Shown here in pieces: positions 1-64,000 of a DNA stretch of 64,000 nt. The position numbers were made by a program, and so were the translations under genes. How positions within the stretch are numbered: the stretch's first letter is position 1; each line of letters opens with the position of its first letter. The notes beneath the pieces were generated by a model. It had not been told where the DNA came from. It saw only the letters and a list, made by a program, of their open reading frames with translations, and searched no databases. Source of the stretch: Trichaptum fuscoviolaceum (lineage: Eukaryota; Basidiomycota; Agaricomycetes; Hymenochaetales; Trichaptaceae); contig CAJSYZ010000012.1 of the NCBI GenBank assembly GCA_910574455.1, positions 2,473,317 to 2,537,316 on the forward strand, in the 5' to 3' direction.

Positions 1-2711
1 TATCCGAGGTCGTCGGTATGAAATGGGCCTGCTTGGTGAGTCGGTCTACAACCACGAAGATCGCGTCGTATTCACCGGACTGTGGCAGCTGTGTAATGAA
101 GTCGCACGAAATGACCTGCCACGGTCCGTCTGGTACTTCGTTGGGCTGAAGCGGACCAACCGGACGTTGCGGGATATTCTTCGTCCGCATACAAGTGTCA
201 CAGCCCGACACGTACCGCTCGACGAAGGTAGACATACCAGGCCACCAGAGTTCCGACTCACCAGCTCGTAGGTCTTCCAACGACCCGGATGTCCGACCGG
301 AAGCGAATCGTGGTGTAACTTGACGATATCGCGGCGGATCTCCTCGTCCTTCGGCATAGACCTTACCCCGGTACAGCAGCAGCCCATCCTCCGTGTTCCA
401 CTCCTCCAGATCGTTCGCCAGCGCGCGCGGAGCCCCTTCCTTCACCTTCTCAATCGCCTTGACCAATTCCTCGTCAAACCTCTCGGACTCCCGAATCCTC
501 CGCAACAACTCCGTATCCCCCTCGGCCCGGACCATCCCTCGTCGCATCGCCAACGTGTAGAAGCGGTTCGTGTCCAGCAGGACCTTGTTCGTATTGTCCG
601 GTCCGTCAGGGCGAAGATCTTCGCGCCTGGACAAAGCATCCGGCTTTCCACCGAGTCGTCCGGGACGGTGACGGATCAGAAAGTCAAAACGGCTAAGGAA
701 CAAGCTCCAGCGGGCCTGGCGTCTCGTAAGGTTTCGGGCTTCCGCAAAGAAGAGCAGATTTCGGTGGTCCGACACAATATCAATTTTGTGCGGACTTCCT
801 TCGAGATAGTGCCGCCACTCGTCCAAGGCTCGGACGATGGCTAGAAGCTCCTTGTCATGGATCTCATAGTTCCTCTCCGCATCTCCCAGGGACTTCGAAT
901 AGTAGGCCACTGGGTGAATGTCACCATCTGGTCCGATCTGCGAAAGTACCGCTCCGGTCGCGAAGTCCGAAGCATCACATTCGAGGATGAAGGGTTTCTC
1001 GAGGTCGGGCATCGCGAGGACCGGTGCCTCCGCAAACTTCTTCTTCAGGGCATCGAAGGACTCTTGCTGGCGGGTAGTCCAGCGCCACTGGACATCCTTC
1101 CGCAACAATTCGGTCATGGGAACCGCCAGCTTCGAGAAGTCCTTGATAAAACGTCGGTAGAAGTTTGCGAACCCCAAGAAAGCCTGAATGTCCTTCACCT
1201 TCGCCGGAGTCGGCCAGTCGGCCACCGCTTCGACCTTCTTCGGATCCATCGAGATAATCCCAGAGCCAATGATCATACCCAAGTACTCAATGGAGCCCTT
1301 GTGGAACTCGCACTTTTCGGGCTTACAGAACAGGTCATACTTCTCCAGACGTCGGAGTACCTCCTTAACGTGTTCCTCGTGCTCCGACTCGTTCTCCGAA
1401 AAAATGCAGATGTCATCAAGGTAGATAATGACAATAACATCCAGCATATCCTTGAAGAGCTCGTTCATCATCCGCTGAAACGTAGCGGGTGCGTTCGTAA
1501 GTCCGAAGGTCATAACGGTCGGTTCGAAGTGGCCCTCCTGAGTCCGAAAAGCGGCCTTCCACTCGTCGCCTTCCTTGATGCGGATATTGTTGTATCCGGC
1601 CCGCAAGTCGAGCTTCGTGAAAACGCGGGCCTTCTTCAAAGGAATCGATGAGTTCGGTGGTCAGGGGAAGCGGGTACCGATTTTTGACGGTGATTTCATT
1701 GAGTTTTCGGTAGTCGACGACCATCCGAAGCGATCCGTCCTTCTTTTTGATGAAGAAGACCGGAGCAGCGGCGGGGGACTTCGACGGTCGGATGTAACCC
1801 TTTCGAAGGTTCTCCTCAATGAACTCCTTCAAGGCTGCCCGCTCCGCCGGTGCCATAGGATAGATCTTGCTGTACGAAGGTGTCTTTCCGGGCTCCAGGT
1901 CGATCGCATGGTCAAACGGCTTCCTCTCGGGCAACCGTTCGGCCTCTGACTTCGAAAACACCTTCGCAAACTCGCGGTACTGCGGGGGGACCATCTCCTC
2001 GAAGGACTTATCGCCCTCCTTCACTGCCGTCTTCTCCGCAATCGCCTGCGACCAGGTATACGAGGCCGCAACTTTATGCACAAAGTCCGGATCGTCCGCC
2101 ACATAGAACTGCTCTGCATCATGGTAGATGTCCATGTACTTTTCGGAGTACCGAAATCCGGGGGGAATCTTCGCAAGGTCGTCAGACTCACTGTCCGACT
2201 CGTCTGAATCATCACCGACTTCCGCAACGCAGACTCTCGCATGGGGCTGCGGTCGCGGTCGCATCTGTCGACTGTTCTTGCATCGCGCGGCCCGCAACTT
2301 GCGAACGGCGCGGGGTAGCGGTTGTCCGGCTTCTACGACTCTTGCCGCTTCGACAGGGCGGCATTCGTTCGGACATCGCGTAAAGCTGATGGTCTCGTCG
2401 TTCCAATCAATCTCCGGGTTATGGTGGTGTAGCCAATCTATCCCAATGATCAACGGATAGTCTCCGATGTTTGCCACTGTGGCATCGACTTCTTCTTTGT
2501 GTCCACCGATCTCCAGAGTAAGTCGGACTTGGTCTGTAATCGGACCACTCTGATTCAGCGAATCGTCGGCGTTGTACACCTTGATTGGTCGGTCGAGAGG
2601 ACGAGTACTTAGTCCGAACTTCCGCACCAACTTCTGGTTGATGATCACCGAAAATGCACCGCAGTCTAGCAGCGCTCTCATGCTCAAAATCTTTCGGCCG
2701 TCACTTATTCT
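1..2711 (-). pseudogene. Gypsy element G1 pol, partial and frameshifted
   Basis: This is the 3' part of a Ty3/gypsy pol read on the minus strand; it runs off the left edge of the window. In order it shows an aspartic protease (LLDCGA near 2665), reverse transcriptase (KKDGSLRMVVDYRKLN near 1720; catalytic YLDD near 1420), RNase H (ECDASDFATG near 970) and the zinc-binding start of integrase (HHDSLPVGHPG near 300, then CDTC near 195). The frame is open from 2711 to about 1645, breaks once there, and breaks again near 360 and 255, so the gene is dead. The protease motif is DCG rather than the usual DTG or DSG. The protease is joined to upstream sequence at 7132 once the hAT insertion is removed, and the frame is continuous across that join. 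Confidence 0.9.
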
Positions 2712-2719
2712 CACTGGGA

Positions 2720-2895
2720 TAGAGCATGACACGGGTGCACCTGCAGGTGTACCCGGATCCGCGAAGCGCAGGTACCTGCGCAAAAAAACTGATACCTGGA
2801 TCCGACCCGGAACCGTGGGAAACGGATCCGGGTCTACCTGGACCTGTTACCTGCAGGTATTGCAGGTACCTGATACGACCTGCAGGTAATTAACA
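2720..2895. repeat. Subterminal CAGGTACCTG-type repeat block, left end of hAT copy A1
   Basis: The first ~175 bp hold many short palindromic motifs built on CAGGTACCTG, CTGCAGGT and GGATCCGGGT. Clusters of short subterminal motifs are typical transposase-binding regions of hAT elements; that role is inferred here. Confidence 0.7.
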
Positions 2896-3954
2896 GTAAG
2901 TAGTGTAGTAATAAGATAAAATAGAAATAATAACATACCATATATCCTGAAGGTGGTCAGCCTTGCATGGACCACGACCAATCGAAAGTCGAAGGTGCTG
3001 CGGCCGCAATAGCGGGAGAAGAAACGGTGTGGGGGAAGGGATAGCGACACGGTGGCGGTAGCAACACTTTGCCAAGCGTCCCGTGGGCAAGTTCGCCAGC
3101 GCAGCAGGCAAGTTGACCTGGGGGAGTGTAGCAGGAGTGGGTTGAGGCGTGGATGCGCCATCGTTCGATGCCTTCTCGGAGAGTGAGATATGGAAACGGG
3201 ACAGCTGGTGTACAGTCTTCCATGTCCAGCACGGAGTTTCGAAGAGTTTCGGCGCAAACACATGCTAAAAAAGATGAATATGAACATCTGACTTTACGCA
3301 CACAGATAGGAGAACGGTCGAACGTACTTTCCACCTTGCTTTTGCTGGACTGTCTCTGCCCCGCTTGATGCAACCGTTGCCAATCTCCGGCGACTGCACC
3401 TGCTGCTGCTGTTGACTGTGCTGCCGCCGCGGATGCGGGTGCCTCGCCGTGGGCTGGCGGGCTATCAAGTGCCTCCTCACCAGGAAATACGGGCTTGAGC
3501 GAATTTGGATGGGCTTGGAGAGGGCGAGCAGGTTGGGTGACCGGTTGGAGGTGACCTGGACGACGGCGGAGGGCGCAGAGGGGTTGCGACGGTGGAAATT
3601 GGCTGACGAAGCGCACTGCTTGCGGAGCAGCATCATGAGTGTGGACGACGGCGGGCGTTGCGGTTACTGGACGAGCAGCATGTCGAGAGCGACGAAAGGA
3701 GCCGACAAAGAGATCAGTGCGGAGAAGGGATGAGAAAAGCGAAAAAAAGAGACGCACCTGTGAACCCATCTAACCTCTGAAGTACGAGATTCTAGCTCGA
3801 TCTTCACCGCGAGACGGCCTCACCATTCACGCGATCCTATTCGTATTGCGGTCCAGTCCTGCCAGTTAGTTCATTGAATGAAATACAGTGTTTGCTGAAT
3901 GTACTGGAGATACTCATTGAATGAGATTACAGCAATCACTGCATGATATAGAGC

Positions 3955-5256
3955 ATCTGATTGAATGAAGTACAGCCTTGCTGTAAACCATCCACTGCAT
4001 CATCTACAGCAAATGCTGGCTGAAGCAGTATAGGGTAAATCAGCATACCTAGGGAATACTAGGCATGCAATACCAATTGGGATTATAGCACTGGATAATA
4101 GAATAATGCATTGCATACCCACCGCTTTTTTAGGTTAATTATAGCATTCAGGCACTGTTGATTGATAGCATGCTGTAATAAATCAGAATTTCATAATTTC
4201 CCATCTATTTTGAGATATGAGGCACACCAGGGTCCAGGACCCTGAGGTCTGGCAGGTTCCAGGTCACTTGGTGCCGCTTTAGAGGAGGCCGTGGGAATAA
4301 ACTCAAATTAACCTTTGCAGGCTCTACAGGCCTTCTAAAATAGCACAAAAATAACCAAAAAATCAGGAAATATTCCTGGGCACTGCCGCTTTGCTGTAGC
4401 GTGGGAACTACACTTCTGAGCGACCATATTAGGGTACCAGTGTGTTCTGGGCCCCTCTGGGCCCTTCCTAAAGCGGTAAAAATCATCATAAAATAGATAA
4501 TTATATTCATTTGCCCCTGCATATATGCAGGCTTCCCCTGGGCCTACCAGCAGCAAATAAAATGCAATAAAATCGGATTATATTAGTAGAAGTATATCAA
4601 ACATGATCTAGATAGCTAAATATGGTAATACTAGCTGGGAACATGTGTATAACATCAGATCATATTCTATTTTTAATACATAACATATGGGGCCCATTGC
4701 ACCACATTGGGATACCTCCGGGATGCAAATTTTGATGGGATTCCAATGGGACGTACTAGAAGAGCTGAAACGGGCTTTCACGGCGCTAAAATATGCATTT
4801 TTCATATTGTTACAAATTATTATTTTATTTAAATGTTATTTTTGTTTCACAGCACTTCTACTGCACGTAAAGGCATGTATAAATAGTTAAAATGGTACAG
4901 AACGACGAGGTGAACAATAATATGAGCTTAGAATAGCTACACGGGAGCTATATATAGCTCTAACACACTAACTATTTTCGGAGTGCATGCAATTATTGTT
5001 AGTCATTCCTATGCATGTATGTACACTGTGTCTATGTTCTGAAAGCTTTAAATAGCTCTCTATATATACTTCTCATGCTGTACGAGGTTTCGCAGCAATC
5101 GGAGCTCATTTGAAATTGATATAAGGCATACAAATTTCGGAAAGATGGGTCAATTTTAATTTATTGGGAGGGTTATGGGTCAGGCACATAGTGCCAAACA
5201 TTCACTATAGGTATTCTAAACATAATCCAAATGCATGTTTGAGATGGCATTGGAAT
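3955..5256 (+). repeat. Left arm of foldback element B1
   Basis: About 1.3 kb here is repeated in inverted orientation at 5342-6673. The right arm has one ~27-bp asymmetric insertion near 6558. Short ORFs in the arm occur twice only because the arm is inverted, and are not called as genes. Confidence 0.9.
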
Positions 5257-5341
5257 GTAGAAGTCATATCTAACATTGTAGGATGAGATGCTATGTGTAA
5301 TATCAGAATGTACATGTTATGTCAGAATCATATATAACTTA

Positions 5342-6673
5342 CAGAATTCCATCTGTACCCCAAACATGCATTTGGATTATGTTTAGAATACCTATAGTGA
5401 ATGTTTGGCACTATGTGCCTGACCCATAACCCTCCCAATAAATTAAAATTGACCCATCTTTCCGAAATTTGTATGCCTTATATCAATTTCAAATGAGCTC
5501 CGATTGCTGCGAAACCTCGTACAGCATGAGAAGTATATATAGAGAGCTATTTAAAGCTTTCAGAACATAGACACAGTGTACATACATGCATAGGAATGAC
5601 TAACAATAATTGCATGCACTCCGAAAATAGTTAGTGTGTTAGAGCTATATATAGCCTCCCGTGTAGCTATTCTAAGCTCATATTATTGTTCACCTCGTCG
5701 TTCTGTACCATTTTAACTATTTATACATGCCTTTACGTGAGTAGAAGTGCTGAAACAAAAAATAACATTTAAATAAAATAATAATTTGTAACAATATGAA
5801 AAATGCATATTTTAGCGCCGTGAAAGCCCGTTTCAGCTCTTCTAGTACGTCCCATTGGAATCCCATCAAAATTTGCATCCCGGAGGTATCCCAATGTGGT
5901 GCAATGGGCCCCATATGTTATGTATTAAAAATAGAATATGATCTGATGTTATACACATGTTCCCAGCTAGTATTACCATATTTAGCTATCTAGATCATGT
6001 TTGATATACTTCTACTAATATAATCCGATTTTATTGCATTTTATTTGCTGCTGGTAGGCCCAGGGGAAGCCTGCATATATGCAGGGGCAAATGAATATAA
6101 TTATCTATTTTATGATGATTTTTACCGCTTTAGGAAGGGCCCAGAGGGGCCCAGAACACACTGGTACCCTAATATGGTCGCTCAGAAGTGTAGTTCCCAC
6201 GCTACAGCAAAGCGGCAGTGCCCAGGAATATTTCCTGATTTTTTGGTTATTTTTGTGCTATTTTAGAAGGCCTGTAGAGCCTGCAAAGGTTAATTTGAGT
6301 TTATTCCCACGGCCTCCTCTAAAGCGCACCAAGTGACCTGGAACCTGCCAGACCTCAGGGTCCTGGACCCTGGTGTGCCTCATATCTCAAAATAGATGGA
6401 AATTATGAAATTCTGATTTATTACAGCATGCTATCAATCAACAGTGCCTGAATGCTATAATTAACCTAAAAAAGCGGTGGGTATGCAATGCATTATTCTA
6501 TTATCCAGTGCTATAATCCCAATTGGTATTGCATGCCTAGTATTCCCTAGGTATGCATCCCCTGAATCAATGTACAGTAAGGCTGATTCACCCTATACTG
6601 CTTCAGCCAGCATTTGCTGAGTGTTGATGCAGTGGATGGTTTACAGCAACGCTGTACTTCATTCAATCAGCTA
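5342..6673 (-). repeat. Right arm of foldback element B1
   Basis: Inverse complement of 3955-5256. The ~85-bp spacer between the arms (5257-5341) is the reverse complement of the spacer in copy B2, which shows the two copies lie in opposite orientation. Confidence 0.9.
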
Positions 6674-6949
6674 CCTGGCAGCAGTGTGCGGTCGACCGCG
6701 CGGGCGAAGGACTTGCAGGTGGTTTCTGGTCGCAGTACGGCGTGTCAGCTGCTTAGTTGACGAGCGCGCAGTTGGCGAGGAGGCGGTTATCGGGCGCGAG
6801 ATCGCCATCATAGAATGGCGCGTCGAGAGCCGAGTATAACTTCCATAGGGAGCTTTGAGTAGCTCAAAAGAGGTGTTTGTTGAGTAGATTGAGGTGAAAG
6901 CAATGGTACATCGTTGCGTTTGTCGCACTCAAGGTGAGTGCACGTGATT

Positions 6950-7123
6950 GACCGGGTACCTGCAGGTACCCGGTCAGGTACCTGGGCAAAAAAAATCCAA
7001 ACCTGGACCTGCAGGTAACCGTGAGAACCAGGTACCTGCGCACAGGTGCACCTGGAACCGCAGGTTTTTGAGCGCAGGTACCTGCAGGTACCCACGGATG
7101 ACCTGCACCCGTGTCATGCTCTA
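6950..7123. repeat. Subterminal CAGGTACCTG-type repeat block, right end of hAT copy A1
   Basis: This mirrors the left block with repeated GGTACCTGCAGGTACC and GCGCAGGTACCTG motifs just inside the inverted repeat. The same block, inverted, is at 55035-55210. Confidence 0.7.
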
Positions 7124-7263
7124 CACTGGGACATGGATGAATCGACGCAAACTCTTGTGTATTAGCGAAGTACGATTGTACACAGAGGGATCGGATACAT
7201 CATCATCTAACAGCGAAAATCGGTTCGGGGTCTTTGGCGGAACGACCGCGCGCCTAGACCCAC

Positions 7264-7273
7264 TCAAAAACCC
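7264..7273 (-). promoter_or_regulatory. -1 ribosomal frameshift site, G1 gag/pol
   Basis: The sense sequence CAG GGT TTT TGA contains the X XXY YYZ heptamer G GGT TTT in the zero frame directly before the gag stop. A -1 slip gives TTG AGT GGG and enters the open pol frame. The same arrangement, with A AAT TTT, is found in elements A and B. Confidence 0.7.
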
Positions 7274-8530
7274 TGACTCTTGAGAGCAGCTGCGACCGCT
7301 TTGGCGATCTCGTCAACGGTCGGAGTGCGAGCGGCGTTCACGGTCGGAGTCTCGTCGCGGACTTCCTCGAGGGTCGCAGTCGGTGTCTTGGAAGCGGCGG
7401 CGGGCGGAGCGGTGGACGACGAGGCGGCGGTCTGTGAAGCCACCTTCGATCGGACATTTGATTTCTTGCACCGCTGCAGACAGTCGCGAGCCAGATGTCC
7501 ATGCTCACCGCACTGGAAGCAAAGTCCGCGGCGCATCATCTCTTCAGTGCTCAAGCGATCGATGTCCATCGCGTCGGGGTCCCGAGTCGGTCCGCGCGAA
7601 GCGGAGTGGTGTGTCTGCGAGCGGGAGCCCCAGTTCGGACTCCAGTTGTTCTGCTTGAAGCCAGTCCGACGCGCACGCAAGTCCTCATCGTATTCGCAAA
7701 GCAGTCGGACCCACTGGTCAAAGCTCTTGGTCTCCCGGATCTCCTTGCTCGCCAGATCGTAGCGGAACTGACTGCTGAGTCCGGTCTCGAACACCAACAT
7801 CTTCCCTTCCATCCCCCAGTCCACCTCCGACTCCACCAGCAACGCACGAAACTTCGCCGCATACTCCGACACCGTGTCCTTGCCCTGGCGCAGTTTCATA
7901 AGCTCCTGTCCGGCGTGGCGCTTGATGTTCGGACGTCCGAACGCGGACTGGAGGGACGCCAGGAAGAGTTCCAAATCGGTCATGAGAGCGGGGACTTCGG
8001 TGCCCTCGAGGGCGGCGGTTGTGTGCGGACGAGCCCATTGTTCAGCGGGCCCGCGGAGTAGCGAAGCAGCCCATAGACAGGCCATCGTCGGACTGCCTAC
8101 AAACTCCTGGGGGCGCATCCGGACATAAAGTCGGACCTTCTGCGACCACTCCTCAAAGCTGATACTCTCCGTCTCCTTATCTTTCGGAGTACGCCCATAG
8201 AACGCGGGCGGGGCACCGACCTTCGGACCCTTGGGAGTGCGGGTCGCGCCTTCCTGCGCATTTCGGACAAACAGGTTCATGAAGTCGTGGAGGCGCTGGT
8301 TTTCGGCGGTCACCTCCTGCAGGTGTGACTGGAGAGGTCGGGTGGCATCATTGATAGCCTGGAGGACGTCTGGGGGGAGGTCTCCGCCCTGCTGGGGCGG
8401 TGGTGCGGGTCTGGGCGGGAGCTGCACCCGGAGTCGGAGTCGGAGCAGCGCCTGGCGCGGGCGCTGCTTGCGCGGGGTTGATCGGGTCGGTCATATCTTC
8501 GTCGGAGTCTTCTTGTCCGAATCTTCCCAT
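7264..8530 (-). CDS. Gypsy element G1 Gag
   Basis: This is a single open frame of about 422 residues from an ATG at 8530, only 64 nt inside the LTR. The N-terminus is Pro/Ala rich. The middle matches the retrotransposon gag (capsid) pattern, with an EEWSQKVRLYVRMRP-like segment and LRQGKDTVSEYAAKFRALL. A CCHC zinc knuckle (CFQCGEHGHLARDC) lies near 7520. It ends at TGA (7264-7266) right after the heptamer G GGT TTT, and the pol frame opens in -1 at this point and stays open to the hAT insertion. No accessory ORFs lie between the LTR and this gene, unlike elements A and B. The frame is intact although pol is not. Confidence 0.88.
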
Positions 8531-8581
8531 TCAGAGGGATCAAAAATCGGTCGGTGCAATCGCAGGGCGTCGAAAGAACAA

Positions 8582-8592
8582 ACTTTTGGCCT
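8582..8592 (-). promoter_or_regulatory. Self-primer binding site of G1
   Basis: Two nt inside the LTR, the sense strand reads AGGCCAAAAGT. This is exactly complementary to ACTTTTGGCCT in the LTR (8766-8776, sense minus). An 11-nt match of this kind is the signature of Tf1-type self-priming. No match to a common tRNA 3' end was noticed. Confidence 0.65.
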
Positions 8593-8594
8593 AA

Positions 8595-9169
8595 TGTTAC
8601 AACCTAGAGTGGTTCCTTCGCTTTCGAGACCCTGAATCGGACACGGACGACGATCGGACACAATGAGCGGTGGTTCTCACTCTGAGAAGCACTTTACAAG
8701 TCAATTAAGCTATTCTACACATCAGAGCTAAAGATAAACACATCACCTGAGAAGCACTTTACAAGAGGCCAAAAGTGGAGTGCTTCGCAGGGGGATCCGC
8801 GGTTTTGATGAACAAAGGCAAAAACTATACAGTACCAAGCCACTGGACCCTGATCCGACTAGGTCCGACCTATACCGCTGACGTAAGTCGGAGTTCGGGG
8901 TCCCGCTCTAGTCGGGGTCCCGCATCGGTAGAGCGGAGGTTCGAGTCGGAGTGGCGGAAGAAAGAACGAAAAGAGAATTGTTTGCAGGGCGCTTGTCTTA
9001 GCGGCCTGCAAACATACAGGCAAGTAATCTACGCAAAAAGGAAGAGAATCGGAGTCAAAGAAAGTCCGGTTTCGGACCGGACATGTCGGGGATCCGACTC
9101 GGAGTGTGATCGTAAAAGAAAATAAAAGAAAATAAAAGAAATAAAATAACCTGAGGCGGATTCCTGACA
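8595..9169 (-). repeat. LTR of gypsy element G1 (5' LTR of the minus-strand element)
   Basis: On the plus strand it runs TGTTACAACCTAG to TTCCTGACA, with standard TG...CA ends. Helicase sequence resumes directly at 9170. It shares with the solo LTR at 57236-59768 the start TGTTAC(A/G)ACCT, the end ...GACA and a twice-repeated AAGCACT..ACAAG motif. The predicted transcription start is at about 8776. The other LTR is outside the window. Confidence 0.8.
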
Positions 9170-9765
9170 AGCACCGGCACCAATATTGAGCTCCTTTTTC
9201 ACTATATCAAGTATGTGTACTGGCAGAGTCGCTGAAGCCACTAGAAACGGTATGGTCCTCGCGATTCGTCCCCGTAGAACACCAATCTTACTATAATCCG
9301 TGCGGAAGGAGCTCCCCCAGTCAGCTATACAGTGAGCCTCGTCGATGATGATGCACTGAAGCCGTTTTTGAAGGGTTTTTTTTGATAAGACAGCTATACC
9401 AAACTCTTTCGAGATTGCAATCTCCGGTGAGACTATTACTCGTCGGAATTTACACTTAGTAATGTCCTGATCACTCTATTAGATATTAAGAGCTCTGAGT
9501 TAATTGTAAGTACTCACCTGATACACTTGCTTTTTAGATGTTCGTTCGAACGTCTCCGAGCATACAGCTATAGTTGAAATTGGGCCGTTTTCCATTTGTT
9601 CAACCATGAGGCTTTGTAAGGGAGAAACAACTATAGCAATGACTTCTGGTTCCGCTAGCAATGCTAAGGTAAATGCCATAGTCTTTCCATTGCCCGTGCC
9701 TACGTCGAGCACGACATCCCGACCCTTCAAGATAGCTTCGGCACTGCTACCAGCAGAAATGAAGC

Positions 9766-11087
9766 TCACTATATGAACAATTACTCAAGTCAAATACGAC
9801 ATGGGTGATCATCAGCAGTGAGTGAAAGTCAAAAGTGAGCTTGAAGCGGTGCTCACCTCTGAAGCTCACTTTGCCCCCTCCTATAGAGGGTAGTATACAG
9901 CTGTAGTTATACTATAATATAACAAATGTCTATTTAATAATTGAGCATACCCACCGCTTTTTTGAGCTAATTATAGTACTCAGGCACTGCTGATTGACAG
10001 TATGCTGTAATAATTTAGAATTTCATAATTTCCATCCATTTTGAGATATGAGGCACATCAGGGTCCAGGACCCTGAGGTCTGGCAGGTTCCAGGTCACTT
10101 GGTGCCTGCTGCCGCTTTAGGGGGTCGTGGGAATAAATTCAAATTAGCCTTTGCAGCCCCTACAGGCCTTTAAAAATAGCGCAAAAATAGCCAAAAAATC
10201 AAAAAATATTCCTGGGCACTGCCGCTTCGCCCTAGCGTGGGAACTACGCTTTTGGGCGACCATATTAGGCTACCAGGGTGCTCTAGGCCTTCCTGGGCCC
10301 TTCCAAAAGCGGTAAAAATCATCATAAAATAGATAATTATAATCATTTGCCCCTGCATATATGCAGGCTTCCCCTGGGCCTACCAGCAGCAAATAAAATG
10401 CACTAAAATCATAATATATTAGGAGAAGTATATCTAAGATGAACTAAATGGCTATATATAGAAATACTAGCTGGGAACATGTATAGAATAGCATAATATA
10501 TTCTATTTTTAATACATAGCAAATGGGGCTCATTGCACCACATTGGTGTACCTCCGGAATGCAAATTTTGATGGGAATCCAATGGTGCATACTAGACGAG
10601 CTGAAACGGGCTTTCACGGCGCCAAAATACGCATTTTTCATTTTGTTACAGATTATTCTTTTATTTAAATGTTATTTTTACTACAGCACTTCTACTGCAT
10701 GTAATGGCACGTATAGATAGCCGAAATGGTAGAGAATGACGAGGAGAACAATAATATGAGCTTAGAATAGCTACGCGGGGGCTATATATAGCAGTAGCAC
10801 ACCAACTCGTTTCGGAGTGCATGCAATTATTGTTTCTCTCTCATATACATATACACACAGTTCTACGTGTGCTAATAGGTTTGAATAGCTCTCTATATAT
10901 GCCTTTCATGCTGTACGAAGTTTCACGGCAATCGGAGCTCATTCTGAATTGATATAAGGCATGCAATTTTCGGAAAGAATGGTTAATTTTAATTTATCGG
11001 GAGGGTTATGGGTCAGGCACAGAGTGCCAAACATTCACTAAAGGTATCCTAAACATAATCCAATAGCATATTTGGGATGCAGGTGGA
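9766..11087 (+). repeat. Left arm of foldback element B2
   Basis: A ~1.32-kb arm repeated inverted at 11180-12503 with very few mismatches. It would form a near-perfect ~1.3-kb hairpin in RNA. Confidence 0.92.
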
Positions 11088-11179
11088 AACTGTAAGTTAT
11101 ATGTGTTTCTGACATAACATGTATATTCTGATATCACACATAGCATATTAACCTACAATGTTGGATATGACTTCCCCAT

Positions 11180-12503
11180 TCCACCTGCATCCCAAATATG
11201 CTATTGGATTATGTTTAGGATACCTTTAGTGAATGTTTGGCACTCTGTGCCTGACCCATAACCCTCCCGATAAATTAAAATTAACCATTCTTTCCGAAAA
11301 TTGCATGCCTTATATCAATTCAGAATGAGCTCCGATTGCCGTGAAACTTCGTACAGCATGAAAGGCATATATAGAGAGCTATTCAAACCTATTAGCACAC
11401 GTAGATACTGTGTGTATATGTATATGAGAGAGAAACAATAATTGCATGCACTCCGAAACGAGTTGGTGTGCTACTGCTATATATAGCCCCCGCGTAGCTA
11501 TTCTAAGCTCATATTATTGTTCTCCTCATCATTCTCTACCATTTCGGCTATCTATACGTGCCATTACATGCAGTAGAAGTGCTGTAGTAAAAATAACATT
11601 TAAATAAAAGAATAATCTGTAACAAAATGAAAAATGCGTATTTTGGCGCCGTGAAAGCCCGTTTCAGCTCGTCTAGTATGCACCATTGGATTCCCATCAA
11701 AATTTGCATTCCGGAGGTACACCAATGTGGTGCAATGAGCCCCATTTGCTATGTATTAAAAATAGAATATATTATGCTATTCTATACATGTTCCCAGCTA
11801 GTATTTCTATATATAGCCATTTAGTTCATCTTAGATATACTTCTCCTAATATATTATGATTTTAGTGCATTTTATTTGCTGCTGGTAGGCCCAGGGGAAG
11901 CCTGCATATATGCAGGGGCAAATGATTATAATTATCTATTTTATGATGATTTTTACCGCTTTTGGAAGGGCCCAGGAAGGCCTAGAGCACCCTGGTAGCC
12001 TAATATGGTCGCCCAAAAGCGTAGTTCCCACGCTAGGGCGAAGCGGCAGTGCCCAGGAATATTTTTCTGATTTTTTGGCTATTTTTGCGCTATTTTTAAA
12101 GGCCTGTAGGGGCTGCAAAGGCTAATTTGAATTTATTCCCACGACCCCCTAAAGCGGCAGCAGGCACCAAGTGACCTGGAACCTGCCAGACCTCAGGGTC
12201 CTGGACCCTGATGTGCCTCATATCTCAAAATGGATGGAAATTATGAAATTCTAAATTATTACAGCATACTGTCAATCAGCAGTGCCTGAGTACTATAATT
12301 AGCTCAAAAAAGCGGTGGGTATGCTCAATTATTAAATAGACATTTGTTATATTATAGTATAACTACAGCTGTATACTACCCTCTATAGGAGGGGGCAAAG
12401 TGAGCTTCAGAGGTGAGCACCGCTTCAAGCTCACTTTTGACTTTCACTCACTGCTGATGATCACCCATGTCGTATTTGACTTGAGTAATTGTTCATATAG
12501 TGA
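11180..12503 (-). repeat. Right arm of foldback element B2
   Basis: Inverse complement of 9766-11087, with a ~92-bp central spacer at 11088-11179. Confidence 0.92.
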
Positions 12504-12864
12504 ACATCACTCTGTAGTACAGCCAGTGAGCATTGCTCACACTTGAAGCTTCATTTTAGCTGGCAGGACTGGCTTCGGCTGTGTCTATTTGCCAGTCGAA
12601 AGGCTCGGATCCAAAAGCCTGCCGGCCAAGCGACTTTAGTGCTTCTCTGTCGACTCTTACAGGCCTGGAGGGCCTCATATTATGTAGATAGCAAAGATTT
12701 AGAACAAAAATCTGCATGTATTCGCTATCTGATTCTAATACAAGTGGAATTTCAAAAAAAAAAAGTGTGACCGGTACTCGGGTAGCCACCGGCAACTTAA
12801 GAACCCTGTGAAAATTTGCCACCACTAAGCTGAATAGTCAGGCACACTGTGACCCATTGGTCAC

Positions 12865-12950
12865 ATTGAGGTGACTGGACTCCTTATGATTGAGTCCTAC
12901 CAGTCGTTACATCAACATATCACTAGTAACGACTGGCTTGCGAGTCTAGT
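12865..12950 (+). repeat. 86-bp hairpin repeat, copy 1
   Basis: This nearly matches 18336-18421 in the same orientation. It contains an 11-bp stem, CCAGTCGTTAC...GTAACGACTGG. It may be a very short MITE-like element. The two copies bracket the block with the MFS remnants and the DUF6589 gene. Confidence 0.6.
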
Positions 12951-13009
12951 TGAACACTGTCATTTAAAAAATTCTCCTCTGACAACGACAACAGACGACG
13001 ACGACGGGG

Positions 13010-13380
13010 CTATGAAATCTCTAGACTCTCGCAATCTCATATTATGCTGCTTTTTCTCATCTTTGCCTCAGCAGAATTTACTTGCTCTCATTCAGTCAAA
13101 CGCCGTACTAGTCTCCGCTCTGTAGGTTGCGCAAAGTGCCATCATTGCCTTCGCGAAGCTCGTCATAACAGAGCTCGTAGCCGTGTTCTCACGCGTGCTG
13201 AGGTACCTTGTTGTGCTCTGCTTCTATCTCATTTGCTGCACCGTGTTTGCATCCGCGCACGTCGCCAGCATGATCATCATGGTGCTGTACGTGCTGGGAT
13301 ACACGGACCTGCAGCTTCCAACACAGTTCACCATTGTGGATTTGAGCAAATATCTCGTCAATCGTCTTCGGGCAGGTAGC
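13010..13380 (+). pseudogene. MFS siderophore-transporter remnant, plus-strand piece
   Basis: The plus strand from about 13128 reads AQSAIIAFAKLVITE, then LVVLCFYL and FASAH...VLYVLGYTDLQLPTQ. This aligns with exon 3 of the intact transporter (25036-25381: AQSVIIAVGKPVIAK, LIVLCFYV, ASAH, LYAVGYTGLQLLTQ). Upstream sequence shows a weaker match to exon 2 (FASAEF). The copy has lost the conserved loop residues and breaks off before the rest of the exon. It is inverted relative to the other pieces of the same remnant at 13500-14300. Confidence 0.75.
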
Positions 13381-13499
13381 TATGGTCAAGTGAGTCAGCA
13401 ATTGAATTAGCTGTTTTCGACATTCGATATGTTTGCGATTTTCATCATACAGTATTCGGGCTATTCCTTGAATCCTTCTTTCTTGCATCTATTTATAGA

Positions 13500-14300
13500 C
13501 GACGGGCACGAGCACGAAGGCGTAGAGCATAGCGGGCATACAGTAGGTCTCACACGCCGAGCAGAAGCAGAAGCAGCAGCGCCGAGCGAACCACGAACAT
13601 CGCAATCATCGAGACTACAGCCCAAGCAACGGAGCCGTGATGCGCCTCACAATCTTTCCCAATAGTCCTTTGCCGTCAGCTACAGCGGGCGGAGGATCAG
13701 CGCAACCCCTCCCGCCCCTGTCCCGCGACAAGCAGCACGACAGCACGAGCACGACACCAGGTCTAGCTAGCCCGCTCGCCCGCTGATTGCTTCTCAATGC
13801 TCCTTCACTGTCTCCGCGAGCGATAGGGGAAGCGGGAGCAGCGCCGCGGCACCGTCTCTACCGAGCAGTATGTGAGCCCAGAGTTCAAAGCAAAGTCTAA
13901 CGCACCTGCAAGTTGCTGTGTGCAGCAACTTCACTCTGCACCTACAGCGCGCCGCCTCGCCCCTTGTCCACTCGCGGCAGGTGGTCCAGTGTTGAACGTT
14001 GACAAGTCCCAGCCACGAGCCGCTCTAGCGGCGCCTCACGTCGACGAGTCCAAGCCCCTTCGCCGCTAAGGCCCAGAGCCCAGAACAGCGAGGTGATGAC
14101 TCGGCGGCGCCTTGAGAATCGCGAACAGAGCATCTCGTCCTGCAAAGGCGTTAGGTATCGAGAATCTGCGCGAGCTGCGATCCGTTAGATTGGGTGTAGA
14201 AGGAAAGGGTAGTGTGTATCTGAATACTCGAGCTTGTCAAACTCGGATGCGGGGAATGCGAGTAGGCGTATGGGCTTGAGGTGTCGAGGGAGAAACGAGG
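13500..14300 (-). pseudogene. MFS siderophore-transporter remnant, minus-strand pieces
   Basis: Reading minus, 14290-14220 resembles the end of exon 2 (AFPASEFDKL, versus AFAASEFDKH in the intact gene). 14140-13870 resembles exon 4 (FAIL...ITSLFWA and GLVDV by nucleotide identity). 13850-13790 and 13730-13640 both resemble the exon 4 end (LPLTLAETAKDHW), so this part is present twice. 13625-13545 resembles the start of exon 5 (SMIAM..V....LLL..GV). Stops and indels are frequent. The intact paralogue is about 10 kb to the right. Confidence 0.7.
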
Positions 14301-14324
14301 CCGAGTAAGTTAGCTGAGATGGAC

Positions 14325-14327
<3 letters not shown>

Positions 14328-14357
<30 letters not shown>
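14328..14357 (+). repeat. (GATA)n microsatellite
   Basis: About seven tandem copies of a 4-bp unit. No gene is seen between 14300 and 14470. Confidence 0.9.
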
Positions 14358-14359
<2 letters not shown>

Positions 14360-14474
14360 CTCGAGCTTGTGACCATCGATCTCCTTAGTCCGTCTCGTCT
14401 ATAAAGTAAACACACTTTATAAAGACGACCCTCAGGCCCTTTGCTGTTCCAACTGCACCCCCGAAGCCTTCCCT

Positions 14475-14981
14475 ATGGAAGATATCAAGCTCGAAAAAAA
14501 ACCCGGCTTGAAACGGGGTCGGCGCACTGCTGTGACCGATGAGTTCCGCGCATATGCAAAAGAGCGTCTGGTCGCATGGAGAGACCGCTTACTTGAACGA
14601 GAGCATCCTGGCTCCCACCTCACCACCGCCGAGTCACTCCTAGATGATGATATCATCGATAAACTTGCCTCACAGGGCAAGCGAGTCTCATCGGAGACTG
14701 ACCTGTTAGCGAGGGTCTGTTGGGCCGATGGCATGGTGTCTCTTGTAGACCCTTTCCCTACTCCAAGCGATCACTGTCGCGAGCTCTTCATTGAACTCCA
14801 GGATATCTACAAGAAATACGATGAAGATCAAATAGCACGGGAAGACACTGAAGATGAATTAAACAAAGACAAGGATAAGAGGGTTGGGGGAGCTAATGAC
14901 ATGGGAGGAAGCCAGGTCACACGCACCAACGCCGGTACGCAAGTCCGGCATGGAAATCTTGTTCTTAACCTTAATTTGTAG
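14475..14981 (+). CDS. Helicase-associated C-terminal-like ORF
   Basis: This is a 168-residue open frame. Its middle (FRAYAKERLVAWRDRLLE...LLDDDIIDKLASQGKRVSSETDL) resembles the domain at the C-terminus of RecQ-like helicases in mushroom genomes, by recollection of that pattern only. The tail is acidic and charged. It lies 1.9 kb from, and opposite in strand to, the helicase 5' fragment, so it is either a separate gene fragment or part of a rearranged copy. The first ATG is used; it may be a 3' exon of a longer gene. Nothing is seen between it and the next gene at 15151. Confidence 0.5.
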   Translation: MEDIKLEKKPGLKRGRRTAVTDEFRAYAKERLVAWRDRLLEREHPGSHLTTAESLLDDDIIDKLASQGKRVSSETDLLARVCWADGMVSLVDPFPTPSDHCRELFIELQDIYKKYDEDQIAREDTEDELNKDKDKRVGGANDMGGSQVTRTNAGTQVRHGNLVLNLNL

Positions 14982-15150
14982 ACCTTGTGCCTTCAATATA
15001 TTCTGACTTGATGGAAGCGTATTCTTGTATGAATTTTAGTAAAAATATATATCAATAAGTAAGTGCCTTCGTAGATAGAGTCAGACATTGTCTTCCGTGA
15101 ATGTCATTGGACGTGCGCACCAAGTAAGTATGTACTACAAAGCGACTGGT

Positions 15151-18149
15151 TTACGAGTCAACTCCAAGATCAAGGCTCCGTGCCAAATCGCGGACAGTGG
15201 CAATAGTCGATGCAAATTCTGGGTCTTCGCCTTCCAGGTCATCCTGAGTAATTTCCTCATCGGATTGGTCGGTGTCCTCTGGTTCTGGTTCTGGTTCTGG
15301 TTCTGATTCTGGTTCCCGCTCGCCTGCCGTTTGTGAAGGCGCCGGTCTTGCATTGTAGGAGGCCTTCCTTGTGTCTCGGAAGAAGGTCTTAAAGGCCTTT
15401 GCCGAGTTACTGTACCTGACGCCGTTGGTGAAGAAATCGCGCGCCTCAAGGGTATTGTCGCTAGTGCCTCGTCCAGGACAGAAGGATTGAATTGAATGCG
15501 TTAGCAAGTATTCCGTTAACCTATCTATATCCTTCTGAGTATGCGGAGAGGTGTGCGAGGTCCCGTTTCGCGGGACCTCATATTCTTCTCCAACTCGTGT
15601 AAGGACGCTACGGAGTGACCATAAGCATAGACTAACGACTCTAAGCCATTCGTCGTTTTTATTTACGCCCCGGGCCTGGTAGATCATCTAGAATAAATAT
15701 CAAACATGAGAGCAGTTCAACGAATGTTAATGAAGCAAAAAAACTCACTTTAACGTAGAAGTTCTCATGCTCCTGCAGAAGATCGAGTTCCTTGAAGTGT
15801 CCGGGTTTCCCAGACATATTTACCAGCCAGTTCATAAGATGTGCCTCCCTTTTTTTGTAAAACAGGAAGTTAGTTCTACGAACGTAAAAAAGGGGGTGTG
15901 GGTAAAAAAAAAAGTACCTCCGAACTGGGTCCATCTGCTTCAATGTCTGAAGAGTCTCGAACAACGCATCCGCGTATTTTGGCATCGAGCCAGTTCCCCT
16001 AAATTCTACCATCCAATATGCGAGGACATTAAGAACCCGTCCGATATCTCCTTCTCGTATGGCAGTCTTGAATTCCAGTAGAATGAGGGCATCCGAATTG
16101 AATAAAGTGACGTTTTCTAACACCTTATCACGCAATGTGTCAGGTTCTCTTCTCATTTTCGATACACGTTGTCTCGACGCAATTCGAGCGAAAACGCGTT
16201 CGGCGGTATTCTTGATGTCTTGAATATCGCTGACATCCTTCACCCAGTCTGAGAGCGAATCCTTGCTGCATTCCAAGCGCCAGCCATCAAGGACATTCGC
16301 CGGCAGGGCAAAGGTCAAAATGAGTTCCGTCAATGGCTGGAAAGCTGCAAGTTTCGATCCTTTCCAGCCACAGACCATTGGCTTCCGACAGAGAAATTCG
16401 TTCACCTTCCAAAGGGACCATAATGCTTGTCCGTTTGGCTTCCCCCAGTACTCATTTCCGACCATACGAGTCCCAGCCATTTTGACATGAAAAAGACCGA
16501 TTAATTTGTCAACCCACTTGCTTAGGTTATCGACAAAATCTTTGTCGCACCTGCGCGCAGCGCATGCCTTTAGAATTTAATACAGTAAGCTAATATTCAA
16601 TGAAGTGATATCAAACAAATAACTTACCTTATCTATTAGAGAAAATGTCAAGAGATCCCCGGAACAAATTATTATACCATGTCTTTGTAGATCTTCCGCT
16701 CGCATTCGCAATATTGAGCGAATGATTGTTTCAATAATCTTGAGGGTGCCGTCTATGGAAGACTCGTCGATAGTAAGATAGGGAAGGGAGTGGTGGACGG
16801 TTTTATGTACAGGTATAGGCTGCACAACCGGGGGTTTCGGACGCTCGGGAAAGCGAGTCTTCAAAGATGGATTATACTGAAATAATATGTCGATTATATG
16901 AATTAGCATTGAGGCTTGAAGCTGTTGTTCTTGTTGCAGAGAAGGACGCAGGTCTCGTGTATTAAAAGGGAAAGTAGGATGGCGATATATGCGAGGTGCT
17001 AGCATATTTGATTTGAGGTCGCCTAGACGAATGTTGACGAGTTCAATGAGTGAAGAGGTTGTCCCGGATAGAAATCGTGATTTATTGTCCTCGCGCTGTT
17101 CAGCGACATCGTGTCTCAGACACAGATTGTCCCAGTTGAGGAGAAACGGCGTATTCTTGGCGAGAGCTTGAATATGTTGAAGACGCTCTATTGAGAGGTC
17201 CTTGAGTTTCTTGACAGCCGTATCATAGCACACGGATAGTCCTGCGTGATGCAAGACATTGAAAAGTGCTCTCGAAGCACCGTTTGCTAAGAGCCAGAAG
17301 CTCACGACGACTTGAAAGGCATTTGCACGCTCACTACGCGCTTGCGCGATCATACAAATGACTGTCGTATATACCTACAAATTATATGAGCCGGATACCA
17401 TTTCTCAAGACCAAAAAAACACGCACCAGATCCCGGTTTCTTCTCTGTGATTCCCCATCTCCTTTTGACCGATGTCCGGTGAAACGAAGGCACTTCCACA
17501 GTAAAGGACAGTGTGCTTCCGTTTGCTTCATAATTCCAGACATCGAGAAATTGGAGAGCAGATTGCTGAGGCCTTCGGACGGCATCATCTCCGGTACGAG
17601 TCTCTGTCCTTCCGTCTCTGCCTCACGTTCTACCCATCCCTCTACCCATCCTCGAATCACATCCGGACACCTATTCTCCATCCCATCCAACAGCTTGCCA
17701 CCATGTCGTCTCAAGGTCCGCGAGACATACGCCGACATTTGCTGCTCGGATGTCGTTAGGAGCGCATCCAGGAAGCCGTGGAGGGTCCAATTGCTGCACT
17801 GGAGGTAGTCATGTATATGATTAATGACTTCGACGGCATCAGGCTTGCGGGCGCGGGTCTGAGGCTGCGGAACTCGTTCATTGTGCGTTCGGACGCTCGG
17901 GTACGGAGAAGCTGAAATCTCAAATGGATCGTAATGTGATGCGCTCGCTTTCGAAGGAGTCTCGGATTGTGACAATGCGCTCGAGCTGCTTGGAGTCGCG
18001 CAAGCTTCGGGGTCGACTTTGAAGCGTTTATTTCGACTATAATTTCGCTTTGGTGACTTAGTTACTTGTCCTACTATGAAAGGAGTGAATGTTATTATAT
18101 TTTGATTACGCTCCCCTAATGGGCGCTTCAGCGGTGTAGAATTCTGCAT
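15151..18149 (-). CDS. DUF6589-type protein, five exons, intact
   Basis: Predicted exons are 17427-18149, 16628-17374, 15918-16567, 15749-15848 and 15151-15687. They join in frame into 918 residues with GT-AG introns of about 50-70 nt. The N-terminal ~130 residues are Ser/Pro-rich and poorly ordered. The core shows the DUF6589 pattern: a TIDESSIDGT segment, CSGDLLTFSLIDK, FHVKMAGTRMV, a DKVLENVTLFNSDAL segment and HENFYVKMIYQARG. The C-terminus is acidic with an E-P repeat run. Function is unknown. Members are multicopy in Agaricomycetes, and the GDxLT and FHxxM motifs could hint at a nuclease-like fold, which is speculation. No frameshift or premature stop is needed to read it, unusual in this repeat-filled setting. 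Confidence 0.82.
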
Positions 18150-18424
18150 AAATTAACTACGACATAAATACGACGTCGTGGTACGGTGTAGTAGGAAAAG
18201 AGGCGCGTAGACGCGCGCGTCGATCCTATGACCGGCGCAAATCGCGTGGGACTTTCACTCTTATTTTGTCTCCCTCCCACTCTTTCGGTCAATCAGTAGG
18301 GTCCTTCCCTTTATATTCAATTCCAAATCGGTCAAATTGAGGTGACTCAGCCACTTATGATTGAGTCCTACCAGTCGTTACATCAACATATCACTAGTAA
18401 CGACTGGCTTGCGAGTCTAGTGTT
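18150..18424. other. Intergenic stretch upstream of the DUF6589 gene
   Basis: Likely promoter of the DUF6589 gene. It contains the second 86-bp hairpin repeat and ends at the boundary of the inverted duplication. No gene seen. Confidence 0.5.
18336..18421 (+). repeat. 86-bp hairpin repeat, copy 2
   Basis: Same orientation and length as 12865-12950, ending 3 bp before the left arm of the inverted duplication. Confidence 0.6.
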
Positions 18425-19025
18425 CAACCAGTCCCACAATTGAAGCGCCACTCGAATCGCGTCTTCGCCTCCCCTAATGTGGACACGCCGTGACGCCACT
18501 GGCAAGAGCGTGTTCACATGTCGGGAAAAACATTGCTCAGTTAGACCATCAATTCAGCCATTTTATTTCGCAGATGACTCACAATCAATCAGTAACAATT
18601 ATGTACAGTGAATGAATAGAAATACAGCTTTCCACAGAGAGGTGAAGAATTACAAATAAGGATGACGAGAACGAAGAATTGCAGTGGTGATATGTACATA
18701 CAGTGAGAAGATAATACAAGCGTTAGGAATAAGAATAGCTTGTTTGCGGTGAAGATACAATGTTGAGAAAACCAAAAGAAAGTCATAAGTGGAAAAGTAA
18801 TAGTGCGCCACCTGTGGACTGACAAGAAGACACGATGCCAGAAATTATACATATAAACAGAATAAACAGAATCAAACGTTTCATGAAAGATAGGTGAATG
18901 AACAGATTGTGGGTGAAAGGGAAGGATAGATCACAAGACATAAGTTCAATAGAGTTGGGATAAGGGGGGAAGATAGATGGAAGTGAAAGGGGAACGACAT
19001 GAAGTTACCCAGCGCGATGGACCAA

Positions 19026-20514
19026 TCACTTTCTCGTCCTCTTCTTACTAGCACCAGAGTGAGCCATCTGGACTGGAGGGCCGCCACATGTGTGTAGATT
19101 ACGACGCCACGATCGTGAGTAATACTTCAAGCAAACGGGGCATTGTACTTTCGATGGGAGGTGTACCTCGAAGACATGCCTTGCATAGGTTTGAAAGTTG
19201 AACGAACCCTTACAGCCCTTGCACGGTTTCTTTCCCTTCAGGACCGGGAAAGGACACTTAGCCTTAGACGGCGGGAAATTCTCATCGTCCTTATGAATGT
19301 CTTTGAAGTGTGCGTGTATCATATACTGATTTGTGAGGAGTACTCCACAAACTTTCTCTCCGACCATAAATGGGCACGGGAGTGAGCTAGGAGACGAAGA
19401 CGCCGACTCGTCTAGGGCTTGAGGAATGGTGCTTGGTCCTTCATGACTATGCGACGATGTAGCGACGGTATTAGCCGAGTTGAAGCCTGTCTCGCTCGGA
19501 TGTTCCTGGGCATAGAGCGGGACGGGAGAAGAAAGCGATGAGCCGCTGGGAAGGACAGGCAAGTGTAACGGCTCCGTCGACTGAGGCAAAATGATGGATG
19601 GATCTTCAATGCGTCTGCGAGTTCGCCGAGTAGACTTGTTGGCGCGGGTTTCGTCGACATTCCTGCTTCTTTTCCTCGCAGCACAATCACTTGGTCCCGC
19701 GACAGGCATCATGGATGGGGGAGGCACGCCCATCAAGTTCGTTGCGGGGGAAGTGAGCAATGAAGGATCTATATTTGCGCTCGGGAGCCTTGAATCGGAA
19801 AAGCCCTGGGGTTGTGAATGCGAGGCGTGTTCCTGCAGGAATGGATTTGGCCTGATGGGTGTAGGTGGGAACAATGATGACTCCGCGGTGTGAGCATGAG
19901 GCCCAGCTGGAAAGTAGCTACCGGTGGGCAGCTGGGGCGGCTGAAGAGGCAGGGTGTGCTGCGGTAGCGATTGCGAACTCGACCCAGGCTCCGCTGAGTT
20001 CTGTAATGGGCTCCGTACATGGAACGTAAATGGGTATGGCAGTTCTTGCGGGTTGACAGTGTCGAAGGAACCGAGCCGTGGCTCGTGAATAACACTCCCC
20101 TGGTACGACGGACTGAATAAAGCAGGATCGCTTTGGAACGCAACATCCGAGTCGGATGACGGAGAAACAGAGGCCAAGATTTCGAACAAACCACACGTCA
20201 ACTCTCCGGGTTGGATGTAGAAGGCAGTTGAACTCACCTGACATATTGCATTGGATTGAGCCCCCTATTAAAGGCACCTGCATCCGACCTATCGAAACCC
20301 CACGAGCCCAGCTGGGGCACGAATCCTGTGTTGAAATCGCGCCTAGGGTCGAGAGTCCCCGAGCTATAACCAGCTGCATGCACGTTTGCGAGATTGCCGT
20401 TGAGTCCGAGTCTGCGGATTGATGAATATCTGGTTAGAGACTAGTATCATAAGACTGTAATGATGAGATCGCGTACTCGGCGCTGGGTCCTTGATGCCAA
20501 ATCAAGGTCCTCAT
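19026..20514 (-). CDS. C2H2-type zinc-finger protein, left copy
   Basis: Proposed exons are 20477-20514 (ATG), 20238-20411 and 19026 to about 20130, giving about 438 residues. The last acceptor is uncertain; the frame is open up to 20237. The N-terminal two thirds are Ser/Pro-rich. The C-terminus has three Cys/His clusters: CPFMVGEKVC..HAHFKDIH, CPFPV...PCKGCKG..RHVFEVH and CPVCLKYYSRSWRRNLHTC. These look like irregular C2H2 fingers, so a DNA-binding regulator is plausible but not shown. The stop follows a basic SKKRTRK tail. A nearly identical copy lies inverted at 31617-33105. No stop or frameshift separates the copies, so both may be expressed. Confidence 0.7.
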
Positions 20515-20872
20515 TTTTGTTTCTGTGAGGATTCAGATTTGTATGATGAAGAGAAATACAGAGATGTTGGTGCTTGAAAGTTGTACGTTCGTCGAAGAAT
20601 GGTAGGTTTGAAAGCGGGACTATTTGCAGGCGGGAGGGGATAGGAGTAAGAAGGAGGAAGTCAAACTGCAGCGGTTTGAAGTTGAAAAGTAAAGCACGGT
20701 GTGGTTATGTGCGGTTGTTTGCATCGGGGTATGTGGACTGCGTCACGTTACTCGCGTCCTTTGTATCTTCTCGTACGCGTGCCCAAACTTGGTCAACAAT
20801 GCCGCGGCGCTTCCTGACTTTCTCTAAGACGAGATCGCAATTCTCTAGAAGGTCTGATCTGTTAGACACCTA

Positions 20873-21157
20873 ATGGTTTCCGTCGCAAGAAGATCTCACC
20901 CGTCGGTAATAGCTATCGGGATGGACGAAGCCAGCTTGACTTTCGTGATTCAATGTGCAGAGAGCACATTCAAGCAGCAGTGCGGTCTGCCTGCCCTGTC
21001 AGCGACTCCATGGACTGATTGGCGGACATTGACATACATTGTCGTCTTCACGGAAGCAGGATACCCGGCATATCTTAGAAGGTCCTATGGTGAGTCTATG
21101 GTGAAGCTGAGGAAGGCCACACACTCACAAACGCTCTTACACGCCTCAGGTCTTTGA
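20873..21157 (+). CDS. Small hypothetical ORF in left arm
   Basis: A 94-residue frame conserved in the right arm (30967-31251, minus) with only a few substitutions. It is divergent from the zinc-finger gene and ends near a GTGAGT donor-like site. No family recognised. It could be coding, or simply conserved because the duplication is recent. Confidence 0.25.
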   Translation: MVSVARRSHPSVIAIGMDEASLTFVIQCAESTFKQQCGLPALSATPWTDWRTLTYIVVFTEAGYPAYLRRSYGESMVKLRKATHSQTLLHASGL

Positions 21158-21799
21158 CCGTACATATGTAGGTCCAAGCATATCGGTGACTGCACCACGG
21201 AGGACCAAGCGTTCTTTGGTAGCTACCTTCCGCTGCCCTTTCATTGGCATGCATTGGATGCGTAGATAGGCATTCGAGGCTACCAGGTCCCTATGTGCTG
21301 CTTCCGAGGCTGAGCTGGAAATGGCGCCGAACTCTACCTATTTCTAACACCCGCTTTGGCTTTCGCTGGCGAAACGTGGCTCCCAGTAGCGCTTAGGATC
21401 AGAACAACGTGCGCTGCTCTCATTGAATCCACCCCTTTGTAAACCCAAGCTAACGCAGACAATTCTGTCCCCTTGAGGTTGACCGTTGTCGTCCTCGGCG
21501 CGTCGCGTCACCAGCCCCATTCAGGCACCCTACCGACGAGTACGAGTTGGACATGTCTGAGCCATAAGTAAGAAGGAAGTACCGAGGTACGGCAAGTGGA
21601 CCGCATAATCGGCATGATTGAAGAACTGTAATGAGCTCTCGCATGTTGGGTCGGTCATTGGCCTAATGAGGCAGAAGAAATCAAGGTACGGGGCGACGCA
21701 CATTGACATTTTCCGACAACTCGCATTCCACCCGCTGATGTCCTTCTCTGAACTTTATAGACATCCTAGGACGTTTCCAACGCCCACATGGATGCGCTA

Positions 21800-22081
21800 A
21801 AAGGCAGATCGGGCGATTATTGATACTGAGACGAACGATATACCTCCTTTTGACATACGGTCAAAGCTGATGATAAAGCAGGTGGGCGCGGTGGGCACGG
21901 GATAAGTGCTCTTTGATATCCACCTTGTCATGGACTCCATTGAGCGAGAGAACAGATGGTTAATTCTGCATTTACCGCCTCTTTGGTATGTTGCGTTCGA
22001 GGATGACTGGCTGTGCATTCCTTGGAGATGGCTCTGCGATTGGGACGAGCGCTATCTCCCTGTCGCCTCCCGCTTTGGCTA
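21800..22081 (+). pseudogene. Hypothetical coding-like segment, left arm (one internal stop)
   Basis: The translation reads TNDIPPFDIRSKLMIKQ, then a stop at about 21902, then WLILHLPPLWYV and DDWLCIPWRW. The right-arm copy (30132-30410, minus) is open through the same region. No family recognised. It may be an exon of a gene lost in this arm. Confidence 0.35.
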
Positions 22082-23653
22082 AGCTGGAGAAATCAACTCC
22101 CAGTAGCGCTTGCACGCGGAACAATTCTCCCAGAGAAGTCACCTCTTGGGTAACCCAAGCTAGCGCAGACGAGGTTCCGGAGCAGCTTGGTCCTTTGAGA
22201 CTGTTACGGGCGCGTCAAGGCACCAGCACCCCTACCAACCGATTACATATGATCCATGATCCGCAGATACGAAGATAGAACCCAGGTGGGTTGAGCGCAG
22301 ACTCGGAGGGATTTGAATATTGATCTCTTGGGTCTTGGGCATCCGACGTCCTAGAACGCACAGGCCTTAGCACCAGCCCATGCCGTCCACTATTGTCCTT
22401 TCCTGTGACGCAGAGAGACCTCGACAATGGTGAAAGGAGGCTCTAGGAGGCAGATCGATCTTCAGTCGAGTTGCCGCCGTGCAGTATCAGCGCTTTCATC
22501 CGTTGCTGATGAGAGCGATCCACCTGCTGAAGCAAAGTTTAGGGTTCCTCATATCTCAATAGTCGTACCTGACTCTTGAGGAGTTAACAGCTCAATGCTG
22601 ATGCTCTTACTCGCCCGTGCAGATACCATGATGTCTGACCAGCCTGAGGTCACCAAGACGACGCGTTAGCGACAGCAAAAAAAAAGGCGCGAAAAATGTC
22701 TCACTGGCACTCTTCCATCATAATTGCGAGCCATTTTTTGCGAGAAAAGGGAATGCTTTAACGTCGTTAGGATGGTGTGTTATGGGTATGGATGCTAGTG
22801 TGCCTGCGATTCACCGGTCAGAACAGGGGCTGACTCGGGGCTTTCGTGAGGTAGAACGTCGCCTTGGAGGTGCGTGGGAATTCACGTGTCAGTGTTACTG
22901 CCACTGGCATTGCGCAATGATGAGCCCGGTGGCGGCGGACCGTGATGGGCCCGGGCCCGACGTTCAAGTTGCGCGATTCACTTATTCAACTCCATTGACT
23001 CGGACATCTTTCTCTCCAAGGACATAGAAATCGAAAGTGATTTTCTCGGAATATGCTATTGCATTTGGAGTTTGGAGTCACACCTTTTGCAGGATGCCAA
23101 CGCAACATTCATGTTCCAAGACAGAGTTCTAACCCTTACCCGACGTGAAGCTTTTATAATAGTAGTGGCTTGGAGTCGTAGCCGGCGTGATTTCAATGGT
23201 TGAATGAACAATTGTCAGAGGTACTTACACTCGAATAAAACATACAGGGATGTTCAGTCTGATTCACTCTTATTATGAAATACAATTGTTTTCTGATCAG
23301 ATATGTGTACGATAATTGCATGCTGCTTCGAACTTCGAAGTAAATGCAAAGCAGAAGCTCGGTGATCAGGGCCAAGGTAGATATATGCATGTATCTGATA
23401 ATATACTATACAGGCATGTTCTCGACGTCTCTCATTTCCTCCCAAGTAAACGGCCGCAAGCAACTGTGATCCAGATGCATAATGCAAGTCCGACTCACTG
23501 GCAGGTCACGGCCTGAAGTCTCTAACCAACTTATGACTTTTCCCGATTTCTGGGCGGTGGAAGCACCTCGTAGTGCCCAGATGATCCCGGTGGTGTCATT
23601 TGCGTGCTTATTTTTCCCAACCTACCTATTCCACGTCGAGGACCTCTTCTGCA

Positions 23654-23708
23654 TTATCTGATCTGATTACGGCGTTATCGGATAAGACGGACGATAAGAC
23701 CGATAAGA
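23654..23708 (+). promoter_or_regulatory. Cluster of GATA-factor sites upstream of siderophore transporter
   Basis: GATAAG occurs at 23681, 23693 and 23702, and TTATC (inverse GATAA) at 23654 and 23675. This is about 200-250 bp upstream of the transporter ATG. Fungal siderophore genes are repressed by iron-sensing GATA factors (Urbs1/SreA family) that bind WGATAA-type sites, so iron regulation is inferred. Confidence 0.55.
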
Positions 23709-23850
23709 TATGCTTGGCCCACGTGGTCTCTCTGATGAGGCAACCACGCCACTATGTCAGAGAGAGTCTGCCCGTCGTCTTCCTCCTGCGATGCACCCTG
23801 ACAAGCCAAAGTTCAAACGATGGCGGATTCAACGGCGGCGTACCAGCCCC

Positions 23851-23857
23851 TTATAAG
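23851..23857 (+). promoter_or_regulatory. TATA-like box of the MFS transporter
   Basis: TTATAAG lies 46 bp before the ATG, between the GATA cluster and the coding start. Confidence 0.45.
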
Positions 23858-23902
23858 CCGGCACTCAGGTCAGTTTTCTCGCCCCCGTTCTTTCCCACCG
23901 CT

Positions 23903-26666
23903 ATGTCTGACCCCGACATCAAAAAAGACGACGACGACGTCGACTACCACTCGCGCTCGACGTCGCCGACGCCCGGCGCGACGACGCAGACGGGTGTTGT
24001 TGCGGCGCACTTGGACCCGACGGTGCTGCAGGAGGTCGATGCGCATGCGGGGGTGCTGAAGGTCGAGGCTGCTGAGCGTGTCTATGGCAAGCGCTCGAAA
24101 TGGGTGCTCTTCATCTCGTGAGTCTTCACACTTTTCCTTGCTGCTGCTATTCTTTTCTTTTCGCATTGTTGTGCATCATCTCTTTACTGCGTTTCGCCAG
24201 CACAAACCCATGATGGATCACTCCTAGCAAGATTCTACCCATCAATAAAACAACTTTACCTCATCTTTGCTCTGCCTTGTACCCATTGCTTTCCATCGCA
24301 TTTTAAAGACCTTTCACTCTTTCGCTCGTGATTCTTGCTGTTTATTTCTCTTTGCCGTCGTTCGTACCCGCTCTTCTGCCCACCATCTGCATACAGACTC
24401 CAGGTGTCGGCGCCGGGCTGGGATGATGGTGCATGTTTTAGCGCACGCCGTTTTCAGCGCTGTTGCTGCTCTCGCGGAGAGCGTGGAAGTGGTTTAAACA
24501 ATAGCAGATTCTGCTATGACGAAGGCGGATGGAATTTGTGCTGAGCTTCATTTGCGTCACGCCGATGGACATTAATTTCTTTGCTCGTTCGATGTCTCCT
24601 ACCTTCTTGTTCAAGTGTCCTCAGTCCCAGTGCTCTATTCCCCCTTGCCATGGTCTGTCTCTCCTGCAGCATTACTGCCTGTGCATCCGGTTCTCGATGA
24701 TGACACAAATAGCTGTATGATTGCATTTCAGAGCAGACAAAGCACAGGGGAAAGACGTAGGGATTTTAGCTCGTGTGGAAAGACGGGTGGTCTCTTTTGT
24801 CATCTACATCGATATTGTTCCTTTTTCTCTCTTAACTATTTACGTATTTTACTTGAGTTGAGCTGACAGGATCACAGACTCGGCCTCGCGTCCTACATCT
24901 ACTCTCTCGACAGCTCGACGACGTACTCCTATCTCGCATTCGCCGCGTCCGAGTTTGACAAACATTCCCTGATCTCGAGTATCCAGGTGCGCAAACCATC
25001 CCTTCCCTCTGCACCAAACCTAACTTCTCGCTCAGGTCGCGCAAAGCGTGATAATCGCCGTGGGCAAGCCGGTAATCGCGAAGCTCGCAGACGTGACCTC
25101 GCGCGCGACGAGCTACCTCATCGTGCTGTGCTTCTACGTCCTCGGGTACATCGTCATCGCGTCCGCGCACGACATCAACACGATCGCGGCGGGCATCGTG
25201 CTGTACGCGGTGGGCTACACGGGCCTGCAGCTGCTCACGCAGATCATCATCGCGGACATCACGACGATGCGCTGGCGCGGGTTCGTGAGCAGCCTCGTGT
25301 CGATGCCGTTTGTCGTGAATGGCTTCATTGGGCCGAATATCTCGACGAGCGTGCTCGAGCATGCGGGGTGGCGGTGGGGATGTGAGTAGTGTTTGGTTTG
25401 TGATGATTTGTATTTAATGGCTTGCAGACGGGATGTTTGCGATTCTTGTGCCTGCGACGCTCCTGCCGCTGATCATCACGCTATTCTGGGCTGAGCGCAA
25501 GGCGAAGCGGCTGGGTCTTGTCGACGCAACACTCAACCAGCTGCGCGCAGCACCGACGGCGGCTCCTGCGCGTACAGACAAGGGCGACTCGGTCTGGGTG
25601 AAGGTGAAGCGCACGGCGGGCCAGTTGGACCTGTTTGGGCTTGTTCTACTTGGCACAGCCGTTGCGCTGATCCTGCTTCCGCTGACGCTCGCGGAGACGG
25701 CGAAGGACCATTGGAAGAATCGTAAGCAGCATAAATTCCACTTTCTCAGAGACTAATCTCGCTGCAGCTTCAATGATTGCGATGCTCGTGGTTGGATGCG
25801 TGCTTCTGCTTGTGTTTGGCGTGTGGGACCTCCGCTATGCGTCGCGCCCGGTCATCGCGCCTCGCTTTGTGCGCAACCGCTCCGTCGTGTTTGCCAGTCT
25901 CATTGGATTCTTCGATTTCGCCTCCTTCTACCTCACATTCACGTACCTCTACTCCTTCGTGCTCGTCGTCAAGCCCTGGTCGCTCCTCAACACGACCTAC
26001 TTCATGCAGACCCAGACCGTCGCGCTCACCGTGTTCGGGTTCGCCGGCGGGGTGCTCATGCTCTACTTCCGGCGGTACAAGCCGATCCTCAGCACGGGCC
26101 TGTGCATCCGCATGCTCGGCGTCGGGCTGATGATCCACTCGCGCGGCGCGCAGGCGAGCACGGCGGAGCTCGTGTGGACGCAGATCCTGCAGGGCATGGG
26201 TGGCGGGCTCGCGGCCGCGGCGAGCCAGGTCGGCGCGCAGGCGAGCGTGCCGCATGTGGATGTCGCGATGGTCACGGCGGCCGTTCTGCTGCTCACGGAG
26301 ATCGGAGGTGCGATTGGGAGCGCGATCGCCGGTGCGATCTGGACGAACACGATGCCGGGCAACCTCGCGCGACACCTCGCGGGCCTGCTCCCCCAGGAGG
26401 AGATTGATGCGCTGTTTGGGAGCTTGACGGGCGTGCTGAAGTACCCCCGTGGGGACCCGGTGCGGGAGGGCGTGATTGCGGCGTATGACGAGACGATGAA
26501 GGTGATGGTGGTGGCGGCGACGGTGCTGAGTGCGGTGCCGATCGTGGCGTCGCTGTTCATGCCGAATTGGTATCTAGGGGATACACAGAATGCGGTGGAT
26601 GGCGCGAATGTGGGGTTGGATGGCCAACCGCTGGATGCGGAGGAGGAGAGAAGGCGAGACGATTAG
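23903..26666 (+). CDS. MFS transporter, siderophore-iron transporter type
   Basis: Proposed exons are 23903-24117, 24878-24986, 25036-25381, 25428-25721 and 25768-26666. They join in frame into 620 residues, normal for fungal siderophore-iron MFS carriers (about 14 membrane segments). A hydrophilic N-tail precedes the first segment. YSLDSSTTYSYLAFAASEF and AQSVIIAVGKPVIAKLADVTSR match the family's first external loop and loop 2-3 motif. The long membrane-rich exon 5 ends with LxGDTQNAV-like residues. The likely role is uptake of ferric siderophores across the plasma membrane. The first intron is about 760 bp, far longer than the other three (about 45-50 bp). The gene is intact and sits between inverted-repeat arms; a degraded relative lies at 13-14.3 kb. 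Confidence 0.88.
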
Positions 26667-27950
26667 AGGTGGAGGTGTTACAGTATCTCCTTCGTCTTCC
26701 TATCTAAAATTTCCGGAGATGCGATATGTTGCTTAGAGGTCGTGGATATGATAGTTGTCTAACTGCTTTCGGTGTTTGTTCTTTCTCAATTTTGCTTGTT
26801 GTTCTCCCCGGAAGCTAATTCTTGGTTTTTACTTAGTTTCTTTGCTTTGTTCGCCTCAGCTGATGTTTCCCGGCCTTCTTGCATACACAAATAAATATAT
26901 CTTACTATCAATCGGCCGTTTGCATGGATTACGTCGTGTGCCCTCCTCTGTGCTCGGACATGATCAGTACGTACTTACAGTACAGCGTTGAAGATATAGT
27001 ATATGTATTTGGATCTACGCCCTTGATGTGTAGTTTTTGCTTGACCGCAGACGCAGACGATGAAATCAAATTTTCATTCAAGCACCCGCTCCCCAACGGT
27101 TTTGTTTCGCATTTGTTACCTTGTCAGAGCGGTCGTGGTACAGCTTGCAAGCTGTTCGGAGCTTAGATACTTCATGGAGCATTGCAAGCGCGGTTGTTTC
27201 AGTGTTAGGTCCCAGAGTGTTCCAGATTTGCTCGCGTGCTCCTGTGACAGGGCGGCCGCTAACGTTGCTTGGCAACTATGGAGAAGAAGAGGCAACATAC
27301 ATATCTAATCAGATAGATTTACATTACATTCCGCCATCATGATGCGATCTCAAGGGTCACCACCGAGACATAGTAATCTGATCAGATAAAATTGTATGAT
27401 CGAGTGTCCCTTTTTCCCCGATCATCAATTGTTTTGCCGAGTACGTACGCACACTGCTGCTTGAGCTTGGTATCTGATAAGTCGGACGACACCTGACCCC
27501 CGACTATGATTGCAAAGTGATCGGAAATCGGGGATTCGATCAATTAAATTGAGCACACAGTGTTGAAAGCAAGGAATTAGTAGACTTTGCTTCGGACGTG
27601 AAGCTCCGTCATTACATATCAAGTTCTTGTCCACTGTCGATAACTAGCGTCTGCGTCTGTTGCGTCAGTAACTCGAACACAAAGGCAATTCAAGGCTCCG
27701 GTTCATGAGTATCATTGTGTCCAAAAGAACTCGAATTTCGGTTTTAAACTTTTCCTTCAAGAGGATCATGGATGAATATGATCTACAATGTAGCGCGAGA
27801 GCTCTCGCTCATATATTAATCTATCCACATGATGATCACTGAATCATTGTAGTATTACATCCGTAGGACATGCTTGGAAAGAAGCACATGTCGTTTGAAT
27901 AAACTACATATTGGCTGTCCTTGATTAGCATCATGACCTGACCAGAAAAA
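26667..27950. other. Gene-free stretch downstream of the transporter
   Basis: AT-rich sequence with scattered GATAAG-type sites (for example near 27475) and no convincing ORF, repeat or RNA gene. It presumably includes the transporter 3' UTR. Confidence 0.5.
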
Positions 27951-27954
27951 CTAT

Positions 27955-28192
27955 TTACTACGAGCCATAATCCTAAACTCGCGCCCCTTCCCATGTACCG
28001 CTTTCGTCAAATGCAAGCCATTGAAATGCTCAATGCTTAGACATCACAATATGTTTCTTCCAGAAGTCGAGCTCTTCGCCTTCCTCGAATGTGTGTATAC
28101 AGCATGTACAGTTTTGTGATGGCCAGAAACCATGACGGATAACTTCCTGTCCGACTTCAATCTCAGTAGTATTGCGCATCCTGCGCATCAAT
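27955..28192 (-). pseudogene. Possible 3'-terminal exon of an unidentified gene
   Basis: After an acceptor-like GCGCAG, the minus strand reads MRNTTEIEVGQ..., WPSQNCTCC and LDFWKKHIVMSKH. After a one-base slip it reads LHLTKAVHGKGREFRIMARSK and a stop. The composition looks coding, but no family is recognised. Its 5' side would fall in the inverted-duplication arm, which suggests truncation by that event. Confidence 0.3.
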
Positions 28193-30131
28193 AACCATAA
28201 TTAGCCTTGGTAGGTAGAAGATGATGGAGGAGCGAAACCAGCGAAAACCTCATCGCGACGAACTTGGCATTCATGCCAGCCTGGATTATCTTGACCGTCT
28301 TATCGTCCGTCTTATCCAATAACGCCTTAATCAGATCAGATACTGCAGAAATGGATCCAAGAGGTTGCCGAGCTCGGAGTGTGGAGTATCGGAAACTGTT
28401 GGCAACCGTCACCTACGAGGCGCTTTCACTGCCCCAAGATCGGGACAAGTCATAAGTTGGTTACAGACCTCAGGCCGTACCGTGAATATGACCTGAGTCG
28501 GACTTGCATTATGCATCTGGATCACGGTTGCTTGCTCCGAGCCACAGCAGCCGTTTGCTTAGCATTTTGAGCCCTGTGAAGAGATGAGAGACTTCTAAAA
28601 CATGTCTGTATATTATATTATCAGAAACATAGACTCACGTTGGCCCTGACTGGCAAAATACTAAGGAGGGACATACTTCGGTCGAAGCCCCAATTGTCAC
28701 TTGTTCGCAGCTTCTGTTACTAGCCTCCCAAATACCCTCCTCCCACCTCACACATACAGCCATAGTAAGCTTACACTCAAACGCTTCGTCCATGACACCC
28801 TCAGACGTGGACACAAGCAGAGCCTTTGCTTTGCTTTTACTTTGAAGTTCGAAGCAGCATGCGTTTATCGTACATGCATCTAATCAGAAAAAAATCGTAT
28901 TTCATAATAAGAATGAATCAGACCGAACATCCCTGTATATTTTATCCGAGTGTAAGTACCTGTCTGCGCTTCGATCCGTGTTTAGTAACTTGGAAGGTCA
29001 ATGTTAGAATGTTAGAAGAGATCGCCCAAAATCACCCCAACAGCTCAGGCTCCTGAAGTCGTCATGAACAAAGACCGTGACTACTATTGTAAAAGCTCTG
29101 TCTTGGAACATGAATGTGTTGCATTGGTATCCTGCAATAGGGGTGACTCCATACACCAAATTCGACAGCGGATTCCGAGAAAATCACTTTCGATTTCTAT
29201 GTCCTTGGAGAGAAAGATGTCCGAGTCAATGGAGTTGAATAAGTGAATCGCGCAACTTGAACGTCGGGCCCGGGCCCATCACGGTCCGCCGCCACACCCG
29301 GGCTCATCATTGCACAATGCACAGTGGCAGTAACACTGACACGTGTATTCCCACGCACCTCCAAGGCGACGTTTTCTCTACCACACAAAAACTCAGCCCC
29401 TGTTCTGACCGGTGAATCGCAAGCGTACTGGCACCCAACCCATAATACACCATCCTAACGATGATAAACCATACCCTTTTCTCGCAAAAAGTGATACCCA
29501 ATTATGATGGAAGAGTGCCAGTGAGACATTTTTCGCGCCTTTTTTTTGCTGTCGCTGACGCGTCGTCTTGGTGACCTCAGGCTGGTCAGACATCATGGTC
29601 TCTGCACGGGCGAGTAAGAGCATCAGCATTGAGCTGTTAACTCCTCAAGAGTCAGGTACGACTATTGAGATACGAGGAACCCTAAACTTTGCTTCAGCAG
29701 GTGGATCGCTCTCATCAGCAACGGATGAAAGCGCTGATACTGCACGGCGGCAAATCGACTGAAGATCGATCTGCCTCCTAGAGCCTCCTTTCACCTTTGT
29801 CGAGGTCTCTCTGGGTCACGGGAAAGGACACTAGTGGACGGCATGGGCTGGTGCTAAGGCCTGTGCGTCGGATGCCCAAGACCCAAGAGATCAATATTTA
29901 AATCCCTCCGAGTCTACGCTCAACCCACCTGGGTTCTATCTTCGTATCTGCGGATCATGGATCATATGTACTCGGTTGGTAGGGGTGCTGGTGCCTTGAC
30001 GCGCCCGTAACAGTCTCAAAGGACCAAGCTGCTCCGGAACCTCGTCTGCGCTAGCTTGGGTTACCCAAGAGGTGACTTCTCTGGGAGAACTGTTCCGCGT
30101 GCAAGTGCTACTGGGAGCTAATTTCGCCAGC

Positions 30132-30410
30132 TTAGCCAAAGTGGGACGCGACAGGGAAGTTGTGCTCGTCCCAATGGCAGTTCCATCTCCAAGGAATGCA
30201 CAGCCAGTCATCCCCGAACGTAACATACCATAGAGGTGGTGGATGCAGAATTAACCATCTGTTCTCTCGCTCAATGGATGTTATGACAAGGTGGGTATCA
30301 AAGAGCACTAATCCCGGGCCCACCACGCCCACCTGCTTTATCATCAGCTTTGACCGTATGTCCAAAGGAGGGATATCGTTCGTGTCTGTATCAATGGGCG
30401 GTACAATCAT
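30132..30410 (-). CDS. Hypothetical ORF in right arm
   Basis: A 92-residue open frame with Trp-rich segments (LWYVTFGDDWLCIPWRW). It corresponds to 21800-22081 in the left arm, which carries a stop. Unknown function; possibly a gene remnant. Confidence 0.3.
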   Translation of the reverse strand: MIVPPIDTDTNDIPPLDIRSKLMIKQVGVVGPGLVLFDTHLVITSIERENRWLILHPPPLWYVTFGDDWLCIPWRWNCHWDEHNFPVASHFG

Positions 30411-30966
30411 GTGACAAATCGCACGATCTGCCTTTCAGCGCGTCGTTATGGGTGTTGGAAGTATCCTAGGATGTCTTTAAAGTTCAGAGAAGGATATCAG
30501 CGGGTGGGGTGAGAGTTGTCGGAAAATGTCAAGGTGCGTCGACCCGTACCTTGATTCTTCTGCCGTCAAACTCGTACTCGTCGGTACGGTGCCTGAATGG
30601 GGCTGGTGACGCGACGCGCCAAGGACGACAATGGAGTCGACAACCCCAAGGGGACAGACTTGTCTGCGCTAGCTCGGATTAACAAAGTGGTGCCAGTGGG
30701 TTCAATGAGAGCAGTGCAACTTGTTCTGAGCCGAGGCACTACTGGGAGCCACGTTTCGCCAGCGAAAGCCAAAGCGGGTGTTAGAAATAGGTAGAGTTCG
30801 GCGCCATTTCCAGCTCAGCCTCGGAAGCAGCACATAGGGACCTGGTAGCCTCGAATGCCTATCTACGCATCCAATGCGTGCCATGGAAGGGGCAGCTGAA
30901 GGTAGCCACCAAAGAGCGCTTGGTCATCCGTGGTGCTGTCACCGATATGCCTGGACCTATGTACTG

Positions 30967-31251
30967 TCAAAGGCCTGAGGTGTGAAAGAGCATTTGTGAG
31001 TGCGTGGCCTTCCTTAGTTTCACCATAGACTCACCATAAGACCTTCTAAGATATGCCGGGTACCCTGCTTCCGTGAAGACGACAATGTATGTCGATGTCC
31101 GCCAATCAGTCCATGGAGTCGCTGACAGGGCAGACAGACCGCACTGCTGCTTGAATGTGCTCTCTGCACATTGAATCACGAAAGTCAAGCTGGCTTCGTC
31201 CATCCCGATAGCTATTACCGACGGGTGAGATCTTCTTGCGACGGAAACCAT
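30967..31251 (-). CDS. Small hypothetical ORF in right arm
   Basis: Counterpart of 20873-21157, open over the same 94 residues. Nothing further can be assigned. Confidence 0.25.
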   Translation of the reverse strand: MVSVARRSHPSVIAIGMDEASLTFVIQCAESTFKQQCGLSALSATPWTDWRTSTYIVVFTEAGYPAYLRRSYGESMVKLRKATHSQMLFHTSGL

Positions 31252-31616
31252 TAGGTGTCTAACAGATCAGACCTTCTATAGAATTGCGATCTCGTCTTAG
31301 AGAAAGTCAGGAAGCGCCGCGGCATTGTTGACCAAGTTTGGGCACGCGTACGAGGAGATACAAAGGACGCGAGTAACGTGACGCAGTCCACATACTCCGA
31401 TGTAAACAACCGCACATAACCACACCGTGCTTTACTCTTTAACTTCAAACCGCTGCAGTTCGACTCCCTCCTTCTTACCCCCATCTCCTCCCGCCTGCAA
31501 ATATTCCCGCTTTCAAACCTACCTTTCTTCAACGAACGTACAACTTATCAAGCACCAACATCTCCGACTCTGTATTCCTCTTCATTGTACAAATCTGAAT
31601 CCTCACGGAAACAAAA

Positions 31617-33105
31617 ATGAGGACCTTGATATGGCATCAAGGACCCAGAACCGAGTACGCGATCTCATTTCCATAGTCTTATGACAGTAGTCTCTAACTA
31701 GATATTCATCAATCCGCAGACTCGGAATCAACGGCCATCTCTCAAACGTGCATGCAGCAGGTTATAACTCGGGGACTCTCGACCCTAGGCGCGATCTCAA
31801 CACAGGATACGTGCCCCAGTTGGGCTCGTGGGGCTTCGATAGGTCGGATGCGGACGCCTTCAATAGGGGGATCAATTCAATGAACTATGTCAGGTGAGTT
31901 CAACTGCCTTCTACATCCAACCCGGAGAGTTGACGTGTGGTTTGTTCAAAATCTTGGCCTCTGTTTCTCCGTCATCCGACTCGGATGTTGCGTTCCAAAG
32001 CGATCCTGCTTTATTCAGTCCGTCGTACCAGGGGAGTGTTATCCAGGAGCCACGGCTGGGTTCCTTCCACACTGTCAACCCGCAAGAACTGCCATACCCA
32101 TTTACTTTCCATGTACGGAGTTCTTTACACAATTCAGCGGAGCCTGGGTTGAGTTCGCAATCGCTACCGCAGCACACCCCGCCTCTTCAGCAACCCCAAA
32201 TGCCCACCGGTAGCTACTTTCCAGCTGGGCCACATGCTCATACCGCGGAGTCATTGCTGCTCCCACCTACACCCATCAGGCCAAATTCATTCCTGCAAGA
32301 ACACGCCTCGCATTCACAACCCCAGGGCTTTTCCGATTCAAGGCTCCCGAGCGCAAATATAGATCCTTCATTGCTCACGGCCCCCGCTTCGAACTTGATG
32401 GGCGTGCCTCCCCCATCCATGATGCCTGTCGCAGGACCAAGTGAACGTGCTGCGAAGAAACGAGGCAGGATTATTGACGAAACCCGCGCCAACAACTCTA
32501 CTCGGCGAACTCGCAGACGCATTGAAGATCCATCCATCATTTTGCCTCAGTCGACGGAGCCGTTACACTTGCCCGTCCTTCCCAGTGGCTCATCGCTTTC
32601 TTCTCCCGTCCCTCTCTATGCCCAGGAACATCCGAGCGAGACAGGGTTCAACTTGGCTATTACCGTCGCTACATCGTCGCATAGTCATGAAGGACCAAGC
32701 ACCATTCCTCAAGCCCTAGACGAGTCGGCGTCTTCGTCTCCTAGCTCAGTCCCGTGCCCATTTATGGTCGGAGAGAAAGTTTGTGGAGTACTCCTCACAA
32801 ATCAGTCTATGATACACGCACACTTCACAGACATTCATAAGGACGATAAGAATTTCCCGCCGTCTAAGGCTAAGTGTCCTTTCCCGGTCCTGAAGGGAAA
32901 GAAACCGTGCAAGGACTGTAAGGGTTCGTTCGACTTTCAAACCTATGCAAGGCATGTCTTCGAGGTACACCTCCCATCGAAAGTACAATGCCCCGTTTGC
33001 TTGAAGTATTACTCACGATCGTGGCGTCGTAATCGACACAACTGTCGTGGTCCTCCAGTCCAGATGGCTCACTCTGGTGCTAGTAAGAAGAGGACGAGAA
33101 AGTGA
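31617..33105 (+). CDS. C2H2-type zinc-finger protein, right copy
   Basis: Proposed exons are 31617-31654 (ATG), 31720-31893 and about 32001-33105. Exon sizes 38, 174 and 1105 nt equal those of the left copy, and the splice sites (GTACGC, CCGCAG, GTGAGT) are conserved. All three Cys/His clusters are kept. The last finger has changed from NLHTC to NRHNC, and the second from CKGCKG to CKDCKG. Because both copies are open over about 400 codons despite many nucleotide differences, both are likely under some constraint. Role unknown; a regulator is plausible. Confidence 0.7.
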
Positions 33106-33939
33106 TTGGTCCATCGCGCTGGGTAACTTCATGTCGTTCCCCTTTTACTTCCATCTATCTTCCCCCCTCATCCCAATTCTATTGAACTTATGTTTTGTGA
33201 TCTATCCTTCCCTTTCACCCACAATCTGTTCATTCACCTATCTTTCATGAAACGTTTGATTCTGTTTATTCTGTTTATATGTATAATTTCTGGCATCGTG
33301 TCTTCTTGTCAGTCCACGGGTGGCGCACTATTACTTTTCCCCTTATGACTTTCTTCTGGTCCTTCTCAACATTGTATCTTCACCGCAAACAAGCTATTCT
33401 TATTCCCAATGTTTGTATTATCTTCTCAGTGTATGTACATATTGCCACTTCAACTCTTCGTTCTCGTCATCCTTGTTTGTAATTGTGGAAAGCTGTATTT
33501 CTATTCATTCACTGTACATAATTGTTACTGATTGATTGGGAGTCCTCTGCGAAATACTATGCTGAATTGATGGTCTAAATGAGCAATGTTTCTAGTTCAT
33601 TTCAAAGCACAATGCTAGTCACATGCAAACTCGCTAGTGGCGTGTCAGCTTTAGGGGTCTTGGAGGCGAAGACGCGATTGGATAGCGGCGCTTCAATCAT
33701 GGGACTGCTTGAATACAAGCAGTTAGTGGCTGCGAGTTCCTCACAGCAGAGCCCGCTACCCGTGGATGGGTGCGAGGTTATTGTTAGAGAAAAAAAACAT
33801 TTTTCTTCTTTACATCTGTACATACAATATTCTACTATGTTACAAGCAGACAAAATTCTATTATGTTAAAATTACACACCTGATTTCGGAAGGAGTACAA
33901 AAAGCAAATCACATCAACCTGGAGAATTGGATGCACGGA

Positions 33940-35514
33940 GTTCTAATCGGTCTGTAGGTCCTTGTGCACATGTTGCGAGAAGAACTGCACGACATGCACC
34001 ATTCGTGCTTGTAACACCTTGCTATAGATCCTCAAAATTATTCACTGTTCCTCCTGAATGATTTGCATCACTCACCTGAACGGCTGCACCAACAATTGCA
34101 TGAACAGGTACACACTCTCATCCTTCCTCTTCCAGCTCTCCTCGTCTCCCTTCCTGTTGTAATCCTCCGGTCCGTTCCCTATTAGCGTCAAGACGACTTC
34201 CGTCTTCTCAGTCTCGAAACCTGAGGCAACGAGTGCACGGAGGACATCGGCCGCAGTTTGTCGCCACGTGGTTCCCTCCGCAGTCAACCCGCTGAACCAA
34301 GAAGACGCCGCGAAAGAAAGGTCGACTCGGACATACTCCAGAGGATCGTCCTCAAATTGCTCCACTTCGTGTTCTGCAGGTCAAGATAATATCAGTAAAA
34401 AGATGAGCGCGATGAAAGAAGAAGTTTGCGCACCTCGTAATGTGACATTGGGGACAACTACGCCATTGATCACAGCCTTAATCATCTCCCTTTCCGCTAG
34501 CGTCGCCTTGTAGTTTCCTGATCGAATGACCGTGCTGAGGAAGCGTAGTCCCTCACTGACCAGCCCGTCACATGCCCACATCTCTGACCTCCACCGAGAT
34601 GTCCCCACAGAGCTGTGGCCGGTACGGTATTCGAAGACGAGAGGGCCTCCGGGTATCGATGCGTATAAAGCTTGGCGAGCTCGAAAAGCGAAGTTTTGAT
34701 TTGGGTGAGGAAAGAGGGAGTCAAATCGTCGGGATCACTGCGCATGGTCCCAAGCAAGGAACTTGGTGAGCACTCCCAGCTCGGCGCCAGAGAAAGCGGA
34801 GTGCGAGTCTTCAAAGGTGGGCGGCAGATCCTGGCACGTCAAGTCGTAGAAGGACAGAAGCATGACCTGAGCCTGCGCATCGCTTCAGTTCCCAATCCAT
34901 TCAGAAGATTGGTGGCGGTGTGTTCGGAGATCTGGAGGAAGGTGCTCGAGAAGCGGCGAAGTTGATCATTGAGTAAAGCGAGTCCGAGTGTATTTCAGAA
35001 CGCCAAGGCGCGAAGATCGAGCGGCAGTTTCGAGAGCAGAGACGATTGTTGGATAATTTGCAGCTTCGGGCGAGAGTGAAGAGACGAGCTGATCGATGAG
35101 ATCTGGCCACTGCTCGGGGAAATCGTACTTTGCGACAATGGACACGGCCTCCGCAACCTGCGCTCGTAATGTCTTGTCCGCTGGACTCGAAAGCGCGATT
35201 ATTGCAGGGACCAGCTGACCCTTCAGCTGCGTCTCCTCTGCGTCTCCTCTGCGTCTCCTCTGCGTCTTCTCTGCGTCCGCCAAAGGCGAGTCTTCATACT
35301 CCCATCGCCGTTTGATTGTGTTCTTGAGATAAACACTGGCTGCGAGCCGCACTGAACGGTCTTGGGAGACATTGAGTATGAGCTGAAGGAGGAGAGCAAA
35401 GAAAGCGGTAGGTAAGTCTTCAAAGGTGGGCGGCAGATCCTGGCAGGTCAAGTCGTAGAAGTTAGCGACGATGGCAGATTGGTCTCGCGTACTACTACAG
35501 TGTCGGAAGGTCAA
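33940..35514 (-). pseudogene. CSE1-like exportin (importin-alpha re-exporter) pseudogene
   Basis: Minus-strand pieces match a HEAT-repeat exportin of the CSE1/CAS type. 35510-34966 gives RLAASVYLKNTIKRRWE and VSIVAKYDFPEQWPDLIDQL (N-terminal importin-beta-like domain). 34860-34430 gives FYDLTCQDLPPTFEDSHSAF, DPDDLTPSFLTQIKTSLFE and GLVSEGLRFLSTVIRSGNYK. 34370-34070 gives VEQFEDDPLEYVRVDL after an intron. 34025-33945 gives QGVTSTN and VVQFFSQHVHKDLQ. There are at least three frameshifts. The segment encoding FYDLTCQDLPPTFED occurs twice (35420-35465 and 34812-34857), joined once to an N-terminal exon, so the copy is also rearranged. The intact gene must lie elsewhere. Confidence 0.8.
35228..35277 (+). 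repeat. CTGCGTCTCCT minisatellite inside the CSE1 pseudogene
   Basis: About five tandem ~10-11-bp units expand the coding region into an EETQRRRRGDAEETQ-type stretch absent from ordinary exportins. Confidence 0.8.
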
Positions 35515-35519
35515 AACCC

Positions 35520-36097
35520 GCCTCTGGGTGCAGGCCGTAATTTTGCGTCAATGACTGAGATTTCAAAAATTTTGTAATAGAAGTAAGGAAGATACGTTGA
35601 TTTCTGCAATAAAAAAATTTCCGGTACATGTTTCAAATTTTTTGAAGAAATTGAAAATTTTTTAGTCGAATTTTAGTCTCTATTGACCTTGGATTGACTG
35701 TAAATACAAACAGAATTGTTTTCCGAGACTTTTTGGAAAGTCTATAACTAGGGTTTAATGCTTGAGGCTTCCGGACAAAAGTATCCGGGTGGACCGGGAA
35801 AAGATGAATTCCGGATAGAATTTGTAAAACTTGCCAAACTATTCCACCAGGAAGTCCGGCTTGCAAAAAGACATCGTTTCCGTATATTCCGAAGCCGTGG
35901 GAATCTCTTAAAAGGGCTGTATTACTAAATTAGGTAGCATGTTTCAAATCCTGGTATGAGAAATTTTTCGGAATTAAATTCAAGCAAATCTAATCAATTA
36001 TATAGCGCTGTCAGAGCCAGCTTGTCCCCGCCACGAATGTCTGAGCAAATCATGGGGAATGCATTGAATGTGGTAAGCAAGATGTCTGTACTTACGG
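35520..36097. other. AT-rich stretch without a recognised gene
   Basis: A/T runs and short ORFs only; nothing recognised. Confidence 0.5.
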
Positions 36098-36559
36098 TCA
36101 GCTTATGAGCTTCGCCAATAGCAGCTTCTGCATCAAGATTAAGCATCTCAGCATATCCACTTCTTCAGGCTCCGACAGAGGATCAGCTATAGTATTTATG
36201 GTCACTGCATCGAAAGTCAGAGGTCCTAGGTTCTCGTTGGTAGGCGACAATGCAGGACGTATTACCGCGGCCGTGTTCTTGAGTTCAGTGACAGAGCAAA
36301 CTGGTACAGAGAGCGGGTCCACTCCATTGTCTTCGGTAGATAAAGGTCCTACGAAAGGCATACTTGGAGTTGAAACAGTTGACAGAAGTGTCGAGTCGCT
36401 ATCACCATCATCAGGCAAAGGCACGTTGCAAGAGTCGACATTGTACTTCATTTTCTCAGCACAGGCAGTCGCAGGCATAGATCTGGTGAGAGAGGCACGA
36501 TGGTTATCGTCACTTGGGTTGACTGGGGTATCGGTTACAGAGTGTACAGTTTGGTTCAA
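36098..36559 (-). CDS. Hypothetical Ser/Thr/Pro-rich ORF
   Basis: 153 residues from a minus-strand start codon (36559). The frame is also open upstream to about 36610, so this may be an internal or terminal exon. No domain recognised. A strong GTAAGT donor follows the stop (about 36098-36092), and an alternative frame (MLNLDAEAAIGEAHKLT) would read into it, so the gene model is uncertain. Confidence 0.3.
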   Translation of the reverse strand: MNQTVHSVTDTPVNPSDDNHRASLTRSMPATACAEKMKYNVDSCNVPLPDDGDSDSTLLSTVSTPSMPFVGPLSTEDNGVDPLSVPVCSVTELKNTAAVIRPALSPTNENLGPLTFDAVTINTIADPLSEPEEVDMLRCLILMQKLLLAKLIS

Positions 36560-36609
36560 GGCATATCGGATAGTTGATCTTGGCGGCTCCTCTTCAAGGA
36601 ACGTTGGCG

Positions 36610-37550
36610 ATGAAAATATAATAAATGATAAGGGGGTGGGAGTGTAGGGAACCCAGTAAGAATAAAAGAGTAGTAAAAGAAGACAGAAAGAAGAAGAGAA
36701 ACAACGAAGGAAACTAGTGAAATAGCTAAACGGCCCTCAAACGTCCGTAGACAGAGTCTTCGCGCGTCCGCCCAACGCAACCCTTCGCAAGAAGTCCGAA
36801 GACAAGAAACAATTCCCAGTAAGAATGGCTGTTGAGCCCCGCCGTCTTCGTCCACCGCCCCCCTTCGAGGGAACTCCAGAAGATATCCGTAAGGCTGTTG
36901 AGCCCCGTCCGTCGACACCTTGCGTCGCCACCGTAAGATTCTCACTCTCGCTCACACGTAGTGGTGGTGGGGAGAAAGAACATAAAATTTCACACGGTAG
37001 TACATGCGGTGATTTTCACCGGAGTAAAACGCGTGTGAACCGGCTACTCCGGTCACACCTACTGTCCCGAGCCCCCATCGTCTTTGTTCCCGTCCCTCAA
37101 TTATCCACCCATTTCCCACGCCACTCGCCCACGTCGCCACACTCTAAGTGTCCGGCCGGTGTCATGTCCGTGAGCATGTCCGCAGGCTCGTTGGCTCGTC
37201 CGTCCATCGCATTGTCCGTTGTGTGATCGCCGGCAAGCTCTGTGCATTGGCAGCTGTATCACTCTTGCTCAGGTACAGTTTTCCCTGCGCTATTTGGCTT
37301 CGAGTGCCGGCCGGCGGCCTTGCTGCTTGTCCGGTGTCCTTCGGGTGCACTGTCTTGCGGCCGTTGGATGTACTTGAGCGACTCCGCTTTCCGGCATTGC
37401 GTCTTCTGCGATGTACTGATGCCCTAGACGTGCTGGTGTACTGCCGAGTCTTGTACTTGAGTGACTCCGGTTTCCGGGTGCTTACTTTGTCTTCCGGGTG
37501 CCACTGTCGTGTCCGGCGGGCTTCGTACGAACACTGGATGGAATCCAAGT
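36610..37550. other. GC-richer stretch without a recognised gene
   Basis: It contains a short internal duplication of GGCTGTTGAGCCCCG (36828 and 36893) and many TCCGG motifs. Reading frames in several registers are open, but none looks like a known protein. It could be an LTR or promoter remnant. Confidence 0.35.
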
Positions 37551-37553
37551 GTT

Positions 37554-37761
37554 ACAGCGACGAAACTTCAGTAAGAACAAATACTTCATCGGCAGAGACT
37601 TCAGGTAAAGCAATAGCAGAGGGATTGACAGAGAGTGTCACATTCTCAGCCACTGGACGGTGTATAACATCGGCCAAGTTACCATGAATGAGCGCAAACA
37701 GATAATTGTCGATAGGCATCAGGGTTAAGGCGTCTATGAGCCACTGAGCTTGATAGATTTG
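37554..37761 (-). CDS. ORF interrupted by element A, 3' part
   Basis: Reading minus, the frame runs from 63804 through the ATTTG duplication at 63722 and, after removal of element A, continues in phase at 37756: ...HRAQIYQAQWLIDALTLMPIDNYLFALIHGN..., ending at 37554. The composition looks coding, but no family is recognised. The upstream part lies at 63722-63804 and beyond, where another open stretch (63853-64000) may be a previous exon. Element A inserted into this gene or gene remnant. Confidence 0.4.
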
Positions 37762-38310
37762 TGTTACGTTCACGGCTTCGATGGACTTATCACGGAAATG
37801 ATAAGTGACCAAAGCGTTGTTGGGTGAAGTAGCAAGTACAGTATAGAGGGTCCGCTTTGTGAGGGTCTCTATACCGGAAGTCGTGGGTGAACAGAGTCTT
37901 TGGTACGTGATTGTAAAAGACTATAGGAGGATTGACTTAAGTGTCATCCTGGGGCGCTATGTACATGGCCTTATATACTACAGAGAACAATAGAGTGGAG
38001 CAAGGAATGAAACTACATCATCGCGGGTCAGAAGTGGAGTGAGTCCGTCATAGTGGCTCTAATTAATGGAGGATGATGTCAGATTGGAACATAGGTGGAG
38101 TAGAGTGGAGTAGAATGATGTATCATCGGAGTGGAAGGTCCTGGGGCTCTCGGAGTGAAGGTGGAGCGAGTGGAGCCATCGGAGTGTGGAGTTGATGATG
38201 AAAGAATGATGCAATGTGTGTACGCACATGCAGGTAGAAAGGGTGAGAGAAAAAGATGAGGGGGAACATAAACAATGTGTAAACAAGGGTAAGCAGCTTG
38301 ATGCGTAACA
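37762..38310 (-). repeat. LTR of element A, left copy (3' LTR)
   Basis: Plus-strand ends are TGTTACGTTCACGG and GATGCGTAACA. About 99% identical to 63173-63721. Confidence 0.95.
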
Positions 38311-38477
38311 ATACCCTGTCACTAAGATTGAAATTCCGTAGTAGCATAAGAATGTGAATGCGAGAATTTCAAAGAAAGGTACAACACTATAGGATCAAGT
38401 TAAGATCAATAAGTAAAAGCGTAAGGGAGAGAGATAAATATCAGTCGCTATAGGGTCAAGTTAAGACCAATAAGGGT

Positions 38478-39389
38478 TCAAGTGCTGGGTACATTGGATG
38501 AAATCGTCTGCGAAAAATTAAAGTTATTAAGGAAGGTATGATATAAAGAAACAGACTGTGGATTAGTCCAGTCGATGGGGGCATATGTCTCGGGCGAAGT
38601 GAAGTCCTCGGGTCGGGGTGTGTTGACTACATAAACTGGCGAAGATGGTTGGATAAGGACCTTGGGCGGAGTCATGCGAGGTAGTTCAGGAAGGGGAACG
38701 TCCTGGGCTTGCTGATTGATCGCCTGAAGTTCTTCCTCTGTTGGTAAGTGGAGCTGTTGGCGAGGGCTGGGCAATGGCGGAGCGGATTCAAAGTTGCTGA
38801 GTCGATCGAGGTCGAAGATTGGCACATGCGCTTGCTCATGGTATGCATCGGACGCAGCCAGCGGAGGTAGCTCGAGAGGAGAGGGGGTTGTCATAGGCTG
38901 TGGTTCCGGGTCGTCTGGTAAATGTACCTGTCCATCTTTGATTTCCGATGAGAGGAGGCGCTCGAATTCGTACTCGGTGAACTGGTTCTCGAGTTGAGTA
39001 ATAAGAACTTGATTCATGCGACGTACTAGCTCCTGATACTCATAAGAATCAATCTTCTGCTTCCTGAGTCGGTTGTTCTCCAAGATATCAAGCATCTTGC
39101 ACAAGAGGACATACATCTGTTGCGTAGTGTAGATGATGTGCGGGAGCGGGCTGATGCTGGTGTTCTTGGTGAGGTCGCGAAGTTTGCCGTTGTGGAGAAG
39201 AGCGGCTGCACACTGTCGACGGGTCTGCGAGGTCTGGATGAAGGGGAGTCCGGGGAGGAGTTGGTCACATAGAGGGGGGAGGAGGAGGCCTTCTCTGTAT
39301 CTTTGTCGGTTCGGGTGCACTCGTTTCTGTGTCGAAGTGTAATAGAGGCGACCAGAGAGTCCGTGCTGGGTGTTGCGAGTAACGGGCAT
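38478..39389 (-). CDS. Element A accessory ORF D4
   Basis: 303 residues from the ATG at 39389, chosen because the homologue in B also starts MPP/MPV there. Conserved segments against B include TRQQYSAxLLHSG/TRRQCAAALLHNG, a RRMNQVL-type motif, YEFERLL, PIFD, YVV.TPRPE and IDW. The N-half is basic; the C-half is Pro-rich. No known domain recognised. It lies last before the 3' LTR and starts 11 nt after the D3 stop. It occupies the place where env would lie in an env-bearing element but has no signal peptide or membrane segment, so it is not env-like. Confidence 0.7.
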   Translation of the reverse strand: MPVTRNTQHGLSGRLYYTSTQKRVHPNRQRYREGLLLPPLCDQLLPGLPFIQTSQTRRQCAAALLHNGKLRDLTKNTSISPLPHIIYTTQQMYVLLCKMLDILENNRLRKQKIDSYEYQELVRRMNQVLITQLENQFTEYEFERLLSSEIKDGQVHLPDDPEPQPMTTPSPLELPPLAASDAYHEQAHVPIFDLDRLSNFESAPPLPSPRQQLHLPTEEELQAINQQAQDVPLPELPRMTPPKVLIQPSSPVYVVNTPRPEDFTSPETYAPIDWTNPQSVSLYHTFLNNFNFSQTISSNVPST

Positions 39390-39400
39390 GGGGACTAGTT

Positions 39401-39952
39401 CTAGTGAACCGGGCAGTACCTGCAACACTTGCATATGCAGATCGGGTCTTCGTTGTACGCCACAAAGTGTTGCTGCACTGTTCCTGCGTGGCGGATGCGG
39501 CGGCCTATCCAGGGGACGTAAGGGAGCTCGAGGAGGATGTGGAGGGCTTGGAGAATTGGGACGGCGTATTCGGGGGTGAAGAAGGTGCGGCGGAGGACTA
39601 GGGTGGTGAGCTGGGGGTGGGGGTTGAGAGTCTTGAGACGGCGGATGTTGACAAGATCAGTGTGGGCCGGGTCGAAGATATACTCTCGGTCAAGGTCGAG
39701 AGGACTCAAAGGGGGAAGTGTAGGAGAGGGAGGGGGAGAGGGGTATTCGTTCTCGGGGTGGACGGGTGTCAGTTGCGGGTGCCATACGCCATTGTGCCAG
39801 TCGTTTGCGTGATTGCCCCAGCCTGTTACCCAGAGGGGATCAATATCCTCAACAGGTAGTAAGGGTCCGGGGTCAGTGGCGGCAAGGTGTTCCTCGGCGT
39901 CAAAGGGAGGGACTTCGAATGTTGGATTGGGAGTGTCAAAGTTGAATGGCAT
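39401..39952 (-). CDS. Element A accessory ORF D3
   Basis: 183 residues beginning MPFNFDTP. The B homologue begins MPFNFNTP. Shared features are a YPSPPPSP stretch, a D...YIFDP/YLFDP segment, LVLRRTFFxPE/LVLRHTFFNPE, LPYxPxIxRRIRHxG, and a C-terminal Cys cluster (CICKCCRYCP here, CTCECCLYCP in B) that could bind zinc. Its start overlaps D2 by 17 nt. No known family recognised. Confidence 0.72.
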   Translation of the reverse strand: MPFNFDTPNPTFEVPPFDAEEHLAATDPGPLLPVEDIDPLWVTGWGNHANDWHNGVWHPQLTPVHPENEYPSPPPSPTLPPLSPLDLDREYIFDPAHTDLVNIRRLKTLNPHPQLTTLVLRRTFFTPEYAVPILQALHILLELPYVPWIGRRIRHAGTVQQHFVAYNEDPICICKCCRYCPVH

Positions 39953-40517
39953 GTCGAGGGGGGATATTCTCTTTGTCAGAATCGGGGTTGTCTGTGGTGT
40001 GACTGGTCAGGGATTCCGTGGAGGTGGTCGGGCTATATGCAGGAGAAAAGGGTTCCAAGGGCGGAGGGGATGTGGAACTGTTGGAGCTAGAATTTCGAGC
40101 GGGTGCCGGTTGCCTGTGAATGAATCTAAATCCGTTTGGAAGTTGTACAGATCCTTCAAGGTCGTTTGACTTGACCATTTGAATTAGTATATAGAGTCCT
40201 ATCGAAAGGTGTGCCTGGTGTAATGGAGTCGCATGGGTAAGAAGAGTATCGATGAAATTGATGAGGTGATTGAGCGGCGGAGTGTTGGGTTCTTCTTGTT
40301 GATGAATGAAATTGAATAGGTGGAAAATGAGTGTGGGTTGACGGTTGGTCGGAGTTTCTGCTGCTAGTGTGCGAAGGTCGTTAAGAATTTGTTCTTTGCT
40401 TATTTCTGTGGGAGGGGGAGGGTCATTACGAAGGGGTTGTGGAGATGGTATCGGAGTAGGGCGGCGGTGGTTGGTATTGCGGTGTTGACGTGATAATGAA
40501 CTGATTGTGCGGTCCAT
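39936..40517 (-). CDS. Element A accessory ORF D2
   Basis: 193 residues from the ATG at 40517, overlapping D1 by 92 nt. The middle is helical and aligns with B (HLFNFI...EPNTPPLNHLI versus HLFYFV...HPDKEPLDILI). The C-half is Ser/Pro-rich and contains LEPFSP in both elements. No known domain. It could be structural or regulatory for the element; this is inference. Confidence 0.68.
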   Translation of the reverse strand: MDRTISSLSRQHRNTNHRRPTPIPSPQPLRNDPPPPTEISKEQILNDLRTLAAETPTNRQPTLIFHLFNFIHQQEEPNTPPLNHLINFIDTLLTHATPLHQAHLSIGLYILIQMVKSNDLEGSVQLPNGFRFIHRQPAPARNSSSNSSTSPPPLEPFSPAYSPTTSTESLTSHTTDNPDSDKENIPPRHAIQL

Positions 40518-40722
40518 ATCGTACTGAAATTTCTGGGGTGTCTCTTCGATATGCGTGTGAGAACACGAAGCGTTGGTTGAAAGGCTGATAGGGTCCTGGG
40601 CCTTGGTCAATGCGTTTGAATGCTTCGATAAGGAGTAGTTCCGCAAGATCCTTGACTTCAGGGCGGATGTCAAGTGAGAGGATGTATGCACAAATGTTAG
40701 CGAGATCGGCTGGTTTGATCAT
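40426..40722 (-). CDS. Element A accessory ORF D1
   Basis: 98 residues from the ATG at 40722. Its C-terminal part aligns with B D1 around RYGPHNQFIIT (B: GLGPNNEFFIT), with weak similarity elsewhere. It is the first gene after pol, starting 160 nt past the pol stop. A TATTT-like stretch lies about 40 nt upstream. Function unknown. Confidence 0.6.
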   Translation of the reverse strand: MIKPADLANICAYILSLDIRPEVKDLAELLLIEAFKRIDQGPGPYQPFNQRFVFSHAYRRDTPEISVRYGPHNQFIITSTPQYQPPPPYSDTISTTPS

Positions 40723-40881
40723 GGCCTGGTGGGTAGGGGAGCTTCTGGGTTCGATGAAATACTTCTGGGGTTGTCTAGATTCCGGGTGGTAGTTGAGATT
40801 ACACTCGGAGTTTCGGAGGATTTTGACAGATGGCGTAGTGTACTTGTTCCGGATGGGGTAATTGGACAGATGACCGGGAGG

Positions 40882-42049
40882 TCATTTGATCCGGTGTGCC
40901 TTCTTGTATTCCGATAGAAGTTCCTGAGTATTCTCCAGTGATTGTTCCGATATCCATTGGTTCTCTGATGTCGGGTATCCTAGCCATTTGACGAGATATT
41001 CGCGTTTCCTTGGTGGTCCTCGGTGATTGAGTATTGCTTCGACTTCAAATTCTTCTTCTCCTTCAATAAGGTCAGGTGGTGGTCGTGTGTAAGATGGTCC
41101 ATGTTCGTCCGTTTCCTTGTGTGGAGTGAGAAGAGAAGCATGAAATACTGGGTGTATTTTCCAATGCTCTGGAAGATCGAGTTGATAGACATTGTCCCTG
41201 AGCTTCTTGATGATCGTAAAGGGTCCTTCTCGTTTAGATTGGAATTTCGAGGGTAGTCCGGTGCGTCTGAGGTTCCTGGCTTCTAACCATACACTTTGTC
41301 CTTCTTCCAAGGGCTGGAAGTGTGATTCCTGTGTCTCACGCTGGAATTCTTGTGCGAGAGTTAGAGCTGCTTCGGCTTCGGTTCGGAGTTCCAATATCTT
41401 GATTAAGCAAGTTTGGAGTGTGGGGATGTTACTGTCGATCTCGGATTTTTCCGTAGGAAATGATGTTGGGTCGTATCCCATGAGTAATTGGAAAGGGGTC
41501 TGCTCTGTGGTGGAATGCTTGCGATTGTTGTGAGTGAATTCCATCATTGGTATGTATCGTGACCAATGTTGGGGGTGGTTTGCTGCGTAAATTCGGAAGT
41601 ATGCTTCGATCTCCTGGTTCGTTCGTTCTGCTTGTCCATCAGTTTGTGGGTGATATGCTGTAGACATAGCCTGCTTGATGTGCAGTAAGCAGCATAGCTG
41701 TCTGAATAGTGTCGATGCAAATTGGGGTCCACGATCCGAGATTATTTTCCTTGGTAATCCGAATCGTCTGTACACATTGTCGAAGTACAGTTGTGCAGTG
41801 TCTAGTGCAGCTATTGTCTTGGTGCATGGAGTGAGTACAATTGCCTTGGTGCAGTCATGATCCACGATAACACATATGCTGTTGTAGCCATTTGATTCCG
41901 GTAGGTCGGTAATGAAATCAATATTGACTGTAGCAAAGGGGTATGTGTCTTTGTCTGCGATGATCGGGCTGAGCAGAGGTACGAGTGGATGGTGATTTAT
42001 CTTCATCTGTTGGCAAATTGCGCATCCTTGCACATATTTCGAAATGAAC
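40882..42049 (-). CDS. Element A pol, 3' part: integrase core and chromodomain
   Basis: Continues the pol frame of 53078-55034 after removal of element B. It shows the CAIC end of the HHCC zinc-binding domain, the DDE catalytic core (NIDFITDL, KIISDRGPQF, DGQAERTNQE), the GPF region and a C-terminal chromodomain (EEEFEVEAIL...YLVKWLGYP...W). The chromodomain marks it as a chromovirus, a group that targets heterochromatin. The stop is at 40882. No internal stop seen. Confidence 0.92.
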
Positions 42050-42594
42050 TGTTACGTTCACGGCTTCGGAAGACTTATCACGGAAATGATAAGTGACAAA
42101 AGCGTTGTTTGTGAACAAACAAGTGGTGAGATAAGAGTGGGCGCTTTAACGAGGCTCTCTTAGCTCGGAAGTCGTGGGTGAACAGAGTCTTTGGCACGAT
42201 GGTGTGAAAGACTATAGGAGGATTGACTTAAGTGTCATCCGAAGGCCTATGTACAGGGGTTTATATACTACAGAGGAGAGAAACATAAATAGAACGCGCT
42301 TCTGGGGCTAGCTGGGGCTAACTGGGGCTAACTGGGGCTAACTGGGGCTAACTAGGGCTAACTGTGAAACAGGGGAAATGGGGCTAACTGGGGCTACGTA
42401 GGGCTAACTGGGGCTATGGTAAAGCGAAAGGGTAATGTAAACAAAGAGGCAGTAAAAGGGGGCTACCTGGGGCACCGAAGGTTAAAGGTAAAAAGGTTAA
42501 ATGGTAAAGTCCGAGAGACAAAGGTAAGCGTAGCCTAATCGGGTTACGTGAGGTAAACAAAGGTAAACATGGTCCGTATGCTTGATGCATAACA
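42050..42594 (-). repeat. LTR of element B, left copy (3' LTR)
   Basis: TGTTACG...GCATAACA on the plus strand, with an internal GGGGCTAACT minisatellite (42302-42420). Confidence 0.95.
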
Positions 42595-42790
42595 GTACCC
42601 TGTCTCTAAGCTTGAAATTCCGTAGTAGCAAGACCTTGCGAATGCGAGAATTTCAAAGACAAATACAATGCTTATAGGATCAAGTTAAGATCAATAATGG
42701 ATGAAGCATGAGAGAGATAGAGATAGAAATCGAATGCTATAGGGTCAAATTAAGACCAATAATAAGAAAAGCAAACGAATAAGTAGACCG

Positions 42791-43530
42791 TCAAGAGAAA
42801 TGAAAATCGGAAGGTAAGGCTGCTGCAATAGCAAGCCAGTCTATGCTGGGTTGGGGGTCAGGTCGATGGAGTGGAGGAGAGGGATGTTCGTCCGGTCGAG
42901 GTGTATGTACGACATAAGGGGGTGAAACCGGGGTTGGAGGTTGCTGAGGCTCCGAAGGTTGTTGGGGTGCGTTCTGAACATCGAACTCGTTCCGTTTTGT
43001 TGGATCGAAGATAGGCATGTTCTCTTGATCATGGTAGGCTGTGGGAAACTTGGGTGGGGGTAGAGCAATTGGTGATGGGGGAGGGAGGGGTACCGGGTCG
43101 ACAAATCGAGGAGGTCCTTCAAGGTGTCCATCGTCTAGAGTGTAAGCCAGTAAACGTTCGAATTCATACTCCGTAACTCATCAGCTAGTTGTCCCATCAT
43201 CACTTGATTCAGTCGACGAATGATCACTTGAACGAAGCGAAAGTTGAATCGCTTATGTCCGCCGCGATGCTGGTCAATGTAATCTTGCAATTGGGCGAGT
43301 AGTTCATGCATGACATTGAGAGTGTAGACTGAATGGTGAAAGGGGCGCTGAGTTGAGTCGAGGACATATGGTAAGAGTCCGCTATGGAGGAGTGTGGCCG
43401 AGTACTGTTGACGAGTGGGTTCCGTGAGGGTAAACGCCTGATTGGGGAGGAGGGATTCGGTCGGACAACGAGGAGGAGGGGGACTATTCTCCTTCGTGAG
43501 GGTTCCGCGCCGGGTTCGGATGGGCGGCAT
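42791..43530 (-). pseudogene. Element B accessory ORF D4 (one frameshift)
   Basis: Starts MPPIRTRRG at 43530, overlapping D3 by 47 nt. The first frame stops at 43135, but the -1/+2 register from about 43175 continues with EYEFERLL, NMPIFD, YVVHTPRPDEH and SIDW to a stop at 42791, exactly the blocks present in A D4. A single-base change near 43175 therefore breaks an otherwise conserved gene, unless frameshifting occurs here. Confidence 0.7.
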
Positions 43531-44167
43531 GGTGAAGGGGACAGTACAAGCAGCACTCACAAGTACAGAAGGGGTCTCCTGGGTAGGGTGCAAAGTGAGC
43601 GTGCAAAGATCCCTTGTGGCGAATTCTCCGGGTGATGTAGGGCGTGTACGGAAGGTCGAGGACGATTTTGAGACCGAGTAAGAGAGGGGGGGCGTGCTCT
43701 GGGTTGAAGAAAGTGTGCCTAAGCACTAACTTCACGAGTTCCGGGAAGGGTGAGCAACGTCGAAGTCGTTCAACGTTGACGTGAGGGGTGAGCTTCGGAT
43801 CGAACAGATAGTGTTGTACCAGATCAACAGGACCGAGAGGGCCGTACTGAGGGTGAGTGGGGCGTGGGCTTGGTGGAGGTGAAGGGTACTGGAGGGGTCC
43901 GGTGACAGTGTTGTGTCGAAGGAGGTAAGTGGTGGGCCAATCGTCGGCGTTCCAACCGGGTTCGTCGGCCGGGAGGGACCAAATATTGGAACCAAATTCC
44001 GAGTCGGCTGGTCCAGGCTGGAGTTCTTCTTCTTCTTCTTCGTCAAGGAAATCAAATTTTAAGGGGGAGGGATAGAAAAAAGGGGCAGTGGCTGCGAGAC
44101 GTTGTTCAGGTGTTTCGGAAGGCGGTAGTTGATAAGTTGGGATGGGAGTGTTAAAATTGAAAGGCAT
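43484..44167 (-). CDS. Element B accessory ORF D3
   Basis: 227 residues from the ATG at 44167 (MPFNFNTP, matching A). The frame is open further upstream, but that part overlaps D2 and is not conserved. It has an acidic DEEEEEELQ run, YPSPPPSP, LVLRHTFFNPEH, PYTPYITRRIRHKG and the Cys-rich CTCECCLYCPLHH tail. Possibly a small zinc-binding protein; family unknown. Confidence 0.72.
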   Translation of the reverse strand: MPFNFNTPIPTYQLPPSETPEQRLAATAPFFYPSPLKFDFLDEEEEEELQPGPADSEFGSNIWSLPADEPGWNADDWPTTYLLRHNTVTGPLQYPSPPPSPRPTHPQYGPLGPVDLVQHYLFDPKLTPHVNVERLRRCSPFPELVKLVLRHTFFNPEHAPPLLLGLKIVLDLPYTPYITRRIRHKGSLHAHFAPYPGDPFCTCECCLYCPLHHAAHPNPARNPHEGE

Positions 44168-44210
44168 AGAAGGTAAAGGAATAGTTCTGGGTCTGGGGGT
44201 AGGTGGGAGA

Positions 44211-44888
44211 TTAAACAAGGTCTGTCTGGTCGAGGTGGGACCTTTGTAAAAATATGGGAAATACGGATGCGAACGAAAATCGGGGGTTACTGTCGGCGTC
44301 GTCGTAGTCGGTTGAGGAAGAGGAGGAGGAGGAGGGTGAGTCGGAGTTGGTGGAGGCGTTGACAAGTGTGTCGTCGCTGTAATTCGTAGTGGTGAAGGTA
44401 AAGGGGGTGCTGGTTGCCAGAGGGGGGGAGAAGATGTCCTGGGGGTTGACTGTCGTTGGGGTGGGGCTAGGATTTGGAGAAAAGGGTTCGAGGTCTGGCA
44501 GGGAGTCGATAGGACTGGGTGTCGGAGGTGGTGGAGTCTGCTGGGATTCCAGGGGGGTGCTAGAGGTGAGAGGTTGCTCTTGCTTGTGGTCACGAAGTTT
44601 TTCGATGGTGATTTTATAGAACTCGAGGAGTGCATACAGCTGGAGTGCGTATCTCACTTTGGTCGGACCAGGGGCGTTTCGGATGCGGTTATTGATGTCT
44701 GGGATGAGTATGTCCAATGGTTCCTTATCAGGATGATCGTCCTTAAACACAAAATAGAACAGATGAGAATTGAGAATAATCTGTTTGTCATGCGATGACT
44801 GGTTCGCTATCACTTGGAGTTCCGTCAGCTGGCGTTCCACTAAGCTGGAAATGAGAGGTGGGATCGACTCCTGTGATGAAGAACTCAT
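44211..44888 (-). CDS. Element B accessory ORF D2
   Basis: 225 residues from the ATG at 44888, which overlaps the end of D1 by about 100 nt. The N-half is mostly helical (LVERQLTELQVIANQSSHDKQ... HLFYFVFKDDHPDKEPLDILIPDI). The C-half is low-complexity Ser/Pro/Thr with LEPFSPNPSP. It aligns with A D2 in both halves. No known domain. Confidence 0.7.
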   Translation of the reverse strand: MSSSSQESIPPLISSLVERQLTELQVIANQSSHDKQIILNSHLFYFVFKDDHPDKEPLDILIPDINNRIRNAPGPTKVRYALQLYALLEFYKITIEKLRDHKQEQPLTSSTPLESQQTPPPPTPSPIDSLPDLEPFSPNPSPTPTTVNPQDIFSPPLATSTPFTFTTTNYSDDTLVNASTNSDSPSSSSSSSTDYDDADSNPRFSFASVFPIFLQRSHLDQTDLV

Positions 44889-45102
44889 TATTCGGCCCAA
44901 GGCCAACGTAAATATGAGTGCTTCGTCCTAGATAGTGTAGTTCTAGATCGTGTATCCAGAAGGTGGTGGGTCGGCGTTCTGGGAAGATGTACCAGATGAG
45001 AAAGAGATGGAAGAGTTGGAAAGAGGTGCGTGTGATGATAGGGTGGATTTGTAAATGAGCTATCCAGATAAGAAATCGGATAATGTCATAGAAGGTGTGC
45101 AT
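44788..45102 (-). CDS. Element B accessory ORF D1
   Basis: 104 residues from the ATG at 45102. It has a hydrophobic N-terminal half (FLIWIAHLQ..., FHLFLIWYIF) that could be membrane-associated, then HIYVGLGPNNEFFITG, the part shared with A D1. TATAAAT lies about 40 nt upstream, which suggests a separate transcript for D1-D4. Function unknown. Confidence 0.62.
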   Translation of the reverse strand: MHTFYDIIRFLIWIAHLQIHPIITRTSFQLFHLFLIWYIFPERRPTTFWIHDLELHYLGRSTHIYVGLGPNNEFFITGVDPTSHFQLSGTPADGTPSDSEPVIA

Positions 45103-45138
45103 GAGAATGGGGAGGAAAGTGGGGTGGCTTCTGGCGCA

Positions 45139-45145
45139 TTTATAC
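45139..45145 (-). promoter_or_regulatory. Candidate internal promoter TATA box before D1 (element B)
   Basis: The sense strand reads TATAAAT, 36 nt before the D1 ATG and inside the 300-nt gap after pol. The matching place in A has TATTTC. This is inference only. Confidence 0.35.
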
Positions 45146-45402
45146 GAAGTTTCTAGTTGATCATGTGGTCATTGAATCAGTAGAAAGCTTCTGGGGCACA
45201 GTGGGGCATGTTGGTTCTTCGATATCAAACTTCGGGGGCAAGAAGTCTTGTTATCTAGCCGCAGTGAGGCAAGAAGTCTGAGGAGGGGGCTAAGAAGTAG
45301 TGCTTGTAGGTCCAAGGTGTCCAAATCGGGTTACGTGTGGCGTAAATTCTGCCTAATCGGGGTACGAGTGGCGCGTTGTGTGTCCAATTTGTCCAAATTG
45401 GG

Positions 45403-48400
45403 CTACTTCAGCTTGTGCAACTCCTTGTATGCTGATAGAAGTTCTTCTGAATGCTTTAGTGCGTCTTCTGAGGCCCATGTGTTGTTGCTAGTTGGGTATC
45501 CTAACCATTTGATGAGATACTTCCTTCGATTCGGGGCTCCTTTGTGCTGTAGAATTGCTTCTACTTCAAATTCTTCTTCTCCATCGATAAGGTCAGGTGG
45601 AGGTTTTGAATAGGCTGGCCCATGTTCTACTGTCTCGGTGTGGGGAGTTAGAAGGGAGGCGTGGAATACAGGGTGAATCTTCCAAGTTCTAGGCAGTTCG
45701 AGTTCATAGACATTATCCCTGAGTTTTCGCTTGATAACAAAGGGTCCTTCGCGCTTTGATTGAAACTTTGAGGGTAGTCCGGTTCTTCGGAGGTTCCTTG
45801 CTTCTAACCATACAGATTGTCCAATGTATAGTGGCTTGAAATGGGTAGATTGAGCTTCGCGCTGATATTCCTGTGCGAGTGTTAGAGCTGCTTCTGCGTC
45901 ATTTCGGAGTTCTAGTATCTTTGATAGGCGATTCTTGAGAGTCGGAATGTTGCTATCAAGTTCCGATTTTTCCGAGGGGAATGATGTTGGATCATATCCC
46001 ATTAGTAGTCGAAAGGGGGTCTGTTCCGTGGTTGAATGTTTCCGATTGTTGTGTGTGAATTCCATGAGGGGGATGTATTTGCTCCAGAGGTGGGGGTGAT
46101 TTGCTGCATAGATCCTGAAGTATGCTTCGATCTCCTGATTGCTGCGCTCTGCTTGTCCATCAGTCTGTGGGTGGTATGCTGTAGACATTGCCTGCTTGAT
46201 GTGAAGCAATCGGCATAGCTGTCTGAACACTATAGATGCAAACTGTGGTCCTCGATCCGAGATTATTTTCCTTGGTAATCCGAATCGTCTGTACACATTG
46301 TCGAAGTACAGTTGTGCAGTGTCTAGTGCAGTGATTGTCTTGGTGCATGGAGTGAGTACAATTGCCTTGGTGCAGTCATGATCCACGATAACACATATGC
46401 TGTCAAATCCATCAGATTCTGGGAGGTCTGTGATGAAATCGATGTTGACGGTTGCAAACGGGTAAGTGTCTTTATCTGCAATGATCGGGTTGAGTGGAGG
46501 TACAAGAGGATGGTGGTTGATCTTCATCTGTTGACAGATAGCACATCCTTGGATGTATTTCGTCACGAACTGTTGCATTCTTGGCCAGTAATATGTTCGT
46601 CGAATTTGTTCCATTGTATTCGCTACTCCAGGGTGATTTCGAGTCGGTAAGTCATGATATAGTCGTAAGAGGTTGCGCATGATTTCCGTGTTCCTTGGCA
46701 CATAGATCTTGTTCCTGAAGTGTACCAATTGATCCTTGATTGTGAAGTCGGTCATTTTGGGTTTGGTGAGTGGTAATTCTTTCTGTAGAAGGTTCATCGC
46801 TTCCTGAATATCTCCAGTTTCTTTGCGTATTTGGAGGTGAAGGTCATCGACATTAATGATGTTCCTGTCATCTTCTTCGGCTTCTTCAATTCGGGTGGCT
46901 AGGAGTTCCATTTCTTTGAGAAAAACTTTCTCTGGTAGAAGTGTAACTTCGTTGCTAAGTTCTCCTTCCGTTTTAAAATGGTCCGCACGTCGGGATAGGG
47001 CATCGGATTGGATCATGTGTTTTCCTGGTATGGCTTGTATCTTGTAATTGTATCTTGAGAGTTCATTCTGCCATCGAGCTTGTCGAGGGGTCAAGCGTTG
47101 GGGTTGTCTCCAATAAGTCAGATTCTTGTGGTCGCAATGAATCGTAACTGTATGCGGGCTTCCAAGTAGATAGTGTCTCCACATTTGGAGTGCTCGAATA
47201 ATAGCAAATAGTTCTCTGTCATATATTTGCCAGTTGCGTTGTGTCGGGTTGAGAGCTTGAGAAATATAACCTATGGGTTTGAGTTGACCGTTTTCGTCAT
47301 GTTGGCGTAGTGCTGCACCGGTAGCTACGGCTGAGGCGTCCGTTTCAAGATAGAATGGTTTGTGTGGGTCGGGTTGCATAAGGAGGGGTTCCTTCGAAAA
47401 GAGTTCCTTGAGTGTCTGAAAAGCCTTTTCACATTTGTCTGTCCAGACAAAAGGTGTGTCCTTCCGTTTAAGTTGATCGAGTGGTCGGCATATAGTTGCA
47501 TAGTTCGGAATGAATCTGCGATAGAAGTTGGTAAAACCTGTAAATGATCTGACGTCCTTGAGACATTTCGGAGTGGTCCAGTCAAGTATCCCTTGTATCT
47601 TGGAGGGGTCTGTCTTGATCTTTGATTCCGAAATAATGTAACCAAGAAATGGTACTTCGAGTTGGTGAAATCGGCATTTCGCTGGTTTGACATAGAGTTT
47701 ATTGTCCTTTAGGATTTGAAAAACTTCTTTGGTGTTTTCAATGAGCTGCTTGAGAGTCGGGGCATGAATGAGTAGGTCGTCCATGTAGACAATGACCTTG
47801 TTCTGGCGTATTTGCTCCGCTAGAATATCATTCATGAAGCGTTGAAAAACCGCAGGTGAGTTGCATAGACCGAAAAACATAACGGTTGGTTGATAGAGTT
47901 TCCTGTTGCATACAAAGGCTGCTTTCCATTGATCAGATTCCTTGATGCGAATGTTGTGATAACCTTGTCGGATATCGAGGGTAGTGAAGTATTTGGATCC
48001 TCGGAGTTGATCAAGTAGTTGCTGCGAGTTTGGCATAGGATATGCATCTTTGACTGTATGCGAGTTAAGGTATCTGTAGTCCTGTACTGGTCGAAGTGTT
48101 CCATCTTTCTTATCAATAAAGAAGAAAGGTGATGCCATTGGGGAGTTAGATTCCTTGATAAATCCTTTGTTGAGCAAGTCGTCAATTAAAGTAGTGAGAA
48201 TCGGTTGTTGATGGTATGGGACCGGGTACGGTTTGTGAATTTTCGGCACAAAACTTGGTAATGTTTTGATCTCCATATCATAGGGTCGGGCAGGGGGGTA
48301 GGTTTGGATTTCATTCTCTGAGAAGATGTCCGCATATTCCAAGTATTCGTCTGGAATATTAAGTTTCTCCTTCGGCTTTTGTTTTTGTTGTTCGAGTCGA

Positions 48401-48831
48401 GTAGAGACAGTGATCTTGTTGATAGTGATCGTATCATCATTCCAGTTAATCTGGGGCTTTGCCTGTTTGAACCAAGGTAGTCCTAGAATAACATCGTCGC
48501 TTGGAATGTGTGTCCGGTAAAATATTGTTGAGGTTGAATGAGGGTGGGTGAGATTCAATCGAATCCGTTCTGAAACTGTTCCGTTCTTGTTCAGAGTTCC
48601 ATCGGCATTGCTAACTTGTAAAGCTTTATCAAGTTTATGCATTTTGATGTTGAGCTTATCAACTAGGTCTGAGTTGATAAAGTTCAGTTGTGCTCCGGTG
48701 TCAAGAAGGGCATTGATAGTGATGAGGCGTCCGTTAACGAGTAATTTGACCGGGATTCGAAATGATGAGATGTTGCCATTTAGAACAACAGTGTTGAGTT
48801 GAACCGGGTTAACCAACTCTGAGCTGTTCAA
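45403..48831 (-). CDS. Element B pol: protease-RT-RNase H-integrase-chromodomain
   Basis: A 1142-residue open frame entered by -1 frameshift from gag. Domains in order: aspartic protease (LLDTGAQ, D44), reverse transcriptase (TLDIRQGYHNI with D286; VYMDDLL with YMDD 349-352), RNase H (ETDAS D498, E540, HCDHKN D567), integrase with HHCC zinc domain (H726, H733, C763, C766), DDE core (D798, D859, E895) and a C-terminal chromodomain (about 1075-1135). All catalytic residues expected of an active chromovirus are present. It copies element RNA into DNA and inserts it. The sequence is very close to the pol of element A (RT and integrase blocks nearly identical). Confidence 0.96.
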   Translation of the reverse strand: MNSSELVNPVQLNTVVLNGNISSFRIPVKLLVNGRLITINALLDTGAQLNFINSDLVDKLNIKMHKLDKALQVSNADGTLNKNGTVSERIRLNLTHPHSTSTIFYRTHIPSDDVILGLPWFKQAKPQINWNDDTITINKITVSTRLEQQKQKPKEKLNIPDEYLEYADIFSENEIQTYPPARPYDMEIKTLPSFVPKIHKPYPVPYHQQPILTTLIDDLLNKGFIKESNSPMASPFFFIDKKDGTLRPVQDYRYLNSHTVKDAYPMPNSQQLLDQLRGSKYFTTLDIRQGYHNIRIKESDQWKAAFVCNRKLYQPTVMFFGLCNSPAVFQRFMNDILAEQIRQNKVIVYMDDLLIHAPTLKQLIENTKEVFQILKDNKLYVKPAKCRFHQLEVPFLGYIISESKIKTDPSKIQGILDWTTPKCLKDVRSFTGFTNFYRRFIPNYATICRPLDQLKRKDTPFVWTDKCEKAFQTLKELFSKEPLLMQPDPHKPFYLETDASAVATGAALRQHDENGQLKPIGYISQALNPTQRNWQIYDRELFAIIRALQMWRHYLLGSPHTVTIHCDHKNLTYWRQPQRLTPRQARWQNELSRYNYKIQAIPGKHMIQSDALSRRADHFKTEGELSNEVTLLPEKVFLKEMELLATRIEEAEEDDRNIINVDDLHLQIRKETGDIQEAMNLLQKELPLTKPKMTDFTIKDQLVHFRNKIYVPRNTEIMRNLLRLYHDLPTRNHPGVANTMEQIRRTYYWPRMQQFVTKYIQGCAICQQMKINHHPLVPPLNPIIADKDTYPFATVNIDFITDLPESDGFDSICVIVDHDCTKAIVLTPCTKTITALDTAQLYFDNVYRRFGLPRKIISDRGPQFASIVFRQLCRLLHIKQAMSTAYHPQTDGQAERSNQEIEAYFRIYAANHPHLWSKYIPLMEFTHNNRKHSTTEQTPFRLLMGYDPTSFPSEKSELDSNIPTLKNRLSKILELRNDAEAALTLAQEYQREAQSTHFKPLYIGQSVWLEARNLRRTGLPSKFQSKREGPFVIKRKLRDNVYELELPRTWKIHPVFHASLLTPHTETVEHGPAYSKPPPDLIDGEEEFEVEAILQHKGAPNRRKYLIKWLGYPTSNNTWASEDALKHSEELLSAYKELHKLK

Positions 48832-48837
48832 AAATTT
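48828..48837 (-). promoter_or_regulatory. -1 frameshift site, element B gag/pol
   Basis: GCA AAT TTT TGA in the gag frame contains the canonical heptamer A AAT TTT abutting the stop. A -1 slip reads TTG AAC AGC into pol. The same heptamer sits at the same place in A. Confidence 0.8.
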
Positions 48838-50819
48838 GCAGCATCGTAGTTGCCATATTCATCGAAATCTTCATTGTCGAGTTCGTCCAAAGTGTTGAAT
48901 AGTTCCTCTCGAGACTGATCATCGAGACTGGTAATAATCTCGTTGATTTGATATGCCTTGTCTTCCAGGGTGTCCGTTTCATCATAGTCATTGTCATCCA
49001 CTTCCATTGCATTGATTCGGGGCTTGAATCTGCGTTTAGCACCTGGGAAGCGTCCTTGGGGTTTTCCTCTAGGTTTGAAAGAGTTCCTAGGACGGGATGG
49101 GCGTTTGGGACATTTGTTCGCCATATGACCGGGTTTTTTGCAATAGAAACAAAGACCTTTGTCTCTAGCTTCCTTCTGCTTCTCTGGGGTGAGCTTGTTG
49201 AAATACATAGCATTGATATTGAATTCTTCCATCTTGTCTTCGAGTGAGGGTTCCGATTCCGGTTCCGGGTCGGAGTCAACTTCCATTTCATGAATTCGAT
49301 ATCTGCGGTTGAATCGGCGTTTTGGATAGCTGTACTTTTTCCTAAAGAATTGTGAAGGTTTCTGTTGATGAGGGGGATTCATCCTTTCGTATTGTAGACC
49401 GAATTTGAGGGCATTCTCGTAGTACGGGTCCATGAGAGGTTTGCCTGCTGTGTCCTTTGCCATATTGTCTTCAATTCGGATCAGTTCCCTTTGGATCGAA
49501 ATTGGAAGGCCTTTCTTGAACAGATTGGTGAGAACTGTGGTGTCTTCGATTCCTGCATCGTAAGCTAGTCGTTGGAATTCGTAGACATATTGATCTGTGC
49601 GCATGCCAGGGGTTTGCTTGAGTTTCATAAGTTCCTCATATGCGTCTGCAATGTAGTCTGCAGATATGAAGTGTTCACGAAAATCTTTCTTGAATTTTGC
49701 CCAAGTATAATCCCATGGTTTTCCGTCGGCTAGTTTCTTGTTTCCTTTGGTGATGATGCTGTTTATGAAGGTACCAGCTGATCCTAGATTGCAGAATGTG
49801 GCTGCAAGTCGAACCTTGTCTTCGTCTGTAGTGTAACCGGGTGTGAGAATGATGTAGTTCTCCATGAGATCGAGCCATCGCCTAGCATCCTTGCGACTGC
49901 CATCAAAGTTGAATGGTTTATTGGCTCCATTTCTACGTTCTTCGATTTTGTCCGGTGGTCCGGATGTGTTGACTGCTCCTCCAGAAGTTCCCATTGGTGG
50001 CGATGGAGGTGGAGGTGGCGGTGGAGGTGGCGGTTCAGGGGTCGGAGAATTAGACTTTTTGGGTTGGTGGTCAGGGTCGAAGGGATTGATGTAGTCTAAT
50101 TTGTCTTCTTCCTTCTTTGGAGGTTCTTCTTCCTGCTTCGGAGGTCTTTCTGGTGCTTTCCCTTTGTCAGTGCCTTTTGATTCTGTCCGAAGTCTGAGAG
50201 TTTCAAGTTGGTCCGCTAGATTTGTGAGGACTGATAGTTCTTCCGATGTTTGCTGAGTAGAGGGTCCAGCAAATGATCGGCTGTGTCTAACTCTTGAGGG
50301 GCTCCCAAGAAGGGGGTGGATAGGAGAGGTTTCCTCCTTAGTTCGATGAGTGGAAGGTACCGGGGTAGTGAGGTCGGGTTGTGTAGTATTCGGAGGTGTT
50401 GATGGATGTTCAACCGGTTCAACTGAGGAGGTCTCAGAGGCTTCAGTTGCAGCTTGTGAAGCGGTAGCAGATACTAGTAGTGCGTCTCCAAGTACTAAAG
50501 GTGATGCTTGAGGTGTACCTTTCCTAGTAAGTTCGCGATAACGTTGTTCTGCGTCTTTGGGTTCTACTGCTTCCCAATTGAGATTAAGTCTGCGATAGAA
50601 TGCTCCGGGGTTGCGTCTGTCTTTGTCCGGTATGTACTTCCAATCTTGTGCTTGTTTGCTGTAGAAGATGTATTGCTTAACAACACCTTTCTGTCGGTAC
50701 CAGCAACGTTTGAGATAATCGAAATGGGCGTTTGTGGGGGCTGATGGAGGTAAGGATACAAATGAGGTGTCAATGTGAGGGGTGTCCGGTGGTGGTGGTC
50801 GAGTTGCCAGGATGTTCAA
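48828..50819 (-). CDS. Element B Gag, with an AUG-less N-terminal extension
   Basis: The frame is open from just after TGA (50820-50822) to TGA at 48828. The first ATG in it, and the first on the sense strand from the predicted RNA start, is at 49994. It follows a poly-Pro run and gives about 388 residues: MGTSGG..., a capsid-like region (KPFNFDGSRKDARRWLDLMENY, FKKDFREHFISADYIADAYEELMKLKQ) and one CCHC knuckle (CFYCKKPGHMANKC). The 275-codon extension upstream is conserved in element A (DYLKRCWYRQKG... versus DPVNRAWYRLDK...), yet has no Met codon. How the extension is translated is not clear. Gag packages element RNA. Confidence 0.85.
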   Translation of the reverse strand: MNILATRPPPPDTPHIDTSFVSLPPSAPTNAHFDYLKRCWYRQKGVVKQYIFYSKQAQDWKYIPDKDRRNPGAFYRRLNLNWEAVEPKDAEQRYRELTRKGTPQASPLVLGDALLVSATASQAATEASETSSVEPVEHPSTPPNTTQPDLTTPVPSTHRTKEETSPIHPLLGSPSRVRHSRSFAGPSTQQTSEELSVLTNLADQLETLRLRTESKGTDKGKAPERPPKQEEEPPKKEEDKLDYINPFDPDHQPKKSNSPTPEPPPPPPPPPPSPPMGTSGGAVNTSGPPDKIEERRNGANKPFNFDGSRKDARRWLDLMENYIILTPGYTTDEDKVRLAATFCNLGSAGTFINSIITKGNKKLADGKPWDYTWAKFKKDFREHFISADYIADAYEELMKLKQTPGMRTDQYVYEFQRLAYDAGIEDTTVLTNLFKKGLPISIQRELIRIEDNMAKDTAGKPLMDPYYENALKFGLQYERMNPPHQQKPSQFFRKKYSYPKRRFNRRYRIHEMEVDSDPEPESEPSLEDKMEEFNINAMYFNKLTPEKQKEARDKGLCFYCKKPGHMANKCPKRPSRPRNSFKPRGKPQGRFPGAKRRFKPRINAMEVDDNDYDETDTLEDKAYQINEIITSLDDQSREELFNTLDELDNEDFDEYGNYDAANF

Positions 50820-51451
50820 TCAGTAGTTTGAATTCCGTTGGTTTGATACTGTGCCGGAATCGGGGGTACTGGGGGAATAGGGGTGGCTTGTCGAATGGGA
50901 CGGTTTGGGGGTGAAATGAGTGGAATGTCACTTGGGGATAGGCTAGGTTGACAACCGCAGCGATTGATATAGGTTTGAACGTCTTCTTCAACGTCAGGCC
51001 AATAGCAAACGTAATCTAGATGTTCCCTGGTGGTTTGGACTGTGTAATGATAGTTGGTTTCCGGATGGATGTGAGCTGCGTATATGAGATCGTTCCGAAG
51101 GGCTTGGTTGCTTCCAACGTAGGCTCGTCCTTCTGTCCAAAGTAAGTCTACCCTTAGTTTCCAATTGGTGGGGAATCGTCGGTTTCGGATAAGAAATGCC
51201 AATGATGTGATTACTGAATCTCCGTCGTAGCTTTTCTTGATTCGTTGATCTAGTCCGTTGAGTTTCAGAAGTCTAAAGTTCTCTGCAATTTCTGTCTCGT
51301 CTGATATTCCGGGTTGGATAGGGTGAAGTCGACTAGTTCTGGGGATGATTAGATTTGCCAGGTTGCCTATTTGATTTATGAATAGAGCTGCTAAGTCTTC
51401 TTCTGATCCGTCTGAGCTGGGATTGGAATGGTCCAGGGGTAGGTGTGTCAA
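50816..51451 (-). CDS. Element B accessory ORF U2, integrase-zinc-finger-like, no AUG
   Basis: About 211 residues, open frame, no ATG; bounds are those of the open frame. The middle (LLWTEGRAYVGSNQALRNDLIYAAHIHPETNYHY...REHLDYVCYWPDVEEDVQTYINRCGC) follows the layout of the integrase HHCC zinc-binding domain (H-x-H, then YWP, then a Cys pair), but with CxC in place of CxxC. It aligns along its length with A U2. The stop overlaps the start of the gag open frame by a few bases (TGATTGA). It is possibly a duplicated, repurposed integrase N-domain acting before or with Gag. Confidence 0.6.
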   Translation of the reverse strand: MTHLPLDHSNPSSDGSEEDLAALFINQIGNLANLIIPRTSRLHPIQPGISDETEIAENFRLLKLNGLDQRIKKSYDGDSVITSLAFLIRNRRFPTNWKLRVDLLWTEGRAYVGSNQALRNDLIYAAHIHPETNYHYTVQTTREHLDYVCYWPDVEEDVQTYINRCGCQPSLSPSDIPLISPPNRPIRQATPIPPVPPIPAQYQTNGIQTTD

Positions 51452-51926
51452 GCTGGATAGGTGAACCTAGAAGGGGGATGGGAGTTCCTTCGCGTTTGAT
51501 CTCTTGTTTGATCGGAGGGGGAGGGGGTGTATGCTGTTCCTGGATCCTTTGAGTAACAGGTGTTACAGGTGGTAATTGCCTGTTATATGTTCCTATTTCG
51601 CTTGTCCAATAGTGTTGAGGATCTTCGAAGTTAGATGATGCTGAGCTAAGATAGGTTTCCCTTGTGAATTCTTGTCCGAGTCGAGGGGCTGGGTACGAAG
51701 TAACAAATGGATTGGTTACTATGCTTTCTCGAGCTTCGGATGGGGGTTCTGCTCTTGTTGTCTGCTCTGTATCAGATAGTTCGAGTTCGGATGGAGTGTG
51801 GGGTGGGGTAGAGTTGGTGGGGATGTCTGTGATGCGGATGGGGTCAAAGATAAAAATCTCCTGCACGTCTTCCAACAATCTTTCCGTATGATTGGCAACT
51901 CGTATTAAGACCTTCAGGTTGGGCAC
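51333..51926 (-). CDS. Element B accessory ORF U1, no AUG
   Basis: About 197 residues from a GTG in the context GAAGTGCCCAACCTG, which is identical in A. No ATG is present; the open frame starts at a stop near 51967. It is conserved with A: PNL(K/R), TPPHxPSEL, ETYxxS, DFENP/NFEDP..HW/YW, N(R)LLPPVTP/NRQLPPVTP. The rest is Pro/Ser/Glu-rich. It overlaps U2 by about 120 nt. Translation would need a near-cognate start codon or a spliced leader. Function unknown. Confidence 0.55.
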   Translation of the reverse strand: MPNLKVLIRVANHTERLLEDVQEIFIFDPIRITDIPTNSTPPHTPSELELSDTEQTTRAEPPSEARESIVTNPFVTSYPAPRLGQEFTRETYLSSASSNFEDPQHYWTSEIGTYNRQLPPVTPVTQRIQEQHTPPPPPIKQEIKREGTPIPLLGSPIQLDTPTPGPFQSQLRRIRRRLSSSIHKSNRQPGKSNHPQN

Positions 51927-52513
51927 TTCCTTGGGTGATCTCTTCCCTTGAGCTACTTGTTGTTACAACACGAGTGGGTTCTCCTAACTCTCTTCTCGAG
52001 TGCTCGTCCGGTATGTTACTTCGGTTCGCTGGATAACAACTTCCTGTTGTGTTCACCGGTATTTCTGTCGTCAACGAGTGAAGCTATGTCTCTTTGGATC
52101 TTCGCTATATGCGTCTAGCAGTTTCACTAGGTGGATCGGACCGTTCCTCTGCTTGCTTTCTTCTCTTCAAGTTACCTGGGCTGGCTCTGCTTTCTGATCG
52201 GGTCGCGAACCTCAAATCCCGCTTACACCAACCTTAATGTAACAAGGACCGTGAATTCTGGGCGTGAACCTGCTTAATGCTTTGGGTCTGTTTCGAGCGT
52301 CTGTGTAGTTGAATACACAACACAAGTTATGTGTCAATCGTATGTTGTTCAAGTTCTTTCTTTCCTACTTTGAAAGGTTAGCAATCAATGGCCAGTTGTT
52401 CACTTACTTTGAAAGTATTCCGGATTAGTTCTTGTAGGGTGGATTGTTTAATTCCGATGGTGGAAAGTGGAGTCAAGTGCAATAGTCTTGGCTGCTTTCC
52501 AGGTTATGGAAAG

Positions 52514-52524
52514 AAGTCAATCCT
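52514..52524 (-). promoter_or_regulatory. Self-primer binding site, element B
   Basis: Sense AGGATTGACTT, three nt inside the 5' LTR, is exactly complementary to AAGTCAATCCT in the LTR (52698-52708). In Tf1 the first 11 nt of the RNA fold back to prime at this position. Confidence 0.75.
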
Positions 52525-52527
52525 AAT

Positions 52528-53072
52528 TGTTACGTTCACGGCTTCGGAAGACTTATCACGGAAATGATAAGTGACAAAAGCGTTGTTTGTGAACAAACAA
52601 GTGGTGAGATAAGAGTGGGCGCTTTAACGAGGCTCTCTTAAGCTCGGAAGTCGTGGGTGAACAGAGTCTTTGGCACGATGGTGTGAAAGACTATAGGAGG
52701 ATTGACTTAAGTGTCATCCGAAGGCCTATGTACAGGGGTTTATATACTACAGAGGAGAGAAACATAAATAGAACGCGCTTCTGGGGCTAGCTGGGGCTAA
52801 CTGGGGCTAACTGGGGCTAACTGGGGCTAACTAGGGCTAACTGTGAACAGGGGAAATGGGGCTAACTGGGGCTACGTAGGGCTAACTGGGGCTATGGTAA
52901 AGCGAAAGGGTAATGTAAACAAAGAGGCAGTAAAAGGGGGCTACCTGGGGCACCGAAGGTTAAAGGTAAAAAGGTTAAATGGTAAAGTCCGAGAGACAAA
53001 GGTAAGCGTAGCCTAATCGGGTTACGTGAGGTAAACAAAGGTAAACATGGTCCGTATGCTTGATGCATAACA
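52528..53072 (-). repeat. LTR of element B, right copy (5' LTR and promoter)
   Basis: Sense strand: TATATAAA about 40 nt before AAGTCAATCCT, the predicted RNA start (about 52708). A U5 hairpin ACTTATCA...TGATAAGT follows near the LTR end. Confidence 0.95.
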
Positions 53073-53077
53073 TGAAC

Positions 53078-55034
53078 TGCTGCATGCGGGGCCAGTAGTA
53101 GGTGCGTCGAATCTGTTCCATTGTGTTTGCTATTCCTGGGTGATTTCGCGTAGGGAGGTCATGATGAAGTCGTAAGATGTTTCTCATGATTTCCTTGTTC
53201 TTCGGAACATAGATCTTGTTCCTAAAGTGTACAAGGTTATCCTTGATTGAGAAGTCGGTCATCTTCGGTTTCGTGAGGGGTAGTTCTTTCTGAATGAGTG
53301 TCATTGCTTTCTGAATGTTGCCTGTTTCAAGTTGAATGTTGTCATGAAGTTCGTCGATGTCAATGGTGTTTCGATCGTCATCGTCCTGTTCTTCTATTTC
53401 GGCTTCGAGTATTTCCATCTCTTGAATGAAAACCTTTTCTGGTAGAAGTGTAACTTCGTTGTTGAGTTCTCCTTCCGTTTTAAATTGGTCGGGTCTCCGG
53501 GAAAGGGCATCGGATTGAATCATGTGTTTTCCGGGGACTGCTTGGATTTGGAGGGGGTAACGTGAAAGTTCGTTCTGCCATCGGGCTTGTCGAGGGGTTA
53601 ATCGTTGTGGTTGTCGCCAATAGGTTAGGTTCTTGTGATCACAATGTACTGTGATAACATGTGGGCTGCCTAATAGATAGTGTCGCCATGTCTGTAATGC
53701 GCGGATGATAGCAAACAGTTCCCTGTCGTATATTTGCCAGTTTCGTTGTGTTGGATTAAGTGCTTGGGAGATGTATCCAATTGGTCGTAATTGATTATCC
53801 TTGTCGAGTTGTCGTAGTACTGCACCAGTAGCTATGGCTGAAGCGTCGGTTTCGAGGTAGAATGGCTTGTTCGGGTCGGGTTGCATAAGGAGTGGTTGTT
53901 TTGAGAATAAGTCCTTGAGTGTTTGAAAAGCATGTTGTTGTCGGTCGGTCCAAACAAATGGTATGTTTTTGCGTTTTAGTTGATCGAGGGGTCGGCATAT
54001 GGTGGCATAATGGGGAATGAATCGCCTGTAGAAGTTCGTAAATCCTGTAAATGATCGTATGTCTCGTAGATTCTTTGGTGTTGGCCAGTCAACTATTCCT
54101 TGTATCTTCGTTGGGTCAGTCTTGATCTGTGACTCGGAGATAATGTATCCTAAGAATGGGACTTCGGTCTGGTGGAATCGGCATTTGGCAGGTTTGAGAT
54201 ATAGCTTGTGTTTCTTGAGGACATCGAAAACTTCGAGGGTATTTGAGATAAGTTGTTGCATAGTGGCGGCATGGATCATAATGTCGTCCATGTAAACAAT
54301 ACACTTGTTTTCGCGGATTTGCTTTGCAAGTATATCATTCATGAAACGTTGAAAGGTGGCGGGTGAATTGCATAGGCCAAAGAACATAACTGTCGGTTGA
54401 AAGTGTCCTTCTTCGCAGTTGAATGCGGCTTTCCATTGGTCTTCTTCCTTGATTCGAATGTTGTGGTATCCTTGTCGAATATCGAGGGTGGTGAAGTATT
54501 TGGATCCTTGGAGTTGATTCAATAGTGTCTGGGTGTTCGGTATTGGAAATCCATCGCGGATTGTATGCTCGTTTAGATATCGATAATCCTGAATCGGTCG
54601 GAGGGTTCCATCCTTCTTGCTGATGAAGAATAATGGTGAGGCCATCGGTGATGCGGAGGGTTTAATGAATCCTTTCTTGAGTAGGTCATTAATAAGGTCA
54701 CGGAGTATGGGTCTTTGGTGGTACGGAGTATTGTAGGTTTTGAAGATTTTCGGTATGAATGAGGTTTTCGTCTTGATTTCGTGATCGTAAGGTCGTGCTG
54801 GTGGATATGTTTGAATTTCTTTTTCGGAGAAGATGTTGGCATAGGGCATATATTCCTTTGGAATGTCGAGTTTTTCTGGTGGTGGAAGTTTCTGTTGTTT
54901 TTCTTGTTCCATTCGGGTTGAAATCGTAATCTTGTTTATGGTGATTGCATCGTTTCCCCAGTCTATCTTTGGTTTAGCTTGTTTAAACCAAGGTAGACCT
55001 AGTATAACGTCGTCCTTTGGGATATGAGTGAGGT
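53078..55034 (-). CDS. Element A pol, middle part: protease end, RT, RNase H, start of integrase
   Basis: Continues from 56483-56795 across hAT A2: LGLPWFKQAKPKIDW, RT with TLDIRQGYHNI and VYMDDIMI, RNase H (ETDASAIATG, YDRELFAI, HCDHKNL) and the HHCC start (HHDLPTRNHPG..YYWPRMQQF). It is open throughout and broken only by the two insertions. It is about 90% similar to element B by eye. Confidence 0.92.
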
Positions 55035-56474
55035 TAGAGCATGACACGGGTGCAGGTCATCCGTGGGTACCTGCAGGTACCTGCGCTCAAATACCTGCGG
55101 TTCCAGGTGCACCTGTGCGCAGGTACCTGGTTCCCACGCTTACCTGCGGATCCAGGTTTGGATTTTTTTTGCCCAGGTACCTGGCCGGGTACCTGCAAGT
55201 ACCCGGTAAATCACGTGCACTCATCTTGAGTGCGACGAACGCAACGATGTACCATTACTTTTCTACATTCTACTCGACATGTGCCGTCCTCTTCGCCATC
55301 CTCGAAGCCGCCTACTACGACGGCAACAGTTGCCATGACCGCCTCCTCACCAACTGCGCGCTTGTCAGCGCCCTCCCGCCCGCCGCGCTCTCTTCGCGAG
55401 ACCGCGAGACCACAGCCGCTTGTCGCCCTCGACATGCTGCTCGTCCGGCAACCGCAACACTCGCCATCGTCTGCACTCATGCCGCCTCACAAAGGTCAGG
55501 ATGAACAGACTCGCCCGAAGATGGACTTCATTGACTGGCTGCTGCGAAACTCTTCGCAGTCACTGCGCTTTTGGAGTTGGAATGGGAACCGGCGCCTGAG
55601 CTACTGAACCATCTCTTGCGACAATATGGCTCGTCTTTGGAATCGCTTTCTACCCCGACGTGCTGGACAGCTGCGGGAGTGCTTCCACACACACCTGCAA
55701 TCGCTTACGGGAATTCAAGGTCGAAAACCTCTTTCCATCACCTCTCGCTTTCAAACAGCTCCTGGCAGGCATCGGGCGCTTGAACTTCTCAGTTATCCGG
55801 GTTGCTTCTCTGCGCGTAACGAGCAACAGTGTGAAGGAACTGGAGAAGCTGGCAGTGGTTACGGTTCAGTGTTGGGATGAAGGCGAGAAGCACCCTATGT
55901 TACCATGTCTGAAGATCGCCTGTGCTATGACAGGAGCAGTATTCCGGAGCACAAGGAATGTATGTCGTTCTCGTGCAATGTCGTGAGTGGTTTCATGTTG
56001 GTGATAATCCCTTACTCATTGACTTGCAGCGTGGCGATCCTCTCCCTATCACCACATTCCTTCGCTTTAGGAGCCCGCGAACTTGCGCACTAGGCTTTAC
56101 TTTGCGGTCGACGCGCCGTGCTGTCAACGCGGTTGACACCTGTAGGCACCTCGTCACGACTGCACACAATCTGATGGGGACGCAAACACCTTGCCTTGCT
56201 GGACGACGTGGCTCATTCGAAGCTCGGACCATGCAGGACTCCTCAGAAACACAGATGGTATGTTCTTCATTTCCTTTATCTTATTATTACATTACTTACT
56301 GTTATTACCTGCAGGTCCTATCAGGTACCTGCAATACCTGCAGGTAACGGGTCCAGGTAGACCCGGATCCGTTTCCCACGGTTCCGGGTCGGATCCAGGT
56401 ATCAGTTTTTTTGCGCAGGTACCTGCGCTTCACGGATCCGGGTACACCTGCAGGTGCACCCGTGTCATGCCCTA
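55035..56474. mobile_element. hAT-like DNA transposon, copy A2, in element A protease
   Basis: The terminal inverted repeat TAGAGCATGACACGGGTGCA at the left has one mismatch at the right (TAGGGCATGAC...). The 8-bp duplication is AGTGAGGT (55027-55034 and 56475-56482). It is inverted relative to copy A1, whose right end matches the left end here. It keeps the dense CAGGTACCTG subterminal motifs and lacks the foldback insert. Short ORFs inside share RHAARP.TAT and ITASSPTAR-like pieces with A1, but no transposase is visible. Confidence 0.9.
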
Positions 56475-56482
56475 AGTGAGGT

Positions 56483-56795
56483 AGAAATGTGGTGAAAGAG
56501 TGTGGGGGTGTGTGATGTGGATTCGAGTTCGTTTGGTGACACTGCCTTCTGTGTTGAGTGTACCATCGGCGTTACTGACTAGTATGGGTTTGTCGATTTT
56601 CTGCGTTTTTAGTTTGAGTTTGTTGGCTAGTTTCGAGTTGATGAAATTGAGTTGTGCTCCGGTGTCGAGTAGAGCTGAGAGTGTGTGAGGTTGTCCGTTA
56701 ATGAGTACCGTGATGGGTATGCGAAAAGAACGAGTGTTTCCGTTGATAGTGATGGTGTTGAGTTGAATCGGATTAACCAACTCGGAGTTGATCAA
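56483..56795 (-). CDS. Element A pol, 5' part: aspartic protease start
   Basis: The frame is entered by -1 frameshift at A AAT TTT TGA (gag stop 56792). It reads INSELVNPIQLNTI, then LSALLDTGAQLNFIN with an intact DTG. It ends in the hAT duplication, after which pol resumes in phase at 55034. Confidence 0.9.
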
Positions 56796-57235
56796 AAATT
56801 TCCATCATCATCGTCAAAATCGTCGTTGTCATCATTGGGATCTGGCATTTCGTCTAGCATGTTGAACAATGCTTCCTGTTCCTGTCCATTGAGGTCTGTC
56901 ATCATTTCATGGATCTGGATTGCGCGTTCAGCAATCAAATCGTCCGGGTCGTCGGGTTCTTCGTCAAGTTCCATCGAGTTGATGTTTCGCTTCTTGAATC
57001 GTCCATTGTTTTGTCTAAAATTGTTCTGGAATTTCCTTGGTGATTTTCCTGAGCTTCGGAACTTCGAGGTGCGTGCGGGACGCGAAGGGCATTTGTTTGC
57101 AAAATGTCCTGCCTTCTTGCAGTAGAAACAGAGTCCATCTGCTTGTGCTTTCTTCTTTTCCTCGGGCGTAAGCTTGTTGAAGTACATTGCATAGAGCTTG
57201 AATGATTCTTCCAAATTTTCTGGTTCCTCGGGTTG
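56792..57235 (-). CDS. Element A Gag, C-terminal part with CCHC knuckle
   Basis: Continues the gag frame from 59774 after removal of solo LTR C (SEPESDQ joins PEEPENLEESF). It contains YAMYFNKLTPEEKKKAQADGLCFYCKKAGHFANKC, one zinc knuckle, then a basic stretch and an acidic tail (DPNDDNDDFDDDDGNF). It ends at the same frameshift heptamer as in B. Confidence 0.88.
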   Translation of the reverse strand, partial: QPEEPENLEESFKLYAMYFNKLTPEEKKKAQADGLCFYCKKAGHFANKCPSRPARTSKFRSSGKSPRKFQNNFRQNNGRFKKRNINSMELDEEPDDPDDLIAERAIQIHEMMTDLNGQEQEALFNMLDEMPDPNDDNDDFDDDDGNF

Positions 57236-59768
57236 TGTTACGACCTGGGGGGAACCTGGGGGCCGGGGCGCGTTAGCGGCTTCCGGGGCAAGGCCTGGGA
57301 GAGCGCGCGGCAGCGGAGAAGGCGAAGGGGAACCGTTAAGGACGCTACAACGCCAACGGAGTCGCGCGGGGAGCGGGGCTACGGGGGCGAGACGCAAGGG
57401 GGCTCAAGGCGACGGGACGGAGTCAGAGTCGAGGCTGGGAAGGCAGAGTCGAGGCGCGGGGAGACAGAGTCGAGACGCGGGGAGATGCCAAGCGGGATTC
57501 TAGCGGGAATCTGGATTCGTGCGGGAATCTGGATTCGGATGGGAATCTGGATTCGTGCGGGAATCGCAGAGCGGGAATCGTTCGGGACTTTGGCGGGAAT
57601 CGCAGAGCGGGATTCTGGCGGGAATCTCAGAGCGGGATTCTGGGCAGGACTCAGGGCGGGATTCGCAGAGCGGGATCCGGGACAAGACAGAGACAAGAGA
57701 GCCAGAGAGCAGGCGTGCTCCGGACAGGAGCAGAGAGCTCAGGATAACCGGGATCTCAAGGCAACACTTCTGTTATCAGGAGGAGGTTCCCTAAGGAAGC
57801 ACTCAACAAGTCAGCATTGTAAAACTACACTAGAGACAAGACAGAAACACACCTAAGGAAGCACTCGACAAGAGGACAAAAGTGAGTGCTCCTTACGGTG
57901 GCGACAGGTATTTATCTACTGGGCAGAATCTACAGGGAACGGGCATGCACAAACGCGCAACTAACTAGTTACACAATCTTGCGGGCGAAGGCCGCGCATA
58001 CAGTGACGTGAATCCGGGATTTGGGATTCGGTGCGGGAACATCTGGGCAAGATCTAAGGGAACGAGCGTGAAGCCTGGTCAAGTGAAACAAAGAGAACTA
58101 AAGGAATGTAATTGTGCGCGAGGTATCAAGCTGGCGCACAGGCAGCGGGGTAACGAGCGTGGGGGGCAGATGTAATGCATACATTGTCTCGGGATAAGTT
58201 GCAGGCAACTTCTGGCGTGGATCAGGGTCGCGGGAGATCGACAGGGACCAACTTCGAAGAAGCCGGTGCTTCGATGTCGTAACGAAGCCTAATCGCGAGG
58301 CGCGCGCGGGGCAGGGCGACTAAGGACGGGGTTCGAGTCCTTGCGGACAATGAGATCAATCCCGCACACGGGGTGGCGGGAATGTGGTCTGCGGGCCGGG
58401 ACAGGACGCTACTAACGAGACTAGTTGGCTGGCACGTGCGTGGCCAGGCCAATCACCTGGGGCTATCTCAAGACGAGGTTAGCATCGAGGAGTGGGAAGC
58501 TAAGGGGTTTCCCTTGGACGACGGGAAACTCGCGCGATTCGCGACGGGATCATGCAGGGAATCTGGTTCGGGTTTCGACCGGGTTTCGAGTTCGGGTTTT
58601 CGACTGGGAATCGAGTTCGGGTTTAGACCGGGAATCGAGTTTGGGTTTCGACCGGGAATCGAGACAGGGTTCGACCGGGAATCGTAGCGGGAATCTTTCG
58701 GGAATCAGAGCGGGAACTTAGCTGGGGTTGCGATGGGAATCGCGGCGGGATCGAAGGCGGGAATCCTGCGGGGGATTTGCGCAGGGATTCGCGACGGGAC
58801 GCGAGGCGGGAAACGAGCGGGTTTTTCGACTGGGATCGTGCGGGGGAAAGGAGCGGGATTCCAACCGGGAAGCGAGCGGGGTTTCTACCGGGAATGAGCG
58901 GGGGAGTCTGGCGAGACTCTAGTCGGGAAACGAGCGGGGGGAGTTTGGCGGGACTCCAACCGGGACGAGTGGGGGAGTCTTGACAGGACTCCAACCGTGA
59001 ACGAGCGTGGGTTGCGGGATTGTCAGAGGGGACGCTTGACAGCGTTCGCGGCGAGGCGGGATTCCTGGCGGGGCAGGCTGTGGACGAACAAGGGCAGGTC
59101 GAGAGGCACAGGATGTCGAAGGGGTTAGCTAGGGCACCGCGGCAGGACGAGCGCAGGGCAGGGTTCGTGACCGGGCAGGATTGCGGGACAGCAATCCTTG
59201 ACCGCTGTCGTGTTGGCTTACTCAAGGCCAGACAGAGGTCGGCTTTGGACGCAGTGGATCAATCTCCTAACTGCACTTCATGACTGTGGACGCGAGGCCG
59301 GGATCTGGTATCCGGGCATAGTCGAGAACCTACGAGGTCTGGGATAGCTATGGCTATGGCTATGGCTTTGGCAGGCTATGGCGATGGCTGTGGCTATGGT
59401 GAGTGACTTCGGGACTATGGCGAGGTACGGAGTTCGCTGGGGCGGGGAACAGAGCATGACGGGAGCGGGGAGCGAGCGGGGGATCATCCTAGAGTCGGGG
59501 GAACGACGAGGCGGGCTAGGGATGGATCGAGACACGGGGACGAGGCGGGGGACTGACGAGGAGACGTGGGCGAGGACAAGCAGGGGCGAGGAGGTCGTAG
59601 CGGGGCGGAACTCTAGCAGGAGAATGCATGGCGAAGCAGAGGTTCTTCCGGGATCAGAGAGCGGGGGATCCTTTCGGGATCTAGCCAAGGTCGCGATTTC
59701 GGGTTTCAGTATACCGGGTTCTGTTCGGGATTGCCTTCGACATGTTGGGGTCCTGGGGGATCCCGACA
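57236..59768 (+). mobile_element. Solo LTR C (2.5 kb) of a G1-related element, in element A gag
   Basis: TG...CA ends (TGTTACGACCTGGGG and GATCCCGACA) with the 5-bp duplication GGTTG (57231-57235 and 59769-59773). Ends and the twice-repeated AAGCACT..ACAAG motif (57798-57885) match the G1 LTR. The bulk is G-rich arrays of GGGAATC/GGGATTC units (57500-57690 and 58560-58990). No gag or pol lies inside, so a solo LTR left by LTR-LTR recombination is the simplest reading, although 2.5 kb is long. ORFs here are products of the repeats. Orientation cannot be fixed from this copy alone. Confidence 0.75.
59344..59402 (+). repeat. GGCTAT microsatellite within solo LTR C
   Basis: Imperfect tandem GGCTAT/GGCTGT units. 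Confidence 0.8.
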
Positions 59769-59773
59769 GGTTG

Positions 59774-61468
59774 GTCTGATTCGGGTTCAGAATCTATGTC
59801 CATCTCGTTGAGTCGTCGTCTGCGAAATTTGTTAAATCGAGGTCGATTATATGAAGATTGTCCATAACGGTTGCGGAGTCAATTGAACGGGCGGTTGTCC
59901 TGATAGATCTCCTCGTATGATTTTCCTATCTTCCTGGCTGCTTCGTAGTAAGGTGCCATTATCTTTATTCCATTGTCTGGAACTGGGATATCCTTCTGAA
60001 GTAGTGCGGTTCGCGTGTGGCGGAGTAATCCATTCTTGAACATGGAAAAGAGTACTGTGAAGTCGGTGATGTTCGCTTCACGTGCGAGTCGCTGGAAGTT
60101 ATGAATGTAATCGTCGATTTTGTCCGTGGGTGCTTGTTTAAGGCTAGAGAGTTCCTTGAATGCGTCGGCGATGTAATCGGTGGAAATGAAGTGTGACTTG
60201 AATTTGTCAACGAATTGTTGCCAAGTCATAACCCATTGTGCATTGTCCTGTTCGTCTTTAACATTCTTTGCAAAGATTGCAGCGGGTCCTTCAGTGCAAA
60301 AGGAGAGTGCAAATTGTATCTTGCGTTGATCGGTTGCATAGTCCAAGTCGTTGAGTGCCAAGTAGTTTTCAACTAGGCTAAGCCATCGGCTAGCTTCGCT
60401 TCGTTTGCCGGTAAAGTTAAAAGGTTTGTTTGCTCCGGTACCTCGCGGTTGATGGTCTGCTTGATCGGCCATTTCGACTATCGCTGGGGTTCCTGGGGGT
60501 GTAGGTGATGGTGGGGGTGGGGGTGGCTGTGGAAGGTTTTCCTGATCGGGGTGTTCGTCGTTTTCCAGAATTTCGGGTACAGGTGAGCTTCGGTTACTAT
60601 TGTTGGCGTTAACCGATGTAGATCCTTCGGCTGAGTGTGCAGATCCTTCGGCGGTGTGTGCCGTGTCCTCGGCTTCTGAGTCTTCTTCTGATTTGTCTGA
60701 AGTTTCTGCATCAGATTCTCGTCTGCGCCTTCTGAGTTCAGCTTCCTCTTTCTCTAGCTGCTCAAGAGTGAGGATAGTTTGTGTCTCCTGCGAAGTATAG
60801 TTCTTGGGAAGTGGAGTCCAAGTGGGTATCCAAGTTGCGCCTTCTTCAAATCTGGTGTCAATGCGGAGTCCTTCGAATTGTCCTACAAGTTCTGGTTCTT
60901 CGGATTCGAGTTCAGAAACAGGTGCGGGTGTTTCAGCCTTCGGTTGGGTGAATGTGAGGAGTGGGGAGGTTTGTTTAGCTTTAGGTGCTGCTGCTGCTGC
61001 GTAAGATAATGAGGGTAGTGCTGTCGATTCAGCAGGTGGTGCTTCGGTTTTAGCTGGTGGTGCTTCTGGTTGAGTAGTGGTTAATGGCGAGTGTTGTGAA
61101 GGAGCGGGTGATGCGAGTTGAGAAGAAACAACTCTGGGTGAGTTAAGTCGACTGCCTGTTCTTGATGTTCTTGCAAGTATCTGGTCAATTTCTTCCTGAC
61201 TGGGTTCGATTCCTGCGTACCAAGTATTAACCTGTTTGTAGTATGTGGGTGGGTTCTTGATGGTATGCGAGATTGCTCTCCAAGTGTCGTGTCCTGAGTG
61301 AAAATGAAGGTAGACTTTTCTTCTGAATTTGTCAAGTCTGTACCAGGCTCGGTTTACTGGGTCAAATTCAGCGTTTTCTGGGCGGGTAACTCCAACGGGT
61401 ACTTGTGCTGCTATGGGTATGTATTTTCCTGGGACTGGTGGTCTGTCTTTTGGCGCCAGTTTAACGAG
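59774..61468 (-). pseudogene. Element A Gag, N-terminal extension and capsid region (premature stop)
   Basis: The open frame runs from just after TAA (61469-61471) to 59774, broken by TGA at 59879-59881. The first in-frame ATG is at 60472 (MADQADHQ), followed by ANKPFNFTGKRSEASRWLSLVENYLAL and FVDKFKSHFISTDYIADAFKELSSLKQ. This is the same capsid block as in B (MGTSGG...). Upstream of that ATG the extension (EFDPVNRAWYRLDKFRRKVYLHF...) is conserved with B but AUG-free in frame. The TGA follows RPFN and would truncate Gag before the zinc knuckle. Confidence 0.82.
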
Positions 61469-61483
61469 TTACTGAAATTTAAT

Positions 61484-61966
61484 TCAGTTGGTGTCTTCGT
61501 TTGCTGGGGGAGTCGGAGTAACGGTTCGGCTTCCTTCTTCGGGTTCAACAGGGGGTGGAGTAATGGATCGGATGGATGCTTCGAGAGGTGGGCTGGCAAC
61601 TCGGGTAGGTGGTTCAGAGTGTAGTAGGTAACAAATACACTTCCGTATTTCGGTTGCAACGTCCTGGGGTTGTCCGGGCCAATAAACGATTGATGTGAGG
61701 TTCAAGAGGGTTTCTCTTTCGGAGAAATGATCAATGGCGTTGTCAACTTTGGTGTGGCAGATTCCAATGAGGCCTTTGCGAAGGTAACATTCGGGGATGT
61801 ATGGCTTTCCTTCGAACCAAAAGATGCCGTGTCGGTAGATCCAATTAATGGGGTCGTGTCGTATAGAGTGTAGACCGAGTTGGAGGTATTGTAGGTCGTA
61901 TTTGGAGTTCTGTTGAATCAGATGAACTAATGCACTGTTGACAAGGTGCTGATAGTTGTCTTCCAT
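61484..61966 (-). CDS. Element A accessory ORF U2, integrase-zinc-finger-like
   Basis: 160 residues from the ATG at 61966. B lacks this ATG, so it may be a later C-to-T change and the true start may be non-AUG. It contains IFWFEGKPYIPECYLRKGLIGICHTKVDNAIDHFSERETLLNLTSIVYWPGQPQDVATEIRKCIC, an HHCC-like layout with YWPG and a CxC pair. It ends at TGA, 15 nt before a TAA in the same frame, after which the Gag extension opens. Confidence 0.6.
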   Translation of the reverse strand: MEDNYQHLVNSALVHLIQQNSKYDLQYLQLGLHSIRHDPINWIYRHGIFWFEGKPYIPECYLRKGLIGICHTKVDNAIDHFSERETLLNLTSIVYWPGQPQDVATEIRKCICYLLHSEPPTRVASPPLEASIRSITPPPVEPEEGSRTVTPTPPANEDTN

Positions 61967-62582
61967 TAGTTGGTCGAAGTTGGGGGCGGGAGCGGGAGCT
62001 TGATTCGCCAGATTGATTAATCGGTTGTTGTAAGGTAAACCTAAGTCGTCTTCCTGTCCTTTGGAAAGTTTGTCTGAGATTTCCTAAAGTTCTGGAAGGT
62101 CCTGGGGCGGGTGTGGGAGTTCGTTCGGATGTTCGAAGTTGAGGGAAGGGACGTAGGGCTCGTTCTACGCTTGGGGGTGTAGTGGTTGGAGGGTTGGAGT
62201 GATTCGGAGTTACTGGAGGTAGTAATCTGTTGTGCTCAGATACTTCGTTCCAATGGTGGGTTGGGTTCTCGAAATCTGTTCCTTCCTCGGCGGAGTATGC
62301 GTAGGTTTCCTGAGTAACAGTGGGTTCTAATCGAGGGGGTACAAGTTGATCGTATAGGCTTTCGTTATCTTCTTGTGTTCGATGTTCGTACTCGGAATAG
62401 TCCTGTGGGTCTGTCCTGCTTTCGTCAAGTTCGGAGGGGTTATGAGGGGGTGTGTCGGATTGGTATGAAGTGGGTTGTAAGTCGTAGATGGAGACGGGGT
62501 TAAGGATGTTGATCCTTAGTACGCCTGCCAACGGTAGTTCCGTGCGATCGGCGAGTAGTATAGTAATCCTCAGGTTGGGCAC
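61845..62582 (-). CDS. Element A accessory ORF U1, no AUG before the overlap with U2
   Basis: About 245 residues from GTG at 62582 in the same context as in B (GAAGTGCCCAACCTG); an in-frame TAA lies five codons upstream. Conserved with B in the N-terminal PNL(R/K) block, PPHNPSEL, ETYAYS, DFENPTHHW and LLPPVTP. Pro/Arg/Ser-rich C-half. No known domain recognised. Confidence 0.55.
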   Translation of the reverse strand: MPNLRITILLADRTELPLAGVLRINILNPVSIYDLQPTSYQSDTPPHNPSELDESRTDPQDYSEYEHRTQEDNESLYDQLVPPRLEPTVTQETYAYSAEEGTDFENPTHHWNEVSEHNRLLPPVTPNHSNPPTTTPPSVERALRPFPQLRTSERTPTPAPGPSRTLGNLRQTFQRTGRRLRFTLQQPINQSGESSSRSRPQLRPTNGRQLSAPCQQCISSSDSTELQIRPTIPPTRSTLYTTRPH

Positions 62583-63158
62583 TTCCTCGGGTTATCAACC
62601 CTTTGAGCTACAAGAGTATGCGTGAGTGATATTAACGTCTTCGGATACCTTGTCCTTTCTGTCTTCCTAGGTTCGCTGGATAATCTGTTTCGATGTTCAC
62701 CGTGTATTGCTGTCGTCTACGAGTGAGGGTATGCTTGTCTTCCGGCTGTGGCAGTTTCTGTGGTGGATGAGACCTTTCCCCTGCTTCCTTCTTCTCTTCA
62801 AGTTACGTTGGACGTGGCTAAGCTGCTTGAATGGGTCGCGATCCTCTGCTTCACGCTATCACCAACCAAACGCGTAACAAGGACCGTAAATTCTGTCGTG
62901 AACCTGCTTAATTTCTGTGATTACTTGTCTGTTGCTTCCTTCCAAGTATAGCTCTGTATGCTTGGTGTATTCGATCGTACTGTCGTTCGTATTCCTTTCG
63001 TTCCTATTTGATAGTTAGTAGACAAGGGCCAGTTGTGATACTTAACCGTCAGTATTCCGGATTGGAATGCGTAGGGTGTACCGATTTATTCTGCTGTAGA
63101 ATGTGGTAGAGCGTAGAGGGGGGTGTTTCGGAGTTGAGATCGATCTCAGATGAGAATG

Positions 63159-63169
63159 AAGTCAATCCT
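63159..63169 (-). promoter_or_regulatory. Self-primer binding site, element A
   Basis: Sense AGGATTGACTT, 3 nt inside the LTR, complementary to AAGTCAATCCT at 63339-63349 in the same LTR. Same arrangement as in B. Confidence 0.75.
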
Positions 63170-63172
63170 AAT

Positions 63173-63721
63173 TGTTACGTTCACGGCTTCGATGGACTTA
63201 TCACGGAAATGATAAGTGACCAAAGCGTTGTTGGGTGAAGTAGCAAGTACAGTATAGAGGGTCCGCTTTGTGAGGGTCTCTATACCGGAAGTCGTGGGTG
63301 AACAGAGTCTTTGGTACGTGATTGTAAAAGACTATAGGAGGATTGACTTAAGTGTCATCCTGGGGCGCTATGTACATGGCCTTATATACTACAGAGAACA
63401 ATAGAGTGGAGCAAGGAATGAAACTACATCATCGCAGGTCAGAAGTGGAGTGAGTCCGTCATAGTGGCTCTAATTAATGGAGGATGATGTCAGATCGGAA
63501 CATAGGTGGAGTAGAGTGGAGTAGAATGATGTATCATCGGAGTGGAAGGTCCTGGGGCTCTCGGAGTGAAGGTGAAGTGAGTGGAGCCATCGGAGTGTGG
63601 AGTTGATGATGAAAGAATGATGCAATGTGTGTACGCACATGCAGGTAGAAAGGGTGAGAGAAAAAGATGAGGGGGAACATAAACAATGTGTAAACAAGGG
63701 TAAGCAGCTTGATGCGTAACA
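63173..63721 (-). repeat. LTR of element A, right copy (5' LTR and promoter)
   Basis: Sense strand: TATATAAGG about 39 nt upstream of the predicted RNA start (63349). The hairpin ACTTATCA-CGGAAA-TGATAAGT (plus strand 63196-63217) is close to the LTR end. Confidence 0.95.
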
Positions 63722-64000
63722 ATTTGTGCACGGTGTGAGTGGCAGAAGCGTACACAATGACAAGTAAGCTGGTCACTGAGTAACATCGCCTCCATGCCAT
63801 TCATTTCGAATTGAGGTGATGCTGTGTGTCCTATGTATATGAGAATATGTCAAGACCAATTGATGATGCTTGATATTTGAAGTCTTCTAGCCATCTTGAA
63901 GCTGAAGTCGAGTCTGTTGAAGGGCAGTCCGAGGACGAGAACAATCGGTTCTTGTCCTTCAAAGTGAACAGTCGCCGAGAATACAATCGGATAATCCAGA
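63722..64000 (-). CDS. 5' side of the ORF interrupted by element A
   Basis: Minus-strand frames 63804-63722 (MLLSDQL..HRAQI) and 63853-64000 (LDYPIVFSATVHFEGQEPIVLVLGLPFNRLDF) look coding. The first continues in phase into 37756-37554 when element A is removed. Product unknown, and the exon structure cannot be settled at the window edge. Confidence 0.35.

Follow-up and report, generated by a model that had tools for sequence, protein, structure and literature searches.

Leaders of 2.6-2.9 kb with few or no AUGs in three families of Ty3/gypsy retrotransposons: candidate tracks for leaky scanning past near-cognate start codons

How could an RNA be translated whose first AUG lies about 2.7 kb from its predicted 5′ end and which carries three long open frames ahead of that AUG? 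The question is raised by element B, an LTR retrotransposon whose sense strand is the minus strand of the window (the whole 64,000-nt stretch of DNA that was analysed). Its Pol domains follow the Pfam order protease-RT-RNase H-integrase, with a C-terminal chromodomain (Chromo, E 3e-12), and a pair of LTRs flanks the element, which places it among the Ty3/gypsy chromoviruses. The initial annotation had reported no sense-strand ATG in any frame between the predicted RNA start and Gag; our count for 49995-52708 is likewise 0, against 55 on the opposite strand, and the ATG-free interval even runs on to 52716. The features concerned are as follows.

52528-53072, minus strand: 5′ LTR of element B, with ends TGTTA...TAACA (repeat pairs 42047-42594 and 52525-53072)
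42050-42594: 3′ LTR of element B, forming a repeat pair with the 5′ LTR
52698-52708, minus strand: predicted RNA 5′ end and self-primer AAGTCAATCCT, exact complement of 52514-52524
52514-52524, minus strand: primer binding site (PBS) AGGATTGACTT, complement of the self-primer
49995-52708, minus strand: ATG-free leader of element B, 0 ATG in 2714 nt
51914-51931, minus strand: 18-nt block AGGAAGTGCCCAACCTGA, same letters in A and B, with the likely U1 start inside
51333-51917, minus strand: U1 frame from CTG to stop, 194 codons (open frame 51962-51333)
50816-51361, minus strand: U2, 181 codons, candidate start CTG (AACCTGGCA), integrase-H2C2-like with C-x-C
49995-50810, minus strand: Gag extension, 272 codons, candidate start CTG (ATCCTGGCA), 5 nt past the U2 stop
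48828-49994, minus strand: Gag, 388 codons, from the first AUG of the RNA (Pfam Retrotrans_gag and zf-CCHC)
45403-48858, minus strand: Pol frame (protease, RT, RNase H, integrase, chromodomain)
60473-63349, minus strand: homologous leader of element A, 3 ATG (61966, 61790, 60711)

The chance expectation of about 40 ATG put forward initially was too high, because the stretch is G-poor: base composition gives about 32 (four regions summed), and dinucleotide-preserving shuffles give 23.5, with a minimum of 13 in 300 shuffles (z -6.2). These shuffles rule out composition as the cause of the lack. By comparison, Gag from its ATG contains 34 ATG in 1167 nt and pol 71 in 3425 nt, and the runner-up ATG-free runs of the minus strand, of 1392 and 1079 nt, both fall inside the leader of element A. 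In all six leaders tested, no other of the 64 trinucleotides is as depleted as ATG. Pooling a single leader from A, from B and from a further family, D, gives 0 observed ATG where dinucleotide shuffles lead one to expect 64.6, in line with the proposed purging of upstream AUGs. The deficit is present in every part of the leader; the untranslated first ∼780 nt contain none, with 6.9 (B), 6.6 (A) and 7.0 (D) expected. The codon-preserving randomisation that had been suggested is weaker (mean ATG in element B: 0.3 for U1, 6.8 for U2, 1.5 for the extension), since the codons present have already been chosen without ATG. The leaders show no avoidance of near-cognate codons as a class: by trinucleotide frequency, CTG, GTG and ACG occur as often as expected and TTG at twice its expectation.

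The same desert is seen in three families, B, A and D, the last newly found in this analysis; their leaders measure 2.6-2.9 kb, and the U2 proteins of A and D are ∼32% and 26% identical to that of B. Related copies with abundant ATGs would have spoken against purging, and none was met among those collected: 24 of the 36 complete leaders read across A, B and D have no ATG and the other 12 only one to three. Variants that create an ATG and are common to several B copies number 2 with 13.8 expected, although in the same test GAT, ACG, ATA and ATT are likewise below expectation, by about half; singleton variants creating an ATG are close to expectation (3 vs 3.5). Of 40 D copies covering the U2 query from end to end, 25 contain a stop somewhere in U2. 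Searches of a protein database matched a single protein among 126 candidates with U2 of B as query, three among 1910 candidates with the U2 alignment (all three on short contigs), and none at E 1e-5 among 7997 candidates scored with the full B Gag. Within titles, abstract starts and open-licence texts, we recognised no description of an LTR retrotransposon with a leader of several ORFs and no AUG.

The borders of the desert are informative. The RNA start predicted at 52708 gains support from the self-primer located there, which exactly complements, over 11 nt, the PBS at 52524, 3 nt beyond the LTR end. Family D has a different self-primer/PBS pair in the same relation (11-12 nt complement), so that in B and D the PBS is complementary to the predicted RNA 5′ end and not to a tRNA, as in the self-priming elements Tf1 and Tj1; the description of the latter in PMC4600332, as far as available, lists Gag, PR, RT and IN and leaves upstream ORFs unmentioned. 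A tRNA scan of the window gave no match. The last ATG precedes the predicted self-priming RNA end by 9 nt in A and B and by 12 nt in D, while at the other end the desert of each family stops at the Gag ATG. Both borders fit a scanning interval that would extend from the predicted RNA end to Gag.

At the protein level U1 and U2 are conserved between A and B, as had been claimed for all three frames; for the Gag extension, A and B were compared by eye only. With pN/pS values of 0.37 (U1) and 0.19 (U2) in B, 0.23 and 0.25 in A, and 0.10 for U1 in D, the two frames evolve as protein by the measure of their sequences. The three frames together comprise 700 residues and methionine is absent from them, as would be expected if an upstream AUG cost Gag its ribosomes.

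Candidate start codons, which the initial annotation did not name, are an addition of this analysis. The motif R-N-N-(CTG/ACG/GTG)-GC(A/G) occurs at eight sites in the three reference leaders (two in B, three in A, copy L058, three in D, copy L060), and seven of the eight coincide, in the right frame, with a candidate start of U1, U2 or extended Gag; the out-of-frame site is one of the three in A. The extension site is codon 3 of the open frame in A and B and codon 24 in D, the U1 site of D is codon 4, and the U2 sites are codons 35, 24 and 63. The candidate codons of D are ACG, GTG and ACG. Two further A copies (L064 and L065) have an extra site distant from any ORF start. No strong-context motif was found at U1 of A and B; in B, the likely U1 start is GTG 51926 or CTG 51917, within the 18-nt block, which is identical in A and B and matches exactly at 66 places. 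Upstream of the U2 CTG of B the sequence varies as U1 does, unlike U2, and in D the U2 frame is interrupted by a TGA 75 nt before the GTG at 6 of 14 places compared by letters, with no stop downstream of the GTG in the four copies read. That the start codons hardly vary among copies lends little weight, since their flanks hardly vary either. No stable hairpin was found downstream of the candidate starts (two U1 windows being placed one nucleotide off). For the junction of U2 and the extension, a restart at TTG was considered and dropped, as most B copies have TTA there. Among basidiomycetes, ACG, AUU and CUG starts have been reported in Cryptococcus, according to the accessible part of PMC7049704.

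We propose, at a probability of about three in four, that the leader is a polycistronic, AUG-purged scanning track. Ribosomes would scan all of it; some would initiate U1, U2 and an N-terminally extended Gag at near-cognate CUG, ACG and GUG codons, and most would leak past these and begin translating unextended Gag once they reach the first AUG, ∼2.7 kb downstream of where the RNA is predicted to begin. Any upstream AUG, whatever its frame, would divert ribosomes from Gag, and selection may keep a small yield of the three upstream products beside a large one of Gag. Continuous scanning predicts the purging of the first ∼780 nt, and the non-AUG initiation with distant leaky scanning suggested initially is consistent with the sequence tests that were run. 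With somewhat less assurance, we favour the more specific view that in a clade of self-priming Ty3/gypsy elements U1, U2 and the 272-codon extension start only at CUG, ACG or GUG, mostly in the context R-N-N-start-GCR, along a selected AUG-free track of 2.6-2.9 kb kept in three diverged families.

Other mechanisms must be weighed. Ribosomes finishing U2 might reinitiate at the CUG or ACG just past its stop to make extended Gag, and the extension candidate does lie 5 nt beyond that stop in B and D; the gap is 24 nt in A, however, and U2 could not itself be reached from U1 by forward reinitiation, since its candidate starts lie 26 (B), 47 (A) and 106 nt (D) upstream of the U1 stop. Reinitiation alone, moreover, needs no purging of the first 780 nt, and we regard it as unlikely. 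Such a restart for extended Gag could coexist with leaky scanning. The overlap of U1 and U2 in all three families might instead suggest a single non-AUG start at U1 followed by two programmed frameshifts, yielding a U1-U2-Gag fusion. This appears very improbable given how the frame relations vary: the step from U1 to U2 is +1 in A and B but -1 in D, and that from U2 to the extension is -1 in both B and D, whereas in A the two share a frame, with stops between them.

An intron could join the frames or create an AUG at the junction, so that U1 would be AUG-started in the spliced RNA; indeed, in B a donor A|GTAAGT (52407) and the AG|TG of the conserved 18-mer would give an AUG in the U1 frame. 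Yet a consensus donor is absent from all three complete A leaders scanned, no CTRAY branch site lies near the AG|TG in B, and D has ACG at that place, without such an acceptor. The same donor-less leaders, together with the borders in three families and the purging itself, disfavour a leader intron or internal promoter that would bring the RNA 5′ end next to Gag, because ATGs that are spliced out or left untranscribed should escape purging. Splicing seems quite improbable. Least credible to us is that ribosomes enter internally or shunt to Gag and that ATG is missing for some other reason: the self-primer is paired in a predicted fold of the 5′ UTR, and patches of that UTR are shared by A and B through conservation, but an Rfam scan of 49900-53072 gave no match up to E 1, composition is excluded by the shuffles, and a bypassed part could retain AUGs, as do pararetrovirus leaders with short uORFs (PMC5902531, in the portion available), whereas here every part is purged.

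The closest known system is that of rice tungro bacilliform virus (RTBV), in which, from the part of PMC5902531 at hand, ORFs I-II-III are served by leaky scanning over 900 nt. It shares with element B a retroelement RNA in which long ORFs without internal AUG (I and II in the virus) precede the main ORF; leaky scanning to a later ORF and a non-AUG start of the first long ORF, AUU in RTBV, are what we predict for B. In RTBV there is a shunt past a leader with short uORFs, and ORF II starts at AUG. Here, by contrast, an LTR retrotransposon is concerned, the track of 2.6-2.9 kb is about three times longer, 24 of 36 leaders have no AUG before Gag, and the non-AUG starts of the three predicted ORFs are candidates from sequence. 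An RTBV-type shunt leader with a 5′ short uORF is not seen: as no AUG follows the predicted RNA start, the leader of B has no AUG uORF. In mammalian PEG10, of sushi-type retrotransposon origin, a Gag-like protein is made from a CUG upstream of an AUG and both starts are used, but, in the text available of PMC2800197, the extension is of 34 residues in a single ORF, the AUG lying 102 nt downstream.

If the proposed scanning track is real, eukaryotic ribosomes would be able to scan through coding RNA for nearly 3 kb, and an LTR retrotransposon would be polycistronic by start-codon leakiness alone, offering a natural system to measure scanning distance and the grading of near-cognate starts. Gene finders that demand an ATG would overlook all three upstream proteins; other genomes can be screened for the lack of AUG itself.

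The arrangement also raises the question why a retroelement encodes an integrase-zinc-domain-like protein ahead of Gag. U2 resembles the integrase H2C2 zinc domain (PF17921) in sequence: B scores above the Pfam cut-off (32.5 bits, E 9e-8), A and D below it (19.8 bits, E 9e-4), and a U2 profile compared with PDB gave a weak best match to Ty3 Gag-Pol (E 0.019), followed by PFV integrase (E 0.39). Unlike that domain, U2 would be a separate protein ahead of Gag, and the Cys spacing in six aligned rows from A, B and D is C-x-C instead of C-x-x-C. Two His and two Cys (H132, H140, C170 and C172) are invariant in these rows.

Over about 2.7 kb, the sense RNA of element B, a Ty3/gypsy retrotransposon with a chromodomain that is apparently nested in its relative, element A, was claimed in the initial annotation to contain no ATG in any frame, and recounting confirmed this: there are 0 ATG on the minus strand from 52716 to 49995, and 55 on the opposite strand in 49995-52708. 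Dinucleotide-preserving shuffles of the leader, i.e. the sequence from the predicted RNA start (52708) to the Gag ATG (49994), led to an expectation of 23.5 ATG with a minimum of 13 (n = 300) against the 0 observed. The sequence directly downstream contains 34 ATG over the 1167 nt of Gag and 71 over the 3425 nt of pol.

Copies were sought in the 59.09 Mb genome (12 contigs). For B we read the window copy, the best 20 of 41 matches and 6 more copies; after removal of one lacking its 5′ part (L047), 26 complete leaders were left, of which 18 are without ATG from RNA start to Gag, the other 8 containing one or two. Three of six complete A leaders (2877-2911 nt) are ATG-free, while the remaining three have 3, 2 and 1 ATG at differing positions; in one of the six (L056) the initial nucleotides of the RNA start are missing. 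The seventh copy of A (L059), left out because of an insertion in the Gag extension, the open frame that precedes Gag, has no ATG between the RNA start and position 2531. With the A form of U2, one of the other two leader frames, we found a third family, D, whose leaders have the same layout of three frames; of the 4 D leaders read, 3 are ATG-free over about 2.55-2.57 kb and the fourth has one ATG; 25 of the 40 D places spanning the whole U2 query have an internal stop. Protein identity to U2 of B is only about 32% for U2 of A and 26% for U2 of D. The desert is thus a property of several families, and the related copies, rather than being rich in ATG, are for the most part devoid of it (24/36 complete leaders, with 18 ATG in all 36). 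At G000:C12:1591333-1595346 and 1610790-1614804, about 19 kb from each other, lie two oppositely oriented B copies that have two ATGs in common and a U2 stop in each; they may therefore be one dead copy that was duplicated.

Selection against ATG is visible in the variants at gap-free columns of an alignment of 21 B leaders. Single-copy variants create 3 ATG vs 3.5 expected, whereas variants common to several copies, which have passed through replication, create 2 vs 13.8 expected (about 1e-4 by our own Poisson estimate for ≤2). GAT, ACG, ATA and ATT are also under expectation in this test, by about half. In a block of the B extension (49995-50819), two subgroups of B copies (seen among L012 and L014-L028) are only 59-67% identical, as after a segment swap, the upstream leader being 93-100% identical; most copies of both subgroups are ATG-free there.

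The borders of the desert fit a scanning interval. At 52708, AAGTCAATCCT is complementary to the sequence directly past the LTR, a configuration that Tf1 and Tj1 use for self-priming (excerpts of PMC4600332) and that points to the predicted RNA 5′ end of B; in D another pair, AAGTTCGATCT and its complement, is placed in the same relation. The distance from the last upstream ATG, ahead of the desert, to this predicted end is 9 nt in A and B and 12 nt in D. The 3′ border is the Gag ATG itself, after which ATGs reappear.

The proposal that the ATG-free stretch holds three open frames also stood up. Full-length U1 is found in 20/21 B copies and full-length U2 in 19/21, and 16/21 have an uninterrupted extension frame between the U2 stop and Gag. 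The pN/pS ratios are low: 0.37 (20 copies) for U1 and 0.19 (19 copies) for U2 in B, 0.23 (4 copies) and 0.25 (3 copies) in A, and 0.10 (2 copies) for U1 of D. By codon position, variable sites in B number 17/10/28 in U1 and 10/6/30 in U2, and 16/12/11 over the same three phases in the 5′ UTR. These patterns indicate that U1 and U2 are coding. The 5′ UTR of B also contains, at 52365-52407, a possible 43-nt intron (GTAAGT, CTAAC, TAG) with no counterpart in A.

Where could such frames start? Only a few near-cognate codons have a purine at -3 together with G at +4, and a GC(A/G) immediately after them, giving the motif R-N-N-(CTG/ACG/GTG)-GC(A/G), is rarer still:

Element B, minus strand, two sites: 51361, candidate U2 start; 50810, candidate extension start
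Family A (copy L058), three sites: candidate U2 start; candidate extension start; one out of frame
Family D (copy L060), exactly three sites: U1 ACG; U2 GTG; extension ACG

Seven of these eight sites are in frame at candidate starts, and the probability that the motif occurs in phase close to an arbitrarily chosen position of the leader is 1.5% (B), 2.0% (A) and 2.4% (D). Two other A copies have one additional site, distant from any ORF start; two other D copies have the three L060-type sites and none besides. In its open frame the extension candidate occupies codon 3 in A and B and codon 24 in D; it follows the U2 stop by 5 nt (B, D) or 24 nt (A). For U1 of D the candidate is the fourth codon. 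Candidates for U2 lie at the end of the U1 overlap or later, at codon 35 in B, 24 in A and 63 in D. They are supported by the open frame ahead of the CTG in B, where variation is like that of U1 and unlike that of U2, and by a TGA in the U2 frame of D, 75 nt before the GTG, in 6 of 14 places read (of 49 matched); by our reading of the frames this TGA is silent in U1, and 4/4 D copies read have no stop past the GTG. Genome-wide, the D candidates are ACG in 51/52 places for U1 (ATG in one, G000:C10:2234054-2234086), GTG in 50/50 for U2 and ACG in 49/50 for the extension; that of the extension is CTG in 36/36 places for A and in 21/21 copies for B. These counts weigh little, since the flanks are near-invariant too. 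The motif was not found in U1 of A and B; there, an 18-mer, AGGAAGTGCCCAACCTGA, which the two families share without mismatch and which has 66 exact matches in the genome, brackets the candidate start.

Non-AUG initiation with leaky scanning to Gag, as initially suggested, is likely, as judged from the desert, its borders and the in-frame candidates. Ribosomes would load at the RNA 5′ end and scan; small shares would initiate at the U1 site, at the U2 CUG or GUG, and at the CUG or ACG leading to extended Gag, the remainder reaching the first AUG to make Gag. Any AUG en route would cut Gag, hence the purging of all leader AUGs; that in-frame ones are purged too suggests short Gag as the major product. 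Shunting or internal entry to Gag is less likely, since a bypassed part could retain AUGs, and so is frameshifting between the frames, whose relations are not alike between families. Splicing in the B leader is possible, as U1 would gain an in-frame AUG at one potential junction; in A, however, a scan of three complete leaders found a consensus donor in none.

The nearest parallel for leaky scanning past non-AUG starts is rice tungro bacilliform virus: excerpts of PMC5902531 describe initiation at AUU, no internal AUG in either ORF I or ORF II, and leaky scanning across 900 nt. The principle is the same in the A, B and D leaders; what appears new is the scale, the setting and the row of three ORFs with predicted non-AUG starts. 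Among the open-licence literature searched, we recognised, from titles and the openings of abstracts, no description of such a leader in an LTR retrotransposon. In PEG10, of sushi-type element origin, a CUG 102 nt upstream of the AUG is used (from PMC2800197, in part), and ACG, AUU and CUG starts are in use in the basidiomycete Cryptococcus (from a portion of PMC7049704).

U1 of B has no Pfam match. The core of U2 matches the zinc domain (H2C2) of integrases, with a Pfam score that passes the cut-off in B (E 9e-8) and falls short of it in A and D (E 9e-4); a U2 profile gave weak PDB matches, the best to Ty3 Gag-Pol (E 0.019) and the next to PFV integrase (E 0.39). All six aligned U2 rows retain the same two His and two Cys, with C-x-C where the domain has C-x-x-C. 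Since Pol of B carries an H2C2 of its own, U2 appears to be a diverged second copy that is encoded ahead of Gag; perhaps, as a guess, it binds nucleic acid in packaging or integration. At the other end of B, the 2.8 kb from pol to the 3′ LTR (42595-45402) hold long overlapping sense frames without Pfam match, with an ATG density of 8.9 per kb vs 20.7 per kb in pol.
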